A stretch of DNA of 64,000 nucleotides, from positions 42,571 to 106,570 of the forward strand of contig JAIOYP010000008.1 of NCBI GenBank assembly GCA_021741155.1. The letters run 5' to 3'. The notes under the pieces were generated by a model. It was not told the DNA's origin, did no database searches, and saw only the letters and a list, made by a program, of their open reading frames with translations. Source of the DNA: Flavobacteriales bacterium (GTDB lineage: Bacteria > Bacteroidota > Bacteroidia > UBA10329). Shown here piece after piece: positions 1 to 64,000 of the stretch. The number at the start of each line of letters is the position of its first letter. Within the stretch, counting starts at the first letter, position 1. The translations under genes and the position numbers were made by a program.

Positions 1-480
1 GTGAGCGAAATGATGCAACGTGACCATCGGCTGAATTCCAGCGGCCAAAAGGCTGTCCACCACATCAGAATAATGCTGCAAAGCAGCTGTGTCAATCACG
101 CCTTCCTGCGGCATAATTTTACTCCACGAAACGGAAAAGCGATAGCTCGAAACACCCAATTCTTGCATCAACGTGATGTCTTCGGGATAGCGGTTCCAAT
201 GGTCGCAAGCGATGCCGCATTTCTCGCCTCGGGCAATGCGCGGGTTACCTTCTGCATCCACCTGATTTTCCCAATCTGCCCAATTGTTAGTGGTGTGATT
301 TCCTTCTACCTGATGCGCTGCCGAAGCAACTCCCCAAATGAAATTTTCGGGAAAGGAAATGTCGTTCAGATCAATCTCGTCCCAGTCCCAATGCTCTACG
401 GGTTCGGTGTAATTGAGATAGGCGGTTGGAATGAGGTAAATGAGGGCAAGAATGGCGAAGATGCGGAGGGTGGTTTTCAT
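1..480 (-). CDS. Glycoside hydrolase family 1 (beta-glucosidase-like), N-terminal part, cut by left edge
   Basis: The ORF track lists only the opposite-strand shadow because this frame runs off the window. The minus strand reads 160 codons from an ATG at 480. A hydrophobic N-terminus (MKTTLRIFAILALIYLIP) suggests a signal peptide or membrane anchor. It is followed by the GH1 N-terminal signature (FPENFIWGVASAAHQVEG, about residues 43-60) and by CDHWNRYPEDITLMQELG and SYRFSVSW, typical of the first strands and helices of the GH1 TIM barrel. The family hydrolyses beta-glucosides and related glycosides with two glutamates, which lie beyond the edge. Substrate cannot be judged. The anchored N-terminus suggests a periplasmic or membrane-attached enzyme, unlike the usual cytoplasmic GH1. 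Confidence 0.88.
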   Translation of the reverse strand, partial: MKTTLRIFAILALIYLIPTAYLNYTEPVEHWDWDEIDLNDISFPENFIWGVASAAHQVEGNHTTNNWADWENQVDAEGNPRIARGEKCGIACDHWNRYPEDITLMQELGVSSYRFSVSWSKIMPQEGVIDTAALQHYSDVVDSLLAAGIQPMVTLHHFAH

Positions 481-540
481 GGTTTGAATGTAATTTCTTT
501 CCACTAAGTAGCTATATTCGGGAACGAAAAGAAAACAACA

Positions 541-753
541 ATGCTGAAAATTCTGAAACAACTGGCCAAAGGAGTTTGGAAGGAGGATAAAACAGTCTCA
601 AAAACTGTCAAGAAAAAGCCGCGAAAGAAGAAATCATCTACAAAATCGAGAGAAGAACTTATCGAGGTTTTTTTAGGTCAATTAAAAAAGAGGTTGCGGA
701 CTATGGTTCGAAAAACATCCCACTATCACGAATTTTTAACAGGATTGGCGTGA
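541..753 (+). pseudogene. Lysine-rich 70-residue ORF, probable N-terminal piece of a frameshifted gene
   Basis: The ORF starts with ATG and is very basic (KKKPRKKK). At codons 43-45 it runs through GTT TTT TTA, a seven-T run. Stepping back one base there opens frame 3, which continues without a stop to 902 (RSIKKEVADYGSKNIPLSRI..., then SSRFARDFDDYGLANIHTDI) and overlaps the nuclease-like ORF at 832. The frame-3 stretch has a natural-looking composition but no good start codon of its own. I infer one ancestral protein of about 265 residues with a basic N-terminus and a nuclease domain, broken by one or two indels. Alternatives are a sequencing indel in the T run, a programmed -1 shift, or two unrelated small ORFs. 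I recognise no family for this N-terminal part. Confidence 0.4.
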
Positions 754-814
754 AGAAGCGTTCATCATCGTCTGTTGAAGCATTCAATCAGGCGATGATG
801 AACGCTTCTTCACG
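749..814. repeat. Perfect 22-bp inverted repeat with 22-nt loop
   Basis: Bases 749-770 (CGTGAAGAAGCGTTCATCAT...) are exactly complementary to 793-814. A 9-bp direct repeat, GGATTGGCG, sits at 742-750 and again at 840-848, so the palindrome lies between two short direct repeats. There is no U-run, so it is not a typical terminator. It lies inside the broken coding region and could be a small palindromic insertion or an inverted micro-duplication. Confidence 0.6.
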
Positions 815-831
815 TTTCGCCCGCGATTTCG

Positions 832-1347
832 ATGACTACGGATTGGCGAACATCCATACAGATATCAGGATATCCTTACATACGGATGGGACATTTATTT
901 GAGAAGGAGAGGTATTTAGAAGATTACATAGCTAAGCACGGACTTTATTCCAAAATTGGAATTGAAACTGTCCACCGTCAATACAGTCCAAAAGGAACTA
1001 GAGATAAATTAGACTTTTTAGGAAAAATGGGCGAGCAAAAAATCGTGTTAGAATTAAAACATCAGGACGGGGGGAAGTCAGCGGTTGAACAAGTGTTGAG
1101 ATATGCTGGCTATTTGATGGGAGATAATGCCAAAGATTCGACAGGAATATCTATGAACATTCGGAAAATTCTGGTTACGGGAATTCAGAACAGAGAAACG
1201 GCTTTTGCCATTAAAGCTCTTACTACTGAAGAACGAGAAAATTTTGAATGGTATCTCTACAATTACAACTCAAAAACGGGAGACTTGGATTTTGTTCGAA
1301 TAACAGAAAAGGACATTGAAAATCAATTGAGCGCTCAATTCAACTGA
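832..1347 (+). CDS. PD-(D/E)XK nuclease-fold protein (NucS/DUF91-like)
   Basis: This is a 171-residue protein, probably truncated at its N-terminus by the frameshift described for the ORF at 541. The core motif is visible: KLDFLG (Asp of the PD-like motif), then VLELKH (E-x-K), followed by AVEQVLRYAGYLMG, a helix resembling the one after the active site in NucS/DUF91-type nucleases. These residues would bind metal and cleave nucleic acid. The target is unknown, and no methyltransferase or other restriction partner is adjacent. The first residues after the ATG at 832 overlap an open frame-3 stretch, so the annotated start is uncertain. Confidence 0.6.
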   Translation: MTTDWRTSIQISGYPYIRMGHLFEKERYLEDYIAKHGLYSKIGIETVHRQYSPKGTRDKLDFLGKMGEQKIVLELKHQDGGKSAVEQVLRYAGYLMGDNAKDSTGISMNIRKILVTGIQNRETAFAIKALTTEERENFEWYLYNYNSKTGDLDFVRITEKDIENQLSAQFN

Positions 1348-1358
1348 TTCGCCAACTG

Positions 1359-2519
1359 TCATTCGCCAAACTCAACATCCCTCCAATTCTGCACCCTCAC
1401 CCCAGACTGTTCACGGTTTTCAATTCCTGTATGAATAAGATGAAGATTGCAGTGTAGCGGCTCTGCCATTTTTTGGAAACGCTTCATCGGAACAAACATC
1501 TTTTCCCTTACGGTCTGACCAGATTTTATCTCCATCAGGCTGACCGAATTGGCATGTTCGAGCAGCAGATCGATCTCATTTCCTGAACTATCGCGCCAAA
1601 AGAATGCTGGAAACAGCTTTCCTGCATTCCAATGCTGTTTCTGCAATTCGGAAATGACGAAATTCTCAAACAGATGTCCGTAAGCAAAATGCCCGTTTAA
1701 CTGATCGGGAGTGGTTATTCCCAACAGATGACATAGTAATCCTGTATCGTGAAAATAGATCTTTGGCGAACGCACCGTGCGCTTATTGAAATTGCGGTAC
1801 CAGGGCTGTAGTCGGAACAAGATGAAACTGGTTTCGAGGATGGAAAGCCACCGCTGCACCGTTTTGTAACTCACGCCAAGTTCATTTGCCAAGGCCGATG
1901 CGTTAAAAAGCTGCCCGACCCGTGCCGCACAAAGTTTTAGGAATGCGCTGAAAAGTTGCAGGTCTGACACGTTGACCAACAGACGCACATCGCGTTCCAC
2001 ATAAGATTGCACGTAGGACGGAAAAAAATCGGAAGGTTCAATTTGTTGCTGATAAATGCGTGGATAACCGCCTGTGTGCATCAGCACATTCAATTCGTGG
2101 TTCTTGTCCGCATCAGAAAGTTCGGAAAAACTGAACGGCAGCAGGTTATAAATGTAAACACGTCCTGCCAGACTTTGCGTCACCTTTTCCATCAGCAGGA
2201 AATTCTGCGACCCTGTAAGAACGAATTTTCCAAGCTCTCCAGATTCATCCACAATTCCTTGAATGTAGGAGAAGAGTTGAGGAACATTCTGCACCTCGTC
2301 TATTATAACGCCATCCGAGAATTGATTTAAAAACCCTTTGGGATCGTTGGTTGCAAATTCCTTGGTATCGGGGTTTTCGAGGGTTGTGTAAGCAAGGTCT
2401 GCAAACAACTTTTTGGCCAAGGTGGTTTTGCCAGATTGCCGTGGCCCAGTAATTGCAATGACGGGAAATTTCCTAGCCATTTCCATCAACTTTGCTTCTA
2501 TTTTACGATTGTTGTACAT
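1359..2519 (-). CDS. AAA-type ATPase with DUF4143 C-terminal domain
   Basis: I start at the ATG at 2519 (MYNNRKIE); the longer ORF begins with TTG. The protein has 386 residues. Walker A GPRQSGKTT lies at about residues 25-33 and Walker B VIIDEVQN at about 71-78, followed by a sensor-like LTGSQNF. The C-terminal half matches the DUF4143 pattern (winged-helix-like segment, then a nuclease-like EIDLL...LMEIKSG with a possible D-x(n)-E-x-K). This very common bacterial and archaeal family has no settled function. It occurs as a solitary gene in accessory DNA and is sometimes discussed with toxin-antitoxin or nuclease systems. Nothing adjacent in the same orientation suggests an operon. Confidence 0.85.
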   Translation of the reverse strand: MYNNRKIEAKLMEMARKFPVIAITGPRQSGKTTLAKKLFADLAYTTLENPDTKEFATNDPKGFLNQFSDGVIIDEVQNVPQLFSYIQGIVDESGELGKFVLTGSQNFLLMEKVTQSLAGRVYIYNLLPFSFSELSDADKNHELNVLMHTGGYPRIYQQQIEPSDFFPSYVQSYVERDVRLLVNVSDLQLFSAFLKLCAARVGQLFNASALANELGVSYKTVQRWLSILETSFILFRLQPWYRNFNKRTVRSPKIYFHDTGLLCHLLGITTPDQLNGHFAYGHLFENFVISELQKQHWNAGKLFPAFFWRDSSGNEIDLLLEHANSVSLMEIKSGQTVREKMFVPMKRFQKMAEPLHCNLHLIHTGIENREQSGVRVQNWRDVEFGE

Positions 2520-2530
2520 GAAAAAGTTAT

Positions 2531-2559
2531 GCAAATTAGATATTCAATGTCTAATTTGC
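2531..2559 (-). promoter_or_regulatory. 10-bp inverted repeat just upstream of the DUF4143 ATPase gene
   Basis: GCAAATTAGA (2531-2540) and TCTAATTTGC (2550-2559) are perfectly complementary around a 9-nt centre. The repeat ends 11 bp before the chosen ATG. The proximal arm contains an imperfect -7-like TAATTTG. It could be an operator overlapping the promoter. It has no U-run, so a terminator is less likely. Confidence 0.4.
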
Positions 2560-2598
2560 AAGAAAAACATCTTCAGTAAAAACTTAATACATCAAGCC

Positions 2599-3954
2599 TT
2601 AACCGCCCACAGACTCCAACATCGCCAAAAATTCCCTTTCGCCACTTTCCAGCGCGCCCTGAACCGTTTGAAAATGACCGTTTGTAGCGGTGGCCTCACC
2701 AGCAAAATGAACTTTATTCCCGATGCTTTCGGCCAAGATGGAGCGTTGATCTCCAATACCAAGCGAACTATAAGAATACGCGCCACGGATGTAGGGTTGA
2801 TGTCCCCAATCCATTATCACTCCATTAAGGAAAGATGCCGTGGCTTGACCGTTGTAAACAGCATCTAACTCGTTGAGCAAAGTGGGGATAATCCCTTCCT
2901 CTGCTACACTCAGTTGTTCGGCTTTAGTTCCCATTACGAATGCTGAAAGAACATAATCCGAACCACCTTTCCCCCAAGAAGCATTCCAATAGACAGGTGC
3001 ATTTTCTGCACCGATTAAACTTGTTGCGCTCCAAAAATCTTGACTGAATTTGAGTAAGACTTTCATTCCCGTATCCATTCCAATGCTGTTGATAGCCTGT
3101 TGTTTGGCCGTTGAAAGCGCAGGAGAGAAGGAGATGATACCGCTTTTCAATACTGCCACCGAGGCGGTGATGAGTACGCGATCGGCTTCAAAAGTGTCAC
3201 CATTTTCAATCGTCACCACTACTTTTTCTGCGGAATAATTTATAGACGTTACAGGAGAAAACAAATGGATATTTTCCAGAACAGAAGGTACAACCACCTC
3301 ATTTATAAGGTCGAAATACGTTCGTTTAAACCTGAAATCTTTGTTGCCCGATGACCAAGCTTCTTCTTCACGCTGGGTGTAAAGTAGGCTCAAGCGTTCT
3401 GCTGATGTGCCGAATTCGCCTGCAATGTATTCCAGAATGCCAAAGTCCTGCGAGCCCATTCCCTGTTGCTGGGCGTATTGCAAAATGCTGATGTCGGGTC
3501 CGCTGTACGAAACATCACCATCTAAAATTCCCATGATGTTTTCGAGAATAGAAGAGCTATAGTTGTTCTGGATTTGACCATTCACCAGAAAAGCTTCTTC
3601 ACCTTGGTCTTCAAAGAAATCGAACCCAGCATCCTGTGCCAACTGATGGCTCAATGATTTTTTTCCGTGTATCCATTCCGCACCCAAATCAATTGGGAAA
3701 TCAGCAAAATCGTCATTCTTCCAAATACGCCCACCAATGCGGTCTGACGCTTCCAAAATGTCGACCTGTGCGCCATGCTCCTTCATCTTTTTGGCAGCAT
3801 AAAGTCCGGCCGCACCAGCTCCAACCACTATAATTTTAAAACCTTCGGGAAAATTACCAAGCTGATCTTTTTTGCATCCCGAAAGCCAGTACGGAAGCAC
3901 CGAAACTGCAGAAACACCCAAGGTCGATTTTTTGATGAAGGAGCGTCTTTTCAT
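2599..3954 (-). CDS. Flavin-containing amine oxidase (FAD-dependent), exported
   Basis: A 451-residue protein with an ATG start. The N-terminus carries a twin-arginine-like motif (RRSFIKKS) and then a possible lipobox ending LSGC at Cys27, so it may fold in the cytoplasm with FAD, be exported by Tat and be lipidated. The dinucleotide-binding motif VVGAGAAGLYAAKKM is at about 43-57, followed by LEASDRIGGRIW, typical of monoamine oxidases. The C-terminal FAD motif (VHFAGEATATNGHFQTVQGA) is intact. The family oxidises amines or amino acids with release of ammonia and peroxide. The substrate is not predictable. It stands alone and is divergent from the gene at 3999. Confidence 0.9.
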   Translation of the reverse strand: MKRRSFIKKSTLGVSAVSVLPYWLSGCKKDQLGNFPEGFKIIVVGAGAAGLYAAKKMKEHGAQVDILEASDRIGGRIWKNDDFADFPIDLGAEWIHGKKSLSHQLAQDAGFDFFEDQGEEAFLVNGQIQNNYSSSILENIMGILDGDVSYSGPDISILQYAQQQGMGSQDFGILEYIAGEFGTSAERLSLLYTQREEEAWSSGNKDFRFKRTYFDLINEVVVPSVLENIHLFSPVTSINYSAEKVVVTIENGDTFEADRVLITASVAVLKSGIISFSPALSTAKQQAINSIGMDTGMKVLLKFSQDFWSATSLIGAENAPVYWNASWGKGGSDYVLSAFVMGTKAEQLSVAEEGIIPTLLNELDAVYNGQATASFLNGVIMDWGHQPYIRGAYSYSSLGIGDQRSILAESIGNKVHFAGEATATNGHFQTVQGALESGEREFLAMLESVGG

Positions 3955-3998
3955 AGCAACGAATTTAGCAGATTGCAGCTGTATTTTAAGGATTCACC

Positions 3999-4871
3999 AT
4001 GAAGGTCGAGGTCATTGACGTATTACCACTCGTGGCTGTGCCCAGCGCATCGGGGATTGCCATATGTGGGAATCTAATCTTTGCAATTGGTGACGATTCG
4101 CCATTTCTGCATCAGCTTGATCGAAAGTTAAAACCCATCTCGAATTGGCCGCTATTCACTTCAGAACAGATGGAGACCGGTCGTATCCCCAAATCTGAAA
4201 AGCCCGATCTGGAGGCCATGGAACTGGTGAATGGCGAAGAACTTGTCATTTTCGGTTCGGGTTCAAAATCGCCCGAACGCGATGTGTTCATTCGTGTCAA
4301 AGTGAATGAACCCCCGAGAACTGAAACCTATTACATTTCCGAATTCTACTCGCATTTGAAGGAATTGCCAGTCATGGAGGGTAGTGAATTGAACATTGAA
4401 GCAGCGGCCTTCCACAACGGAAAAATGTTGCTTTTCAACAGGCGAAGTCCAGTTCTATTTGAATTCAATTATGAAGGATTTATCAAGCATTTGATTCAGA
4501 ATGGCCCCATTCCGCCCGTGAATGCATATAAAATCCAATTACCTTGTATCGATGGAGTTGATTCTGGTTTCTCTGGCGCAACGGTGAGCATGCAAACAGG
4601 GCGATTGATTGTGACGGCCTCAGTGGAGGACACCAGCAACGCTTATGATGATGGCCGAGTACTGGGTAGTTTTGTCGGGTGGGTTCCATTGGATGAGTAC
4701 GAACGGTCAGAGAATTACGAGTTTGTTCGGCTACAAAACGAGAACCACGTGTTCAAGGTCGAGTCGGTGGCACTTGAACACGAGAATTCTGACACTGAAT
4801 TGATCGTGCTCATGACCACCGATAACGATGGTGGCATTTCTCAACTCATCAGGGCTCGGTTGAATTGGTGA
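3999..4871 (+). CDS. Uncharacterised Bacteroidota protein (DUF6929-like, possible beta-propeller)
   Basis: A 290-residue protein without an evident signal peptide. It contains several aromatic and charged strand-like segments, such as AIGDDSPFLHQLDR and KPDLEAMELV, and its C-terminal part (VESVALEHENSD...) reads like a repeated-strand propeller. It resembles small Bacteroidota proteins grouped as DUF6929, which look like SdiA-regulated or esterase-like-phytase propellers, but I cannot confirm membership by eye. It is divergent from the flavin oxidase with 44 bp between starts. The function is unknown. Confidence 0.75.
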   Translation: MKVEVIDVLPLVAVPSASGIAICGNLIFAIGDDSPFLHQLDRKLKPISNWPLFTSEQMETGRIPKSEKPDLEAMELVNGEELVIFGSGSKSPERDVFIRVKVNEPPRTETYYISEFYSHLKELPVMEGSELNIEAAAFHNGKMLLFNRRSPVLFEFNYEGFIKHLIQNGPIPPVNAYKIQLPCIDGVDSGFSGATVSMQTGRLIVTASVEDTSNAYDDGRVLGSFVGWVPLDEYERSENYEFVRLQNENHVFKVESVALEHENSDTELIVLMTTDNDGGISQLIRARLNW

Positions 4872-4920
4872 TTACCATGTATTGTTAAAATCAAACTAAA
4901 TTCGACCAGACAAATTCACC

Positions 4921-5901
4921 ATGAAACAAATTCTACTCTCCTTTTCAGCACTCATTCTATGTTCCAATGTTCTCGCGCAGCAAACAGGCGATTACACCCT
5001 CACCATTGCAACCACGGAATCGACCCTAAACGGGGATAGCTTGGACATTTATTTCCACGTTCCAAGCACGTACAATTCATCGTTACCATCCAAAATGATA
5101 CTCGGTTTTCATGGCCTCGGAAATCCTGATAACAGCAACGACATCCGAAATTATCTCTCTCCGCTGGGAGACAGTTTGAATGCTGTAATTGTTTGCCCGA
5201 ACCCATATCTGCAAGATCAGCCAAGAAGTGAAGTTGTTCTCAATTTGGCCTATGATAGCGTGATGACATGGTTCAATATCGATACGAATCAAGTGTATAT
5301 CACAGGATATTCTGCCGGAAGCGATGTGGCGGCACAATACTTTTTTGGAGAACCATCGCACAAAATGAAAGGTCTCATTTGGCATTCGCCCGGATTTTTC
5401 TTTAACCCAGACCTGAGCAATCCGCAGGATATTCCGCCTGTTTGTTTGTGTACGGGAACGGCAGATTTTACCTCGATCATTCAGACCAATCTGCTCAACA
5501 ATAGTTTGAACGGTGCTGGTTTTCCATATCTCTACAACCAAATTCCGGGAGTTGACCACACGATGGAGTATCCCACTCTGACACAGGAAATGTTGGAATG
5601 CATCCATTTCATTGATGCGAATACTCCTAATGTTGGAATTGATGAATGGAGCAAAAACCCGGTTTCAATTTATCCAAATCCATTGACTGAAGGATTGAAT
5701 TTGACATTGTCGGGATTGGAAGGAAATGTGAGCATTTCTATTTTTGATGTTAGCGGAAAGGCGGTTTGGAGCGAACAGCTTTATCATGTTTCGGACAAGG
5801 TTGAATTGGCTGATTTCCGAAGGGGAATTTCAGCTGGACTGTACACTTTCATCCTTCATTCTGAGAATGGAATATTGGCAAAAAAGCTGGTTGTCCGTTA
5901 G
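4921..5901 (+). CDS. Secreted alpha/beta-hydrolase (esterase-like) with T9SS type A sorting domain
   Basis: A 326-residue protein. A signal peptide ends near NVLAQ (about residue 20). The hydrolase core has GFHGLG at 62-67 as oxyanion region, nucleophile elbow GYSAGSD with Ser131, an acidic position in GTADFTS and the likely catalytic His in GVDHTMEY. This resembles poly(hydroxybutyrate)/feruloyl-esterase-type hydrolases. The last 75 residues (IYPNPLTEGLNL, then VSGKAVW, GLYTF and KLVVR) form a type A C-terminal domain recognised by the type IX secretion machinery, so the enzyme should reach the cell surface or medium. Its stop codon lies in a palindrome shared with the convergent gene. Confidence 0.88.
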   Translation: MKQILLSFSALILCSNVLAQQTGDYTLTIATTESTLNGDSLDIYFHVPSTYNSSLPSKMILGFHGLGNPDNSNDIRNYLSPLGDSLNAVIVCPNPYLQDQPRSEVVLNLAYDSVMTWFNIDTNQVYITGYSAGSDVAAQYFFGEPSHKMKGLIWHSPGFFFNPDLSNPQDIPPVCLCTGTADFTSIIQTNLLNNSLNGAGFPYLYNQIPGVDHTMEYPTLTQEMLECIHFIDANTPNVGIDEWSKNPVSIYPNPLTEGLNLTLSGLEGNVSISIFDVSGKAVWSEQLYHVSDKVELADFRRGISAGLYTFILHSENGILAKKLVVR

Positions 5902-5920
5902 GGCTTGATGCATCAAGCCC
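5901..5920. terminator. 20-bp perfect palindrome between convergent genes
   Basis: GGGCTTGATGCATCAAGCCC is a complete palindrome that can fold as an 8-bp stem with a TGCA loop. It contains the last base of the esterase stop codon and the stop codon of the convergent GH3-type gene. It is suited to act as a bidirectional terminator, although neither side has a long U-run. Confidence 0.6.
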
Positions 5921-7406
5921 CTAAACCAAGCAAATCCGCCACCTTTCTATCATTTGCCAAACGCGGCAATTTGAACTGTCCGCCTAATTTTCCTTGCGAG
6001 CGAGCATAGTTGATGAAAGCGTCTTCAGCGACTTCGGTAATCACGGCTGGACGAAGAATGTTTCCTGTAATCAGATCCTTGTAATAGATGTTCTGTTCCT
6101 GCATTTCGCGGTCAATGGTGGCTGCAAACGCTTCCATGTTTTCTGGTCGCTTCGCGAAGCTGATGAACCATTCGTGGTAAGGCAACCCGCCTGAGGCGGG
6201 ATTGACCTGTGGCGCCACATGAAAATCGATGACCTCGCCTCCGTGTGTAGCGAGAGACGCATTCAATGCGTGCTCAACTTCTTTGGCAATCACGTGTTCG
6301 CCAAAGGCAGAAGTAAAATGCTTTACGCGACCTGAAACGATGACACGGAACGGCTTTTTGCTCACGAATTGGACCATATCGCCAATGCTGTAGCCCCAAA
6401 GTCCCGCGTTGTTGCTGATGATAAGTGCGTAATTCTTGCCGAGTTCTACTTCACCGATTGTCAGTCGGGTTGGTTTTTCGTTGTGAATTTCATCGGCTGG
6501 AACGAACTCGTAGAAAATACCGGCATTCAGAATGAGCAACATGCCTTTTTCGGTCTGTGTATCCTGATAAGCGAAGAAGCCTTCCGAAGCAGGAAATAAC
6601 TCAATGCTGTCAATTTTCTTCCCGATAGTGGCTTCCATTTTGGCTCGATAAGGCTCAAAATTCACACCTCCATAAACGAAGAGCGAGAAATCGGGAAAGA
6701 CATCTTTAACTGGTTTCCCTGTCCGTTCGTTGATCTTATCAAAATACATCTGTACCCAACTTGGTATGCCCGAAATGAGTGTCATGCGTTGGTTCAACGT
6801 TTCATCAACCACCGTCTCCACCTTGGTTTCCCAATCGTCAATGCAATTGGTTTCGTAGCTCGGCATTTGGTTGGTGCGCAAATAACCAGGCACAAAATGA
6901 TTGCTGATGCCAGACAAACGCCCTACGAAAATGCCATTCTTCTTATCCAATTCGGGAGAGCCAGAAAGGAAAATCAGTTTACCATCCACAAACGAAGCAT
7001 TTCCCGTTTCGTGGATGTAACTCAGTAGCGCGTTCTTCGCTCCATTGATGTGATTTGGAATGCTGTCGCGAGTAATCGGAATGTATTTCGCCCCAGAAGT
7101 GGTGCCACTGGTTTTTGCGAGATAAAGTGGTTTCCCAGGCCAAAGCACGTTTTCTTCTCCGCTTGCGGTGCGCTCGAAATACGATTTCAATTCTTCGTAA
7201 TCACGAATCGGAACGTTTTTCACGAAATCAGCATGAGATTTTACTGTTCCGAAATTGTGGTCTTTTCCGAAGGTGGTGTTTTCTCCTTTAGAAATGAGGT
7301 CAGTGAAAACCTGTTGCTGTGTTTCCGCAGGACGGCTGCTCCAAGCTTTGGTTTGTCGGTCGGTGTACCAAGCAAGTGGTTTGGCAAAAAAGGAGCGGAT
7401 TCCCAT
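5913..7406 (-). CDS. GH3-family acyl-adenylating (auxin-responsive GH3-like) enzyme
   Basis: I choose the ATG at 7406 (MGIRSFFAKP), giving 497 residues. The longer ORF would overlap the divergent acyltransferase gene. The ATP/AMP-binding signature TSGTTSGAKYIP at about 99-110, the YGGVNFEPY region and LFPASEGFFAYQ (position of the Y-x-x-S/T-E-G-type adenylate motif) identify the GH3 branch of ANL-like enzymes, which adenylate a carboxylic acid and join it to an amino acid or other acceptor. In Bacteroidota the substrate is unknown. Near the C-terminus a stretch encoding NPASGGLP is made of the palindrome CCCGCCTGAGGCGGG, which looks like a repeat tolerated inside the gene. Confidence 0.88.
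   Translation of the reverse strand: MGIRSFFAKPLAWYTDRQTKAWSSRPAETQQQVFTDLISKGENTTFGKDHNFGTVKSHADFVKNVPIRDYEELKSYFERTASGEENVLWPGKPLYLAKTSGTTSGAKYIPITRDSIPNHINGAKNALLSYIHETGNASFVDGKLIFLSGSPELDKKNGIFVGRLSGISNHFVPGYLRTNQMPSYETNCIDDWETKVETVVDETLNQRMTLISGIPSWVQMYFDKINERTGKPVKDVFPDFSLFVYGGVNFEPYRAKMEATIGKKIDSIELFPASEGFFAYQDTQTEKGMLLILNAGIFYEFVPADEIHNEKPTRLTIGEVELGKNYALIISNNAGLWGYSIGDMVQFVSKKPFRVIVSGRVKHFTSAFGEHVIAKEVEHALNASLATHGGEVIDFHVAPQVNPASGGLPYHEWFISFAKRPENMEAFAATIDREMQEQNIYYKDLITGNILRPAVITEVAEDAFINYARSQGKLGGQFKLPRLANDRKVADLLGLGA
6186..6200. repeat. Short palindrome CCCGCC-TGA-GGCGGG inside the GH3-like gene
   Basis: This 15-base palindrome lies within coding sequence. The same core (CCGCC-TCA-GGCGG) recurs at 15246-15258 in the acpP-fabF spacer. 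It resembles the core of a dispersed palindromic repeat and fits a surface-loop position in the protein. Confidence 0.55.
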
Positions 7407-7467
7407 TTTGTAAAGGAAAAAGGAAAAACGGGAAAATGAAAAAGCGAATCGTTTGATTTCGAGTAAG

Positions 7468-7475
7468 CATCTTTG
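7468..7475 (+). promoter_or_regulatory. -7 box-like CATCTTTG before the lipid A acyltransferase gene
   Basis: This near-match to the Bacteroidota -7 consensus TAnnTTTG ends 4 bp before the ATG at 7480, so transcription should begin at or next to the start codon. No convincing -33 TTTG is present at the usual spacing. Confidence 0.45.
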
Positions 7476-7479
7476 CACC

Positions 7480-8334
7480 ATGTACCGCATTCTCAAACTC
7501 GTATTGGGTGCAATTGCCAGTCTGCCGTGGTGGGCGTTGTATGTGCTTGCAGACCTTTTTCATTTCCTCATCTATCATGTGATTTGGTATCGAAGAAAAA
7601 TGGTTTGGCGCAATCTTTCGGCTGCCTTTCCAGAAAAGAGCGTAGAGGAAATCAACGAAATCAATATTCAGTTTTACAAGAATTTCTGTGATCAGGTGGT
7701 GGAAACCATCAAGCTTTTCAGATCCACACCGGAGGAGATCTCTGAACGATTTGAGGTTGACACGACCGTTTACGACAAGCTTTTTTCGGAAGGAAGACAC
7801 GTGCTCCAAGCTACTTCCCATCAGTTTAATTGGGAATGGGGAAACTGGATTTTGAACCATCACACGCAGTTCCATCTTCGCATCATTTATATGATTCAGA
7901 AGAACAAAAGCATGGAACGTTTGGTGAATGAATACCGAGTTCGGTACGGAACAGAACTCATTCCTGCTAACGATCTGAAAGCGATGATGACCGACCCAGC
8001 GCAACCGACCATGACAGTTTTTCTTGCCGACCAAAATCCTTCGGATAGAAAACGGGCGGCTTGGGTCAGCTTTTTCGGGAGAGAAATTCCTTTTCATCGC
8101 GGTTTGGAAATTCTAGCCAGAAGAAAAGGCCACGCAGTGGTTTTTGATGAGATGATTCGCGTGAAGCGTGGTCATTACAAAAGCGTTTCGAAGCTCGCTT
8201 TTACGGATGGAAGCAAAACTTCAGAGGGTGAAATCACCGAGGCATACGTTCAATTTCTAGAAGAAAGCATCAAGCGGCAGCCAGAAAATTGGCTTTGGAG
8301 CCACAACCGGTGGAAGCACGCGCGTCAATCCTAA
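7480..8334 (+). CDS. Lysophospholipid/lipid A acyltransferase (LpxL/HtrB family)
   Basis: A 284-residue protein. I use the ATG at 7480 (MYRILKLVLG) because a -7 box sits just upstream; the TTG-to-GTG extension in the ORF track is not needed. A hydrophobic N-terminal segment (about 8-38) anchors it to the inner membrane. The catalytic H-x4-E/D motif is HQFNWE at about 114-119, followed by ADQNPSDRKRAAWVSFFGRE, which matches the family's second conserved block. It should transfer a secondary acyl chain to Kdo-lipid A or a related lipid. It is divergent from the GH3-like gene and 15 bp upstream of the antiporter gene. Confidence 0.9.
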   Translation: MYRILKLVLGAIASLPWWALYVLADLFHFLIYHVIWYRRKMVWRNLSAAFPEKSVEEINEINIQFYKNFCDQVVETIKLFRSTPEEISERFEVDTTVYDKLFSEGRHVLQATSHQFNWEWGNWILNHHTQFHLRIIYMIQKNKSMERLVNEYRVRYGTELIPANDLKAMMTDPAQPTMTVFLADQNPSDRKRAAWVSFFGREIPFHRGLEILARRKGHAVVFDEMIRVKRGHYKSVSKLAFTDGSKTSEGEITEAYVQFLEESIKRQPENWLWSHNRWKHARQS

Positions 8335-8337
8335 ATA

Positions 8338-8345
8338 TATCTTTG
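8338..8345 (+). promoter_or_regulatory. -7 box TATCTTTG, 4 bp before the antiporter ATG
   Basis: An exact match to TAnnTTTG. The start codon follows after only CCGC, so the transcript is predicted to be leaderless. The box lies directly after the stop codon of the upstream gene. Confidence 0.6.
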
Positions 8346-8349
8346 CCGC

Positions 8350-9309
8350 ATGCTTGTTTACTTCCTGTTTGCCGTTGGTTTTGTGCTGTTGATTAAAGGA
8401 GCTGATTGGCTCATTGATGGTGCTTCGGGTTTGGCTCGTCAATTCCGCATTCCCGAGATTGTAATTGGCCTCACGGTGGTTGCATTCGGAACGTCTGCGC
8501 CCGAATTGGCCGTGAATATTATAGCATCTGTAAATGGAAATAACGGCCTTGCCATTGGCAACATCGTTGGAAGCAACATCGCCAATATCCTGCTCATTCT
8601 TGGCATTGCTGCAATGATTCGGAATCTTACCGTCCAAAGCAATACGGTTTGGAAAGAGATTCCGTTCAGTCTGTTTGCCGCGCTGATTCTGGGTTATATG
8701 GTGAATGACCGATTATCAGGCAACGCAGACGTAGACATCATAACGCGCGCGGATGGTTTGGTGCTCATCGCCTTGTTCTTTCTGTTTTTATTTTACACCA
8801 TTCGATTGGGAAAGAACAATCTGATGGACGAAATTCCAGAAGATGAAGGTCGTCCGCTTTGGAAATCTGGCTTGTTGATGTTAGTCGGACTAACTGGATT
8901 AGTCGTAGGTGGTCAGTGGATTGTTGATGGCGCAGTCTCTCTGGCCTATCTTTTTGGGTATTCAGAATCATTCGTGGGGCTGACCGTAGTTGCTGTTGGA
9001 ACCTCTCTTCCAGAATTGGCAACTAGCGTGGTAGCTGTGCGAAAAGGCAATACCGATTTGGCCATTGGCAACGTCATTGGCTCCAATATTTTCAACACAT
9101 TTTGGGTGCTTGGACTTTCGGCTGTTATTAGCCCAATGGATTTTAATGCTGACGACAACTTCAGCATCATGATGAATATAGCCTGTAGTTCGGTGCTATT
9201 TGCGCTACTTTTTATCGGAAGACGCCACACCATTCAGAAATGGCAAGGTGCTTTTCTGCTTCTAGGCTACATGGCCTACATCACTTTTCTGACGATGAGT
9301 GGGAAGTAA
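8350..9309 (+). CDS. Calcium/sodium antiporter (CaCA family, YrbG type)
   Basis: A 319-residue inner-membrane protein with about ten hydrophobic segments. It shows the two duplicated alpha-repeats of the cation/Ca2+ antiporter superfamily: GTSAPELAVNI with GNIVGSNIANILLILG in the first half, and GTSLPELATSVVA with GNVIGSNIFNTFWVLG in the second. The paired acidic residues in GTS-PEL bind the cation. The family exchanges Ca2+ against Na+ (or H+). It has its own -7 box and converges on hicB with a 1-bp gap. Confidence 0.93.
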   Translation: MLVYFLFAVGFVLLIKGADWLIDGASGLARQFRIPEIVIGLTVVAFGTSAPELAVNIIASVNGNNGLAIGNIVGSNIANILLILGIAAMIRNLTVQSNTVWKEIPFSLFAALILGYMVNDRLSGNADVDIITRADGLVLIALFFLFLFYTIRLGKNNLMDEIPEDEGRPLWKSGLLMLVGLTGLVVGGQWIVDGAVSLAYLFGYSESFVGLTVVAVGTSLPELATSVVAVRKGNTDLAIGNVIGSNIFNTFWVLGLSAVISPMDFNADDNFSIMMNIACSSVLFALLFIGRRHTIQKWQGAFLLLGYMAYITFLTMSGK

Positions 9310-9310
9310 C

Positions 9311-9706
9311 TTACGAAGCTTTGGAAAACAAATTGATCTCCGAAAGTTCTTGTCCAATTTGATGAATTCCATTCAGAATCTTCTCCGTTTGTTTTGCCGA
9401 AGGCTTCTTGTGTCCTTGAACATATTGCGAAAGCAGCGTTGCATTCATGCCTATTTTTTCTGCTAAGAATTTTGCGTTCAGCACCTTGTAATACTGGAAG
9501 AACTGCTGAAAATCAAACTCGAATCGAAGGTCTTCGTGTTTAATCTCAACCGTCTCTTCCTCAAAAAAGAGTTGTGCCGCCTCCAAAGCATTGTTCATGA
9601 GTTCGGGAATGGTTCGACCTGTTGTGAAAACGGAGGATTCGTCCGCGTAAGCAGAAAAACCAGTGTCTGTTTTCTCAACGATGAATGTGATTTTCTTCTT
9701 TGCCAT
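9311..9706 (-). CDS. hicB: HicB-like antitoxin with DNA-binding C-terminus
   Basis: A 131-residue protein. The first 50 residues (FIVEKTDTGFSAYADES, then TGRTIPELMNNALEAAQLF) match the partially degraded RNase-H-like fold of HicB. The C-terminal half (LAEKIGMNATLLSQYVQGHKKPS) is an XRE-type helix-turn-helix. It should neutralise the HicA RNase and repress the operon. It lies 10 bp after the hicA stop codon on the same strand. Confidence 0.85.
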   Translation of the reverse strand: MAKKKITFIVEKTDTGFSAYADESSVFTTGRTIPELMNNALEAAQLFFEEETVEIKHEDLRFEFDFQQFFQYYKVLNAKFLAEKIGMNATLLSQYVQGHKKPSAKQTEKILNGIHQIGQELSEINLFSKAS

Positions 9707-9716
9707 TTTCTACGCG

Positions 9717-9905
9717 TTAAAGGTCAATTCCTGCATCTTTCAGAATCTTCTTTTCCAATCCTCGACCCATTTCCTGACTGCCGTGATTGGGAAAGATGAT
9801 AATTCCACTTTTTGTGTCGTGTTTCAACTTTACATGTGATCCCTTTTGAGAGACTGGATACCAGCCATCTTTTCTGAGTATACGTAAAAGCTGAGAACTT
9901 TTCAC
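9717..9905 (-). CDS. hicA: HicA toxin, mRNA interferase
   Basis: A 62-residue protein of typical HicA size with a double-stranded-RNA-binding-like fold. The motif GSHVKLKHD at about 22-30 carries the catalytic histidine, and FPNHGSQEMGRGLEKKIL matches the family C-terminal region. HicA cleaves mRNA when unbound. The apparent start is GTG at 9905. It comes first in the operon, with hicB second, the usual order for this subtype. The reading frame looks intact. Confidence 0.87.
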   Translation of the reverse strand: MKSSQLLRILRKDGWYPVSQKGSHVKLKHDTKSGIIIFPNHGSQEMGRGLEKKILKDAGIDL

Positions 9906-9915
9906 AATGGTAAAG

Positions 9916-9931
9916 GTAAATAAATATTTAC
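9916..9931 (-). promoter_or_regulatory. Candidate hicAB operator/promoter palindrome
   Basis: GTAAATA-AA-TATTTAC is a perfect 7+7 palindrome ending 11 bp before the hicA start. On the minus strand it abuts TTACCTTTAC, a near -7 box. A further half site, GTAAAT, lies at 9946-9951. This is a good candidate for HicB autorepression. Nothing else convincing was seen up to 10080. Confidence 0.5.
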
Positions 9932-10080
9932 TTTTTGGGTTGTCAGTAAATGGTTGTATTCCAACTCGGAATCAGTGAAAGAACATAATCACTGTTCCAA
10001 ATAAGGAGCAGAATTATTATGAGAACAAAAATCAGAAACACGGCCAAACTTACTTGCCCCAAGCATTTTGACCATTTCAT

Positions 10081-11127
10081 TTATCTATGCGCCCAATCAA
10101 ACCCATCCAACTCCTCCAAACATTTTTGAAGGAGAAGAATACTCTTTTCGATATCGCCTTTATCGGCCATTTCGATGACTTGATGAATGTGGCGCGTTGG
10201 AATAGAAATCGCTCCTGAAATAGAACCACCAGCACTGTAGCGTTGAATGGCGGCTGTGTCGGTTCCGCCAGCGGTGAGAACTTCTGGTTGCCATTGAATT
10301 TTGTGCTTGTCGGCTGTTTTTTTCATGTATTCTACCATGCGATAATCGCACACGGTTGAAGCGTCCATGATTTTGATGGCAGTGCCTTTTCCAAGCTCGG
10401 TAATTTTCTCGTGAGCCTGCGCTCCCGGAACGTCATAAGCAATAGTGGTGTCTAATCCGAAACCGAAATCGGGCTGATGTTGGATGGTGGCGACTTGAGC
10501 TCCACGAATGCCAATTTCCTCTTGAACGGTGAAAACTCCGTACACGTCATACGGCACATCGCCCAAGGTTCTCAATGCTTCAATGAGAATGAAAACCGAA
10601 ATGCGGTTATCAATGCTTTTGCAGTTGACGCAATTTCCCATTTCGATGAGTTTGCGCTCTCGTGTAATCACATCGCCAACAGAAATATACTTCACTACTT
10701 CTTCCTTCGACATTCCCATGTCGATGAAAAAATCGGTGGTTTTTGGAAGTTTGGCGCGTTCCTCGGCAGTCATTACGTGAATAGGTTTTGAACCCATTAC
10801 GCCAATCAAATCCTGCTTTCCGTGAACGATGACACGCTGGGCAGTCAGTGTTTTTGGGTCGAAACCACCCAATGTGTGGAAACGGAGAAATCCGCCTTCT
10901 TCGATGTGCGTGACCATGAAACTGATTTCGTCCATGTGCGCACCAATCATCACTTTTTTGCGCTCTTTACCGCGCTTGATGGCGGTTACGTTTCCGAGGT
11001 TGTCTATGGAAACTTCATCAACTAAAGGTGTGACTTCGCGGATGACAATGTCGCGGATTCGTTTTTCGTAACCTGGCGCACCTGCTACTTCGCAGATTTC
11101 GGCCATCAATTTTATATCTAAAGGCAT
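10081..11127 (-). CDS. M42 family metallopeptidase (glutamyl/deblocking aminopeptidase, FrvX-like)
   Basis: A 348-residue protein with an ATG start. The metal-binding and catalytic features of the M42 TET aminopeptidases are present: IGAHMDEISF (His64, Asp66), SIDNRISVFILIEAL (bridging Asp), VQEEIGIRGA (catalytic Glu pair), DTTIAYDVPG and the C-terminal TRHIHQVIEM with its metal-binding His. The family forms large cytosolic dodecamers that trim N-terminal residues from peptides. It stands alone and is separated from pyk by a strong hairpin. Confidence 0.92.
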   Translation of the reverse strand: MPLDIKLMAEICEVAGAPGYEKRIRDIVIREVTPLVDEVSIDNLGNVTAIKRGKERKKVMIGAHMDEISFMVTHIEEGGFLRFHTLGGFDPKTLTAQRVIVHGKQDLIGVMGSKPIHVMTAEERAKLPKTTDFFIDMGMSKEEVVKYISVGDVITRERKLIEMGNCVNCKSIDNRISVFILIEALRTLGDVPYDVYGVFTVQEEIGIRGAQVATIQHQPDFGFGLDTTIAYDVPGAQAHEKITELGKGTAIKIMDASTVCDYRMVEYMKKTADKHKIQWQPEVLTAGGTDTAAIQRYSAGGSISGAISIPTRHIHQVIEMADKGDIEKSILLLQKCLEELDGFDWAHR

Positions 11128-11207
11128 GGTTTTGTTTTTTGGAAGATCAAAGCTATTAAAAGGCTAGAGTTGTGGGGGAATGTTCAGCACGCGTATCTGA
11201 CCAAAAA

Positions 11208-11269
11208 TGAAATGAGAAAGATGAAACTTGAAATACGGCACCATTTCAAGTTTCATCTTTCTCATTTCA
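11208..11269 (-). terminator. 27-bp stem hairpin after pyk
   Basis: The arms 11208-11234 and 11243-11269 are perfectly complementary, with loop ACGGCACC. On the minus strand the stem is followed by TTTTTGG. It lies 4 bp after the pyk stop codon and should end the acpP-fabF-rnc-pyk transcript. The stem is unusually long for an intrinsic terminator. Confidence 0.8.
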
Positions 11270-11273
11270 AATT

Positions 11274-12698
11274 TTAGTTGACCATACTCAGCTTCATCAT
11301 GTTCGACTGGCCGCGTTCGGTAATTGGCATGCTGGCAATGTTGATAACGAGGTCGCCTTCTTTGACCATTCCTTCGTGTTTGAGGCGTAGTTTGAGGTCG
11401 GCTATCGTGTGGTCAGTGCTCACGTATTTGTCGTAGAAAAAGCCGCGGACGCCCCAAACCAGACTGAGCATATTGAGTAATTGACGGTTGTCCGTGAATA
11501 CGAAAACGTTGGCTTTTGGGCGGTAACTGGCAATCTTGAAAGCTGTATATCCCGAGTTGGTCATAGTGATGATTCCCTTGGCGTCTGATTGTTGAGCAAG
11601 CGTTACCGAGGTTTGACAGATGGAGTCGGTGATGGTGCGGTCGATGCTGGAAATTGGCTTTACCGTTCGGTGATAGATATCTCCTTTAATTTCTAGGTGG
11701 CGGATGATGCTATACATGGCTTTGACGACCAATGCAGGATGATCTCCAACGCTGGTTTCGCCACTAAGCATGAGTGCATCGGCTCCATCAAGTACGGCAT
11801 TTGCTACGTCATTCACCTCAGCACGTGTTGGTGCTGGATTGGTAATCATGCTTTCCATCATTTGAGTGGCAATGATGACGGGTTTTGATTCGTTGATGCA
11901 CTTTCTGACAATCATTTTCTGAACAACGGGAACTTCCTGCATCGGAATTTCCACACCGAGGTCACCACGGGCAACCATCACAGCGTCTGTTTCGCGAATG
12001 ATGTTGTTGAGGTCTTTAACCGCTTCTGGCTTCTCAATTTTAGCAACCACTTTGCTCTTTCCTCCTTGTTCGTTGATGAGTTTTTTGAGTTCGATTACGT
12101 CTTCTGCCCGTCTCACAAACGAAAGCCCAATCCATTCGACTTCGTGCTTCACTGCAAATTCCAAATCGGCTAAATCCTTTTCGGTAAGGCACGGCATGGA
12201 AATCTTTGTGTTCGGGAGGTTTACGCCTTTGCGAGATTCCATCAGGCCGCCATGTTCAACCGTAGTGGTAACCTCTGTTTTGCGGTCTGTTCCGGTTACT
12301 TGAAGCACCAATTTTCCATCGTTGATGAGAATCGTATCGCCTTCGGCAACGTCTTTTGGAAATTCTGGATAGCTGAGGTAAACCTTCTTCGAATCGCCCA
12401 CACATTTCTTAGTGGTGATGGTGAGTTGATGTCCGCTTTTAATCAAAACGCCACCATTTTCTACTTCTCCTAAACGGATTTTTGGTCCTTGAAGGTCGGC
12501 TAGTAATCCAACGTGCAGACCCTTCTCGTCATTGAGTTCTCTGACGTTCTTAATTATTTCAAAAACCTGCTCATGCCCACCATGCGAAAAGTTGAGTCGA
12601 GCGATATTCATTCCGCTTTCAATCAGACTTCGGAGCATTTCTTTTGAAGATGATGCGGGCCCGATTGTGGCGATAATTTTTGTTTTGTTGAAGCTCAT
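11274..12698 (-). CDS. pyk: Pyruvate kinase
   Basis: A 474-residue protein, full length for the family. It begins KTKIIATIGPASSS and carries the active-site signature VAKIEKPEAV, then VMVARGDLGVEIP, CINESKPVIIATQMMESMI and PTRAEVNDVANAVLDGADALMLSGETSVGDHP. It makes pyruvate and ATP from phosphoenolpyruvate and ADP in the last step of glycolysis. Its ATG directly follows the stop codon of the upstream IPExxxVDY gene, so the two are probably translationally coupled. It is the last gene of the acpP operon. Confidence 0.97.
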   Translation of the reverse strand: MSFNKTKIIATIGPASSSKEMLRSLIESGMNIARLNFSHGGHEQVFEIIKNVRELNDEKGLHVGLLADLQGPKIRLGEVENGGVLIKSGHQLTITTKKCVGDSKKVYLSYPEFPKDVAEGDTILINDGKLVLQVTGTDRKTEVTTTVEHGGLMESRKGVNLPNTKISMPCLTEKDLADLEFAVKHEVEWIGLSFVRRAEDVIELKKLINEQGGKSKVVAKIEKPEAVKDLNNIIRETDAVMVARGDLGVEIPMQEVPVVQKMIVRKCINESKPVIIATQMMESMITNPAPTRAEVNDVANAVLDGADALMLSGETSVGDHPALVVKAMYSIIRHLEIKGDIYHRTVKPISSIDRTITDSICQTSVTLAQQSDAKGIITMTNSGYTAFKIASYRPKANVFVFTDNRQLLNMLSLVWGVRGFFYDKYVSTDHTIADLKLRLKHEGMVKEGDLVINIASMPITERGQSNMMKLSMVN

Positions 12699-13166
12699 TT
12701 AGTGCATTAGGTTTAAGTATGAAGAAGACGAATTTGGGTCAACACGTTTAGCTGCATTTATTAGCGGAATTAGGTTCAATTGGTCTTCAATATCGTTTAA
12801 TTCTTCCTCGGTAAACTGGCCGTAAGCCATAAAGAAGAAATCAACTTTCGGTTGGTCGGCTATGAGTAATTCAGGTTGCTCAGTAGCAAAAAGGTCGCCT
12901 TCTCGAGCAACTAAGTCTTTTACCAGTGGCTGATTACTAATTAGGAAATATTCCTTGTGTGTGATTTCGTCTGAATAAGTGAACTGTGCGTAGGTTGGTA
13001 AATGAGGATTTTCCTCTTCTTCAAGAAAGTCCTTTATCCTTACAAAGCTCGAATGAAAATGTTCATTCAACGCAAAACACAATCTGTAATCCTTCTGGTG
13101 ACAATAAACTAAGAACAGTTCAAAGTCCGGTTCTGTAGGTAGCCAGTCGAGGGTATTCAGTTTCAT
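12699..13166 (-). CDS. IPExxxVDY family protein
   Basis: A 155-residue acidic protein of unknown role. It belongs to a Bacteroidota family whose genes sit between rnc and pyk, exactly as here. Position and length are the main evidence; the motif for which the family is named is weak in this copy. There is no signal peptide or membrane segment. The first residues (LDWLPTEPDFELFLV) and the C-terminus (EDQLNLIPLINAAKRVD) look like a compact alpha/beta fold. Co-transcription with rnc and pyk is likely. Confidence 0.7.
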   Translation of the reverse strand: MKLNTLDWLPTEPDFELFLVYCHQKDYRLCFALNEHFHSSFVRIKDFLEEEENPHLPTYAQFTYSDEITHKEYFLISNQPLVKDLVAREGDLFATEQPELLIADQPKVDFFFMAYGQFTEEELNDIEDQLNLIPLINAAKRVDPNSSSSYLNLMH

Positions 13167-13232
13167 GTGTGTCGACCAAAGGTATTATTGATCGCATGCA
13201 AAGGCAATCAGAAGTTAAGAAATGATGGTTTC

Positions 13233-13952
13233 TTAAAAAGGAATGTTCAGGTTTACGCAAGCTTGTTTTGCAGCAGCCTGTTCAGCGTTCTTTTTGGTTC
13301 GGTCTGTACCCGTTCCGCTCGGTTTTCCATCAATCAAAACCTGAATGGTAAAGGATGGTTGGTGTCCGTCAATTGTTTGACTCACCACCTCAAACTCAAA
13401 TTTATGCTTGTCTTTTTGACACCATTCAATCAAGCGGCTTTTGAAGTTTGCGTCTTCGACAAGTAACTGCTCTAGGTCAACGAAATTGTCCATCATCCTA
13501 TCTAAGATGAATTTTTCTGCTGCCACAAACCCACGGTCGAGCAAAATTGCTCCGACCAATGCTTCCAGCGCGTCTCCGCCTAAGGAAGAACCTGTCCTGT
13601 TGTTTTCGTTATTCTTTGTCACCAATTCTGGTAAGCCGAGTTTGCGAGAAAGGGCATTCAGGTTTTTTCTGCTCACAACTTTCGACCGTGTCTCAGTCAG
13701 AAAACCTTCATTTTCGAACGGAAATCGTTGAAAAAGATATTTGGCCACAACTGCGCTGAGAACAGCGTCACCCAAAAACTCCAAACGTTCGTTGCTGATG
13801 AGTGTTCCGTCAGCCAGTTTTTCTCCCGCAGATCGGTGAATAAGTGCTAATCGATAAACAGAAATATTCCGTGGAGCGAATCCCAAAAGGTTTCGCATGG
13901 CTTGAGTCAGTTCCTTGTCCTTACTGAAAAAGCTGCGAAGCGAATTGAGCAA
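13233..13952 (-). CDS. rnc: Ribonuclease III
   Basis: A 239-residue protein. The catalytic signature ERLEFLGDAVLSAVV and the second acidic block DALEALVGAILLD (metal-binding Glu/Asp) are present. A C-terminal double-stranded-RNA-binding domain spans FKSRLIEWCQKDK to QAAAKQACVNL. It processes rRNA precursors and cleaves double-stranded RNA. The start appears to be TTG at 13952, since no in-frame ATG precedes the conserved region after the fabF stop, which lies 11 bp upstream. Confidence 0.94.
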   Translation of the reverse strand: MLNSLRSFFSKDKELTQAMRNLLGFAPRNISVYRLALIHRSAGEKLADGTLISNERLEFLGDAVLSAVVAKYLFQRFPFENEGFLTETRSKVVSRKNLNALSRKLGLPELVTKNNENNRTGSSLGGDALEALVGAILLDRGFVAAEKFILDRMMDNFVDLEQLLVEDANFKSRLIEWCQKDKHKFEFEVVSQTIDGHQPSFTIQVLIDGKPSGTGTDRTKKNAEQAAAKQACVNLNIPF

Positions 13953-13963
13953 CGGAATACGAT

Positions 13964-15217
13964 TTACTGAACGAATTTTTTGACGATAACCGAGGCATTG
14001 TGACCTCCAAATCCGAACGTGTTGCTGAGAGCAGCATTCACAGTTCGCTTTTGCGCCTTATTGAACGTGAAATTCAAATCAGGATGGAACTCTGGATCAT
14101 CATTAAAATGATTGATGGTTGGAGGAACGATGTCGTTTTTCACCGCCATTACGCATGCAATGGCTTCAATCGCACCAGCGGCACCCAGCAGGTGACCAGT
14201 CATTGATTTGGTAGAACTGATGTTCAATTTGAAGGCATCTTCCCCGAACACTTCACGGATTGCTTTTGATTCGGCAATATCGCCCAATGGTGTGCTCGTT
14301 CCGTGAACGTTGATGTAATCGATATCACTTGGTTGCATTCCTGCATCACGTAGCACATTTCGCATCACGTTTATGGCACCTAATCCTTCGGGATGCGGAG
14401 CTGTGATGTGATGCGCATCTGCGCTCATTCCGCCTCCAACGATTTCGGCATAAATCTTTGCGCCTCGCGCCAATGCGTGCTCCAATTCCTCAACAATTAA
14501 GCATCCCGAACCTTCTCCAAGCACAAAACCATCTCTATCTACATCAAACGGTCGAGAAGCCGTTTCTGGCGATTCATTCCGTTGCGAAAGCGCTTTCATG
14601 GCGTTAAATCCGCCAACTCCAGCTTCGTTCACGGCCGCTTCCGAACCTCCCGAAACAATAATGTCAGCATGGCCTAATCGAATATAATTGAATGAATCAA
14701 TCAACGAATTTGTGGAAGATGCACAGGCCGAAACCGTAGTAAAATTCGGACCGCGTAGATTCCATTTCATCGAAATATGACCGCCAGCGATGTCGGCAAT
14801 CATCTTCGGAATGAAAAACGGATTGAACCGTGGCGTTCCATCTCCAGCGGCAAACTCCGTGCATTCATCATAAAAGGTTTGCAATCCGCCAATTCCCGAT
14901 CCCCAAATAACGCCAGCACGATCTAAATTGATTTTCGTTTCATCCAAACCAGAATCAGTCCAAGCCTCTGTGGCCGTTACTAATGCATATTGTGCAAAAG
15001 GATCCAGTTTTCTGGCTTCCTTTCTGTCAAAATAATCTTCAGGATTGAAGTTCTTTACCTCACAGGCAAACTGTGTTTTGAACTTCGAAGCATCGAAATG
15101 CGTGATTGGAGCGGCACCACTTTTTCCAGCAACCAGATTTGCCCAATACTCATCTAGCGTATTGCCGATGGGTGTCAGGGCTCCGATACCTGTTATGACT
15201 GCGCGTTTTAGCTCCAT
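13964..15217 (-). CDS. fabF: Beta-ketoacyl-ACP synthase II
   Basis: A 417-residue enzyme of fatty-acid elongation. The thiolase-fold Cys-His-His triad is visible: SACASSTNSL (Cys165), HGTSTPLGD and MTGHLLGAAGAIE. It begins ELKRAVITGIGALTPIGNT as expected. It condenses malonyl-ACP with acyl-ACP in the cytoplasm. It is directly downstream of acpP and separated from it by a hairpin that could tune the large ACP-to-FabF ratio. Confidence 0.97.
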   Translation of the reverse strand: MELKRAVITGIGALTPIGNTLDEYWANLVAGKSGAAPITHFDASKFKTQFACEVKNFNPEDYFDRKEARKLDPFAQYALVTATEAWTDSGLDETKINLDRAGVIWGSGIGGLQTFYDECTEFAAGDGTPRFNPFFIPKMIADIAGGHISMKWNLRGPNFTTVSACASSTNSLIDSFNYIRLGHADIIVSGGSEAAVNEAGVGGFNAMKALSQRNESPETASRPFDVDRDGFVLGEGSGCLIVEELEHALARGAKIYAEIVGGGMSADAHHITAPHPEGLGAINVMRNVLRDAGMQPSDIDYINVHGTSTPLGDIAESKAIREVFGEDAFKLNISSTKSMTGHLLGAAGAIEAIACVMAVKNDIVPPTINHFNDDPEFHPDLNFTFNKAQKRTVNAALSNTFGFGGHNASVIVKKFVQ

Positions 15218-15226
15218 TTTTAACTT

Positions 15227-15275
15227 AAATACCCGCTTCCCGTGTCCGCCTCAGGCGGGTAGGAAGCGGGTATTT
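15227..15275 (-). promoter_or_regulatory. Nested hairpin in the acpP-fabF spacer
   Basis: AAATACCCGCTTCC (15227-15240) pairs with GGAAGCGGGTATTT (15262-15275), and inside the loop CCGCC-TCA-GGCGG (15246-15258) forms a second palindrome. On the minus strand it ends about 10 bp before the fabF ATG. It could attenuate or stabilise the message so that far more ACP than FabF is made. The inner palindrome also occurs in the GH3-like gene. Confidence 0.6.
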
Positions 15276-15300
15276 TCTTTTCCCTAATGAAAGGGGAAGT

Positions 15301-15537
15301 TTACTTAGCGTTCTCTTCGATGTACTTGACGGCCTCGCCAACTGTACCGATGTTTTCAGCCTGATCGTCTGGAATAGCGATGTTGAATTCCTTCTCAAAT
15401 TCCATGATAAGCTCAACCGTGTCTAACGAATCCGCTCCCAAATCATTTGTGAAGCTAGCTTCTGGTGTCACTTCGTTCTCATCAACACCCAATTTATCAA
15501 CGATAATAGCTTTTACTCTTGATGCAATATCAGACAT
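15301..15537 (-). CDS. acpP: Acyl carrier protein
   Basis: A 78-residue acidic protein of canonical length. The phosphopantetheine attachment site is the serine of [12 protein letters not shown] (Ser37). It carries growing acyl chains in type II fatty-acid synthesis. It is the first gene of the run acpP-fabF-rnc-IPExxxVDY-pyk. Confidence 0.97.
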
Positions 15538-15571
15538 GATTATCTGTGTTTGGTAGGTTTTTAATTCGCGA

Positions 15572-15579
15572 CAAACTTA
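15572..15579 (-). promoter_or_regulatory. -7 box TAAGTTTG upstream of acpP
   Basis: An exact TAnnTTTG match on the minus strand, 34 bp before the acpP ATG. It leaves a short conventional leader and is the most likely promoter for the whole operon. No clear -33 box is seen at 17-20 bp. Confidence 0.5.
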
Positions 15580-15663
15580 AACAAATTTCAATTCTACAAG
15601 CCTTTGGTATGCGCACCGAGCAACGGTCTCAGGTTCAGCGCAATTCAGTTCAATAGTAGGATT

Positions 15664-15800
15664 AGGGCGTGCCCCCGATGAAAAATCGGGGTCGGGCCGT
15701 CCGCTATATCTTTTCTTTCCCTGCCGTTGCCTGAGCGAAGTCGAAGGCAGGCCAGAGGGAAAGAAAAGGATGCCGCTTCCACCCCTCACGCGGCCCCGTC
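15664..15800. repeat. Structured intergenic repeat element (Bacteroidota type)
   Basis: The stretch contains nested inverted segments: CCCCGATgaaaaATCGGGG (a 7-bp stem), CTGCCGTTGCC and GGCAG with the common TGAGCGAAGTCGAAGG core, and TTTTCTTTCCCT pairing with AGGGAAAGAAAA across it. The start GGGCGTGCCC and the end CCCTCACGCGGCCCC resemble a structured repeat that is frequent between genes in flavobacterial genomes. ORFs through it are artefacts. It fills the gap between ridA and acpP and may also terminate transcription. Confidence 0.6.
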
Positions 15801-15810
15801 TGCAAGCGTT

Positions 15811-16227
15811 TCAGATAGTAGCAATCACCTTCAATTCAATTGCAATAGGAGTAGGCAAGCAATTGATTTCAACGGTAGTTCTGCAAGGCAAATTATCCTT
15901 AAAATACTCAGCATAAACACGGTTGTAGGTTTTAAAATCATCCTTCATGTTCGTGAGGAAAACCGTTACATCCACAATCTTATCCCAGCCAGAACCCGAA
16001 TCCTCCAAAATCATCCTCACATTATTGAAAACCGAATGACACTGCTTCTCAATATCATACGACACGATATTTCCAGCCCCATCCAACTCAACTCCTGGAA
16101 TTTTCTTCGTTCCACGTTCTCTTGGGCCAACGCCAGAAAGAAACAGCAATTCGCCAACCTGTCTTGCGTGTGGATAAAGTCCAACCGGTTCAGGGGCACG
16201 GTTCGATTCAAATTTTGGAGCGCTCAT
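15811..16227 (-). CDS. RidA family enamine/imine deaminase
   Basis: A 138-residue protein of usual RidA length. The N-terminal GLYPHARQVGELLFLSG and the C-terminal CRTTVEINCLPTPIAIELKVIA, with the substrate-binding Arg and an acidic Glu, match the YjgF/YER057c/UK114 fold. The family hydrolyses reactive enamines or imines from amino-acid metabolism. The sequence FLTNMKDDFKTYNRVYAEYF is reminiscent of the 2-aminomuconate deaminase branch, but no catabolic genes are adjacent. It is divergent from tdh. Confidence 0.87.
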   Translation of the reverse strand: MSAPKFESNRAPEPVGLYPHARQVGELLFLSGVGPRERGTKKIPGVELDGAGNIVSYDIEKQCHSVFNNVRMILEDSGSGWDKIVDVTVFLTNMKDDFKTYNRVYAEYFKDNLPCRTTVEINCLPTPIAIELKVIATI

Positions 16228-16312
16228 GTTTCAGACAATTTTGGTCAAATATAAACAGCCTAAAGAACCTAACTGAAACACCAATTGTTCCGTTTACGGA
16301 AGCTAAAAGTGA

Positions 16313-16320
16313 TACATTTG
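16313..16320 (+). promoter_or_regulatory. -7 box TACATTTG upstream of tdh
   Basis: An exact TAnnTTTG match, 22 bp before the tdh ATG, giving a short leader of about 15 nt. Confidence 0.5.
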
Positions 16321-16342
16321 CCCACATACGCAGGTATAATTG

Positions 16343-17299
16343 ATGGCAGCAAAAACAGGCATATTAGTGATAGGCGCTTCGGGCCAGATTGGTACGGAAC
16401 TGGTGATGGGATTGCGTTCACGATACGGTACCGAAAACGTGGTCGCATCTGATCTTAAAACAGCCTCAACAGAGGTTTTGGAAAGCGGCCCGTTCGAACA
16501 ATTGGACGTTTTGGATCGCGAAAGGCTTCATCAGATTGTCGTTCATTATAATATTGGTCAAGTGTATTTGCTGGCTGCTTTGCTCTCAGCTACTGCCGAG
16601 CAAAAGGTAATGCCAGCTTGGAACCTCAATATGTATGGACTTTTCTATGTGCTCGAAATGGCCAAGGAAGGAATCGTTGATAAGATTTACTGGCCAAGTT
16701 CGATTGCGGTTTTCGGTCCAAACACTCCCAAATTAAACACACCGCAATCAACCATTGCAGAGCCGACCACTGTTTATGGCATCAGCAAATTGGCAGGTGA
16801 GCGTTGGTGCGAATACTATTTCAATCGCTACGGAGTAGACGTTCGCAGTTTGCGCTATCCAGGCCTCATTGGCTACAAAAGCAATCCAGGAGGTGGCACA
16901 ACAGATTACGCTGTGGACATTTTCCACAAAGCCGTTTCAGCACAACCTTTTGAATGTTTCCTTTCAGAGAACACCCGATTGCCAATGATGTATATGCCAG
17001 ATGCCATTCGGGCTACCATTGGTATTATGGAAGTGGAAAGCGAGAAGGTGAAAATCCGATCTAGCTACAACATTTCTGGCTTTGATTTCACGCCAGTTGA
17101 ATTGGCGGATGAAATAAAAAAGCACATCAGCGATTTCCAGATAACCTATAATCCAGATTTCAGACAGGCAATTGCCGATAGCTGGCCATCATCTTTAGAT
17201 GATTCTCGTGCACGTGAAGATTGGGGTTGGAAAAACGATTATTCGTTAGAAATGATGACAGCAGATATGCTAAGTCATCTGACGACAACGGTCAGTTAA
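16343..17299 (+). CDS. tdh: L-threonine 3-dehydrogenase, SDR/epimerase type
   Basis: A 318-residue protein from the ATG at 16343; the track starts one codon earlier at TTG. The NAD-binding motif is VIGASGQIGTEL. The active site has the Ser of WPSSIAVFG and YGISK. The segment RYPGLIGYKSNPGGGTTDYA is characteristic of the short-chain-type threonine dehydrogenases found in Bacteroidota and animals. It oxidises threonine to 2-amino-3-ketobutyrate, the entry to glycine and acetyl-CoA. Its end overlaps the convergent siaC-like gene by 8 bp. Confidence 0.9.
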   Translation: MAAKTGILVIGASGQIGTELVMGLRSRYGTENVVASDLKTASTEVLESGPFEQLDVLDRERLHQIVVHYNIGQVYLLAALLSATAEQKVMPAWNLNMYGLFYVLEMAKEGIVDKIYWPSSIAVFGPNTPKLNTPQSTIAEPTTVYGISKLAGERWCEYYFNRYGVDVRSLRYPGLIGYKSNPGGGTTDYAVDIFHKAVSAQPFECFLSENTRLPMMYMPDAIRATIGIMEVESEKVKIRSSYNISGFDFTPVELADEIKKHISDFQITYNPDFRQAIADSWPSSLDDSRAREDWGWKNDYSLEMMTADMLSHLTTTVS

Positions 17300-17675
17300 A
17301 CTCCGTGTAGCGAATATCAAAGGTCAAATCAAAGGCCTCAATAAACATGTCGATGTCTTCTTGGATTCCATCGTCATCTTCTTCAAATTCCCAAATAACC
17401 TTCGTTTCGTGACCTTGTTTTTTGGCCCGAATCATTGTAATGAACAACTCCGCAAGAGCCTTACTTGTGGCGGAATTGTAATACTCTAATCGTACGTGAA
17501 CGACTTTGATAGGATTGTCGGAATCCTGCAAGGTTTTAAACCTCACAAGGATTGGGTCAAAGAAATCCATTCCTTCTTCGGGATACGAGCGTCCTTCAAT
17601 CTTCAAGATTGACTCTTGGCGATCAAGTACTACATACGGAGAGCGATCAGTCGCTTCTATTGTCCACTTTTCCAT
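17292..17675 (-). CDS. SiaC family regulatory protein (DUF1987)
   Basis: A 127-residue protein. It shows the family opening ATDRSPYVVLD, then GRSYPEEGMDFFDPI, and a central VRLEYYNSATSKALAELF like the anti-sigma-antagonist-like fold. In Pseudomonas the SiaC phosphoprotein switches a diguanylate cyclase. In Bacteroidota the partner is unknown, and no SiaB kinase or SiaA phosphatase gene is next to it. A -7 box (TACCTTTG, 17684-17691 on the minus strand) lies 8 bp before its ATG. Confidence 0.85.
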   Translation of the reverse strand: MEKWTIEATDRSPYVVLDRQESILKIEGRSYPEEGMDFFDPILVRFKTLQDSDNPIKVVHVRLEYYNSATSKALAELFITMIRAKKQGHETKVIWEFEEDDDGIQEDIDMFIEAFDLTFDIRYTEFN

Positions 17676-17791
17676 TGGTGAATCAAAGGTAAGGATTCAA
17701 TGGAAATTACGTCAAATCATTAGTTCGACCAACTGCATGGAACAATTTTTAGCAATTGCAGTATAAAAATCCAAAAACGTAGAAGATTGCG

Positions 17792-18631
17792 ATGCGAGGA
17801 AAGATACTTCTAACATTATTCATAGGATTTGCTGGGCGTACTGTTTCTGCTCAATCTTTCGAGATTGTGGGCAAGGACACTATAAATGTGCGTGACGCCA
17901 GTAATCAAAAACAAGGTTGGTGGAAAGTCTATAATTCTGATGGAAAATATCAGGGATATGAACCAACAGACCTTGTGGAAGAAGGCGAATACTTGAACAA
18001 CAAGAAGACAGATGTTTGGACCAAGTATTATCCGAATGGAAACAAGAAGCACGAACTGACTTTTGCCAATAATGTTGCAAACGGATATGCCAAAATCTAT
18101 TACCGAAACGGCCAACTTCAAGAAGAGGGAATTTGGAAAATGAATCAGTGGTCTGGCCAGTACAAGTATTATTTTGAGAACGGAAATCTCAAATACGATT
18201 GGAGCTACAACTCATCTGGAAAGCGAGATGGCGAACAGAAGTATTTTCATGAAAATGGAAATTTGATGTACCTCGGAGCTTGGCAGCAGGGTAAAGAGGC
18301 GGGCGAATTGGTTGAATACTACGAAGATGGTTCGGTGAAAGCCAAACGTTACTTCAATGACGGAAAGGTTATTCCAGAAAAAACCAAGAACCTAGACAGA
18401 GGAAAAGAGTTTGATGCAAACGTTAAGAAATACTCTGGAAAACCAGTTGCGAAACAGCTAGGGCGTGGCGAATTGGTTGATGGCTACAACAAGACAATGA
18501 ATGCTGATGGAACCGTCTCCAAAGAAGGAACCTTTAAAGATAAGCGCTTGATTGATGGTAAAGTTTACGTTTATGAGAATGGTAAAGTGATTCAAACCAT
18601 TGTTTACCAAGGCGGAAAAAGAAAGGAATAA
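17792..18631 (+). CDS. Exported MORN-variant repeat protein (YwqK-like)
   Basis: A 279-residue protein. A signal peptide ends around TVSAQ. Repeats of about 23 residues follow, such as KYYPNGNKKHEL, YYRNGQLQEEG, YYFENGNLKYDW, YFHENGNLMYLG and YYEDGSVKAK: the toxin_YwqK/MORN_2 pattern (Y-x-NG-x-L/K). Despite the family label, a toxin-antitoxin role is not established and no partner is adjacent. In Bacteroidota such proteins are common surface or periplasmic proteins of unknown function. It lies upstream of cysS on the same strand. Confidence 0.85.
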   Translation: MRGKILLTLFIGFAGRTVSAQSFEIVGKDTINVRDASNQKQGWWKVYNSDGKYQGYEPTDLVEEGEYLNNKKTDVWTKYYPNGNKKHELTFANNVANGYAKIYYRNGQLQEEGIWKMNQWSGQYKYYFENGNLKYDWSYNSSGKRDGEQKYFHENGNLMYLGAWQQGKEAGELVEYYEDGSVKAKRYFNDGKVIPEKTKNLDRGKEFDANVKKYSGKPVAKQLGRGELVDGYNKTMNADGTVSKEGTFKDKRLIDGKVYVYENGKVIQTIVYQGGKRKE

Positions 18632-18654
18632 GACATTCAGTAGTGGCGTAAGCC

Positions 18655-18662
18655 TATCTTTG
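18655..18662 (+). promoter_or_regulatory. -7 box TATCTTTG upstream of cysS
   Basis: An exact TAnnTTTG match, 19 bp before the cysS start codon. It probably drives the cysS to DUF4296 gene run. Confidence 0.55.
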
Positions 18663-18681
18663 CCGCTCAGCGAGAATAAGA

Positions 18682-20172
18682 ATGAGTAGCAAGCTTCACG
18701 TTTACAATACAATTACCCGAAAAAAAGAAGAGTTCGTTCCTGCAAACCCACCGTTTGTGGGAATGTACGTTTGTGGACCAACTGTTTATGGCGATGCTCA
18801 CTTGGGTCACGCGCGTTCGGCCATCACGTTCGATATTGTTTTTCGATACTTGAAACATCTTGGTTTCAAGGTGCGCTACGTTCGTAACATTACCGATGTT
18901 GGCCACTTAGAGAATGATGCTGACCACGGAGAAGACAAGATTGCCAAGAAAGCGCGGTTAGAGCAGTTGGAGCCAATGGAGGTTGTCCAATATTACAAGG
19001 ATCGTTACCACAAGGACATGGATGCGTTGAACAACAACCGCCCATCCATTGAGCCACAAGCTTCTGGTCATATTATCGAGCAAATTGCCATGACTGAGAA
19101 CCTTCTTGCAAACGGATTTGCGTACGTTTCAAACGGCTCGGTTTATTTTGATGTAGAGAAATATTCGGCTTCCCATCACTACGGAAAGCTTTCGGGGAGA
19201 AAGATTGAGGACTTGCAATCGAATAGCCGTGACCTTGAAGGTCAGGGCGAAAAACGCAGTCAGCTGGATTTTGCACTTTGGAAAAAAGCGTCTCCCGAAC
19301 ACATCATGCGTTGGCCTTCGCCTTGGAGCGATGGTTTTCCGGGATGGCATATCGAATGCTCGGTTATGAGTAGCAAATACCTTGGCAATTCCTTCGATAT
19401 TCATGGAGGAGGGCTGGACCTTTTGTTCCCGCATCACGAATGTGAAATTGCGCAATCGGTTGGGGCAAATGGTGTGGAGCCCGTTCGTTATTGGTTGCAC
19501 AATAACATGATTACTCTCAATGGTCAGAAAATGGCCAAGTCGTTGGGAAACACAATCATGTTGCACGAGTTCTTTTCTGGCAATAATACATTGCTTGAAC
19601 AGGCTTACGACCCGTTGACCATCCGCTTTTTCATCCTGCAAGCTCATTATAGAAGCACGCTTGATTTTAGCAATGAAGCGTTGATTGCGGCTCAAAAAGG
19701 CTACTCAAAATTGAAAACTGCTATTGCAGTAGCCAAGGAACTTTCGTTGAATTGGAATTCAGACAGCCTAGAGGTTGCGAATAAAATTGCAGCATGGTCG
19801 GATGAATTGGCGGATGCCATGAATGACGACATGAACACGGCTTTGACAATTGCCACGCTGTTTGAGATGTCATCGTACATAAATGGTTTGAAAAACGGAC
19901 AAGAAAAGTTGATTCCGAGCAAGAGTGAGTTTGAACAAATCACTCAGCTATTTGTGGCTTATTTTGAAGAGGTTCTTGGGTTAGGAAGTGAGGCAAACGG
20001 AAATCAATCGGCCGAAATTCTGAATGATGTGATGGATGTACTTCTCGAATTAAGAAGCAGCGCAAAACAGAACAAAGATTATAGCACGGCTGATGCCATT
20101 CGAGATAAACTGAAGGCAATTGGCGTAACAATAATGGACGGAAAAGATGGCGCTGACTGGCAGGTGGACTGA
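18682..20172 (+). CDS. cysS: Cysteine--tRNA ligase
   Basis: A 496-residue class I synthetase. The HIGH-type motif is [11 protein letters not shown], the KMSKS-type motif is KMAKSLGN, and zinc ligands are seen in [14 protein letters not shown] and HHECEIAQ. It charges tRNA-Cys in the cytoplasm. It heads a tightly packed same-strand run (M28 peptidase, two glycosyltransferases, dihydroorotase, DUF4296). Its 3' end overlaps the next gene by 26 bp. Confidence 0.97.
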
Positions 20173-21127
20173 GGTTTCCGTTCTAGTCGGTTTGGCAATT
20201 TTGATAATTGCCTGCAATCCGAATCGGAATTCAGAGTCTGAACTTGTTCTGAAACCATCTCCTGTTTTTAATTCGGATTCCGCTCATGAATTTGTGGCCA
20301 AACAGGTCGCCTTTGGTCCGCGCGTTCCAGCTTCTGAACCACACCAATCTTGCGGAGATTACTTGGTTTCATCCCTAGAGCGATACGGTTTTGAGGTTAC
20401 TGAACAGGTTGACAGCGTTGCATCTTTTGGTGGTGTAATTCTTCCTTTAAGAAACATTATTGCCACGTATAATTTGACCAACCCAAAGCGGATTATTCTT
20501 GCGGCACATTGGGACACGCGTCCATACGCTGATCGAGATGACACATTGAAAACAATCCCGTTTGATGGCGCGAATGATGGCGCAAGCGGGGTTGGAGTCC
20601 TTCTTGAAATTGCTCGTACAATCGCAGCCAATCCGCTGAATATCGGAGTAGAGATTATGCTATTTGATATTGAAGATCAGGGGCGACCAGCCTACGATTC
20701 AGACACGGATGACCCCGAACACTACTACTGTTTGGGCTCACGTTATTGGGCAAATGTTTCCAAAGGCCACAAGGCCGAGTACGGAATCCTGTTGGACATG
20801 GTGGGTGCCGAAAACGCTCGGTTTACCATGGAAGGCGTATCAATGCAATATGCCGAACCAATTGTTCGCAAGGTTTGGGGCATTGGCAACCAGCTTGGTT
20901 ATTCTGACCAATTCCGCTATAACCGCACATCGCATATCGTTGACGACCATACCTACATCAACGAAATTGTAGGTATTCCCTTTATCGACATCATTCATTA
21001 TGACGCCAGTACCGAAACTCGTTTTTGGACTAAGTGGCACACACACGAGGACGACCTAAGCGTGATTGACAGAAAGACGTTGGAAGCGGTTGGGCAAACG
21101 GTGATTCAAACCCTTTACAATGAATAA
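20147..21127 (+). CDS. M28 family zinc peptidase / glutaminyl cyclase-like lipoprotein
   Basis: A 326-residue protein. The N-terminus is a lipoprotein signal peptide with lipobox LIIAC (Cys23). Two-zinc site residues are visible: [44 protein letters not shown] and the final His in [12 protein letters not shown]. This pattern fits both M28 aminopeptidases and bacterial glutaminyl-peptide cyclotransferases, which are often annotated interchangeably in Bacteroidota. It should act in the periplasm or at the outer membrane. The start overlaps cysS, which suggests translational coupling. Confidence 0.88.
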
Positions 21128-21130
21128 GGT

Positions 21131-22228
21131 TTGAGAATTCTGATTGTCTCAAATATTAAAGAAAACGGATACGGAGAAAGTACTCGTCCCTACTTTATTG
21201 GGAACGGACTTGCCGATTTGGGACACAAAATTTTGCACGTTTGTGAGAAATCTGGAAGAGAAGGTAATCGCGTGGCCTTCTTTCGAAGAGATTCACTTAA
21301 AACACCTTTTGCTTTTCTTGATAGAATCTTAAACCCTTTGTGGTTCTTAATTCGGGTGAATATCTTCAGGCCGGATGTTATTTATGTTCATCAACTTAAT
21401 AATTGGAATTGGGTGAGGCTTTCTAGGGCGTTGCCTAAATCGTTGAGAGTTTACGATTCTCACACCTCGGTTTACTTCGAACACGGCCATTTTGGTGCAA
21501 CTGGAGATCGACATGAGATCACATTTGTAAGAGAACAGAACGCTGTTTCGGAACCAGATCGTGTCATCACGGTATCCTCGGAAACGAAGAAAATCCTCTC
21601 GGAGCTCTATGCGGTTGCGGATGAAAAAATTTCAATTGTCAAGAACGCCACACAGATACGGCCAATTGGAGAACCAGTTTTCCCGACAAACGCTAAGTTT
21701 ATATGTACTTCCGTTCTGCCAATTGATGGATTTCCGAGCAACGACATGGCCTTGGAAATGCTGCTTGAGATTGCGGCACAAACTGAAGCGATAGATCCAA
21801 ATATCACGTTTGTGGTTATCGGTGGCGGGAAGAAACCCGAACCCCAAAGCAATAATGTTCTCTATACCGGATTTGTTGAAGATTTTGAGACTGAAATCCT
21901 AAAGTCGAACATTTGTTTGGCATCGTATCCCGAGAAAGCTGTTTGTGGTGGTGTTCGAAATAAAGTGTGTGATTTCATGGCACTAGCTCAGGCAATTGTC
22001 AGTACTACCGAAGGAATGCGCGGATTTGATGATGCAATTGCCGGAACCGATTATGTGCTTGCGAATACGCCCGAAGAATTTGTCAGTGAGATTTTGCGCT
22101 TGAAAAAGGACTCCGATAGGATTCAGCAATTGAAATTAAGGTCGCTAGTCCTTGGTAAAAAGTACCAGTGGTCGAATAGAGTAAAAGAGGTTGAAGCTAT
22201 ATTCGAATCACTTACCACGCGAAGTTGA
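21131..22228 (+). CDS. Glycosyltransferase, GT4-like (group 1)
   Basis: A 365-residue protein with an apparent TTG start at 21131, three bases after the preceding stop. The N-terminal Rossmann-like domain (RILIVSNIKENGYGESTRPY) and C-terminal GT-B domain (VFVV-type IGGGKKPEPQS, then ICLASYPEKAVCGGVRNKVCDFMA, in the position of the nucleotide-sugar-binding E-x7-E region) indicate a retaining GT-B enzyme. Donor and acceptor cannot be told. It is followed by a dolichol-phosphate-mannose-synthase-like gene, so a role in surface glycan or glycoprotein assembly is possible. Confidence 0.8.
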   Translation: MRILIVSNIKENGYGESTRPYFIGNGLADLGHKILHVCEKSGREGNRVAFFRRDSLKTPFAFLDRILNPLWFLIRVNIFRPDVIYVHQLNNWNWVRLSRALPKSLRVYDSHTSVYFEHGHFGATGDRHEITFVREQNAVSEPDRVITVSSETKKILSELYAVADEKISIVKNATQIRPIGEPVFPTNAKFICTSVLPIDGFPSNDMALEMLLEIAAQTEAIDPNITFVVIGGGKKPEPQSNNVLYTGFVEDFETEILKSNICLASYPEKAVCGGVRNKVCDFMALAQAIVSTTEGMRGFDDAIAGTDYVLANTPEEFVSEILRLKKDSDRIQQLKLRSLVLGKKYQWSNRVKEVEAIFESLTTRS

Positions 22229-22274
22229 CACTTCCTGTTTGAAACGATTTACCTTAGCAACGAATTTAAACGCA

Positions 22275-23006
22275 GTGCAAGACAGCCTAGTAATCATACC
22301 AACCTACAACGAGAAGGAGAACATCCAACAGATGATCCGCAAGGTGATGTCGTTGGATAAGAAGTTCGACTTACTCATTATTGACGATGGATCGCCAGAC
22401 GGAACGGCTGCCATGGTGAAGGCGTTGATGCCTGAATGCGAAGGTCGCCTGTTTATGGAAGAACGCTCAGGAAAACTTGGCCTCGGGACGGCTTACATCC
22501 ACGGATTTAAATGGGCATTGGCTCGCCATTATCAGTTCGTATTTGAGATGGATTGCGATTTTTCGCACAATCCGGAGGATTTGATAAGACTGTATGACGC
22601 TGCGGTGAACGAACCTGCAGACATGGTCATTGGTTCGCGCTACATCAAAGGAGTGAACGTGGTTAACTGGCCAATGGGTCGGGTGCTGATGTCGTATTAC
22701 GCTTCGGCCTACGTTCGTTTCGTTACCGGAATGAAGATTAGAGATACAACCGCGGGCTTCAAATGCTATCGCAGAATTGTGTTGGAAACCATTCCGCTCA
22801 ACAAAATCAAATTCTTCGGTTATGCATTTCAGATAGAGATGAAATTCATCACGTGGAAGTATGGATTCACCATCAAAGAAGTGCCCATCATCTTTACGGA
22901 TAGAACCGCAGGAGAGTCGAAAATGAGTGGAGGCATCTTTAAAGAAGCCATTTTCGGGGTGCTAGAAATGAAATGGAAAAGCTTTTTTAGAAGCTACAAA
23001 CGATAA
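22275..23006 (+). CDS. Polyprenol-phosphate mannosyltransferase-like GT2 (Dpm1 family)
   Basis: I start at GTG 22275 (VQDSLVIIPTYNE), giving 243 residues, because the longer ORF overlaps the upstream gene and a -7-like box (TACCTTAG, 22250-22257) lies between. Family features are IIPTYNEKENI, IIDDGSPDGTA, the metal-binding EMDCDFSHNPED and VIGSRYIKG. There are no C-terminal membrane helices, as in the soluble Dpm1 branch. It should load mannose (or another hexose) onto a polyprenyl phosphate at the inner membrane, feeding O-glycosylation or surface glycans. Confidence 0.9.
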   Translation: MQDSLVIIPTYNEKENIQQMIRKVMSLDKKFDLLIIDDGSPDGTAAMVKALMPECEGRLFMEERSGKLGLGTAYIHGFKWALARHYQFVFEMDCDFSHNPEDLIRLYDAAVNEPADMVIGSRYIKGVNVVNWPMGRVLMSYYASAYVRFVTGMKIRDTTAGFKCYRRIVLETIPLNKIKFFGYAFQIEMKFITWKYGFTIKEVPIIFTDRTAGESKMSGGIFKEAIFGVLEMKWKSFFRSYKR

Positions 23007-23010
23007 AACC

Positions 23011-24345
23011 ATGAGATACTTAATCAAAGGCGCAACCATTGTAAACGAAGGAAAACAAGAGGTGAAAGACCTTTTGATTGAGGACGGTTTGATTGCGAAA
23101 ATTGGCAGCAACATTAGCGTTGATGGAAGCGTGAACGAGATTAATGCCGATGGCTTGTTCCTCATTCCTGGCATTATAGACGACCAAGTACATTTTCGAG
23201 AGCCGGGACTAACCCACAAAGGCGAACTCTTTACCGAATCTCGCGCAGCGGTTGCTGGCGGAATTACCAGTTACATGGAAATGCCGAACACGGTTCCCAA
23301 TGCGCTTACGCAGGAACTGTTGCAGGATAAATACAATCGCGCAGCGGAGGTTTCTTTGGCCAATTACTCCTTCTTTATGGGCGCATCTAACGATAACATG
23401 GACGAGGTGCTGAAAACCGATGAGAAAAACGTCTGCGGCATCAAGATTTTTATGGGTTCATCAACCGGAAATATGTTGGTTGATAATGAGCTTACGCTTG
23501 ATGGCATCTTCTCTGAATGTCCCATGCTTATTGCTACCCATTGCGAGGATGAGGCTACAATCCGAGCCAATACGGCCCAAGCCATCGAGCAATTTGGTGG
23601 CGAAATCCCGATGGAGCAACACCCACTAATCAGAAGTGTGGAAGCCTGCTACAAGTCATCATCCAAGGCGATTGAACTAGCCAAAAAGCACAACACGCGC
23701 TTGCACATTTTGCACATATCCACAGAAAAGGAAACGCATTTGTTTGATAATTCTGTTCCGTTGGCGCAGAAACGAATCACGGCCGAGGCATGCATCCATC
23801 ACCTCACGTTCAACGATTCGATGTATGAAACCAAGGGAACGCTGCTGAAATGGAACCCTGCGGTGAAGACGGAAGCAGACCGAAAAGGCATTTTTCAAGC
23901 CTTGCTTGACGATAGAATTGACATCATTGCCACAGACCATGCACCACATACGTGGGATGAGAAGCAGAACACCTACCTGAAAGCACCTTCTGGCGGACCA
24001 TTGGTGCAACATGCACTACCAGCCATGATGGAGCACGTAAAGAATGGCGCCATCACCATAGAACGGATGGTGGAGAAAATGTGCCATGCACCAGCCATCT
24101 GCTTTCAAATGGAAAACCGCGGCTTTATCCGCGAAGGCTACGCAGCCGACCTTGTGCTCGTAAACCCGAAGAACAATTGGACGGTTTCTAAGGAGAATAT
24201 TCTCTACAAATGTGGCTGGTCAATCTTTGATGGAACAACCTTTTCATCGTCCATTACCCACACATTCGTGAACGGAAACTTGGCCTATGCGAACGGAAAA
24301 TTGAACGATTCTATTCTTGGTCAACGCCTCACCTTTAACCGATGA
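23011..24345 (+). CDS. pyrC: Dihydroorotase (Bacteroidota type)
   Basis: A 444-residue amidohydrolase. Landmarks are PGIIDDQVHFREPGLTH (about 53-69), MEMPNTVPNA, THCEDEATI, HILHISTEKE and the C-terminal metal Asp in IATDHAPHTWDEK. It closes carbamoyl-aspartate to dihydroorotate in pyrimidine synthesis. The first His of the usual H-x-H metal motif is Gln59 here; I recall the same DDQVHFREPG in other Bacteroidota copies, so it seems a lineage feature. It is followed by a DUF4296 lipoprotein gene with a 4-bp ATGA overlap. Confidence 0.88.
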   Translation: MRYLIKGATIVNEGKQEVKDLLIEDGLIAKIGSNISVDGSVNEINADGLFLIPGIIDDQVHFREPGLTHKGELFTESRAAVAGGITSYMEMPNTVPNALTQELLQDKYNRAAEVSLANYSFFMGASNDNMDEVLKTDEKNVCGIKIFMGSSTGNMLVDNELTLDGIFSECPMLIATHCEDEATIRANTAQAIEQFGGEIPMEQHPLIRSVEACYKSSSKAIELAKKHNTRLHILHISTEKETHLFDNSVPLAQKRITAEACIHHLTFNDSMYETKGTLLKWNPAVKTEADRKGIFQALLDDRIDIIATDHAPHTWDEKQNTYLKAPSGGPLVQHALPAMMEHVKNGAITIERMVEKMCHAPAICFQMENRGFIREGYAADLVLVNPKNNWTVSKENILYKCGWSIFDGTTFSSSITHTFVNGNLAYANGKLNDSILGQRLTFNR

Positions 24346-24698
24346 AAAAAGCCACTTTTTTCCTTTTCCCCTTTTTCCTTTTTCTCATTTCCTGCCAAGG
24401 AGAAAAAAAGGAAAAGAAGCCTGCTTATGTCATTGACGAAGACAAGATGGTAAACATCATGGTAGATATGCATATCGTAGAAACGGCTTCAAACCTCAAG
24501 GTTTTTCCGCCAGATTCTGCCCAGCAGCTCTATCAGAATGCGTTTGCATCCATCTACCTCACACATGAGGTTACAAAGGCCAATTTTGATAGCAGTCTCG
24601 CGTTTTACGCAACCCAAACCGATGAGATGAATGTGATCTACGACAAAGTCTTAGAGGAGCTTTCGCAACTAGAAAGCGAGGTCAATTCTGACCAGTAG
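24342..24698 (+). CDS. DUF4296 family lipoprotein
   Basis: A 118-residue protein. The signal peptide ends in a lipobox (LISC, Cys19) followed by a lysine-rich stretch. The rest is helical, with DEDKMVNIMVDMHIVETA and a tyrosine/aspartate-rich segment, matching small Bacteroidota DUF4296 lipoproteins that commonly follow pyrC. Role unknown; probably periplasmic side of a membrane. Confidence 0.85.
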   Translation: MKKATFFLFPFFLFLISCQGEKKEKKPAYVIDEDKMVNIMVDMHIVETASNLKVFPPDSAQQLYQNAFASIYLTHEVTKANFDSSLAFYATQTDEMNVIYDKVLEELSQLESEVNSDQ

Positions 24699-24699
24699 C

Positions 24700-24804
24700 C
24701 CAACTCCGGACTTCAACTCATGGCATGTGAGTTCGAAATCATGTAGTATGAGTTTGAAATCGTGGCAAATGTGCATGAAATCGTGGCAAGTGTGTATTAA
24801 ACCG
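24700..24804. repeat. Imperfect 21-bp tandem repeat, about five units
   Basis: Four clear units begin at 24721, 24742, 24763 and 24784, with approximate consensus TGGCAnnTGnGnnTGAAATCG. A more diverged unit precedes them at 24700. The array fills the intergenic space after the DUF4296 stop and before the convergent SDR gene. No ORF fits it. Confidence 0.7.
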
Positions 24805-24839
24805 TTACTCCTCGACCCATCATACCTTATGAAAAGCAG

Positions 24840-25868
24840 TTAACCAGTAGCAGCCCCCTCCTTATCCTTCACGTACTGCTCGCACACAAAGGCAAACGAG
24901 TCGTTCATATCCCTAAAAGCGAAATCGGGTAATTGAGCAAGTAGTTTAGCATTGTCGTAGCGGTTCAATTGCAAGGCATGGTGCGCCACTTCCTTCGTAA
25001 TAAAGGGCTTTGCGCCTGAGATTGCCGACCGCAGCTTTTCTACCCGCCAAACAATCTCAGTCATCCAAGGTTTTGCTTCAAATTGGGGTGGTTTCTTATT
25101 CATATTTGCCGCCAAGCGCTCAAATACTTCTCTGTGCAGTCGGTTCTCAGCACCCACAATAAAACGGTCGTTTCGCACATCAGAAGCCATCATCCTAACC
25201 ATCACCTCGGCCACATCGCGCGCATCCACAAAACAGTTTCCGCCACGTGTATAAAACGGCAATCCTTTCCATGTTTTCTGAAAAAGAACACCCGTGCTCT
25301 GCTCCCAATCGCCAGGACCAATAATCAGCGTAGGATTAACCATAAACGCATCCAAACCTTCAATAACGCCACGCCAAACCTCCAACTCCGCATTGTGCTT
25401 ACTTATGGCGTAAGCCGCGTTGTGCTTGCTGTCTTTCCACTCATTTTTCTCGCTAATAATCTGCTCCGAACCATCGCGCCCAATGGCAGCAACCGAACTC
25501 ACGTGGCATAGTCGAACACCGCCAACCTCCAAACAAATATTCACCACGTTGGCCGTGCCCTCCGTGTTCACCTTATGCATATACGGCTCCTCCTTAGGAA
25601 TAAACGTAACCGCAGCCGCGCAATGGTAAACCTGCCTAACGCCAACCATTGCATCCTCCAAACTCGGCACATCCAACACATCGCCCTGCACCCATTCAAT
25701 CTGCTGCCAAAGCTCGTCCGCGTTTGGATTATAGTAGGCAAAGAACCTCTTCACCGCATCCCGCTTTTTTTCCGTTCTGTAGATTGCTCGTACGTGTGCG
25801 CCATCTGCCAACAGCCGCATAAGCACATGCGAACCGAGCAAACCCGTACCTCCCGTCACCAAAATCAT
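24840..25868 (-). CDS. NAD(P)-dependent epimerase/dehydratase (extended SDR)
   Basis: A 342-residue protein with an ATG start. The Rossmann motif is [12 protein letters not shown] at the N-terminus. The catalytic region has HVSSVAAIG and YAISKHNAE (Tyr and Lys), and [11 protein letters not shown] matches the dihydroflavonol-reductase-like branch of extended SDRs. Substrate unknown. It is divergent from pgk with 72 bp between start codons. Confidence 0.88.
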
Positions 25869-25927
25869 GTTCCAAAAGTATCATTACCAAGATTGAATTT
25901 GATTGTCTTTAAGCAAGGGTTGATTTT

Positions 25928-25935
25928 TACTTTTG
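25928..25935 (+). promoter_or_regulatory. -7 box TACTTTTG, 5 bp before the pgk ATG
   Basis: An exact TAnnTTTG match. The ATG follows after CGGCC, which supports the ATG at 25941 as the real start rather than the long extension in the ORF track, and predicts a leaderless message. Confidence 0.6.
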
Positions 25936-25940
25936 CGGCC

Positions 25941-27131
25941 ATGAAAACAATGGACACCTTCTCCTTCTCCGGCAAAAAAGCACTCATTCGTGTAGATTTT
26001 AATGTGCCGCTCAATGCCGATTTCAACATTACAGACGACACGCGTATTCGCGCAGCCTTGCCAACCATCCAAAAGATATTGAAAGACGGAGGGGCCGTTA
26101 TTCTCATGAGCCATTTGGGAAGACCTAAAAGCGGACCAGAAGATAAATTCTCGCTCAAACACCTCGTTAATCATCTTACAAAAGCCATTGGTGTAAACGT
26201 AAAATTTGCTTCCGATTGTGTTGGAAAAGTGGCTACAGATGCAGCCTCATCCTTACAAATGGGTGAGGTTCTGCTATTGGAAAACCTTCGTTTCCACAAA
26301 GAAGAAGAAGCCGGAGACCGTGCCTTCTCAGAGCAGCTTTCTCAGTTGGGAGATGTGTATGTAAACGATGCCTTCGGAACCGCTCACCGTGCCCATGCCT
26401 CCACCACCGTTGTGGCAGATTTCTTTCCGAACGACAAACTTTTCGGCTACCTGATGGCAGCAGAAATAGAAAGCGTTGATAAGGTGCTTAGCGATTCCCA
26501 ACGACCCGTTACCGCTGTGATGGGCGGAGCAAAGGTTTCCTCCAAAATCTCCATCATCACCAATCTGATTGATAGCGTAGATCACATCATTATTGGTGGC
26601 GGAATGAGCTACACCTTTGCCAAAGCCATGGGCGGAACGGTAGGAAAATCGTTGGTTGAAGACGATTACCTCGAAACAGCCAAGAAGATTTTGGTGGATG
26701 CCGAGGCAAAAGGCGTAAGGATTCATTTGCCAGAAGACACCATTGCTGGAGATGCTTTTGACAATGCAGCCAACAAACAAACCTGCGCTACCAATGCCAT
26801 TCCTGATGGTTGGATGGGATTAGATATTGGACCAAAAACCGAGGCTGCCTACGATGCAGTTCTCCAATCATCCAATACAATCCTTTGGAACGGACCGATG
26901 GGTGTTTTTGAAATGGAATCATTCCAACACGGAACCAAAACGGTTGCGCTATCCATTGCAAAGGCAACTAAAAACGGAGCATTCTCATTAGTTGGTGGTG
27001 GCGATTCTGTAGCTGCCATCAACAAGTTCAATCTTGCCGATGAGGTAAGCTATGTATCTACAGGCGGGGGTGCCCTTCTCGAATACATGGAAGGAACCGA
27101 GCTGCCAGGAATTAAAGCTATTCGGGGATAA
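25941..27131 (+). CDS. pgk: Phosphoglycerate kinase
   Basis: A 396-residue protein from the ATG at 25941, normal for the family; the 518-residue ORF in the track is an upstream read-through. It shows [58 protein letters not shown] and the nucleotide-binding [10 protein letters not shown] with a final VGGGDSVAA. It makes ATP from 1,3-bisphosphoglycerate. Its last 14 bp overlap the convergent cvpA gene. Confidence 0.97.
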
Positions 27132-27678
27132 TTTCCCGAAACGCTTCTTCTACTTTCTCAAACTTTCTGCCCGATTTATCGAACAGATTGTCTCTGTTCA
27201 ATTCATCCAACACAGGAAGAATAAGAGGGGCAACTTTGCCAACTGGTTCATAGAGAAACGAGCCCGTGGCCGATTCTCCTTTGTTAAATCGCTCAAGCAA
27301 TTCGGCTCGGTTGAATAGCAAAATCACCGTGCTCATCAGAAATGCCATTCTCAGAATTCCGAATAAAGCACCGGCAATTTTATTCAACCAGCTCAGCGCC
27401 ATGGCATGTGCAAGCCCTTGTATGGCCTGTGCAAAAAAATGAACCAGAATGATTACAGCCAACAGGATAATTCCGAAAGCGATGATTGGGAGTAGGTCGT
27501 TTGTGATCTCGGTGTTCTTGTAAATGAAGTCGGCTAACTCATTTGCAAAACCAACCCCGATGGCGATGCCGGCAATTAGCCCCACAAGCCTCGCCATTTC
27601 CATAATGAACCCGCTTGTTATCCCTTTGTAAAGACCCCAGGCCATTGGGAGGGCGAGGAGGAGATCAAGCCAATTCAT
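27118..27678 (-). CDS. CvpA family membrane protein
   Basis: A 186-residue protein with four hydrophobic segments (about 3-20, 25-47, 60-85 and 100-122). The repeated glycine-rich first helices ([24 protein letters not shown]) are typical of CvpA/colicin V production proteins. The molecular role is unsettled; homologues affect envelope stress tolerance. Its ATG overlaps the stop codon of the upstream VWA gene (ATGA), so they form an operon. Confidence 0.88.
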
Positions 27679-28862
27679 CAGTAATCCAGACTATAACCGT
27701 GCTTCTCGGCCGTTTCGACAATTGTTCGGTTCACCACTCCGAAAAACGTTTTTCCAAAGCGGTAGTTTTCTAGCTTTTCCCGTTTTTCTCGTAGGAATTG
27801 TTCTCGCTGCGTGCTGAGCATTTTAATAATTGAGATGTATTCTTTCCGTTCATATCCAACCTCCGCCAAATGCATGAGAAATTCGTCATTCGATAATTCA
27901 TTCAGTCTCGGATCCATAAATTTTGTGCTTTGTTTTAGCGCCTCTCCGCCTGTATTCTCAAGGTCAATCAAATCCCAAGAAGCGTTCAATCCCTGATATA
28001 GCCCCGTTACCTTAAAAAACGTTCTTGCTTCCACCTGATTTTCTCCTTGAAGTTCGGCTTCTTCGTCCAAATCAGCCTGCATTTCAAATCGGCTGATGCC
28101 TGAATTACCATAATAAACATAGGTGGTATTTATCATGTGGCTAGCTTCGCGAAGCATAGCTCCATCATACGATTTTTCAAGAACGATTGCTGGTTCTTTC
28201 AGTCCAATAATGTTGAATGAGCCTCCTGTTTGTGCGGCCATTTCATTCCAATCCTGCTGCTCTTTGTCGTTAGAATAGGTCATGAAGTAAAGTGAATGAA
28301 CCGTGATTCCTTTTTCCTGAGCATCACGAATTGGCTTGTTGAATCCGGGCCCTGCAGATGGTTTGCCGTTTCCTGCCACAAACATCATTCTAATGGCGTT
28401 GGGATCTTTAGACCAGTTGAGGCTATTGACCGCCACATCTAGCGCATGCCCCATGAAATAATTCCCTGGTGCACTTACATCCTTAATCTGATAAAAAGGA
28501 TAAGCCGCTGCATCAATATCGTTGGTTAGATCCGAAATGATTTGAACATAGTTGTTCTCACTCTTAAAACTAGGTCTGCCCATACATACAATTCCCAGCC
28601 TATAGTTCGGAGTTGGACTCAAACGCGCCATTTCATTCTGAATCTCCCAAAATTTACCTCTTACTGACGAAAGAATTCCTCCAGTACTTCCGCTTATGTC
28701 AATTACGAATACGATATCGATGGGAGAGCCATTGTTGGGAAGGGTAGGTAAGATTTCAGCCTTGACATCAACCTGAACAACCGACCAAAGGAGGCAGAAT
28801 GCTGTAAGTGAACGACCAAGTTGGCGTACTGTCAATCGGAAGGCGTTCTCGTAAGGGTGCAT
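27678..28862 (-). CDS. Exported von Willebrand factor A domain protein
   Basis: I use the ATG at 28862, giving 394 residues; the ORF track begins at an upstream TTG that lies in the -7 box. A signal peptide ends near VDVKA. The VWA domain starts DIVFVIDISGSTGG, containing the metal-ion adhesion site D-x-S-x-S, and continues to about residue 225. The C-terminal part (FKVTGLYQGLNASWDL, then a basic helix) is unknown. VWA domains bind ligands or partner proteins, here probably in the periplasm. Confidence 0.85.
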   Translation of the reverse strand: MHPYENAFRLTVRQLGRSLTAFCLLWSVVQVDVKAEILPTLPNNGSPIDIVFVIDISGSTGGILSSVRGKFWEIQNEMARLSPTPNYRLGIVCMGRPSFKSENNYVQIISDLTNDIDAAAYPFYQIKDVSAPGNYFMGHALDVAVNSLNWSKDPNAIRMMFVAGNGKPSAGPGFNKPIRDAQEKGITVHSLYFMTYSNDKEQQDWNEMAAQTGGSFNIIGLKEPAIVLEKSYDGAMLREASHMINTTYVYYGNSGISRFEMQADLDEEAELQGENQVEARTFFKVTGLYQGLNASWDLIDLENTGGEALKQSTKFMDPRLNELSNDEFLMHLAEVGYERKEYISIIKMLSTQREQFLREKREKLENYRFGKTFFGVVNRTIVETAEKHGYSLDY

Positions 28863-28871
28863 TTTCGGGCG

Positions 28872-28879
28872 CAAAAATA
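28872..28879 (-). promoter_or_regulatory. -7 box TATTTTTG before the VWA gene
   Basis: An exact TAnnTTTG match on the minus strand, 9 bp before the ATG at 28862. It faces the opposite -7 box of the divergent gene at 28921, so both genes are started from one 60-bp region. Confidence 0.55.
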
Positions 28880-28908
28880 ATGTTTTGAGATTGTCGGTTC
28901 AGGTACAC

Positions 28909-28916
28909 TAATTTTG
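28909..28916 (+). promoter_or_regulatory. -7 box TAATTTTG, 4 bp before the ATG at 28921
   Basis: An exact TAnnTTTG match followed by TGCC and the start codon. A possible -33 TTG lies at 28891-28893. A leaderless transcript is predicted. Confidence 0.6.
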
Positions 28917-28920
28917 TGCC

Positions 28921-29268
28921 ATGCTTGATCTTGACTTACAACGGGAGTGGAAAGAAGTTTTGACCAATTTGGAATCCAAGTTTGGCGAGGGAATGGATTT
29001 GGATGCCGTGCTTTTCCTTATCGGTGTTCAGGAACTTGGACAAGGATATCGCGAATTCAAAAAGCACGAGAAGACCGATTTGATGCACATTGCGATCTGT
29101 CGGCTTTTGAGCCAGTATGGTTATTATGAGTTAATTGGGGAAGACGAGGACGGCTGGCCACACTACAAGGAACTCGGCAAATTGCCACGTTTGAACCCAA
29201 ATCAGCAAAGCCTTTTAATGAAAGAGTCGATAATCGACTATTTTAAAGGAGCTGGGCTAACGACCTAA
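28921..29268 (+). CDS. Conserved hypothetical Bacteroidota protein
   Basis: A 115-residue, soluble, acidic, mainly helical protein. Segments such as DLDAVLFLIGVQELGQGYREF and LMHIAICRLLSQYGYYELIG are evenly hydrophobic, suggesting a compact helical fold. It has no signal peptide. I recall similar short proteins across Flavobacteriia without known function. It has its own -7 box and converges directly on the lipoprotein gene at 29269. Confidence 0.75.
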   Translation: MLDLDLQREWKEVLTNLESKFGEGMDLDAVLFLIGVQELGQGYREFKKHEKTDLMHIAICRLLSQYGYYELIGEDEDGWPHYKELGKLPRLNPNQQSLLMKESIIDYFKGAGLTT

Positions 29269-29640
29269 TTACTCAACGATTACCGTTTTCTCTACGGTTT
29301 CGCCTTGTTCCAAAATGATGTAATTCTCTACATCAGTAAAGTTTCCCAACTGCACATCATATTGAATGATGGCATCCTCAAACCAAACAAACGTTGCTTT
29401 TCCGTCTGTACCGGTGAAAATATTGGTGTCGATGTGTTCAGCACCCACCTTGTCTAGATAAAACCGAACGGTTGCAAGAACAGCAGGAACTTGAACGGTA
29501 TCGCCCGTCACGAAATTCACAGAATCTTTAAGGACTTTAACCACTCCTGTGGCATCCTTGTTTTTCTTGCAAGACGAAGCCATTACCACAACCGCAAGCA
29601 GCAGTGCGGACACTCCCAAAATATTTCTAACGCTTTTCAT
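29269..29640 (-). CDS. Small lipoprotein of unknown function
   Basis: A 123-residue protein. The signal peptide has a lipobox ASSC (Cys24) followed by Lys-Lys. The mature part (VLATVRFYLDKVGAEHIDTNIFTGTDGKATFVWF) looks like a single beta-sandwich or carboxypeptidase-regulatory-like domain. It is divergent from the cyclophilin gene. No closer family recognised. Confidence 0.75.
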   Translation of the reverse strand: MKSVRNILGVSALLLAVVVMASSCKKNKDATGVVKVLKDSVNFVTGDTVQVPAVLATVRFYLDKVGAEHIDTNIFTGTDGKATFVWFEDAIIQYDVQLGNFTDVENYIILEQGETVEKTVIVE

Positions 29641-29737
29641 GTTCTATTTGCTTTTCAAAAAATGGAGGCCAAGGCTTAAATGGTATAAATGTTGCCATGC
29701 TTATATTCGCACGATCCAAAAATACAAATTAGACACT

Positions 29738-30373
29738 ATGAAAAAGACATTCTTACTCTTTGCTGCCGCGATGTTCCTTTCTACATCAATCACTTTAGCA
29801 CAATCAGAGCCCGTTGTGCTCATCAGTACTTCTTACGGAAACATCAAGGTTAAACTCTATAACGAAACACCACTGCACCGCGACAATTTCCTTGAATTGG
29901 CAAAATCTGGCAAGTTTGATGGCTCCGTTTTCCATCGCGTCATCAATAAGTTCATGATTCAAGGCGGAGGAAACGCAGCGTTGGGAACGATTGATGATCG
30001 ACCAAACATTCCTGCTGAGATTAACCCAAAATTCATTCACAAGAAAGGGGCGTTGGCAGCCGCAAGAATGGGCGATAACGTCAATCCGCAGCGTATGTCA
30101 AGCGGGTCTCAGTTTTACATCGTTCAAGGACAAACATATCCTGTTGAGAGAATGGATCAAATGAGCGAGCGTTCGGGCGTTTCGTACACGGATGAGCAGA
30201 AAAAGGCATACGCAGAAATTGGAGGAACTCCGCATTTGGACATGCAATACACCGTTTTTGGTGAAGTAATTGAAGGATTGGATGTGGTTGATAAGATTGC
30301 TGAGGTGAAAACACACCAAGCAGATGTTCCGGTTGATCCAATTCCGATGAAAGTGACCATTATCAGCAAATAA
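29738..30373 (+). CDS. Exported cyclophilin-type peptidylprolyl isomerase
   Basis: A 211-residue protein from the ATG at 29738; the track extension upstream is non-coding. A signal peptide ends near ITLAQ. The cyclophilin active-site block is present: FHRVINKFMIQGGG (catalytic Arg), then ARMGDNVNPQRMSSGSQFYIVQG and FGEVIEGLDVVDKIA. It catalyses proline cis-trans isomerisation of exported proteins in the periplasm. A strong hairpin follows. Confidence 0.93.
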   Translation: MKKTFLLFAAAMFLSTSITLAQSEPVVLISTSYGNIKVKLYNETPLHRDNFLELAKSGKFDGSVFHRVINKFMIQGGGNAALGTIDDRPNIPAEINPKFIHKKGALAAARMGDNVNPQRMSSGSQFYIVQGQTYPVERMDQMSERSGVSYTDEQKKAYAEIGGTPHLDMQYTVFGEVIEGLDVVDKIAEVKTHQADVPVDPIPMKVTIISK

Positions 30374-30394
30374 TCCACGTATTACATCTTATTT

Positions 30395-30423
30395 GAACAG
30401 GCCGCCAATTGCGCGGCCTGTTC
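30395..30423 (+). terminator. Terminator after the cyclophilin gene, fused to the pheS promoter
   Basis: GAACAGGCCGC (30395-30405) and GCGGCCTGTTC (30413-30423) form an 11-bp GC-rich stem with loop CAATTGC, followed directly by TATTTTTG. The T-run serves as the U-tract and, at the same time, TATTTTTG is the -7 box of pheS. Confidence 0.85.
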
Positions 30424-30431
30424 TATTTTTG
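30424..30431 (+). promoter_or_regulatory. -7 box TATTTTTG of pheS
   Basis: An exact TAnnTTTG match immediately after the terminator stem. CCCC and then the pheS ATG follow, predicting a leaderless transcript. Confidence 0.6.
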
Positions 30432-30435
30432 CCCC

Positions 30436-31458
30436 ATGCTAAAGAAACTCGAAGACTACGAGAAACAGATTCAGGAACTGGTAATTGCCAGCAAGGATGA
30501 TTTAGAGAATTTCCGTCTGCAATTCCTTTCCAAAAAGGGAATTATACCACAGCTTTTTACTGCGTTCCGCGATGTGCCGAATGAGCAGAAAAAAGAGTTT
30601 GGACAGAAACTGAACGAGTTGAAGGATTTGGCTGAAACCAAATTCAGCGAGCTTCAAACGGAGCTAAAATCCAGCACCAAAAAAGGTGCTGATGACATTG
30701 ACTTGACCGTTCCCCCGTTTCCAACAGAATTGGGAACGCGCCATCCAGTAAACATGGTTCGTAGAGAGGTGGTCGGGATCTTCGAAAGAATCGGATTCAC
30801 CGTTTCCGAAGGACCAGAAATTGAAGACGATTGGCACAACTTCTCTGCATTAAATTTTCCACCAGAGCATCCAGCTCGTGACATGCAAGACACGTTTTTC
30901 GTGGGAAAAGATCCTGATTTCGCATTGAGAACGCACACGTCTTCCGTTCAGGTTCGGGTGATGGAAAACCAGAAACCGCCTATCAGAACCATTTCTCCAG
31001 GTCGAGTTTTTCGTAATGAGGCGATTTCTGCAAGAGCCCATTGCATCTTCCATCAAATTGAAGGATTGTATATTGATAAGAACGTTTCGTTTGCTGATAT
31101 GAAAGACACGCTGCTCTACTTTGCACGTGAGTTTTACGGTCCAGAAACGAAGATTCGATTGCGGCCATCTTACTTCCCGTTTACCGAGCCAAGTGCCGAA
31201 ATGGATGTGTATTGGGGCTTAGAAACCGAAGCTGATTACCGCATCACTAAAGGAACTGGCTGGCTTGAAGTGTTGGGTTGCGGAATGGTTGATCCAAACG
31301 TGCTGAAATCATGTGGTATCGACCCAGAAATCTATTCTGGATTTGCCTTCGGAATGGGCATCGAGCGAACCGCCATGCTCAAATATCAAGTGAAAGACCT
31401 TCGCTTATTCTTCGAAAACGACAAACGTTTCTTAGATCAATTTAAAGCCGCTTACTAA
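30436..31458 (+). CDS. pheS: Phenylalanine--tRNA ligase alpha subunit
   Basis: A 340-residue protein from the ATG at 30436; the nine-codon extension in the track runs through the terminator. An N-terminal coiled-coil region is followed by class II synthetase motifs: [75 protein letters not shown] and [16 protein letters not shown]. It aminoacylates tRNA-Phe together with PheT, which is not in this window. Confidence 0.97.
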
Positions 31459-31459
31459 G

Positions 31460-33001
31460 ATGAAAGACAAGATTAAAGAGCTGAAGGAAAAGCAGGAGCT
31501 GGCCATGTTGGGCGGTGGCGAAAACCGCATCGAATCGCAACACGCAAAGGGAAAATTAACTGCTCGTGAAAGGCTGGAATTATTGCTAGACGAAGGAAGT
31601 TTCGAGGAAATCGGAATGTTTATCACGCATCGTTCGGTTGAATTCGGTCTAGAAAGACAGAAGTTTTTAGGCGATGGCGTTGTAACTGGCTACGGAAATA
31701 TTCATGGTCGATTGGTGTATGTTTTTGCTCAGGATTTTACTGTTTTTGGCGGTTCGTTGGCCGAAATGCATGCCGAGAAGATTTGCCGAATTATGGACTT
31801 GGCTATGGAAAATGGTGCGCCTGTTATTGGACTGAACGATTCTGGCGGTGCCCGTATCCAAGAAGGCGTGGTTTCGCTTGGCGGCTATGCTGATATATTT
31901 TACAAAAACACACGGGCTTCGGGTGTCATTCCACAGATTTCGGCTATTATGGGACCATGCGCTGGCGGGGCTGTTTATTCTCCTGCACTCACCGATTTTG
32001 TGATGATGGTTCAGGATTCTAGCTACATGTTTGTTACTGGCCCTAACGTGGTGAAAACCGTAACGCACGAAGAAGTTACTTCTGAAGAATTAGGAGGCGC
32101 GAGTACACACTCAACAAAATCTGGCGTAACACACTTCTCGTTCGCCAATGATTTGGAGTGTATTGAGAATCTGAAAAAACTGTTGAGCTACGTTCCGCAG
32201 AACTGCGAAGAGGAAGCTCCATCCGTTCCTTACCATGCTTCGGATGAAACGCGTGTTGTGTTGGACGACATCATCCCAGAAAACCCGAATCAGCCTTACG
32301 ACATTAAAGAAGTGATTGAACAGGTTGCAGATGCGAGTTCATTTTTTGAAGTTCACAAGGATTTTGCAGAGAACATGGTTGTGGGCTTTGCACGATTGGG
32401 TGGAAAAAGCATTGGAATTGTAGCCAATCAACCAGCCATTCTTGCTGGAGTACTGGATATAGATGCATCCACAAAAGGAGCACGTTTTGTCCGTTTCTGC
32501 GATTGCTTCAATATCCCATTGCTTGTGTTTGAAGATGTACCAGGATTCCTTCCAGGAACAGACCAAGAATGGAATGGCATCATTTCTAATGGGGCGAAAT
32601 TGCTTTATGCATTCAGCGAAGCAACTGTTCCGCGTATTACGGTTATCACTCGTAAAGCTTACGGTGGTGCGTATGATGTGATGAACAGCAAGCACATTGG
32701 TGCCGATATGAATTACGCTTGGCCATCAGCAGAAATTGCCGTGATGGGCGCAAAAGGCGCAGCTGAAATCATCTTTCGAAACGAGATAAGTGCTGCTGCC
32801 GACCCAGAAGCTAAACTCAAGGAAAAAGAAGACGAATACGTGAAGCATTTTGCTAATCCTTATCGCGCAGCTGAGAAAGGATATGTTGACGAAGTGATTC
32901 TTCCATCGGATACTCGAAAAAAACTAATGCGTGCCTTTGACATGTTGAAAAACAAAGCAGCAACCTTGCCGAAAAAGAAGCACGGAAATATTCCGTTGTA
33001 A
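31460..33001 (+). CDS. Acyl-CoA (propionyl/methylmalonyl) carboxylase, carboxyltransferase subunit
   Basis: A 513-residue protein. The crotonase-fold carboxyltransferase halves are clear: [80 protein letters not shown] and [18 protein letters not shown]. It transfers CO2 from carboxybiotin to propionyl-CoA, or works in a methylmalonyl-CoA decarboxylase. No biotin carboxylase or carrier gene is adjacent, so its partners are elsewhere. It begins one base after the pheS stop. Confidence 0.92.
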
Positions 33002-33058
33002 GTGCAATGTCCTGAGGAATCCTTTTCTTTACGGACAAGGTAAACCATAACCCACATT

Positions 33059-35017
33059 ATGATTCGCCAAACCCACATTAGGCACATTCTTGTGCTGTTT
33101 TTCGTGTTTATTGTAGGTCACTCCAGTGCTCAATCGAACGCGGATAGTCTGCTGCGTGTGCTTCATTCAGGCAAACCAGACGTAACCACTTACACTGCGC
33201 TTATTTGGGTGTATGTGTTCAATCAACCCGATTCGGCTATTTATTTCGGAAATCGTGCCCTTGCAGAAAGCAAAAGAACGGGAGTGGATTCGTTGCTTGG
33301 CGGCATCTACAACCGAATGGGTGTGGCATATGATATCAAGTCTATTCCAGACTCAGCACTCTATTTTTATGGTCTGGCCTTGGCCGATGCCAAAAAGACT
33401 GGAAGTTTGAAAACGGAAGGAGGCGCGCTCAACAACATCGGCCTTATTTATTGGAACATAGGCGAGCTTGAAAAAGCAATTGATTATTACATCCAAGCTG
33501 CCGAAAAGTTTGAGAAGATTGGTAATCGGCTTGGCCTTGGAAACACCTACAACAACATTGGACTCATCCTTTCTGAGGATGGTCAAATCGAAAAAAGCAG
33601 GCGATACTACAATCAAGCGTTGAAAATTCGACTAGAGATTGGCCACAAATCAGGTGTGGCAGCGACTTATCTCAATGTTTCTCATTTGTTCGCATTGGCC
33701 AAAAACAACAATGTTGATTCCGCAGTTTATTACGTCCAAAAGGCGATTCCTCTTTATCAAGAGGAAAATGATTTGTACGGATTGGCTCGGGCATACAGGC
33801 ATTTGGCAGACACGTACAAGGTGTCGAAAAGGTTCAATGAGTCTCTAGAATATTTGCAAAAGGCACTTTCTATTCAGCTTAAGCTCGGAAATTCTGAAGG
33901 CTACGCATCTACGTACTACAACATTTCTGATGTATACCACTATTTGGACGATTTTAAAAATGAGCTTTCTTATCTGGACACTGCCGAGATGTATGCGCTG
34001 CAAAACTCCGATTTGTCTCTTCTTTGGAAAGTGTATCGAACTAAAGCAAGAGCTTTTGGGCGCTCTGGCCGCCATTCAGAAGCCTATCCGTATTGGATTA
34101 AATACGACAACCTGAAAGATAGTTTGGTTAATGCCGAGCGCAGTTTTCAAGTAGAAGAATTAGAAACGCAGTACCGAACGGCACAAAAGGATGCCGAAAT
34201 TGCGGATAAGAAAGTGGCTTTGGCCGAGGCCAAATTAAAGCTGGGAAACCGCACCAAATGGATTGCAGGTCTTTTAGGTGGCTTGATTTCGTTCCTGCTT
34301 TTTGGATTTGCGCTATTTCAGGTTTACAGAAGAAAAGCCCAGGCAGAAAAGGATGCAGCTATCATTGTGGAACGCGAACGTGGGTTGGTGGCCATGATTG
34401 AAGCTACTGAAGAAGAAAGGAAGCGGATTGCCAAGGATCTTCACGATGGAATTGTGCAAACGCTTACAGGTTTGAGCTTGCGCTTGCAGAAAGGATTTTC
34501 GATGATTAAGGATGTTTCTGAAGAGCAAAAGGAACGATACAATGAATCGAAAGCAATGCTTGATGATTCGATTGCAGAGGTTAGAAACATCAGCCATCAA
34601 ATGATGCCACGTGCGTTGAGTGATCTGGGATTGATTCCAGCGTTGGACGATATGCTGAACAAAAGCCTTGGAAGCACCGAGATTGTCTATGAGTTTGAAC
34701 ACCACAGAATGGAAGGCGAACGTTTTCCTGAGAATGTGGAGATAAGCCTTTATCGCATTTGCCAAGAATTGGTGAACAACATTATCAAACATTCGCAGGC
34801 AAAAGCCGTTTCGGTTCAATTATTGAAAACGAAAAGCCATTTGGTATTGGTGGTAGAAGACAACGGAAAGGGCTTTAAATTTGATTCCGCAGAAAGTAGA
34901 AATGGAATTGGTTTGATGAACATTTCTAGCCGTGCTAAAGCCATAAATGGAGAAGTAAACTACCAACCTAGTCCAAAGCAAGGAACGGTTGCAACTATAA
35001 GAATCCCACTACCATGA
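33059..35017 (+). CDS. TPR-containing sensor histidine kinase (NarX/DesK-type)
   Basis: A 652-residue protein. A signal peptide is followed by about seven TPR units (for example NNIGLIYWNIGELEKAIDYY, TYNNIGLILSEDGQIEKS), presumably periplasmic. A membrane helix lies at about 400-420, then a coiled coil. The HisKA_3 dimerisation domain has EEERKRIAKDLHDGIVQ with phospho-acceptor His. The ATPase domain has ELVNNIIKHSQA (N box), VVEDNGKGF (G1) and GIGLMNISSRA (G2). Stimulus unknown. Its stop overlaps the start of the response regulator by 4 bp. Confidence 0.93.
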   Translation: MIRQTHIRHILVLFFVFIVGHSSAQSNADSLLRVLHSGKPDVTTYTALIWVYVFNQPDSAIYFGNRALAESKRTGVDSLLGGIYNRMGVAYDIKSIPDSALYFYGLALADAKKTGSLKTEGGALNNIGLIYWNIGELEKAIDYYIQAAEKFEKIGNRLGLGNTYNNIGLILSEDGQIEKSRRYYNQALKIRLEIGHKSGVAATYLNVSHLFALAKNNNVDSAVYYVQKAIPLYQEENDLYGLARAYRHLADTYKVSKRFNESLEYLQKALSIQLKLGNSEGYASTYYNISDVYHYLDDFKNELSYLDTAEMYALQNSDLSLLWKVYRTKARAFGRSGRHSEAYPYWIKYDNLKDSLVNAERSFQVEELETQYRTAQKDAEIADKKVALAEAKLKLGNRTKWIAGLLGGLISFLLFGFALFQVYRRKAQAEKDAAIIVERERGLVAMIEATEEERKRIAKDLHDGIVQTLTGLSLRLQKGFSMIKDVSEEQKERYNESKAMLDDSIAEVRNISHQMMPRALSDLGLIPALDDMLNKSLGSTEIVYEFEHHRMEGERFPENVEISLYRICQELVNNIIKHSQAKAVSVQLLKTKSHLVLVVEDNGKGFKFDSAESRNGIGLMNISSRAKAINGEVNYQPSPKQGTVATIRIPLP

Positions 35018-35649
35018 GCGATATCCGATTGATACTTGTTGATGATCATCAGATTGTTTTGGATGGTCTTAAATCCTTGCTCGATGACTTGGAAGGCTTT
35101 GATTGTGTTGCAACAGCCGACAACGGTCAGAAAGCACTCGATTTACTGAAGATATTTGAGGTGGATGTGGTTTTGATGGACATCGACATGCCCGTTATGA
35201 ACGGAATAGAAGCAACGCGTAGAATCAAAAAGGAATATCCAAGAGTGAAGGTCATTTCCCTTACGCAGCACAGCGAGCGCGGCATGGTTCGGCAATTGCT
35301 CGATTGCGGTTCGGACGGATACTTGCTTAAAAATATCGCTCAAGACGAACTGGCTAGTGCCATTCGCAGGGTGAACAAGGGCGAAAATGTTTTTTCCAGC
35401 GAAGTGTCTATGAGCTTGGCTGGTAAAGCGGTGGAGAAGAACTCGAACGGAGTTGAAGTAGAAATCACCGAAAGGGAAATTGAGATTCTCTCTCTTATTT
35501 CAGAAGGATTGAGTAGCAAACAGGTGGGCGACAAACTATTTATCAGTCCGCGAACGGTTGACACGCACCGAACCAACCTGATGAATAAGCTCGATATTCA
35601 CAACATTGCTGGTCTTATCCGGTTTGCGCTCAAGAACGGCTACACGTAG
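35014..35649 (+). CDS. NarL/FixJ family response regulator
   Basis: A 211-residue protein. The receiver domain has the acidic pair in LILVDDHQI, phospho-acceptor Asp in VVLMDIDMPVMNG and conserved Lys in GYLLKNI. The LuxR-type helix-turn-helix is ITEREIEILSLISEGLSSKQVGDKLFISPRTVDTH. It is the partner of the preceding TPR kinase (ATGA overlap) and should bind DNA as a dimer when phosphorylated. Targets are unknown. Confidence 0.95.
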   Translation: MSDIRLILVDDHQIVLDGLKSLLDDLEGFDCVATADNGQKALDLLKIFEVDVVLMDIDMPVMNGIEATRRIKKEYPRVKVISLTQHSERGMVRQLLDCGSDGYLLKNIAQDELASAIRRVNKGENVFSSEVSMSLAGKAVEKNSNGVEVEITEREIEILSLISEGLSSKQVGDKLFISPRTVDTHRTNLMNKLDIHNIAGLIRFALKNGYT

Positions 35650-35678
35650 GCTTATGAACGTAGGCGCGGGCTCTGAAT

Positions 35679-37079
35679 TCAACTTTTATCCGTTACCGCA
35701 ACAATCTTAGTTTCTAGCCAGCTCAAATCTGCCACATTTGGGTTTTTGGAAATCTGCTCTTTTATTGAATTGATTTTAACAGAATCGGCAGAAGCACGCG
35801 AAAGAGAAAGCGTATGCTTGATTAGGTTGAGATATAATTTCCGCTGTTGATCGGAGATTTTTCTGTTGCGATTGAGCATGGAACGGAACGCGGTTGCGTG
35901 ATAGAAAAGCGCATCCGAATCGTCCAGTTCGTAGTACGATTTCAATAAAATGGAACGTGCATCTAAGCGATAGAACACATCATCCAAATCCACTTTTTGG
36001 AGCTGACTAATGGCTGCGCGGTAGTTCTTTTCGGAAAAGTGAAGGTTTGCCAAATTATAGGCCAGTGCATTTGTGCGCTGCGAACTTGGCAAAAGCTGTT
36101 TGTGGCCATGAATGAACTCACGCGCATAATCCACATTTCCTGTTCGGAGAGCGATGGTTACCACGTTCTTAAAATCCCACTGCGAAATGTTGCCGTTTGT
36201 AAGCAGGCCGCCATGTTCCAACGCACTTTGATAAACGGCCAGAAGCTCATCCTGAAAAACGAGCCGACCTGCGTTAATTCTGCGAATGCAATAGTTAAGC
36301 AGGTATTGATAAAGATCGGAAAGCTCCGATTCGGACAAACGGCCAATCAGTTTTGGAACTTCATTTTTCAGCGATTCAAATACCGCTTCATTCTCGGGTT
36401 CAGTAAGGCTTTGAATGATAGACCGATAAAGTTTGATGTATGGACTATTGTTAAATAGACCCTTATCTATTTGTTCGAGGATGGTTTTAAGAAACGGGTC
36501 ATTCCATTCCTTCTTTAGAATAAAGTTGAGGTTGATTTTCTCCGCACTTATCTGAAGCTTTTTGGCCACGAAATAGAGATCGAGGAAGAGCGAACTTTCT
36601 TCAAAAATATCAGACGAACGTTTTCCTAAGCCCAGTTCTTCCTTTGCTTTAAGCGAGTGTAGTTCGTAGCGATAATGCAAGGCATCGGAGTCAATATGTC
36701 CCAGTTTTTCTGCACGATTCAATTCCTGATTGTACGTTTTCTCAAAAGCGTTCGAACACTTGCGCTCCGACAATTCCTGCAAAAGCAACGATTGTTGTTT
36801 CTGTGGTTGTTTGGTCAGTTGCTTAAAGCTGAAATACTCAAAAACAACCTTGTTTATGTCTGTAAGCAGATAGCGGATAACCTTGTCGTTGAAAGCTGAT
36901 TTGGGATAAAGCGCTCGATGAATTTCCTCTCGTGAAAGGGGTTTTGAGCCGCCTTTCTTTAGAACCTTTAACGCAGTGAAAATGTCTTCTCGCATGCGCG
37001 GAAAGCGAAATTGAATAAACCGCTTTAGTTCATCCCACTCACTGGTTTTTAGGGTTTCTATAAGTTCTGAGGTCAGCAT
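35679..37079 (-). CDS. Large helical Bacteroidota protein of unknown function
   Basis: A 466-residue protein from the ATG at 37079, preceded by an in-frame TTG. No signal peptide or membrane segment. It is almost entirely helical and rich in Leu, Lys and Tyr. The N-terminal 100 residues (LIETLKTSEWDELKRFIQFRFP, then SREEIHRALYP) resemble a winged-helix or adaptor module, and the rest (NALAYNLANLHFSEKNYRAAISQL) looks like degenerate TPR or SEL1-like repeats. I know similar proteins only as hypothetical. It is convergent with the response regulator gene and divergent from the PKD protein. Confidence 0.7.
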   Translation of the reverse strand: MLTSELIETLKTSEWDELKRFIQFRFPRMREDIFTALKVLKKGGSKPLSREEIHRALYPKSAFNDKVIRYLLTDINKVVFEYFSFKQLTKQPQKQQSLLLQELSERKCSNAFEKTYNQELNRAEKLGHIDSDALHYRYELHSLKAKEELGLGKRSSDIFEESSLFLDLYFVAKKLQISAEKINLNFILKKEWNDPFLKTILEQIDKGLFNNSPYIKLYRSIIQSLTEPENEAVFESLKNEVPKLIGRLSESELSDLYQYLLNYCIRRINAGRLVFQDELLAVYQSALEHGGLLTNGNISQWDFKNVVTIALRTGNVDYAREFIHGHKQLLPSSQRTNALAYNLANLHFSEKNYRAAISQLQKVDLDDVFYRLDARSILLKSYYELDDSDALFYHATAFRSMLNRNRKISDQQRKLYLNLIKHTLSLSRASADSVKINSIKEQISKNPNVADLSWLETKIVAVTDKS

Positions 37080-37265
37080 CAAGTTTATTTAGTCCGACAA
37101 ATATCGATTAAATTCAGCCTAAGAATTAGTTTATGGTGACTGAATGTGTCTGATGAATGCGATAAATGGATTACGGCAAAGCCCGACAAAATGGAATTAA
37201 TGTAATTTGCTACTTGACATGGTGACGATACATTTGGAACGTGAAACCGTCTAAAGACCAAAGCA

Positions 37266-40200
37266 ATGAAAATGAATAAGCGAGTATTGAAGGGAATCAG
37301 TGGAATGATCCTGATGCTCGCCATCGGGTTAGGAACGTTGAACCAAGCTGCTGCTCAATGCACCGTAGAAGTGTTTGCAACGCAGAATCCGGGCAACTGC
37401 TTTTCGCAGGTAGGAATCGCATCAACAGCTTCAGAACCCGTGCAAAGCTGGACCTATTATATAGATGGAGAAATCGTTGGAACAACCAGCTCTGTATTTC
37501 TCAATCTCGAACCGGGAACCTACGTGGCGTCTGTTGTGGTTATAACGACTCAAAACTGTACGGCAGTTGATGATTTTTCCTTCACCGTTGCTGGAACGCA
37601 GGTAAGCGTAAATGCTGGAGCCGATTATGTGGCGTGTCAAGAAACTCCGTTGCTAAGCGTCAGTGTTAATTCTCCGAACCCGTATTCGCTTCAATGGACA
37701 CCTGCTTATTTGTTGAGCGATGCCACCAGTGCGAACCCACAAATCACTCAAAACGTAACCAATCAATGGTTTATCGTGGATGTGATTGACGATGTAACGG
37801 GCTGTATTCATTCGGATACGATTACCGTAACGCAGCAAAATCCGCTTATGGATTCTCTTGATTTGTGTTCTGGAAGTGCCGTTATAAATCTTGGACCAGG
37901 AGGGAACTATTATGATTGGCTAAGTTGGACCGATACCAACGGAGTCAATACTCAGCTCAATTATCCAACAAATCAACAGTCCATTACGGTTAACGACCCA
38001 GGGCAGTATTTTGCGGTTGCCAATTTCCCTCAATGCGGAGCACTTACAAGTCTTGTAACTGTAGAGGCTTGTCCTTCTCAGTGCTATAGTTTCTTTACCT
38101 ACATTAACTCTCCGCAGCAATGTTCTGAAGCGTTTCAGTTTGTTCCTGGATCATCTGCACAGGGGGTAACTTACTACTGGGATTTTGGGGATGGGTCGAC
38201 CAGTTCTGATATCAGCCCAACGCACGTGTATACCGCTGGCATCTACACCGTTTCGTTGGTTGTTGTTGATGAGAATCAATGCACAAGTGTTTCTGAGCAA
38301 ACCATCACCGTTGGAGGTCTTTCGGCACAGATTAACGAAGATGTGATTGCATGTCAGGGTCAATTGATGCTTTTTAGCAATGCTTCGGGAGGAAGCGGTA
38401 ACTATAGTTATTCGTGGACGCCAACACCCGGCATCACTAGTCCAACATCACAAAACACCATGCTGGTGGTTCAGACTGAAGGATGGATTTATGTCACCGT
38501 TTTCGACACACAAACTCAGTGCTCATCAAGCGACTCGGTCTACGTTTACGACAATCAACAAATTAATCTCACCATGGAGCTGTGTAACGGCACCGTTCCT
38601 CTTGTTGTGGACCCAGGCTCTTTAGTATATAATTGGACTTATACCGACTTGCAAGGAAATACATCCAATATCACCAATTCAGGCAATTCTTACATAGCAA
38701 GTCAGCTTGGAACCTATGCCGTAATGACCTACTATTCTGGTTGCCAACAGGTGTTCCACACGTTTGAGGTGCTTCCGTGCTCTTCCAATTGCACTTCTGC
38801 TATTACATCAACCCTCAATTATCAGAATTGCGGTGCGATGGTGAATTTCATTTCTAGCTACAGCTCGGCCATTGATAGTGCGGTATGGAATCTTGGAAAC
38901 GGGAACACATTTGTTCAATATGGTTCGCAACCTGCACCACAGGAGTTCTATGCTGGAGGAAACTATGTGGTATCGCTCACGGCTTATCACACGAGTGGTT
39001 GTGTAAGCACAACGGGCTACGGAATTACACTTTTAACAGACATTGTAGCAGAAATTAACGCGCCAGACACGATTGCTTGCGCTGGGCAAGTCTTTTTGAG
39101 CGCATCTGCCACGGGTGGAGGCGGCCAATACGCTTACTTCTGGCCGCTATCAGGAGGAACCACTCCTAGTGTTGTTTTGGTTGTGTCTCAGAATCAGTGG
39201 GTGGAGGTTGCGGTAACCGATACATATACCGGCTGTACTGCATACGATTCGGTTTACGTTTACGCCAATCAGGCAATAAATGAAACGGTTGAGATGTGCC
39301 AGTCTAGCGTTCCGCTGATGGTAGATCCAGGAAGCATGGTTTACAATTGGAGTTATACCGATCAATCGGGAAACACCACGCAATTGCCAATTCAAACCAA
39401 CGAATTGGAGGCGTTTAACTTGGGAACATACACCTGCATGACCTACTACTCAGGCTGTCAGCAGGTATTCCACACATTTGAAGTTGTCCTTTGCCCAACG
39501 GCTTGCTCAAGCGAATTTGAGGGGTATTCAAATCCTCAGCAATGCGGTTCGTTGTACGACATTGTAGGACAGAATTTCAGTTCGCCAACCGACAGTGTGG
39601 TTTGGGATTTTGGCGATGGAACTACGCAAACCGACAATGGAGGTGGCGACTTACATTTCTATTCGGCAGGCGTTTATACCGTAACCATGACTGCTTACCA
39701 CACAAGTGGTTGCATCAGCACTTCCTCACAAACTTGGACGGTTAGTTCTGGAGTAACCATTGAGTTGATTGAAGATACCATTGCATGCGCTGGTTCCCTC
39801 TTACTAGATTTTAATTTGGTAGGTGGTAGTGGAAATTACACCTACAACTGGACTCCTGCATCTATGATGAATAATTCAACCATTGCCAATCCAATAATGA
39901 TTGTGACCAGCGATACATGGGTCGAACTCATCATCACAGATACCCAGCAAGGTTGTACGGCATCCGACTCCATGTATGTTTATGCTAATACTGCTATCAT
40001 TCAAACACTAGAACTCTGCAACAATACCGTGCCGTTGATTGCTCCGCAAGGTTCAGATGTGTATCAATGGAGCTTCACTAATTCCGTGGGTTCAACCACT
40101 TTGCTCACGTTTTCTGGCAACCAAATCATTGGAACGGCTCTTGGGACATACGTATGCTTCAGCTATTACCAAGGCTGTAATGCTGTGACGCATACATTCA

Positions 40201-41225
40201 CGGTTGTTGCTTGCGGAACTGGAAATGATGACGTGTGGCCGGGAGATGCCAACAGCGATGGCGTTGTCACCAATTCTGATGCGCTTTACTTGGGATTGGC
40301 GTTCAATCAAAACGGCCCGAACCGCCCAGCGGCCACCTTGAATTGGTTGGGTCAGCCATGCTCAGATTGGACTTTCAACTTTGCGGTGAATAACGTGAAC
40401 CTCAAACATGCCGATTGTGATGGAAACGGCATCATCAACTTTGACGATACATTGGCGATTGACTTCAATTACCTCAACACGCACAACAAGTTTGAAGGGA
40501 TTTCTGCAGGAGGAAATCCACCAATTTGGATACAAGCATCGCCAGATACCGTTGGTTTGGAGCAAGCGATTGACATCATCGTTCATTTAGGAACGGCTGC
40601 GCAACCTGTTGACAGTCTTCACGGAGTTGCATTTAGCCTCACGTTTGATGAAACGTTGCTTACTCAGAACGGTCTGAGTGTTGATTTCGATAACTGCGCT
40701 CTCGGAACGGCAGGAACCGATGTCATCGCTTTCCAAAAGAACCTGTTCAATGATGGAATGATTGACTTTGCGGTAACGCGAAATACGCTGCAAGATTTCC
40801 AAGGCTATGGGCCCATTGCACACCTGCGAATTGTGACTACCGATAACCTTTCGGGCATTCATTATGTGGCACTTGGTATTGGTGGAGTAGTGGCACTCAC
40901 AGCATCCGAAACTACGGTTGAACTGACTGCTATTGGCGACACGGTTGTCATCGACCCAAGTAAAGTGGGTATTGATGAAGCTGCGCTAGCGAATGTCTCA
41001 ATCTATCCTAATCCAGCTACGGATGTGCTGAACATTGCAGGTTTGGAAGGCGCGGGAACAATCTCGATTTACAATGCGGTTGGTCAGGAAATGATGGCTG
41101 TTCCATTCAATAATTCTGACAGAATGAAACTAAACCTCTCCGATTGGGTATCAGGCGTGTACTTGGTACAAATAAGAACCGAGAAAGGAGTTGTAATGCA
41201 TAAATTAAGGTTGATTCAGTCGTAA
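37266..41225 (+). CDS. Giant T9SS-secreted PKD protein with dockerin-like and cohesin-like regions
   Basis: A 1,319-residue protein. A signal peptide (to about NQAAAQ) is followed by repeated modules with PKD signatures: YYWDFGDGSTSS near 304, a weaker WNLGNGNTF near 540 and WDFGDGTTQTD near 780. Each is followed by a Cys-containing segment (ELCNGTVPLVV...YYSGCQQVFHTFEV). Near 990-1070 two calcium-loop-like motifs, DANSDGVVTNSDALYLG and DCDGNGIINFDDTLA, resemble a dockerin. Residues about 1090-1230 resemble a cohesin-type beta-sandwich. The end (IYPNPATDVLNIAGLEG, GVYLVQIRTEKG) is a type A T9SS sorting domain. It is probably a surface adhesin or polymer-binding protein. Confidence 0.88.
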   Translation: MKMNKRVLKGISGMILMLAIGLGTLNQAAAQCTVEVFATQNPGNCFSQVGIASTASEPVQSWTYYIDGEIVGTTSSVFLNLEPGTYVASVVVITTQNCTAVDDFSFTVAGTQVSVNAGADYVACQETPLLSVSVNSPNPYSLQWTPAYLLSDATSANPQITQNVTNQWFIVDVIDDVTGCIHSDTITVTQQNPLMDSLDLCSGSAVINLGPGGNYYDWLSWTDTNGVNTQLNYPTNQQSITVNDPGQYFAVANFPQCGALTSLVTVEACPSQCYSFFTYINSPQQCSEAFQFVPGSSAQGVTYYWDFGDGSTSSDISPTHVYTAGIYTVSLVVVDENQCTSVSEQTITVGGLSAQINEDVIACQGQLMLFSNASGGSGNYSYSWTPTPGITSPTSQNTMLVVQTEGWIYVTVFDTQTQCSSSDSVYVYDNQQINLTMELCNGTVPLVVDPGSLVYNWTYTDLQGNTSNITNSGNSYIASQLGTYAVMTYYSGCQQVFHTFEVLPCSSNCTSAITSTLNYQNCGAMVNFISSYSSAIDSAVWNLGNGNTFVQYGSQPAPQEFYAGGNYVVSLTAYHTSGCVSTTGYGITLLTDIVAEINAPDTIACAGQVFLSASATGGGGQYAYFWPLSGGTTPSVVLVVSQNQWVEVAVTDTYTGCTAYDSVYVYANQAINETVEMCQSSVPLMVDPGSMVYNWSYTDQSGNTTQLPIQTNELEAFNLGTYTCMTYYSGCQQVFHTFEVVLCPTACSSEFEGYSNPQQCGSLYDIVGQNFSSPTDSVVWDFGDGTTQTDNGGGDLHFYSAGVYTVTMTAYHTSGCISTSSQTWTVSSGVTIELIEDTIACAGSLLLDFNLVGGSGNYTYNWTPASMMNNSTIANPIMIVTSDTWVELIITDTQQGCTASDSMYVYANTAIIQTLELCNNTVPLIAPQGSDVYQWSFTNSVGSTTLLTFSGNQIIGTALGTYVCFSYYQGCNAVTHTFTVVACGTGNDDVWPGDANSDGVVTNSDALYLGLAFNQNGPNRPAATLNWLGQPCSDWTFNFAVNNVNLKHADCDGNGIINFDDTLAIDFNYLNTHNKFEGISAGGNPPIWIQASPDTVGLEQAIDIIVHLGTAAQPVDSLHGVAFSLTFDETLLTQNGLSVDFDNCALGTAGTDVIAFQKNLFNDGMIDFAVTRNTLQDFQGYGPIAHLRIVTTDNLSGIHYVALGIGGVVALTASETTVELTAIGDTVVIDPSKVGIDEAALANVSIYPNPATDVLNIAGLEGAGTISIYNAVGQEMMAVPFNNSDRMKLNLSDWVSGVYLVQIRTEKGVVMHKLRLIQS

Positions 41226-41226
41226 A
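41181..41226 (+). repeat. 46-bp direct repeat, left copy (3' end of the PKD gene)
   Basis: The last 45 bases of the PKD protein gene plus one base. Its partner is at 43701-43746: 44 of 46 bases are identical (differences at 41182 and 41197). The two copies are exactly 2,520 bp apart and enclose the T9SS-tail remnant and the arylsulfotransferase-like gene. Confidence 0.85.
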
Positions 41227-41291
41227 ATTTGAACTTGGGAAGAGCGTGATGTTGTATTAAGCCGCGCTACCGTATTTCTACCACCACCAGA

Positions 41292-41481
41292 TTATCTGAC
41301 AATTCTAAACGTCTTTATCTCGTTTTGCGGGAGATAGAGCAATAGCGGAAAAACACCTTGTGGAAAAAACGAGACATCCAATTGATGTACGTTCTGTGCC
41401 GAAAGAATGGTTTTGCCGCACATATCGGTTAGTTTAACGCGGTTCGTAGTTGTTACCTTCTACATTAATCGCGACAATGTC
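41292..41481 (-). pseudogene. Remnant of a T9SS C-terminal sorting domain, frameshifted
   Basis: Minus-strand translation gives DIVAINVEGNNYEPR and then, after a change of frame near 41437, VKLTDMCGKTILSAQNV, FFPQGVFPLLLY and IKTFRIVR-stop. This order (N-V-E-G..., V-x-L-x-D-x-x-G-K, P-x-G-V/I-F..., K-x-x-R-stop) matches the type A sorting tail of the neighbouring secreted proteins. No upstream coding part is attached. I infer the 3' end of a former secreted-protein gene that has been deleted or recombined away. Confidence 0.6.
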
Positions 41482-41808
41482 TTATTCCAAGATGTTTGTT
41501 CTGTTTTCTGACAAGCCGATGCCATGTTTCTTAGTTTATTCATCAGGACTGCATTTTGTAATGAAGCCCCTCGGTACACGGCAGAACCCAAAGAAATTGG
41601 AGGAAGAGGTCAAAAAGAATTACAGGGGCTACTTGAAAACGAGTAGTCCGGAAGGATTTAGACTCTTGTTAGTGGTCATTTTGTCTTGAAAAAACAAAAC
41701 GATCAAATAAGTTACAGACCACGATGGGAATCATCCCTTAAATACATTTTCTGACAATACTGATTTGCCGTATCATATAGTTTGGCCCCGAAGTCAAATT
41801 CATTCTAT
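41482..41808. other. Intergenic stretch without a supported gene
   Basis: The track ORF 41450-41689 overlaps the T9SS remnant on the other strand and has no recognisable features. A 40-codon plus-strand ORF near 41531-41653 (MFLSLFIRTAFCNEA...) has plausible composition but no support. CATATAGTTTGG before the gene at 41809 is a poor -7 match. Confidence 0.5.
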
Positions 41809-43605
41809 ATGATCAAAAAACTAATCTCTCTATTTCTTACTGTTTGTTCCTTTTCATCCGCTTTTGCTCAAGCATCGGCCAATGATGACTGTTCAAAAGT
41901 TGCTGTGCTGCCGGTTGGAAGCAGTTATACCATGGTTGCTTATTCGGATTCGATGCCAATACAGGATCTCGGGATTGCAAGATCAACAGAAACGCTTCAT
42001 GACACGAAATCCTTAAATAGCTTATTCTCAATTGAAATTGAGATCTCAGATTCGTCAGAGGTCCCAGAAGGCATCCTCTCAATTGATGCTATTGATTATC
42101 TGTCGCCAGACACGGGTCATGTAATGATTCTCGGTCGTTTTGGAGAGCCTATCGTTCACATTTATGCCGAGGGAGATTTGGGCAATGTGGTACTGAACAG
42201 ATTTCGCCATGCTCAATGGTGGGAAAATCAGTCAATTTGGACTCTATCTAGTGCTGAGAATGACCCGACCCCAGTGATGTACGTTTTTTCGGAGGATCTG
42301 GAGAATTTTTACTCTTACGAACCCAAGGATACACTGGACGGACATGCTATTGAACTGACAGATGATGGCTTAATTGTGAATCTGATTATAGGTGTTGAGA
42401 ATGAAACATCTATGGGTCTTCCAACTATCTGGACAGAATGGAGCATAGATTATCAAAATAGTGAGTCTGAAACGATTCCCGTTAGGGATTACTATACGGC
42501 CCTAAGTACCGAGAACTACGTTGCTACTTCTGGTTTCGTAGGTAATCCTTCTCAATTTTATGACCCCCTGCATGGCAATAGTTTGGATTATGCAACGGCC
42601 AATGGACTAATCTATATTGGTGGCACAAATAGAACACCCGATGATCTATTGATCGTAAGAAAAGAGTTTGGCCTCTGGGTTCCTTATATTCATGGTGGGC
42701 CTCTGGGTCAATTTACCGGAGGGCTGGAAACAAAACCTTTCAAGGCTCACGATTTTAGATTCATTGAGGTAACAGATTCAACAGCTCTTGTTACTTTTTT
42801 CAGTAACGGAAATGGATGGTCTCCGGGAGGAGAACACGCTACAGGAAAGCTTGTGAAGCTGAACTTTACAGATATGACAGCCGAACTGATACATCAGTTC
42901 TCATTGCCCGGAGGTGTAAATTCCAATGCCATGGGTTCCTATGATGTACATACAAGGACCTTTAGCCCAGGATTGTGGAAGGAAGATGGCGAAACTTGGT
43001 CAAGGGCACTTGCCCTTACTTATGATTCCAGCGGGAATGAGGTACGTAGAATTTCAAGACCTCAAGGGTATGGTCATTCTTGTTATCAGGCAAACATATA
43101 TGGTCCAGAATCTGGAGCTCTAGAATCTTTACTTAGACCAACACTGGACGTTTCTTGCTCAACTGACGGGTCTCACATTCAGTTTCTTGCCGAAAAAAGT
43201 GGTCAATACAACAGCTTTACATTCTTCGTGAATGAAGAACAATGGCAAGGATCTGTTTCTGGCGGTAACATGATTGAGCTTCCAAGCTCTTTTATTGGGG
43301 AGGTAACGGTTATGAGCCATTTGGAGGTTCCTGCTTATGGTGCTTACGTGGATAAATATTCAGAATCTTTTCATGTAGATGAGAACCTATGCCCTGTTTT
43401 ACTTGGTGTTGATGAGGAACAAGAAAAGCCATTCAATTACTACGATGGCCTACTGATCTTCTCTGAAACAGCCAGTGGTGTAATACTCGATGAAAGTGGC
43501 AGAGTTGTTCTTCAATTTTCAGACAAAGAAATTACCATAGATAAGCTTCCTCGTGGAGTTTATACGGTTTATTCAGATGCCGGAAGCGGGATACTTGTTA
43601 GATAA
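41809..43605 (+). CDS. Secreted arylsulfotransferase-like (ASST fold) protein with a T9SS-like tail
   Basis: A 598-residue protein from the ATG at 41809 (MIKKLISLFL), with a signal peptide ending near SAFAQ. The middle has features of the six-bladed arylsulfate sulfotransferase propeller: YDPLHGNSLDYA, FKAHDFRFIEV, a strand with FFSNGNGWSPGGEHATGKL and YGHSCYQANIYGP. The usual active-site histidines are plausible (the His in DPLHGNS and in KAHDFR) but unproven. The C-terminus (GVILDESGRVVLQF, LPRGVYTVYSDAG, ILVR) resembles a short sorting domain. It lies within the segment bounded by the 46-bp repeats. Confidence 0.65.
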   Translation: MIKKLISLFLTVCSFSSAFAQASANDDCSKVAVLPVGSSYTMVAYSDSMPIQDLGIARSTETLHDTKSLNSLFSIEIEISDSSEVPEGILSIDAIDYLSPDTGHVMILGRFGEPIVHIYAEGDLGNVVLNRFRHAQWWENQSIWTLSSAENDPTPVMYVFSEDLENFYSYEPKDTLDGHAIELTDDGLIVNLIIGVENETSMGLPTIWTEWSIDYQNSESETIPVRDYYTALSTENYVATSGFVGNPSQFYDPLHGNSLDYATANGLIYIGGTNRTPDDLLIVRKEFGLWVPYIHGGPLGQFTGGLETKPFKAHDFRFIEVTDSTALVTFFSNGNGWSPGGEHATGKLVKLNFTDMTAELIHQFSLPGGVNSNAMGSYDVHTRTFSPGLWKEDGETWSRALALTYDSSGNEVRRISRPQGYGHSCYQANIYGPESGALESLLRPTLDVSCSTDGSHIQFLAEKSGQYNSFTFFVNEEQWQGSVSGGNMIELPSSFIGEVTVMSHLEVPAYGAYVDKYSESFHVDENLCPVLLGVDEEQEKPFNYYDGLLIFSETASGVILDESGRVVLQFSDKEITIDKLPRGVYTVYSDAGSGILVR

Positions 43606-43700
43606 GTGTGAACAATAGTTTAAGGAATTATCCAGGCCATTGATTTTTGGGGAATAAAACTCATTCCATATCAAACCTAATAGGAAGCGTAAATTGAACA

Positions 43701-43746
43701 GTGAAAGGAGTTGTAAGGCATAAATTAAGGTTGATTCAGTCGTAAA
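43701..43746 (+). repeat. 46-bp direct repeat, right copy
   Basis: Repeats the last 46 bases of the PKD gene region including the TCGTAAA stop context (partner 41181-41226). Here it is not attached to an open frame. The similarity fades after it, with TTTGG shared a few bases on. Confidence 0.85.
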
Positions 43747-43818
43747 GTTCAGCTTTGGTATAGAAAGAAAATGGTCGCTAATTAGCCACCCTTTTTCGTT
43801 CGGTTTATATCAGAATCC

Positions 43819-44406
43819 TTAGCCGTTATCAACCGTCAGCTCGTAACTGCTCTTCATCATTGGGTTATCGTTCCTTGCCATGAGAAAGGGTTTCAGCGGA
43901 TTAATATCGGTATCCTCGGTGTTGGTCTCCTGTCCCGGATTCACCATGATTCCGGTGTTGCTGCCCCCATTCTCATTGTCGGACATAAATAGCATTAACC
44001 CAACCGTGCCCTTACTACGTCCAGTTTCTATGTGACGCCATACCACGTCCAGTGATCTTGTTTGCTGTGGTATGTCACGCCATACCACGTCCAGTGATCT
44101 TGTTTGCTGTGGTACGTCACGCCATACCACGTCCAGTGATCTTGTTTGCTGTGGTACGTCACGCCATACCACGTCCAGTGATCTTGTTTGCTGTGGTACG
44201 TCACGCCATACCACGTCCAGTGATCTTGTTTGCTGTGGTATGTCACGCCATACCACGTCCAGTGATCTTGTTTGCTGTGGTATGTCACGCCATACCACAT
44301 CCAGTGATCTTGTTTGCCGTAGTATGTCACGCCATACCAGATCCAGTAATCTTCTTTGCTGTAGTATGTCACGCCATACCACGACAAATGATCTTCTTGG
44401 GAGCAA
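43819..44406 (-). CDS. Questionable ORF across the minisatellite (195 residues)
   Basis: The N-terminal two thirds are 14-residue repeats (RSLDVVWRDIPQQT) encoded by the 42-bp array. The non-repeated tail (GSNTGIMVNPGQETNTEDTD, then MARNDNPMMKSSYELTVDNG) looks more like natural protein. Because the unit length is a multiple of three and has no stop in several frames, long ORFs appear on both strands by necessity, so coding status is doubtful. The tail may be the remnant of an older gene into which the array expanded. Confidence 0.25.
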   Translation of the reverse strand: MLPRRSFVVVWRDILQQRRLLDLVWRDILRQTRSLDVVWRDIPQQTRSLDVVWRDIPQQTRSLDVVWRDVPQQTRSLDVVWRDVPQQTRSLDVVWRDVPQQTRSLDVVWRDIPQQTRSLDVVWRHIETGRSKGTVGLMLFMSDNENGGSNTGIMVNPGQETNTEDTDINPLKPFLMARNDNPMMKSSYELTVDNG

Positions 44407-44417
44407 TGTGGCGTGAC
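44033..44417. repeat. Minisatellite: nine 42-bp tandem units, each with a hairpin
   Basis: Units begin at 44036, 44078, 44120, 44162, 44204, 44246, 44288, 44330 and 44372. The central units are nearly identical and those at the high-coordinate edge are diverged. At each junction GTGGTATG-TCACGC-CATACCAC can form an 8-bp stem (one mismatch when the unit has GTACG). There are no spacers between units. The gap from 43747 to 44032 shows nothing else convincing apart from the tail of the ORF above. Confidence 0.9.
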
Positions 44418-44460
44418 AGATGACAGCAAATAAACTTTTTAGGCACAGTTCGTCAAAAAA

Positions 44461-44512
44461 CCCGTTAGCACGCCTTTAGCTTTTGCGTAACGCGTGCCCG
44501 TGATGCGACAAC
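44461..44512 (+). repeat. LAFA repeat, copy 1
   Basis: The core TTTAGCTTTTGCGTAACGCG continues TGCC-n-GTGATGCGACAAC. Translated in the frame used by copy 3 it reads PVSTPLAFA-stop, although no gene is attached here. GCACGC (44469-44474) and GCGTGC (44492-44497) can pair around the core. Related copies are at 45237 and 45560. Confidence 0.8.
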
Positions 44513-44629
44513 GGCCTTTTCGTTATTTTCGTTAGGCAATGCAACAATCACAAACCGTCAGCTTACAATAAGTGTATTCGATTTTTGTTTTAAGGTCAAG
44601 GGGTCACAAACAAATTAATCTGGGTAATC

Positions 44630-45244
44630 ATGTTAGTTCCAAAGATGAATCTGGCAGAGATTCGCAAAGAGATAGACAAAGATTTTGAGATTGTGGTGCG
44701 CAAATCGCTCTTTGTGCTGAAGGATCTTAAAAAGAAGCATGCTCCCTTGCGCCAGAAACGGATCATAGAGGTGTACGACTACTTCTCAAAATTCAAGAAC
44801 AACTGGATATTCAAATGGGATGTAGATAAGAAGGTGACACTTCCCGTTTATCTGGTGTGGTATATTGGAGACCGCGGACTTACGGCCATTCAAGCATTTC
44901 CTAATGGCCCTAGCCTATTCTATTATACCTCCCATTATTTTAAGCGCTATAACGAGAGATTAAACCTAGAGATAAACGACCCGAAAAAGTTGCTCCACGT
45001 CTTTATGGAAAACCACTTGGCATATTCGTTTCAGTATCTCGAAGAAATTGCACCCGGAGTGTGGAAATTCTTTGCCTACACCAAAAACGGTGTGGCGCTG
45101 GGTACGTACATCCAAGCTCAGGACTGCTACAAAATGAACACGTTCATTACGCACGATATGCTGAAGGGCGATCAAAAGGAGATGGAGACATTTAAAAAGG
45201 CCGAGTTAGATAAATACCTCGCCACCTATCATAAACTGGATTAG
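44630..45244 (+). CDS. Hypothetical protein, 204 residues
   Basis: An ATG start and no signal peptide or membrane segment. A basic helical N-terminus (IRKEIDKDFEIVVRKSLFVLKDLKKKHAPL) is followed by a mixed alpha/beta part with many aromatic residues (YLVWYIGDRGLTAIQAFP, YYTSHYFKRYNERLN). The aromatic SHYFKRYNERL segment looks like a possible catalytic or nucleic-acid-binding helix, but I recognise no family. It sits between LAFA repeat copies 1 and 2, with copy 2 starting over its stop codon. Confidence 0.7.
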   Translation: MLVPKMNLAEIRKEIDKDFEIVVRKSLFVLKDLKKKHAPLRQKRIIEVYDYFSKFKNNWIFKWDVDKKVTLPVYLVWYIGDRGLTAIQAFPNGPSLFYYTSHYFKRYNERLNLEINDPKKLLHVFMENHLAYSFQYLEEIAPGVWKFFAYTKNGVALGTYIQAQDCYKMNTFITHDMLKGDQKEMETFKKAELDKYLATYHKLD

Positions 45245-45288
45245 TGCTCCTTTAGCTTTTGCCTAACGCGTGCCTGTGATGGGGCCGC
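45237..45288 (+). repeat. LAFA repeat, copy 2
   Basis: The core TTTAGCTTTTGCCTAACGCG at 45251-45270 is followed by TGCCTGTGATGGGGC. It begins over the last codons of the upstream gene. In the shared frame it reads ISAPLAFA-stop, one frame away from the gene's own end. Confidence 0.8.
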
Positions 45289-45318
45289 GCAAGAGAACGT
45301 TCAAACCAATGATTGACT

Positions 45319-45326
45319 TATCTTTG
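45319..45326 (+). promoter_or_regulatory. -7 box TATCTTTG, 5 bp before the ATG at 45332
   Basis: An exact TAnnTTTG match followed by ATAAT and the start codon, so a leaderless message is predicted. It lies just after LAFA repeat copy 2. Confidence 0.6.
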
Positions 45327-45331
45327 ATAAT

Positions 45332-45589
45332 ATGAAAGTCATACTCGATATCGATACCAACAGCAAGGACGCCATGGCCTTGCTTAACTATATCCGCTCG
45401 CTACAGTATGTGAGTATTCTGGAAGATGAACCAAACGAGTTGAGTTCAGAACAGAAAGCGGCCATAGAAAAGGGTTTGAAAAGTCTGGAAGATGGCCGTT
45501 TGACGCATGAGGAAGCAATGAGCTCTGCGCGATTACGCTTTCCCCATCTTTTTGAAAACCCCGATAGCCCGCGTTTAGCTTTTGCGTAA
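45332..45589 (+). CDS. Small antitoxin-like protein without visible toxin
   Basis: An 85-residue acidic protein. The N-terminal strand-helix (MKVILDIDTNSKDAMALLNYIRSL) and the helical LSSEQKAAIEKGLKSLEDGRLTHEEAM resemble Bacteroidota addiction-module antitoxins that normally precede a RelE/ParE toxin. No such toxin gene follows; the next gene is a TPR regulator. The last residues (PDSPRLAFA) are encoded by LAFA repeat copy 3, so the natural C-terminus may have been replaced by the repeat. It may be an orphan antitoxin left after recombination. Confidence 0.65.
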   Translation: MKVILDIDTNSKDAMALLNYIRSLQYVSILEDEPNELSSEQKAAIEKGLKSLEDGRLTHEEAMSSARLRFPHLFENPDSPRLAFA

Positions 45590-45611
45590 TGCGTGCCAAT
45601 GATGCGGCAAC
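45560..45611 (+). repeat. LAFA repeat, copy 3 (forms the gene's 3' end)
   Basis: The core TTTAGCTTTTGCGTAATGCG at 45574-45593 continues TGCC-A-ATGATGCGGCAAC. It supplies the last nine codons and the stop of the gene at 45332. The arrangement gene-repeat-gene-repeat with copy 2 is cassette-like. Confidence 0.8.
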
Positions 45612-45656
45612 TTCCCCAGTTTCCCTGAATAACATCTCGCGATAACACCCTTATCC

Positions 45657-45664
45657 TATCTTAG
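45657..45664 (+). promoter_or_regulatory. -7-like box TATCTTAG, 5 bp before the GTG at 45670
   Basis: One mismatch to TAnnTTTG, followed by CGCAT and the GTG start codon. It supports the GTG start and predicts a leaderless message. Confidence 0.5.
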
Positions 45665-45669
45665 CGCAT

Positions 45670-47439
45670 GTGTTAAAGAAGCTCATTCTTTCTAGTGCGG
45701 TGGTTATGCAATGCGTATTGGCTTCGGCTACTACCGCTACCGATAGTCTGCTGCAACTGATAGATAAGACTACGGGAGAAAAAGAACTGTCCATTCTGTA
45801 TTGCTCGCTGTCTAAGTCGTTGCAATATGCTAGTCCAGACAGCGCCATTGGCTACGCCAAGCGCGGGTTAGAAATAGCCAATGCGGCCAATTATAGTCTT
45901 GGAATAGCAGAAAGCGCTGCCACCTTGGGCGATATTTATGTGGTAAACAATCAGCTAGAAGAGGCGAAAAAGAGCTATTCAACGGCCGTTGAGTTTTTCG
46001 AGAAAACCGACCGCCTATTTGATGTGACTCAGATAAGTATGATCCTGGGCAACATTCATTTGGCTCAGAACGAATACTTGCCTGCGCTCAAACTCTATCA
46101 GCAATGCTTGGCCATATCAAAGGAGAATGATTTCTCCAAGCTCACGCCTCATCTCTACAACAACATTGGCGAACTGTATTTAGAAATTGAAGACAACGAA
46201 GCAGCAAAGGAGAATTTTGATCGTGCCTTTCGTCTATTTGAAGAGCAGGATGATCAGTATAATTTGGCGGTGTGCATGCTCAATCTGGCACGTATAGCCG
46301 ACATAAACGGCAACCGCCTAGAGGCGATAAAGGGATATTTAGATGCTATTCGCATTCTGTCTGCCATGAATAGTTGGCCCAATATTGCAAGCGCCTACAA
46401 TTCAATTGCCGACCTGTTTATAGCCGATGGCGATTGGAACAATGCCGACCAATACCTTACGCAGGCGCTGAATATTATTGAAAACAACAACAGCACGTTT
46501 GCGGGGCCATCGTCCATTTACAGCACCAAAATATTTAGCAATGTGGCCAAGTTGGCGCTGGAAAGGAAGGATGAGAAACGTGCCCTCTCCTTTGCCAAAC
46601 GCTCGCTGAGCTTATCAACCAGCAACCTCTATAAGGAGAGCATTCTAGAAAACTCGAAGCTGCTTATCCAAATTTATGAGCAAACAGGACAGCCCGATTC
46701 TGCACTGGTTCACTACAAAACAGCACTTAAATATGCCGAGGAAATTCAGAAGGAAGACAACATTAAAAAGATTACCCAGCTGCGAATGCAATATGAGTTT
46801 GATGCCATGTTGCAGCAGAAAAAGTTAGACGACATCAAGCGGGAGTCGTCACTCCGACAGCGCGAAATGCTGTACATCGGTATTCTGGTGGTGGTGATTT
46901 TCACCGTGCTACTGCTCATACTTCTTTATCGAAATCAGAAGACCAAAGCAGATCGGGCCATCCTCAAAAAAGAGAACTTGGAGTTGGAACGAAACAAGCT
47001 TAATCAGGCGCTCACGTACAAGAACAAGGAGCTGGCAACGAATATGATGTATCTGCTAGAAAAGAACGAGTTCATAACCACCATTGCGCGGAAATTGAGC
47101 GAGGCGAAGGATGCTTTTAACAAGAGCAATCAAGATGTTGTGCAGCGCATCATCAACGAGTTAAAACAGAACTCATCCAAAGGCATTTGGGAAGAGTTTG
47201 AGATGCGTTTTAAAGAAGTTCATTCGGATTTCTATGCTGCGCTCAACGAGAAATTCCCCGATCTAACTCCCAACGAGATTCGGATTTGCGCCTTCCTACG
47301 GTTGAATATGTCCACCAAGGAAATCTCAGCCATCACCCATCAATCGGTGAAGAGTATTGATATGGCGCGCTTCCGTTTACGTAAGAAAATGGACATCGAT
47401 AAAGATGAGAATCTCATCATTTTCTTAACTCAATTGTAG
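45670..47439 (+). CDS. TPR-membrane-HTH regulator (Bacteroidota type)
   Basis: A 589-residue protein with a GTG start. A signal-like N-terminus is followed by about eight TPR units (SAATLGDIYVVNNQLEEAK, YNNIGELYLEIEDNEAAKENF, NSIADLFIADGDWNNADQYL), a membrane helix at about 398-420 (MLYIGILVVVIFTVLLLILL), a long coiled coil and a C-terminal LuxR-type helix-turn-helix (LTPNEIRICAFLRLNMSTKEIS, then SVKSIDMARFRLRKKM). The layout implies a periplasmic sensor domain with a cytoplasmic DNA-binding end, a one-component signalling protein. Target genes are unknown; the secreted-protein genes downstream are candidates. Confidence 0.9.
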   Translation: MLKKLILSSAVVMQCVLASATTATDSLLQLIDKTTGEKELSILYCSLSKSLQYASPDSAIGYAKRGLEIANAANYSLGIAESAATLGDIYVVNNQLEEAKKSYSTAVEFFEKTDRLFDVTQISMILGNIHLAQNEYLPALKLYQQCLAISKENDFSKLTPHLYNNIGELYLEIEDNEAAKENFDRAFRLFEEQDDQYNLAVCMLNLARIADINGNRLEAIKGYLDAIRILSAMNSWPNIASAYNSIADLFIADGDWNNADQYLTQALNIIENNNSTFAGPSSIYSTKIFSNVAKLALERKDEKRALSFAKRSLSLSTSNLYKESILENSKLLIQIYEQTGQPDSALVHYKTALKYAEEIQKEDNIKKITQLRMQYEFDAMLQQKKLDDIKRESSLRQREMLYIGILVVVIFTVLLLILLYRNQKTKADRAILKKENLELERNKLNQALTYKNKELATNMMYLLEKNEFITTIARKLSEAKDAFNKSNQDVVQRIINELKQNSSKGIWEEFEMRFKEVHSDFYAALNEKFPDLTPNEIRICAFLRLNMSTKEISAITHQSVKSIDMARFRLRKKMDIDKDENLIIFLTQL

Positions 47440-47464
47440 TTTCTTCCTCGTTTTTTGCTGCAAA

Positions 47465-47484
47465 TGGCATTATTCCTAATGCCA
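47465..47484. repeat. 8-bp inverted repeat TGGCATTA-TTCC-TAATGCCA
   Basis: A perfect hairpin 26 bp after the stop of the TPR regulator. It has no U-run, so it could be a weak terminator or a protein-binding site. The remaining sequence to 47663 shows nothing else I can support. Confidence 0.4.
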
Positions 47485-47663
47485 AATAAGGTCCGCGTAA
47501 ACGTACTGTAATCAGCAGCTTAGTTGTTTCTGTAGTAATCTTGTGACACCTGTTTCGGCCACTGTAGGGTTATAGTGACCCCAAAATTTTCTTCACCCCA
47601 AAAATTGCGCATACACTTGCTTAACGAAAACATCAGAAACCTGATTTTCGGAATAGTTAGACC

Positions 47664-47849
47664 ATGAAAGAGGTGAGTAAGAATAGTGGGAATGCCAACG
47701 AGCCAAATCCGGAGGATGTAATGGATCCGCAGGAAAAGGAGTTGCTAGAAAAGGAGCTTCAAGAGTTAATAGAGGAGGGGCAAACGAGAACGGAAGCCTA
47801 CATGAAACTCATTAAGGAAATTGAAAAACGAATTGAAAAACGAGATTAA
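47664..47849 (+). CDS. Small charged coiled-coil protein, 61 residues
   Basis: A highly acidic and basic helical peptide (PQEKELLEKELQELIEEGQTR, ending KEIEKRIEKRD), with an ATG start, ending 17 bp before the next gene. Probably translated because composition and spacing are gene-like, but no family is recognised. It could be a small regulator or partner of the repeat protein that follows. Confidence 0.5.
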   Translation: MKEVSKNSGNANEPNPEDVMDPQEKELLEKELQELIEEGQTRTEAYMKLIKEIEKRIEKRD

Positions 47850-47866
47850 CCAACCACAATAAAACA

Positions 47867-50623
47867 ATGAAAATGAATAGATTATTTACCTTTTGTTTAG
47901 CATCGCTTGTGGCGGTGACTACTGCCTTTGGGCAATCTACCGTGACGGTGAATGTGACGGATGGCGCAACGGCCATTGAGGGAGCTTCGGTTACCTTAAA
48001 TGCTACAATGGATGTCACCAATGCCAACGGAGACGTTGATTTTGCTGGCCTTGTTGATGGTTCGTATCCGTACACGGTTACAGCCAATTGTTTTGCGGAA
48101 GGCTCAGGAACGGTGGTTGTTTCTGGTGGTAATGTGACGGAAAACGTAACGTTGACGGCTTTAACCTCAGCAACGGTATTCTGGAATGTTGCTGAGACTT
48201 CTTCACCAAACTCATTCCCAGTAGCAGCAGCTTCTATCAGCATGACCGATGGAACGGATACTTACACATTGGCTTACGGAGGTTTCGACAACTTCATGTT
48301 TGATGTTCCTTTTGGAACGTACGATTACACCATCTCAACGGATTGTCATTCGGATGTAACCGGAACATTCACGGTTGATTGCGCGAACATCGATCCAAAT
48401 AACCCAGATCCAACAGTTGCCGTTTGGGAAGTGCAAGGTGCTGAACTTACTACAGCAATCGTATTCTGGAATGTTGCCGAGACGTCTTCACCTAACTCAT
48501 TTCCAGTAGCATCAGCTTCTATCAGCATGACTGATGGAACCGGCACATACACATTGGCTTACGGAGGTTTCGACAACTTCATGTTTGATGTTCCTTTCGG
48601 AACGTATGACTACACGATTTCAACGGATTGCCATTCGGATGTAACAGGAACATTCACGGTAGATTGCGCGAACATCGACCCAAACAACCCAGATCCAACA
48701 GTTGCCGTTTGGGAAGTGCAAGGAGAAGAACTCACTACAGCAATTGTATTCTGGAACGTGGCTGAAACTAGCAGTCCAAATTCATTCCCAGTAGCATCAG
48801 CTTCTATCAGCATGACCGATGGAACGGATACTTACACATTGGCTTACGGTGGATTCGACAACTTCATGTTTGATGTTCCTTTTGGAACGTACGATTACAC
48901 CATCTCAACGGATTGTCATTCAGATGTAACCGGAACCTTCACGGTTGATTGTGCGAACATCGACCCAAACAACCCAGATCCAACGGTTGCAGTTTGGGAA
49001 GTTCAAGGAGACGAACTTACTACAGCAACCGTATTCTGGAATGTGGCTGAAACTAGCAGTCCAAACTCATTCCCAGTATCAGCAGCCTCTATCAGTATGA
49101 CCGATGGAACGGACACCTACACATTGGCTTACAGTGGTTTCGACAACTTCATGTTTGAGGTGCCTTTCGGAACGTACGATTACACGATCTCAACCGATTG
49201 TCATTCTGATGTAACAGGAACATTCACGGTTGATTGTGCGAACATCGATCCAAACAATCCTGATCCAACAGTTGCAGTTTGGGAAGTGCAAGGAGATGAA
49301 CTTACTATGGCAACGGTATTCTGGAATGTGGCTGAAACTAGCAGTCCGAATTCATTTCCAGTATCAGCTGCTTCTATCAGCATGACTGACGGAACGGACA
49401 CCTACACACTGGCTTACAGCGGATTCGACAACTTCATGTTTGATGTTCCATTTGGAACGTACGATTACACGATTTCAACCGATTGTCATTCGGATGTAAC
49501 AGGAACATTCACGGTTGATTGTGCGAACATCGACCCAAACAACCCAGATCCAACGGTAGCAGTTTGGGAAGTTCAAGGAGACGAACTTACTACAGCAACT
49601 GTATTTTGGAATGTGGCTGAAACTAGCAGTCCGAATTCATTCCCAGTATCAGCTGCTTCTATCAGCATGACTGACGGAACGGACACCTACACACTGGCTT
49701 ACAGCGGATTCGACAACTTCATGTTTGAAGTTCCTTTCGGAACGTACGATTACACGATTTCAACCGATTGTCATTCGGATGTAACAGGAACATTCACGGT
49801 AGATTGTGCGAACATCGATCCAAACAACCCAGATCCAACAGTTGCCGTTTGGGAAGTTCAAGGAGATGAACTTACTATGGCAACTGTATTCTGGAATGTG
49901 GCCGAGACAGCTTCGCCAAACTCATTCCCAGTATCAGCAGCTTCTATCAGCATGACTGACGGAACGGACACTTACACATTGGCTTACGGTGGATTCGACA
50001 ACTTCATGTTTGAGGTGCCTTTCGGAACGTACGATTACACGATTTCTACCGATTGTCATTCGGATGTAACAGGAACATTCACGGTAGATTGCGCGAACAT
50101 CGACCCAAACAATCCAGACCCAACAGTTGCCGTTTGGGAAGTGCAAGGAGATGAGATTGTGATTGACGCTACTGTTTCTCAAGTAGATAACGTGTTAACT
50201 GCAAGTGTTTCTGGTCTTACCTACCAATGGGTTGATTGCGATAACTCAAACGAACCAATTTCAGGAGAAACCGGACAGAGCTACACTGCAGCTGTAAACG
50301 GAAACTATGCTGTCATCATTACAGATGGTAATTGTTCTGCAACGTCAGATTGTATCGGTGTTTCGGTTGGAATTAATGAGTTGCTGTCAGCTGAAGTTTC
50401 ATTGTTTCCAAATCCTGTACAAGAGGTGATGAACATTGGTCTAAGCGAAACATTGGAGAACGCTCAAATTGAAGTGGTAACCTTAACTGGAAAAGTGGTT
50501 TACAGCAACAATCACAGCGGAGATCAGATCAGAATTAATCTAGCTAAGCTTAGCGCTGGATTGTACATCCTTAACATTCGTTCGGATAAGGGCTATTTTA
50601 CTAAGCCAATTATCAAGCAATAA
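47867..50623 (+). CDS. T9SS-secreted protein with seven nearly identical 95-residue repeats
   Basis: A 918-residue protein. A signal peptide ends near TTAFGQ. Residues about 25-100 resemble a carboxypeptidase-regulatory-like beta-sandwich (VTVNVTDGATAIEGASVTLN). Seven tandem units of exactly 95 residues follow (for example VFWNVAETSSPNSFPV, FGTYDYTISTDCHSD, DCANIDPNNPDPTVAVWEV), differing at only a few positions. An Ig-like segment (TYQWVDCDNSN) precedes the type A sorting tail (LFPNPVQEVMNIGL, GLYILNIRSDKG). Each unit has two Cys, perhaps a disulphide. A surface adhesin or stalk-like role is inferred. Confidence 0.9.
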   Translation: MKMNRLFTFCLASLVAVTTAFGQSTVTVNVTDGATAIEGASVTLNATMDVTNANGDVDFAGLVDGSYPYTVTANCFAEGSGTVVVSGGNVTENVTLTALTSATVFWNVAETSSPNSFPVAAASISMTDGTDTYTLAYGGFDNFMFDVPFGTYDYTISTDCHSDVTGTFTVDCANIDPNNPDPTVAVWEVQGAELTTAIVFWNVAETSSPNSFPVASASISMTDGTGTYTLAYGGFDNFMFDVPFGTYDYTISTDCHSDVTGTFTVDCANIDPNNPDPTVAVWEVQGEELTTAIVFWNVAETSSPNSFPVASASISMTDGTDTYTLAYGGFDNFMFDVPFGTYDYTISTDCHSDVTGTFTVDCANIDPNNPDPTVAVWEVQGDELTTATVFWNVAETSSPNSFPVSAASISMTDGTDTYTLAYSGFDNFMFEVPFGTYDYTISTDCHSDVTGTFTVDCANIDPNNPDPTVAVWEVQGDELTMATVFWNVAETSSPNSFPVSAASISMTDGTDTYTLAYSGFDNFMFDVPFGTYDYTISTDCHSDVTGTFTVDCANIDPNNPDPTVAVWEVQGDELTTATVFWNVAETSSPNSFPVSAASISMTDGTDTYTLAYSGFDNFMFEVPFGTYDYTISTDCHSDVTGTFTVDCANIDPNNPDPTVAVWEVQGDELTMATVFWNVAETASPNSFPVSAASISMTDGTDTYTLAYGGFDNFMFEVPFGTYDYTISTDCHSDVTGTFTVDCANIDPNNPDPTVAVWEVQGDEIVIDATVSQVDNVLTASVSGLTYQWVDCDNSNEPISGETGQSYTAAVNGNYAVIITDGNCSATSDCIGVSVGINELLSAEVSLFPNPVQEVMNIGLSETLENAQIEVVTLTGKVVYSNNHSGDQIRINLAKLSAGLYILNIRSDKGYFTKPIIKQ
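48173..50167 (+). repeat. Seven 285-bp tandem repeats inside the gene
   Basis: The unit starts at about 48173, 48458, 48743, 49028, 49313, 49598 and 49883. The word GTATT(C/T)TGGAA recurs exactly every 285 bp. The copies are also very similar at the DNA level, pointing to recent expansion or gene conversion. Confidence 0.95.
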
Positions 50624-50633
50624 ATTGACATAA

Positions 50634-50664
50634 AACGTGTGCTGCCTTTTCGGCAGCACACGTT
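50634..50664 (+). terminator. Terminator after the 95-residue repeat gene
   Basis: AACGTGTGCTGCC (50634-50646) pairs with GGCAGCACACGTT (50652-50664) around TTTTC, followed by ATTAATTTG. A 13-bp stem, 10 bp after the stop codon. Confidence 0.85.
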
Positions 50665-50693
50665 ATTAATTTGAACTTTAAGCTTTCCTCATC

Positions 50694-52289
50694 ATGAAAA
50701 AAGGTTTTTACTCTCTACTGTTATGCACCGCCATTGGTGCTCAGGTCAACGCACAATTTTCACCAACGCTCGACCTTTCGTTTGATAGCGATGGAATCGT
50801 TGTAAAGGATTTCGGTTCTCATGATAACCTTCAAGCGGTAGCTGTTCAGTCATCAGACAACAGCATTGTGTCGGTGGGTACAGCTATAGACAATGCCACA
50901 TTTGGTGGACGCTTGCTGGTTCAGCGAAATCTGGCTTCAGGAGCACTAGACCAGAGCTTTAATACTACTGGGTATCTGATTATCGAAGATTATCAAGAGT
51001 CGTATGCGTACGATGTAGAGATTCTTTCGTCAGGAAAAATTCTAGTTGCAGGTGCTGCGGCAAATGCTCAATACGAATTCTTTGCCCTTGTATTGAGACT
51101 TAACAGTGATGGAACGTTAGACCAAACCTTTGGCACTAACGGGACTACCCTTATTAACCTGGCTCCACGTAATGAGTTTGCGTATGCAATGGATATTCAG
51201 TCTGATGGAAAGATTGTTGTTGCTGGTTCGGCAGGAGATGCCATCGGTAAGGATATGCCTGCTGTTTATAGGTTGAATGAGGATGGCTCTATTGATGCTG
51301 GATTCGGAACAAATGGAATGAACGCCCTTCCAGTGCCTGAAATTGACAATGATTTTTCAAACGTTTCGGTTGATTCAGATGGAACAATTATAGCCAGTGG
51401 CCATTACTCTCAAGCCCTTACCTCGCAAGGCCAACAGAACTTTGATGTGTTGGTTGCAAAGTTTCTTTCTAACGGACAATTGGATGTCAATTTTGGAGGA
51501 ACGGGTCTTGTGACCACTCCGATTTCACCAGACCTTGCCGAAGAAGCATACGGAATGATTTTAACTGGTGGAGAGATTATAGTATGTGGTTATTCGCTTA
51601 GTGCCACTTATTTGTATCAATATTTTCTGATTCGATACAAAGGAAACGGAGACCTTGTAACCACATTTGGTAATAATGGAATTGTTCTTTCTGAGTTAAC
51701 AGACGGAAGCGTGGCGTATGATATGGCACTTGATGCTGATGGTCGTATTTTAATTACTGGGAATGTTGGTACGGGGTGGGAAGATTTGGATTTCTTCCTT
51801 GCTGCTTTTAACGAAACGGGTTCTTTGGATCTTACATTCGGAGATCAAGGCATCGTAAGAACAGACGTTATGGGTGATTTTGATGAAGCGTACGGGATAT
51901 TCGTTCAACCAGATAATACGATTGTGCTTGCGGGCAAAGGCGCCAATGGATCGAACAACGATGCAGTGGTTATGAGGTTTACCAGCGACATGGCAACAAG
52001 TATTGCTCAGGCAACGGAAGAGAATGAAGTGTCTGTTTATCCTAATCCTATACTGTCTGGTAACATGCTTAATCTTCAGTTAGCTAATCAGGCAGCAAAC
52101 CAAGTAAACCTCGATTTGATTGACAGTAACGGAAGAAGCGTGTATTCTTTGGTGCTTCAAAAAGCCCAGATTTCAACGCAGAGTATCGGAATCAATTTGC
52201 CAACTAATCTTGCCGCAGGCCTTTATGTGTTGAAAGTTGCTGTGGATAACGAACAGCCAACCGCCATCCGACTTACGGTTTCGCAGTAG
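50694..52289 (+). CDS. T9SS-secreted protein with delta-60 repeats
   Basis: A 531-residue protein. A signal peptide ends near QVNAQ. The central 400 residues consist of about eight delta-60-type units with G-x-L-D-x-x-F-G-x-x-G and D-G-K-I-x-V-A-G signatures (TLDQTFGTNGTTL, SDGKIVVAGSAGD, LDVNFGGTGLV, ADGRILITGNVG, LDLTFGDQGIV), probably a beta-propeller. The type A sorting tail begins VYPNPILSGNMLNL and ends with GLYVLKVAVDN. Cell-surface or released protein of unknown ligand. Confidence 0.9.
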   Translation: MKKGFYSLLLCTAIGAQVNAQFSPTLDLSFDSDGIVVKDFGSHDNLQAVAVQSSDNSIVSVGTAIDNATFGGRLLVQRNLASGALDQSFNTTGYLIIEDYQESYAYDVEILSSGKILVAGAAANAQYEFFALVLRLNSDGTLDQTFGTNGTTLINLAPRNEFAYAMDIQSDGKIVVAGSAGDAIGKDMPAVYRLNEDGSIDAGFGTNGMNALPVPEIDNDFSNVSVDSDGTIIASGHYSQALTSQGQQNFDVLVAKFLSNGQLDVNFGGTGLVTTPISPDLAEEAYGMILTGGEIIVCGYSLSATYLYQYFLIRYKGNGDLVTTFGNNGIVLSELTDGSVAYDMALDADGRILITGNVGTGWEDLDFFLAAFNETGSLDLTFGDQGIVRTDVMGDFDEAYGIFVQPDNTIVLAGKGANGSNNDAVVMRFTSDMATSIAQATEENEVSVYPNPILSGNMLNLQLANQAANQVNLDLIDSNGRSVYSLVLQKAQISTQSIGINLPTNLAAGLYVLKVAVDNEQPTAIRLTVSQ

Positions 52290-52322
52290 CGAGAAGAACG
52301 AATTAGAGGCTGTGGCTTGTGT

Positions 52323-52362
52323 ATGAATTCCGACAGGAATTCAATAAACAACCACGCTATCC
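52323..52362. repeat. 40-bp direct repeat, left copy, flanking the MNT/HEPN module
   Basis: ATGAATTCCGACAGGAATTC and the following ATAAAC-n-ACCACGCTATCC match 53119-53158 at 39 of 40 positions. It contains an 8-bp palindrome with GACA loop. Read on the minus strand it still encodes DSVVVY-stop, the C-terminus of the lipoprotein gene at 53137. GTGATGTGGCAAC follows directly at 52363-52375, the same tail as in the LAFA repeats. Confidence 0.85.
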
Positions 52363-52407
52363 GTGATGTGGCAACCTTTACCGTGACATCAGCACTTCGC
52401 ATTCGCT

Positions 52408-52415
52408 TATATTTG
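52408..52415 (+). promoter_or_regulatory. -7 box TATATTTG, 4 bp before the MNT gene
   Basis: An exact TAnnTTTG match followed by TGTT and the GTG start codon at 52420. A leaderless message is predicted. Confidence 0.6.
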
Positions 52416-52419
52416 TGTT

Positions 52420-52725
52420 GTGCAAACGTTCAAAGACATCAGCACCAAACTAGCAGAAGCGCTACCAGCTCTGAAAAAGCGTTATTCCATTACATATTTG
52501 GCTTTGTTTGGGTCGGTGGTTCGGTCTGATTTTAATGCACAGACCAGCGATGTAGACATTCTCATCGATTTTGATGGCGAGATGGGATGGGAATTCTTCG
52601 ACCTTCAAAAAGAGCTAAAGGAACTGCTGGGTCATGAAGTGGACCTGGTATGCAGACAGGCACTAAAGCCACACTATTGGGAGGTTATTAAAAACGAGTT
52701 GGTCCATGTCGGTACGGCTGCCTAA
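52420..52725 (+). CDS. MNT-domain nucleotidyltransferase (MntA-like antitoxin)
   Basis: A 101-residue protein with a GTG start. The minimal nucleotidyltransferase signature is intact: LALFGSVVRSDFNAQTSDVD gives G-S-x10-D-x-D, followed by DILIDF and HEVDLVCRQAL with the third acidic residue. MntA antitoxins modify the HEPN toxin by adding AMP to a tyrosine next to its active site. It overlaps the toxin gene by 20 bp, the usual arrangement. The pair lies between 40-bp direct repeats. Confidence 0.88.
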   Translation: MQTFKDISTKLAEALPALKKRYSITYLALFGSVVRSDFNAQTSDVDILIDFDGEMGWEFFDLQKELKELLGHEVDLVCRQALKPHYWEVIKNELVHVGTAA

Positions 52726-53043
52726 GATTATTCTGCAAGACATGGTGGAGGCGGCCCAGAAAGTGCTGCTTTATACGGATGGTCTGAACTTTGAAAGTTT
52801 CGTTAGTGATGGCAGAACGCGCGATGCCGTATACCACAATCTGATTGTTCTTGGCGAAGCGGCAGGACGAATGCCAGAGGCATATGTTCATGTCCACGAT
52901 GAAATACCATGGCAGAAGATGGTCTCAACCAGGAACGCCTGGTACATGGGTATGATGTGATTGATAATCGAATAGTTTGGAAGATTGTGACGGACATATT
53001 GCCCGATTTGCTTGTGCAGTTGAAGCTTCTATCGAAGCCATAG
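52706..53043 (+). pseudogene. HEPN-domain (DUF86, HepT-like) toxin gene with a frameshift in its active site
   Basis: The first 84 codons are DUF86-like (LIVLGEAAGRM, IPWQKMVSTRNA) and then end as WYMGMM-stop. Shifting frame by one missing base at about 52939 restores HGYDVIDNRIVWKIVTDILP and a natural end (LLSKP-stop at 53043). The expected R-N-x-x-x-H-G-Y motif (R-x4-H plus the AMP-accepting Tyr) is split exactly there, so the RNase toxin should be inactive unless the lesion is an assembly error or frameshifting occurs. Confidence 0.85.
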
Positions 53044-53078
53044 ACCAATGGTCTCACATTTTTTAGTGAACAATAATC

Positions 53079-53115
53079 TTGAGGCGGATTGCCATTTGCT
53101 AGGCAATTACCTCAA
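53079..53115 (+). terminator. Interrupted hairpin after the HEPN gene
   Basis: TTGAGG-CGGA-TTGCC pairs with GGCAA-TTA-CCTCAA around a central ATTTGCTA, a two-part stem with an internal loop. It may end the MNT/HEPN transcript. It lies 3 bp before the right 40-bp repeat. Confidence 0.45.
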
Positions 53116-53118
53116 TGC

Positions 53119-53158
53119 ATGAATTCCGACAGGAATTCAATAAACCACCACGCTATCC
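53119..53158. repeat. 40-bp direct repeat, right copy (3' end of the lipoprotein gene)
   Basis: Matches 52323-52362 with one difference. Here it contains the stop codon and last codons (DSVVVY) of the minus-strand gene at 53137, so the left copy is likely a duplicate of this gene end. Confidence 0.85.
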
Positions 53159-53901
53159 AAATAAGCGGAATCGCTAGTGAGCTGAACAAGTCCAAGCCCT
53201 TGCATATAATACGAGCTTGAGCCTGTCCCACTTGTGTAGGAGACAACTTTGAGGAGGTCTGAATAGGAGCAGCCATTTTGGGAGCTCAAACTAGCTGAAA
53301 CACTTTCAATGACGATTGAATCTGTTCCAGCCGTTGTCCATTGCATTCCAACCGTTGGGTTTGAAGGCAGATAAACCTCTTCAGAGCTCAGCGTGTTGTT
53401 CCATTTGAAGGTCTGTCCGCTTTCTTCTCGATAGTAATCGTGAATGGTTCCGAAAGCGCCCGTGGTAATCATGTGAGAATAGAACTCCCCATTGCCCATC
53501 TGCGTTTCTTCCGTTATTTCTAGCTGAAACCACTGGCTGGCAGGCATTCTATAAATCCAATAACTGTTAATGGAGAGCGGAAAATACGAGCTTCCTCCAG
53601 TTCCGGTGCAAATGAAATTCGGGTTGAGAACCGTGGTATCCGTTATGCACGCATTGCACGGCCCGCCACAGTCAATACCTGTTTCTCCCTGATTTTGCAA
53701 ACCATCAAAACAAGTTCCGTTGGTGGTGTCGCATGGCACGCATGGTCCACCGCAGTCTTCTTGCTCCTCGTTCTGATTTTTCTTGCCATCGTAGCAGGTT
53801 TCTTCGCAGGAAGAAAGCCCCGAAATCACGAAGATGGAAACCACCATCAGGCTCACTAAATCAATAATTCTATGCGGCCTAGCGGTTTTTTCGTTTTTCA
53901 T
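53137..53901 (-). CDS. Lipoprotein with Cys-rich DCGGPC repeats
   Basis: I start at the ATG at 53901 (MKNEKTARPH), giving 254 residues. A signal peptide is followed by a lipobox (LSSC). Two cysteine-rich units, CYDGKKNQNEEQEDCGGPCVPC and a second with CFDGLQNQGETGIDCGGPC, match the short D-G-x-x-N-x-x-E-x-x-x-D-C-G-G motif common in marine Bacteroidota surface proteins. The rest is a beta-rich domain of unknown role. Its ATG overlaps the stop of the upstream stress-protein gene by one base (TAATG), so translation is probably coupled. Confidence 0.78.
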   Translation of the reverse strand: MKNEKTARPHRIIDLVSLMVVSIFVISGLSSCEETCYDGKKNQNEEQEDCGGPCVPCDTTNGTCFDGLQNQGETGIDCGGPCNACITDTTVLNPNFICTGTGGSSYFPLSINSYWIYRMPASQWFQLEITEETQMGNGEFYSHMITTGAFGTIHDYYREESGQTFKWNNTLSSEEVYLPSNPTVGMQWTTAGTDSIVIESVSASLSSQNGCSYSDLLKVVSYTSGTGSSSYYMQGLGLVQLTSDSAYLDSVVVY

Positions 53902-54767
53902 TACATAAATAGGACGTTTCCTATCGTGTAAAGGTTGGCTACAGGATTTACACACATCGTTGCAATCTGAGCATCGTTGTTAATCACCTTTTCGTGGTCT
54001 GCACCCAACACAAAACCAGATACGCTTATTTCGCTGTCATCCGTAAGAATCACAATCAAATCTGCATTAACCTGAGAAGCATATTTGATGCAATTTTTGG
54101 CAAGACCACCGCTTTTTCCAGAGTGTTCTATAGAGAATTTCACCCCATTTTTCTTGAACATGTTTTCTGCCCAAGCGATGTTTGCATTGCGTGCATTGAT
54201 TAGAAATTCATCATCCTCGTAGCTTGCAAATAGCTTCACTTCAGAGTCGAAGTGCTTCGCCATTGAGATGGAATGAATAACCTTTTGTTTGGTTTCTCGG
54301 CTCGAATCAATTGGAAAAACCATGGTCTTGTAACCGTGTTTTGCAAGATTTTTCTTCTGAACAATAATGACCGGAACAGGAGAAGAAGTTATAACCTTCA
54401 CCGCCCAGGCTCCTGTAATGTGTTGCATTCCGATTACACCATGCGTTCCCATCACTAACAGGCGAGCTCCAATCTCTTCTGCTACTTCGCCAATAGTTGA
54501 GAAAATAGACCCTTCACGCAGATGCGAAGCAGCCTTCACTCCATATTTAGCTTTAATGTCGGCTACCTGAGCATCCATTTTGGCGTTCAAGTCATCTAAA
54601 GATTCACCCGCTTTTTTCAGCTTCGTTTTCGTATCGCTATTTACAATGTGTAACAGGCGAATTTCATCTCCAGAAACAGCAGCCAACGTTGCTGCGTGAT
54701 TGATAGCAGTATCTGCCGCTTTAGAAAAGTCGGTTGGTACAAGAATGATTGGTTTTTTCTCAGCCAT
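53901..54767 (-). CDS. Tandem universal stress protein
   Basis: A 288-residue protein with two USP domains (about 1-145 and 150-288). The first has ILVPTDFSKAADTAINHA and LLVMGTHGVIGMQH followed by SSPVPVIIVQ, close to the ATP-binding G-x2-G-x9-G-S pattern. The second (KTMVFPIDSSRETKQKVIHS) lacks a clear ATP loop. Cytoplasmic. Such proteins respond to stress or starvation; partners are unknown. Confidence 0.9.
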   Translation of the reverse strand: MAEKKPIILVPTDFSKAADTAINHAATLAAVSGDEIRLLHIVNSDTKTKLKKAGESLDDLNAKMDAQVADIKAKYGVKAASHLREGSIFSTIGEVAEEIGARLLVMGTHGVIGMQHITGAWAVKVITSSPVPVIIVQKKNLAKHGYKTMVFPIDSSRETKQKVIHSISMAKHFDSEVKLFASYEDDEFLINARNANIAWAENMFKKNGVKFSIEHSGKSGGLAKNCIKYASQVNADLIVILTDDSEISVSGFVLGADHEKVINNDAQIATMCVNPVANLYTIGNVLFM

Positions 54768-54827
54768 TTTGGTTCAATTGTTTTTAGGGGTGCTAAAATA
54801 GATTATTTGAGTTCGCGGAAGGATAAA

Positions 54828-55418
54828 CTAGCCATCATAGCCGCTTACAATTTTCCTTATTTCGTCAAGATGCTTTTGTTTTTCGGGTTGGCGGAAGGTT
54901 TTTCCGTAAGCCGTGTGGTATACGTGTTGCGAGAGAAAGCTTAACTGAATTCTATTCCAAGCCTCAATTTCTGCAAGGATTCCAAGATGTTTCAATTCCT
55001 TAAAAAGATTGGACCCGATAGGTTCAAAATCATCTCTTCCGAGGTAATCAAGATCGGCATCGCAAAGAATTTCTTCCAAATGATTTTTTGGCGATTGCGG
55101 AACCTTGGTTGCCATAATCATCTCACAAACATGATTGATAGCGTTAGTGTCAAATCCAAAACCAGGAAGAATGTCTTTAGCAAACTCACATCCTTGATTC
55201 TCATGGTCTTGGTGTCCGTTCAGAAAACCGCAATCATGAAAAGCGGCAGCAACCAGTAACAGATTCTGCTCATCTTCAGAAACATTTTCCGATTTGCCAA
55301 TTCGCTCCACGGCCTCCAACACATCTAACGTGTGGTGATGCCCGTGATAGTAAAGGTGTGCTGGAAGGTCAGCTTCCATCTGTTTTAAAATGTGTTCAAT
55401 CGCGCCTGCGTAATCCAT
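54828..55418 (-). CDS. HD-domain phosphohydrolase
   Basis: A 196-residue protein. The HD metal ligands are visible: YYHGHHHTLDV, VAAAFHDCGF and later LCDADLDYLGR. Helical throughout, cytoplasmic. HD proteins of this size act on nucleotides or phosphorylated small molecules; the substrate cannot be told. No evident operon partner. Confidence 0.85.
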   Translation of the reverse strand: MDYAGAIEHILKQMEADLPAHLYYHGHHHTLDVLEAVERIGKSENVSEDEQNLLLVAAAFHDCGFLNGHQDHENQGCEFAKDILPGFGFDTNAINHVCEMIMATKVPQSPKNHLEEILCDADLDYLGRDDFEPIGSNLFKELKHLGILAEIEAWNRIQLSFLSQHVYHTAYGKTFRQPEKQKHLDEIRKIVSGYDG

Positions 55419-55504
55419 TCCACGTTTCTAGCTAGCAAATAAGCATTTTTTGATGGAACTTCCATAAAATGGAGTCATCAATCCATCAACTTTAGACATA
55501 ATTA

Positions 55505-56350
55505 TCATTGATTGAGATGAAGTTGCAACCAGTCTAAGACTTCATTATCAATCTGGTTCTTGTAAATGTTGTTCGGTCCGTAAACGTTATGAGTCCCTTG
55601 CGCTGGTATTGTGGTATCTGCCACAACGCCATTGGCAATTAATGTGTCAAACATGGCAATTCCCTGCTCTTTTGGAACCAAATCATCCATTCCGCCATAC
55701 AAGAAAAGCGTTGGGCAGTTTGACGAATGGAACAGCGGACTAGCCTCAGCATAAAGTGCAGAATCTTCTTCAAACGTGGCTCCCAAGAGTTGCTCTATCG
55801 AGTACATCAGGTTGTAATGGTTGATGTATTGATGGAAAAGAGAATTGGTCAAATCGGTTGGGCCAACGTTTGAGATGACTGTTTTCACTCGGTTATTCGA
55901 ATCAAAGGCGTGGCCATAAAGCAACGCAAGATGACCTCCAGCGCTAAATCCCATCAGCGCATATCGTTCTGAATTTACATTCCATTCGGTAGCATGAGAC
56001 GAAAGGTGATTCAGCGCATTATCCACATCTTCCATTTGCTTGTGATAATCGCCACAGGCATAACGGTAATTCATACTTGCAACAGCATAACCAGCTTCGA
56101 GCAACGAGTTACGAATGTCTTTCAATTCCGCACCGCCTTTGTCTCCAGCAACCCACGCACCACCATGAATTAGAAGAATTATTTCAGTTGAGGTGTCGCG
56201 TTCTTCAGGAAGAAAAACATCAATCTTATTGCGCTGGTGCGAGCCATAACTTTGATTCTGAAGAGCCTCAGTTCCTTTCGGAAACGGAAGAATGCATCCT
56301 GTAAACAGAAGAACCACTAGTAGAGGAACGGCAATTTTCGAAGTAAACAT
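55505..56350 (-). CDS. Alpha/beta-hydrolase lipoprotein (carboxylesterase-like, BD-FAE type)
   Basis: A 281-residue protein. The signal peptide has a lipobox LFTGC (Cys19). The hydrolase features are LLIHGGAWVAGDKGG (oxyanion HGG), nucleophile elbow GFSAGGHLALLYG, acid in LYGGMDDLVPKEQG and the catalytic His in GTHNVYGPN. It matches the hormone-sensitive-lipase/BD-FAE side of the family and should cleave small esters at the membrane surface. It is 8 bp downstream of the gene at 56359, same strand. Confidence 0.88.
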   Translation of the reverse strand: MFTSKIAVPLLVVLLFTGCILPFPKGTEALQNQSYGSHQRNKIDVFLPEERDTSTEIILLIHGGAWVAGDKGGAELKDIRNSLLEAGYAVASMNYRYACGDYHKQMEDVDNALNHLSSHATEWNVNSERYALMGFSAGGHLALLYGHAFDSNNRVKTVISNVGPTDLTNSLFHQYINHYNLMYSIEQLLGATFEEDSALYAEASPLFHSSNCPTLFLYGGMDDLVPKEQGIAMFDTLIANGVVADTTIPAQGTHNVYGPNNIYKNQIDNEVLDWLQLHLNQ

Positions 56351-56358
56351 CCTTAAAA

Positions 56359-57105
56359 TTAGAAAGGAGTAACACCAATTCCAACTGAGATTGGAGTGGC
56401 TTCGGTTCCTCTTCCATTCTGGAAAAGTGGAGTTAACGAGTAGAAGAAATTCAAGTAGTAGTTGGCATAGCCGACCCGTGCCGTTAGCCCATATCTGAAC
56501 TTGGTGAGATTGGGAATGTCGTAGGTTTTAATCTTATCTCGGAAGTTGATTCCCTGGTAGAAAAGGTCTTCGTCTGTCTTTGTTTTGGTATGACTTTGAA
56601 CCAGCCAGCCCAGTTTAAACCCAACGGAAGCAGCAATTCGCTTCCCGTTTTTGTGCGGTTTTGAACGGAACCGAAGTTCAAAAGGAAGATCAATGAAATT
56701 GGTTGAGATTTTATTGACGTTGATCTTCTTTCCGTCAAAAAAGTCTGTGTCCAATTTGGTGTATGTCGAACCAGATGTGAGCGGGTATTCAATTGGAAAA
56801 CCTTCCATGTGAATATTGTGCGAGTTGAACCCAACACCACCCGCAATGCTGAACAGACTTTTCGCAATTACGTAATCGTAAACCACGGCAACATCCACAC
56901 CTCTTGAGGAAAACCATTTTGAGCTGATGGTTGATGGCGTTCCAATCCAACCATCAAAATTGAGGTTGATGAGAACCATTTCCTTACGAGGCGGCTTGCG
57001 CTTTTTCTTGGGCTTTGTATCAGCCACGGTTTCGGTAGAAACCTCTTGCGCAAGGCAAAACCCAGACATCAGCACCAAAAGAAAAATCGTGTAAAACCTA
57101 CGCAT
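56359..57105 (-). CDS. Outer-membrane beta-barrel protein
   Basis: A 248-residue protein from the ATG at 57105 (MRRFYTIFLL). A signal peptide ends at FCLAQ and is followed by a basic linker (KPKKKRKPPRKE). Alternating aromatic strands (GWIGTPSTISSKWFSSRGVDVAVVYDYV, LPFELRFRSKPHKNG, RYGLTARVGYANYYLNFFYSLTPLF) end with a terminal aromatic strand (ISVGIGVTPF), as in Bacteroidota PorT-like or OmpA-type 8-strand barrels. Function unknown. Confidence 0.8.
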   Translation of the reverse strand: MRRFYTIFLLVLMSGFCLAQEVSTETVADTKPKKKRKPPRKEMVLINLNFDGWIGTPSTISSKWFSSRGVDVAVVYDYVIAKSLFSIAGGVGFNSHNIHMEGFPIEYPLTSGSTYTKLDTDFFDGKKINVNKISTNFIDLPFELRFRSKPHKNGKRIAASVGFKLGWLVQSHTKTKTDEDLFYQGINFRDKIKTYDIPNLTKFRYGLTARVGYANYYLNFFYSLTPLFQNGRGTEATPISVGIGVTPF

Positions 57106-57220
57106 CAATCGTAAATGAAGGGGCAAATATAGGTGAAGGGTTATTGGGTTATTTGTTATTAGGTCAGATATCTAGGGCAACCAAGTCTTATTACTAAATA
57201 TATCGAAAAACATACTTTTT

Positions 57221-57298
57221 GCCACAGATACACTGATTTTCACGGATTTTTTCACAGACAATCAGTGTTCTTTCTGTGAAAATCAGTGTATCTGTGGC
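57221..57298. repeat. Multi-state inverted repeat (23-bp arms)
   Basis: GCCACAGATACACTGATTTT and CAC (57221-57243) pair perfectly with 57276-57298. Inside, CACAGA (57253-57258) can pair with TCTGTG (57273-57278), and CACTGAT (57231-57237) with ATCAGTG (57261-57267), so alternative folds exclude one another. It lies between the Ig-like lipoprotein gene and the barrel gene, both on the minus strand. It could act as a terminator or as a dispersed repeat. Nothing else is evident between 57127 and 57351. Confidence 0.7.
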
Positions 57299-57351
57299 TA
57301 TTTCATGTCAATTATTTAAGACCCGATTACCCTAGCCAGATAACCAATAAC

Positions 57352-59118
57352 TCAATAACCTAATAATTCAGACTCATTAGGATTCCACTCCAACTCCATG
57401 TTCCAGTTGGCGCGCACTTCAGAATCTTTCTGAATAATCTTGATGGGTTCGGGCTGACGTTTTTGCAAATAGCGGCCGCTGTCCCACGTTCCGTTTCCGT
57501 TCAAATCTCTAACCACTTGAACGTGGTATTTTCCTGGATCAAGCCGACCGAAAAGAACGACTCCTTTATCCGTAACTGATTTTCGCTCCAGAACCACATT
57601 CGAAAAGTTCAAAAGCTCAACCACAACCTGCGTTTTTGGAGCTTCGGTAATCTTCAAACTCAGCTCGCCAAAAGCTTCTTTGTCAATTCCAACAAACGAA
57701 GTTTCTAGTGTATCATTCCATAATTGATAGAGATCGGTGAAGGCACTGTCAAGCACCAACAGCCGATAGTTCTTGCCTTTTTTCCAAGCGTAAGTGATGT
57801 CGAATGTGCGAAGCGCGGGATCGGTAGAATTGATGTCATACTTCACCCGAACCGAATCTTCGTAGAGCTTAATTCTAGACAAATCCATTCCTGTAACCGG
57901 ATGATTCCATATCAAAGAAAGTGGCGTTTCAGGCTTTGGAGAACGACCTTTTGGCGGATTGAATGTTCCTTTAAGTGTAAACTTCTCCTTGGTTTTTTTC
58001 ATACTTCGCTTTCCTCCCGAACCAGACGAAACCTCCAGTTCACCCGTTCGTTCTTTCATGGTCAGTTCAACCGTGTCTTTCTCCGCTTTTCCCACATCAA
58101 GAAGCAGCCTCAACGTATCCGGAACTTCATCAGTAGTCCAAACGGTGATGGTGTCTCCGGTGCTGCTGTAATCTTTCAGCATCCATTCCTTCTTGTAGTA
58201 GCCGCCTTTCATCTGAATGTTGAGGTTCTCTACGGGACGATTATACACGAACACCAGCTTTCCGAAATATTCGCAATAGCTTTTCTTCAAAAACTGAGAC
58301 GTGTCGGCTTCCACAAAAAGCTGCATTTCATAGCTTGGAATTGGTGTGCCACCCATTCGTTTTAGTGGACTGTCTGTTTCCGTAGCAAGCGAATCAACTG
58401 CGGTGGAGTCTGAAGCTGTTGTATCAGGAATAACTGCCACCAATGGTGCATAAGGCAGAATAAGCGAATCGAGAAACCCAATCTTCTCTTCTCGCACATC
58501 GAATCTGTAATTGGCATTTTCATCCTTCAGCGCAAAAATCTTGTACGGTTGATTTCCCACGTGTTTGATGAGGAAGGAGCCGTCTTCCAATGAGCGTGTG
58601 AAATAATCGGGAATCGTATCAATTGGCAACGAATCACTATCGTTTTTGTAAAGCATTACAAGTGCATCCTTCTCGGCTTCGCCCGTGATGGCATCCACTA
58701 ATTTCCCTTTCACTTGCATGCTGTCCAAGTGTGCGCCCGTGCTGAAAACATAGGTGTAATTCTCCAGCACATTCGCTTCATTGTTGTCGGCAATGGCTTT
58801 TCCAAAATTGATGGTGTAGGTTGTATTCGGAGAAAGTGCCTGCTCAAATTTCACCACCAACGATTTCTGTTTCAACTGATACGAAGGCGACTTCATCATC
58901 GGTGGCGAAATGACTACTTGTTCAGCTGGCGATTTCAATTGAATGAACTCATCAAACGAAATGACGATTTGCTTTGAATCGAAATCTGTGGAAAGATTGG
59001 CTGGCGTTTCTGAGAGGATTTTCGGAGGCGTTTCATCCTTCGGGCCGCCAGTTGGAGCCACTTGTTGGGCACAGCCGAAAAATATGAGGATTGAAACGTA
59101 AAGCAGCGCCTTTCTCAT
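57352..59118 (-). CDS. Ig-like (Big_5/SbsA) domain lipoprotein
   Basis: A 588-residue protein. The lipobox is FFGC (Cys15), followed by a Bacteroidota signature APTGGPKDETPPKIL. Residues about 40-130 are a bacterial Ig-like domain (VISFDEFIQLKSPAEQVVISP, NTTYTINFGKAIADNNEA). Further beta-rich domains follow, including a likely second Ig-like domain (RGSPKP-like linker, then LIWNHPVTGMDLSRIKLYEDSV) and a C-terminal DLNGNGTWDSGRYL segment. Probably periplasmic or outer-membrane anchored. The gene before it (GAF protein) overlaps by 4 bp. Confidence 0.87.
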   Translation of the reverse strand: MRKALLYVSILIFFGCAQQVAPTGGPKDETPPKILSETPANLSTDFDSKQIVISFDEFIQLKSPAEQVVISPPMMKSPSYQLKQKSLVVKFEQALSPNTTYTINFGKAIADNNEANVLENYTYVFSTGAHLDSMQVKGKLVDAITGEAEKDALVMLYKNDSDSLPIDTIPDYFTRSLEDGSFLIKHVGNQPYKIFALKDENANYRFDVREEKIGFLDSLILPYAPLVAVIPDTTASDSTAVDSLATETDSPLKRMGGTPIPSYEMQLFVEADTSQFLKKSYCEYFGKLVFVYNRPVENLNIQMKGGYYKKEWMLKDYSSTGDTITVWTTDEVPDTLRLLLDVGKAEKDTVELTMKERTGELEVSSGSGGKRSMKKTKEKFTLKGTFNPPKGRSPKPETPLSLIWNHPVTGMDLSRIKLYEDSVRVKYDINSTDPALRTFDITYAWKKGKNYRLLVLDSAFTDLYQLWNDTLETSFVGIDKEAFGELSLKITEAPKTQVVVELLNFSNVVLERKSVTDKGVVLFGRLDPGKYHVQVVRDLNGNGTWDSGRYLQKRQPEPIKIIQKDSEVRANWNMELEWNPNESELLGY

Positions 59119-59600
59119 CCGAAACAGGGCGTTAGTAGCGTTGCAATTTTCTCCAAACCGTCTTTGTCATCTGCATCAAAATCATTCAAAACGTGACTAT
59201 CTACATCCAAAATTGCAATCACTTTTTCATTTGAAATAAATGGAATCACAATTTCAGAACGTGATGCCGAACTGCATGCAATGTGTCCGGGAAACGCATC
59301 CACATTTGGGACAATGATGGTCTGTTTTTCTTTCCAAGAAGTGCCGCAAACGCCTTTCCCGAAACCGATTCGTGTGCAAGCAACATCGCCTTGAAATGGT
59401 CCAAGAACCAATTCATCGCCATCAACCAAATAGAACCCAACCCAGAAAAACCCAAAGGTTTGTCGCAACGCTGCAGCCACATTGGCCAAGTTGGCAATCA
59501 ATGACGGTTCGCCCTCGATTAACGCACCAATCTGCGGAAGCAGCAGTTCGTACTTCTCTTTTTTGGAGATGTTGGTTTGTATGTTGAGTTCTTCTGCCAT
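59115..59600 (-). CDS. Free methionine-(R)-sulfoxide reductase (GAF domain)
   Basis: A 161-residue protein from the ATG at 59600. The GAF fold (FFWVGFYLVDGDELVLGPFQG) carries the three redox cysteines of the fRMsr family: VACTRIGFGKGVCGTSW and HIACSSASRSEIVIP. It reduces free Met-R-sulfoxide using thioredoxin. Its start overlaps the stop of the hydrolase gene by one base (TGATG), so the three genes form a tight minus-strand operon. Confidence 0.9.
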   Translation of the reverse strand: MAEELNIQTNISKKEKYELLLPQIGALIEGEPSLIANLANVAAALRQTFGFFWVGFYLVDGDELVLGPFQGDVACTRIGFGKGVCGTSWKEKQTIIVPNVDAFPGHIACSSASRSEIVIPFISNEKVIAILDVDSHVLNDFDADDKDGLEKIATLLTPCFG

Positions 59601-60388
59601 CAATTTCTACAGAAATCAGCAATTAGTTCAAAGCATTCTTCTGGTGCTTCCAAATGCCCCATGTGACCGATATTTGGAACAATCTCAAGCCTAATATCAT
59701 CGCTGAGTGCCGCAATCTTCTTCACATCATCGGTAGAGATCACAGAGTCCAATTCGCCATGAATGATGAGCTTTCGGAACTTACCATTTTTCAGAATCTT
59801 CGTTCTGTCTTTGCGGTCTTTCATCCCACGGATGTTGGCAATGATGCCTTGGTCTGAGAAGTCATTGGCTATGTCGATCAGTGCCTGAATTTCATCGTTC
59901 AGATTCTTACGCGAATGTTCGGCAAACAGCGAAGGAATGGCGGCATTCACATAAACACCTTTATTCCGTTGCACAAGCCCGATCACGCGCTCGCGGTCTT
60001 TCTTCTTATCCTCCGAATCAGGATAGGTTGAAGAATGAAAGAGCGCCAATCCAGCAATCAGATCGGGCTGTTTTTCGGCCAATGCCAATGCCACATAACC
60101 GCCCATCGAATGTCCGATGACCGTGCATTTATCAACATTCTCGGTGAATAGGACGGTTGCCACCGCTGCCGCGTGCTCTTCCATGGAATGGGCATAACCT
60201 ACGTTTCCTGATTCGCCCTGTCCGAGCAAATCAATGGAAATAACCTCAAATGCTGAACTTAGCTTTTGGGCATAATCACTCCACATGCCGCGCTCCTCCA
60301 AAAACCCATGAAGCAGCACAACGGGTTGTCCAACACCGATGTGTGAATAAACCACCTCAACACCTTTATATTCTATGGTCTTTCGCAA
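59600..60388 (-). CDS. Alpha/beta-hydrolase (BioH/lyso-type fold)
   Basis: A 262-residue protein with an apparent TTG start at 60388. Features are VVLLHGFLEERGMW (oxyanion HG), nucleophile elbow GHSMGGYVALAL, acid in IHGELDSVISTDD and His in IGHMGHLEAPEE. No signal peptide, so cytoplasmic. Substrate unknown. First gene of the operon with the methionine sulfoxide reductase and the Ig-like lipoprotein. Confidence 0.87.
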   Translation of the reverse strand: MRKTIEYKGVEVVYSHIGVGQPVVLLHGFLEERGMWSDYAQKLSSAFEVISIDLLGQGESGNVGYAHSMEEHAAAVATVLFTENVDKCTVIGHSMGGYVALALAEKQPDLIAGLALFHSSTYPDSEDKKKDRERVIGLVQRNKGVYVNAAIPSLFAEHSRKNLNDEIQALIDIANDFSDQGIIANIRGMKDRKDRTKILKNGKFRKLIIHGELDSVISTDDVKKIAALSDDIRLEIVPNIGHMGHLEAPEECFELIADFCRN

Positions 60389-60460
60389 GCTAATTTTGTG
60401 AAGCGGTCAAAAGTACATACTAAGCCTAACACCAATCCGTTCATACTGCAGCTCTTTCCG

Positions 60461-61285
60461 ATGAAACGATACATTCCGATTTTTCTTGCCCTTCTATTCT
60501 CCATTTCTTGGTTTCGGTCAAGCGCGCAAGGCAAGTTGGGCGTTTTTGTCGGTGCAGGAATGATGACTTACACAGGCGATTTGCAGGAAAATCCGTGGCC
60601 GCATGGCAAAACCTTGTGCTGGACTGCGAACGCAGGTTTACATTGGCAAATCACACGCAGATGGGGATTGCAAATCAATTATACGATTGGGAAAGTTCAG
60701 GCAAGCGACCAATTTGCCAAGGCTGCAGATAGAATTGCCCGCGATTTGCGGTTCAGTTCCTTGCTGCATGAAATTGGAATTAGAGGAACGTTTGACATTC
60801 TTCCCAACGATTCTTGGAAGGTTTTGCCGTACATAACTGCTGGCGTTGCCGCGCTCAACTTTGAACCAAAACGTGATGGCGTTGCGCTTCGCGGAATGCA
60901 GAATGAAGGTGTGGCCTATTCAAATTGGAGCGTTAGCATCCCCACAGGATTAGGCGTGAAATGGCAAATAAACTGCCGCTGGGCTCTCAAAGGCGAATTC
61001 GTTTACCATTGGACTATTACCGATTATTTGGATGATGTGAGCGGAGATTATTTAACTCCAACTGGAGACCCCGACATTGACTTTTACCGCGATCCCGGAA
61101 ATGTGGCGTTAACGCGAGATTCGCGAGGAACATCCAAATGGAAAGACGGTTTTTGGGATTTGAATGTGGGCGTTATTTACTTCTTCCACGGATGTGGAAG
61201 CTCCAAAAAAGGCGGTCTTATTGAAGACTGCGAGGAGCTTTACAAGGATGTGGATTTGAAAGAACTACAGGAGCAGTATAAATAA
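60461..61285 (+). CDS. DUF6089-like outer-membrane protein
   Basis: A 274-residue protein from the ATG at 60461 (MKRYIPIFLA); the track extension is not needed. A signal peptide ends near RSSAQ. The first strands (GVFVGAGMMTYTGDL) and PYITAGVAALNFEPK match the Bacteroidota DUF6089 barrel-like family. The C-terminal DLNVGVIYFFHGCGSSKKGG is a terminal strand followed by a charged tail. Function unknown. A -7-like TAATTTTG lies at 60391-60398. Confidence 0.82.
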   Translation: MKRYIPIFLALLFSISWFRSSAQGKLGVFVGAGMMTYTGDLQENPWPHGKTLCWTANAGLHWQITRRWGLQINYTIGKVQASDQFAKAADRIARDLRFSSLLHEIGIRGTFDILPNDSWKVLPYITAGVAALNFEPKRDGVALRGMQNEGVAYSNWSVSIPTGLGVKWQINCRWALKGEFVYHWTITDYLDDVSGDYLTPTGDPDIDFYRDPGNVALTRDSRGTSKWKDGFWDLNVGVIYFFHGCGSSKKGGLIEDCEELYKDVDLKELQEQYK

Positions 61286-61294
61286 GAGCTGAGC

Positions 61295-62398
61295 TTAGTT
61301 CAACGCTTTCTTTATTGCGTCAACCGTCCGGTCAATGTGTTCTTCGCTCACAATTCCCATGTGGCCAACGCGGAAATATTGCGTTTTGTGTGAAGGCAGC
61401 AGGCCGCCAGCAATCACAACTCCGTTCTGACCAACTTTCCCTAGAAATTCGCCACCGTTTACGCCCTCAGGATAATACGGAGCGGTAAGCGTGTTTGCCT
61501 GAACTGTTTCCGACTTAGGAATGAATATCATTCCAAGTGAACGCATTTCATCTCTAAACTTGTTTGCGAGTCGTTTATGTCGGGCAAAGCGTGCGTCCAT
61601 TCCTTCAGCAAGAATGAGTTCTAAACTTCTTTCTAGTGCTTGAATCAAGTTGACTGGTGGCGTAGCGAAATAAGAAGGATTGCGTCCTTCATAGGCTTGC
61701 ATAATTGGAAGCCACAGACTCCAATCACAGAAATAATTACCAACGGCAGTTTTGCGGTTCCTCCAAGCGCTCATGGCTTTTTCGGAAGCAACTAAAAGTG
61801 CCAATCCTGGAGGAACGCCAACGGCTTTTTGAGAAGCCGTGACAACCACATCAATTCCCCATTCTTCTTGTCTGATTTCTTCTCCAGCAACAGAACAAAC
61901 GCCATCCAAAATGCTGAGGACGTTGTATTTCTGAGCCAATGCACCCATTGCTTTTGCATCAACCAAAACACTGGTGGAGGTATCGACATGCGTGAAAGTC
62001 ATTAGCTTGTAATTGCCAGAAGCAAGTTCAGCTTCTACTGTTTCTAATGGAACAACATCACCAACTTCCGATTGAAGGAACGTGACATTGGCACCATAGC
62101 GCTTTAGTAACTCAGCATAACGCTCTCCGAAATAACCTGTTGAAACGACCAACACATTATCGCCAGTTTCAATCAAATTGGCGCCAGCCATATCCATGGC
62201 AAGAGTTCCCGAACCAGCAACAATAAACGGTTGTCCGCTTGGAGCAAGCCAAACCTTACGCATCAATTCTAATGCACGGCCAAAAGATTCCATAAACGCG
62301 GGTGCCACGTGGCTTACGGTCGGTTGACCCAGTTTCTCCATCACCTCAGGCGCGAACTCAATCGGTCCCGGAATCATCAATAGTTTTCTTTCGCTCAT
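61295..62398 (-). CDS. Class V aminotransferase (alanine--glyoxylate aminotransferase-like)
   Basis: A 367-residue PLP enzyme. It opens MIPGPIEFAPEV. The cofactor region has VAGSGTLAMDM, the Asp that contacts the pyridine ring in LDGVCSVAGEE and the Schiff-base Lys in VVTASQKAVGVPPG. The C-terminus (RVGHMGIVSEEHIDRTVDA) is typical of the AGT/SPT branch. It converts glyoxylate with alanine or serine, or another amino donor. It is 45 bp downstream of the Xaa-Pro peptidase gene. Confidence 0.92.
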   Translation of the reverse strand: MSERKLLMIPGPIEFAPEVMEKLGQPTVSHVAPAFMESFGRALELMRKVWLAPSGQPFIVAGSGTLAMDMAGANLIETGDNVLVVSTGYFGERYAELLKRYGANVTFLQSEVGDVVPLETVEAELASGNYKLMTFTHVDTSTSVLVDAKAMGALAQKYNVLSILDGVCSVAGEEIRQEEWGIDVVVTASQKAVGVPPGLALLVASEKAMSAWRNRKTAVGNYFCDWSLWLPIMQAYEGRNPSYFATPPVNLIQALERSLELILAEGMDARFARHKRLANKFRDEMRSLGMIFIPKSETVQANTLTAPYYPEGVNGGEFLGKVGQNGVVIAGGLLPSHKTQYFRVGHMGIVSEEHIDRTVDAIKKALN

Positions 62399-62443
62399 GG
62401 TTTATCAGCGTTGCTTTAATAGGCGTAAATGTTTGTTTGTGTT

Positions 62444-63733
62444 TTAGGAGTTCATCAACTCCTCAATCTCCTCCACTTCCTTCGGGATGTTCTTCATCAG
62501 GTTGGTATTCCCCTTTTTCGTCACGAGAATATCATCTTCAATTCGAACTCCAATTCCTTCTTCCAGAATGTAGATCCCGGGTTCGCAGGTGAACACGTTT
62601 CCGTCTTCCATCGGAAGATTCCAATTACCTACATCATGCGTATCCAACCCAAGAAAATGGCTGGTGCCGTGCATGAAATACTTCTTGTACGCAGGCCATT
62701 TAGGGTCTTGGTTTTTGATGTCTGCTTTGTCAATCAGTTTTAAGGTTAGCAACTCATCTTGCATCAATAAACCAACCTCGGTGTGATATTCTTTAAGGAT
62801 TGTTCCCGGACGAATCATTTCAATCGCGGCCTTTTGAACACGCAGCACCGCGTTGTAAACGTCTTTTTGTCGCTTGCTGTATTTGCCACTCACTGGAATG
62901 GTGCGGGACAAATCAGCATCGTAATTCGCGTATTCCGCTCCAATATCCAACAGCAAAATATCTCCCTTTTTACATTGCTGATTGTTCTGAATGTAATGCA
63001 ACACGCACGAATTTCTACCCGAAGCTATGATTGGCTCGTAAGCAAAACCTTGCGCACGATTTCGAGTGAATTCATGGATTAGTTCTGCTTCTAATTCGTA
63101 CTCCCAAACGCCAGGTTTAACGGCTTTCAGAAGTCTGCGGAATCCTTTTTCGGTGATGTTGCAAGCTTCTTGAAGCAGAAGCGTTTCAAACTTCGATTTA
63201 ACGGCACGAATACGTTCCATCACAGGTGCGCATCTTCGGAATTTGTGTAGTGGATATTTCTCCATACACCATTTTACAAATCGCGCATCGCGGCTTTCCA
63301 CTTCAATCGTAGCTCTTCCGTGCTCGTTTGAGTTGAGGTAGATGTGTGAAGCTTCATTCACAATAGAATTAAAAACCCGATTGAAATCCTTCAACCAATA
63401 AACGGTTTGAACGCCTGATACTTGTTGCGCCTGTTCTACCGTCAATTTTGCGCCTTCCCAAATGGCAATGGTTTCGTTCGTTTCCTTCAAGAAAAGAACC
63501 TCACGATGATTTTCATCTCGTGCATTTGGCGCAAGAACCAAAATAGACTCTTCTTGATCAACCCCAGAGAGGTAAAACAAATCGCTATTCTGCTTGAATT
63601 TCATGTGGCCATCCGCGTTGGTGGGCATCACATCGTTGCTGTTGAAAACCGCCACACTTTGCGGAACGATGCCATCAATGAACCGCTTACGGTTGCTGAT
63701 GAATAATTCGTTGTCTATTCTGTCGTATCTCAT
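62444..63733 (-). CDS. Xaa-Pro aminopeptidase (M24B)
   Basis: A 429-residue protein. The pita-bread fold carries the five metal ligands: LLLDIGAEYANYDADLSRT (two Asp), HGTSHFLGLDTHDVG (His), FTCEPGIYI (Glu) and GVRIEDDI (Glu). The N-terminal domain of about 180 residues is the usual aminopeptidase P extension. It removes N-terminal residues next to proline in the cytoplasm. Confidence 0.94.
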   Translation of the reverse strand: MRYDRIDNELFISNRKRFIDGIVPQSVAVFNSNDVMPTNADGHMKFKQNSDLFYLSGVDQEESILVLAPNARDENHREVLFLKETNETIAIWEGAKLTVEQAQQVSGVQTVYWLKDFNRVFNSIVNEASHIYLNSNEHGRATIEVESRDARFVKWCMEKYPLHKFRRCAPVMERIRAVKSKFETLLLQEACNITEKGFRRLLKAVKPGVWEYELEAELIHEFTRNRAQGFAYEPIIASGRNSCVLHYIQNNQQCKKGDILLLDIGAEYANYDADLSRTIPVSGKYSKRQKDVYNAVLRVQKAAIEMIRPGTILKEYHTEVGLLMQDELLTLKLIDKADIKNQDPKWPAYKKYFMHGTSHFLGLDTHDVGNWNLPMEDGNVFTCEPGIYILEEGIGVRIEDDILVTKKGNTNLMKNIPKEVEEIEELMNS

Positions 63734-63796
63734 GTTGCCAAAAGTAATAAAAGCCGTTACAGACCCTCATTACAGGCACGCGCCATTGGAGTACTC

Positions 63797-63829
63797 AGAG
63801 TCGTCAACTTTTAGAAAGTTGACGACTCT
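63797..63829. repeat. 15-bp stem palindrome with TAG loop
   Basis: AGAGTCGTCAACTTT (63797-63811) pairs with AAAGTTGACGACTCT (63815-63829). It lies upstream of the Xaa-Pro peptidase gene (minus) and 34 bp before the presumed IS end. It could be a dispersed palindromic repeat or a terminator of a plus-strand transcript. Confidence 0.7.
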
Positions 63830-63862
63830 ATGGACGAGTCTTACATCGGCATAATTGCATCT

Positions 63863-64000
63863 TGTCTACTCCTGAAATAGCCTGACACATTTTGAGGATA
63901 AAAACTCAAGAGAATGGAAAGGAAAAAAGAATTCAGTACTACAGAAAAGCGCTGGATAATCAGAGAGCTAGAGGCTGGTCGGATGACCATGTCGGAGTCT
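63863..64000 (+). mobile_element. Left end of an IS3-like insertion sequence, cut by right edge
   Basis: The transposase frame beginning at 63914 marks an insertion sequence. TGTCTACTCCTGAAATAG at 63863 starts with TG, as IS3-family ends do, and is a candidate left terminal repeat. The right end is outside the window, so neither the terminal repeat nor the target duplication can be checked. Confidence 0.6.
63914..64000 (+). CDS. IS3-family transposase OrfA, N-terminal part
   Basis: The last 29 codons of the window read MERKKEFSTTEKRWIIRELE and continue AGRMTMSES. This is the helix-turn-helix beginning of an IS3-type OrfA (basic start, then a first DNA-binding helix and the Ser/Ala-rich turn). 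It is not in the ORF track because it runs off the edge. It should act with OrfB, made by -1 frameshifting in this family. Confidence 0.75.
   Translation, partial: MERKKEFSTTEKRWIIRELEAGRMTMSES

Follow-up and report, generated by a model that had tools for sequence, protein, structure and literature searches.

It was concluded that the three direct repeats between positions 44456 and 45611 of the window (the whole 64,000-nucleotide stretch of Flavobacteriales DNA that was analysed) were most probably three old, degenerate REP-like palindromes, that is, non-autonomous single-strand hairpin substrates of a RAYT transposase (TnpA_REP, an HUH endonuclease) of the Bacteroidota type. A probability of about 0.87 was assigned to this reading. 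The repeats belonged to a family with a conserved covarying hairpin and an unpaired GYT foot, relatives of which flanked RAYT genes in six other genomes, and the window copies lay at the borders of gene segments. The covarying hairpin, together with the RAYT-flanking palindromes of the relatives, led to the assignment of the window copies as degenerate, non-autonomous REP-like elements. Thereby, what looked like a new cassette system becomes a defined family of atypical REPs, with a GYT foot and a stem that covaries, whose association with RAYT genes extends over several Bacteroidota families.

A repeat search of the window yielded three direct copies of 57 nt each (44456-44512, 45232-45288 and 45555-45611), all on the + strand, which was also the strand of the genes. 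The identity to copy 1 over the 57 nt was 86% for copy 3 and 74% for copy 2. The preliminary description had reported three copies sharing a core, and this was confirmed, as the window contained precisely three instances of the 24-bp core TTTWGCTTTTGCSTAAYGCGTGCC, compared with none in any of 100 shuffles. The same core was found three times in the whole 3.76-Mb assembly (G000). When copy 1 with its flanks was used as a BLAST query against the assembly, only chance-level matches were returned beyond the three copies, and one further, remote variant with a short loop was picked up on contig C11 by a covariance model of the family. No copy of the core with three or fewer mismatches was detected among the other eight members of the genus, except for a match in G001 at chance level; the genus set consisted of nine genomes, and the family and order searches gave the same nine.

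The covariance model placed copy 1 at 44458-44501 with 52.4 bits, with the hairpin at about 44467-44498, a 5' motif CCGTTA and a tail extending to 44512. Copy 3 (45557-45600, tail to 45611) scored 50.4 bits and copy 2 (45234-45277, core from 45251, tail to 45288) 40.2 bits. The left arm GCACGC of copy 1 still paired with GCGTGC; mismatches were present in copies 2 and 3, and the left arm of copy 2 was degenerate or had been replaced by gene sequence. A TTTT loop and a TGATG tail were private to the three window copies. Judged by their divergence of 14-26%, the copies represent an old array rather than an active cassette system, and such a divergence would not fit present-day reshuffling. A tandem array of a 42-bp unit (8.7 units, 95% matches) occupied 44029-44395, directly upstream of copy 1, and each of its units contained inverted arms like CATACCAC...GTGGTATG.

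The relation of the repeats to genes had been described correctly for two copies: copy 2 overlapped the stop codon of a 204-aa ORF, and copy 3 supplied the last nine codons of an antitoxin ORF. A common ending of the form LAFA-stop had also been claimed for all three copies. This ending was translated in copy 3 only, whereas in copy 2 the gene had already stopped and the ending lay in another frame, and copy 1, preceded by the 42-bp array, ended no credible gene. The loop length varied from 3 to 5 across the family, hence the coding frame of the repeat was considered incidental.

The family was recognized by scanning 395 genomes of the class for the core with three mismatches allowed. Mostly single matches were obtained, while G081, a genome of another family, contained four identical copies of TTTAGCGATAGCGTAACGCGTGCC. 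When the G081 copies were read with their left flanks, they were palindromes of the form GGCGCGCGTT-TAGCGATAGCGT-AACGCGTGCC. A relaxed pattern of this palindrome matched 14 sites in G081, two in G003, one in G006 and two of the three window copies, and the reversed control gave no match. These palindromes and matches indicated that the core in the window corresponded to the right arm of this hairpin together with its inner loop. The structure of the family was described as an imperfect palindrome, GYT followed by GGCGCGCGTT-TAGC-loop-GCGT-AACGCGTGCC.

In a sequence-only alignment of 19 copies, 92.9% of the cells were paired in the hairpin, and a value of 93% was obtained for 31 copies from many genomes, some of them located beside transposase genes; many of the 31 had been retrieved with a model derived from those 19, a procedure biased towards the structure. 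Compensatory changes were recorded at 9 of the 12 stem pairs in the 31 sequences. Changes on both sides of a pair amounted to 42 cells compared with 13.9 ± 2.7 after shuffling, and none of 500 shuffles reached any of the measures, a count that is approximate due to the shared ancestry of the 31 copies. None of the slid versions of the pairing in the 31-copy alignment came close to the real stem. Just outside the stem, an unpaired T, which is part of the foot motif, was invariant in all 31 copies, preceded by C or T in 28 and, before that, by G in 26; the canonical GT[AG]G tetranucleotide was absent from the 5' foot, where GYT was found instead.

With the covariance model, for which the 19 copies had been used, matches were obtained in 35 of 390 genomes of the class. 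Copies of the same genus in G003, G006 and G007 scored 47-57 bits; the GCGTGC right arm was common to them and the tail was present in most, and their loops were five bases long. The folding of single copies, proposed in the preliminary description, gave no support by itself: single sequences with flanks (111-116 nt) folded no better than shuffles, as the flanks swamped the short stem; the evidence for the structure comes from the family. A search of Rfam returned nothing credible, only chance matches to eukaryotic or archaeal families below gathering scores, and no T-run expected of an intrinsic terminator was seen by eye directly behind the window hairpins.

The placement of the 19 distinct copies of G081, the genus and the window, based on crude ORF calls, followed the ordinary REP pattern. 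Four copies were inside ORFs (12.8 expected), and eight had a gene 3' end no more than 100 bp away (3.8 expected). Dispersal of the repeat had been set beforehand as the refutation of a gene-plus-repeat unit, and it was largely what the relatives displayed, namely copies dispersed between genes and modestly overrepresented close to gene 3' ends.

The link to RAYT genes was investigated by using the NCBIfam model for REP-associated tyrosine transposase, which had matches in 259 genomes of the class. At least 14 of the 95 matches of the palindrome model were within 300 bp of a RAYT gene, compared with a rough expectation of 0.07 under uniform placement. These matches represented six loci in six genomes, and the genome of the window was not among them. 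The RAYT flanks with palindromes were read or located in G081, G297, G205 and G161, and assigned by coordinates in G029. The flanking palindromes were mostly inverted pairs; for instance, a tyrosine transposase gene with an internal stop was situated between two inverted copies in G081 (C19:54607). Another locus of G081 (L069, contig C48) contained two near-identical RAYT genes in tandem (177 aa, counted from the first ATG); each gene was preceded by palindromes, and palindromes also followed the second one.

Most of the flanked transposases contained the motifs (N/S)H[VIL]H, WQ and YIHNNP, with YLHNNP in the transposase of locus L103. In these motifs they came near TnpA_REP subclass 2.6, characterized by NH[LIV]H, WQ and YIH[QN]NP, to which they may belong. 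Subclass 2.6 is found mostly in Bacteroidetes, and its genes lie between 'atypical secondary structures' that also have copies at other sites of the genome (PMC6006769). In that survey of 2018, the structures were picked out manually (PMC6006769).

Among the matches listed, the genome of the window had one full-length RAYT (C13:108018, 100.9 bits), and three weaker matches were counted. Its motifs were NHAH and WRQ. No palindrome of the window type was located beside it, and other palindromes were found there, such as GGCGCAAGTT-TATC-AACTTGTGCC and a second type, GCGCAAGACTTCC...GTCTTGTG, which was also present beside RAYT genes of G002 and, in a related form, in G004. As the full-length RAYT was flanked by these other palindromes, the window copies were apparently orphaned in this assembly, the completeness of which was estimated at 94.7%. 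The second REP-like type, GCGCAAG(A)CTTCC...GTCTTGTG, was observed near RAYT genes of the genus (L067, G000:C13) and also upstream of the 204-aa gene in G005 (L023, 1200-1290).

Further, the gene segments adjoining the copies were compared with those of the genus. The segment 44563-45253 (+), containing the 204-aa ORF (44630-45244), had 78% DNA identity to contig C9 of G005, where the homologous protein was 81% identical. The homology ended at 45253, at copy 2, and no palindrome of this REP-like family was found behind the gene in G005. The 204-aa gene was patchy, being present in two of the nine genus genomes. Its protein gave no match in Pfam, NCBIfam, PHROG or PADLOC and had no relative in viral contigs or phages; weak relatives came from two genome contigs and a plasmid record of Parabacteroides.

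A similar border was observed at copy 3. The segment 45302-45558 (+), which comprised an upstream region and antitoxin residues 1-76, had 75% DNA identity to contig C1 of G003. The orphan antitoxin ORF (45332-45589, +) was 85 aa long, and copy 3 encoded residues 77-85 and the TAA stop. The alignments with the homologues of G003 (72%) and G002 (62%) were limited to residues 1-76. In G003 the operon was intact: a 78-residue antitoxin had a four-base overlap with a 96-aa ORF, which scored 22.7 bits against the ParE toxin family, just under the cut-off of 23. The homology to G003 ended at 45558, at copy 3, while G003 continued into the antitoxin end and the ParE-like toxin gene, for which tblastn gave no credible match in the window. 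The hairpin was positioned at the exact border where the antitoxin gene had apparently lost its 3' end and the toxin. The antitoxin gene was present in three of the nine genus genomes. REPs supplying the stop codon of an adjacent ORF are already known (PMC3733652).

We proposed that a RAYT, now absent from the lineage or never present in it, would have cleaved the strand of the hairpin at its foot motif and inserted copies close to the 3' ends of accessory genes, where insertion would be tolerated. At copy 3, an insertion followed by a deletion, or an insertion plus decay, may have removed the antitoxin end together with the toxin gene, and the in-frame TAA of the hairpin may then have left the antitoxin ORF open.

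Several other repeats were noted in the window. A 54-bp duplication (93%) was present at 41176-41229 and 43696-43749; its source was the end of a 1319-aa secreted-protein gene with some downstream bases, and the second copy was behind the next gene. Seven 285-bp tandem repeats were found at 48168-50154, inside a gene for a 918-aa secreted protein. The TPR regulator gene at 45670-47439 had a 71%-identical paralogue in the same assembly (C68:894-2597), followed, as in the window, by a small gene and then by a secreted repeat-protein gene. The pair is an old segmental duplication, and the paralogue was ruled out as an empty site, having other upstream neighbours.

Some findings were at odds with the RAYT explanation: the lack of window-type palindromes beside the full-length RAYT of G000, the absence of the canonical foot and the folding of single copies. 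A further one was the clustering of three copies within 1.1 kb, with hardly any at other places, which is unusual for a REP family and which both a block import from a palindrome-rich donor and a local re-insertion would fit. A passive horizontal import of the whole block from a donor in which this palindrome subtype is abundant, with the transposition having taken place outside this lineage, is a possible though less than even reading; it is compatible with the REP-like identity and differs on where the element moved. The private TTTT loop and TGATG tail, with no close copy elsewhere in the assembly, and the five-base loops of the same-genus copies in G003, G006 and G007 point to it. However, the GC content of the 44-46 kb region (0.451-0.458) was within the range of the surroundings, and for both gene segments the nearest relatives detected were from the same genus. 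The preliminary description had favoured a different unit, a mobile gene with its 3' repeat. Such cassette-like modules, in which the palindrome would be a recombination site acted on by RAYT strand exchange or homologous recombination, would explain the match of the copies to segment borders, the common strand of copies and genes, the patchiness of the 204-aa gene (2/9) and of the antitoxin (3/9), and the same-strand or paired palindrome clusters that punctuate toxin-antitoxin and defence-like genes in G251. We consider them unlikely, since the relatives with either gene have no such palindrome at its 3' end, the copies are 14-26% diverged, and most copies in G081 and the genus are dispersed, not arrayed. 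What stood of the earlier claim was a mobile-element family, the gene 3' ends and the segment borders, whereas no gene-plus-repeat unit was itself repeated and the copies were diverged relics.

The layout of the repeats had initially been likened to integron cassettes, though without paired attC core sites; an integron attC array (CALIN) was judged very improbable. It could draw on a GCCTAAC in copy 2 and a GTTAGGC at about 44531, after copy 1, but GTTAGGC was found behind copy 1 alone, and none of the three copies contained the core sites 5' RYYYAAC and 3' GTTRRRY. The palindrome has GTT in the 5' arm and AAC in the 3' arm, the reverse of attC; its relatives flank RAYT genes, and the stem changes preserve a REP-like hairpin. 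It is a rather doubtful but broader proposal that RAYT-type hairpins of Bacteroidota bound exchangeable toxin-antitoxin or defence modules without an integron integrase, of which the window would be a small decayed case and G251 (C3, C34) a fuller one; if true, cassette-like islands would be formed without that enzyme. In view of the palindrome clusters of G251, a cassette-like role is conceivable. At one locus of that genome (L145, C34:12000-22500), eight same-strand copies of a 95-bp unit consisting of two inverted REP-like hairpins were interspersed with small genes, among them MNT-HEPN and ParE-type toxin genes. At another (L144, C3:135500-151500), four direct copies of a palindrome with a conserved stretch of about 200 bp preceded gene modules, including a ThsB-like TIR protein, and a second direct repeat (CCGCAATCCGCCACTAGGCATATGCGTAACGTTG) was present at other gene ends.

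The REP-like palindromes of the window share with integron attC cassettes the repeat at the 3' end of small genes and the single-strand hairpin logic, and differ from them in core order, partner enzyme and copy placement. CGTC REPs, known from Bacteroidetes among others, are likewise tagged hairpins of similar size (PMC3733652); the present family has no CGTC tag and is associated with a transposase, whereas no transposase association was found for CGTC REPs (PMC3733652). The GTAG REPs are also hairpins of 20-40 bp, often close behind gene ends and sometimes giving the stop of the neighbouring ORF (PMC3733652), but they carry the GTAG tag, which is lacking here, and occur predominantly as head-to-head dimers rather than as single direct copies. 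Compared with the REPs of TnpA_REP subclass 2.6, the foot is GYT instead of GT[AG]G, and the window copies form a small direct array in a genome in which no cognate RAYT was found. The present family resembles subclass 2.6 (PMC6006769) in that its short imperfect palindromes flank the gene of a RAYT of ~180 residues, in which YIHNNP and WQ motifs occur, and in the further, mostly intergenic copies elsewhere in the genome.
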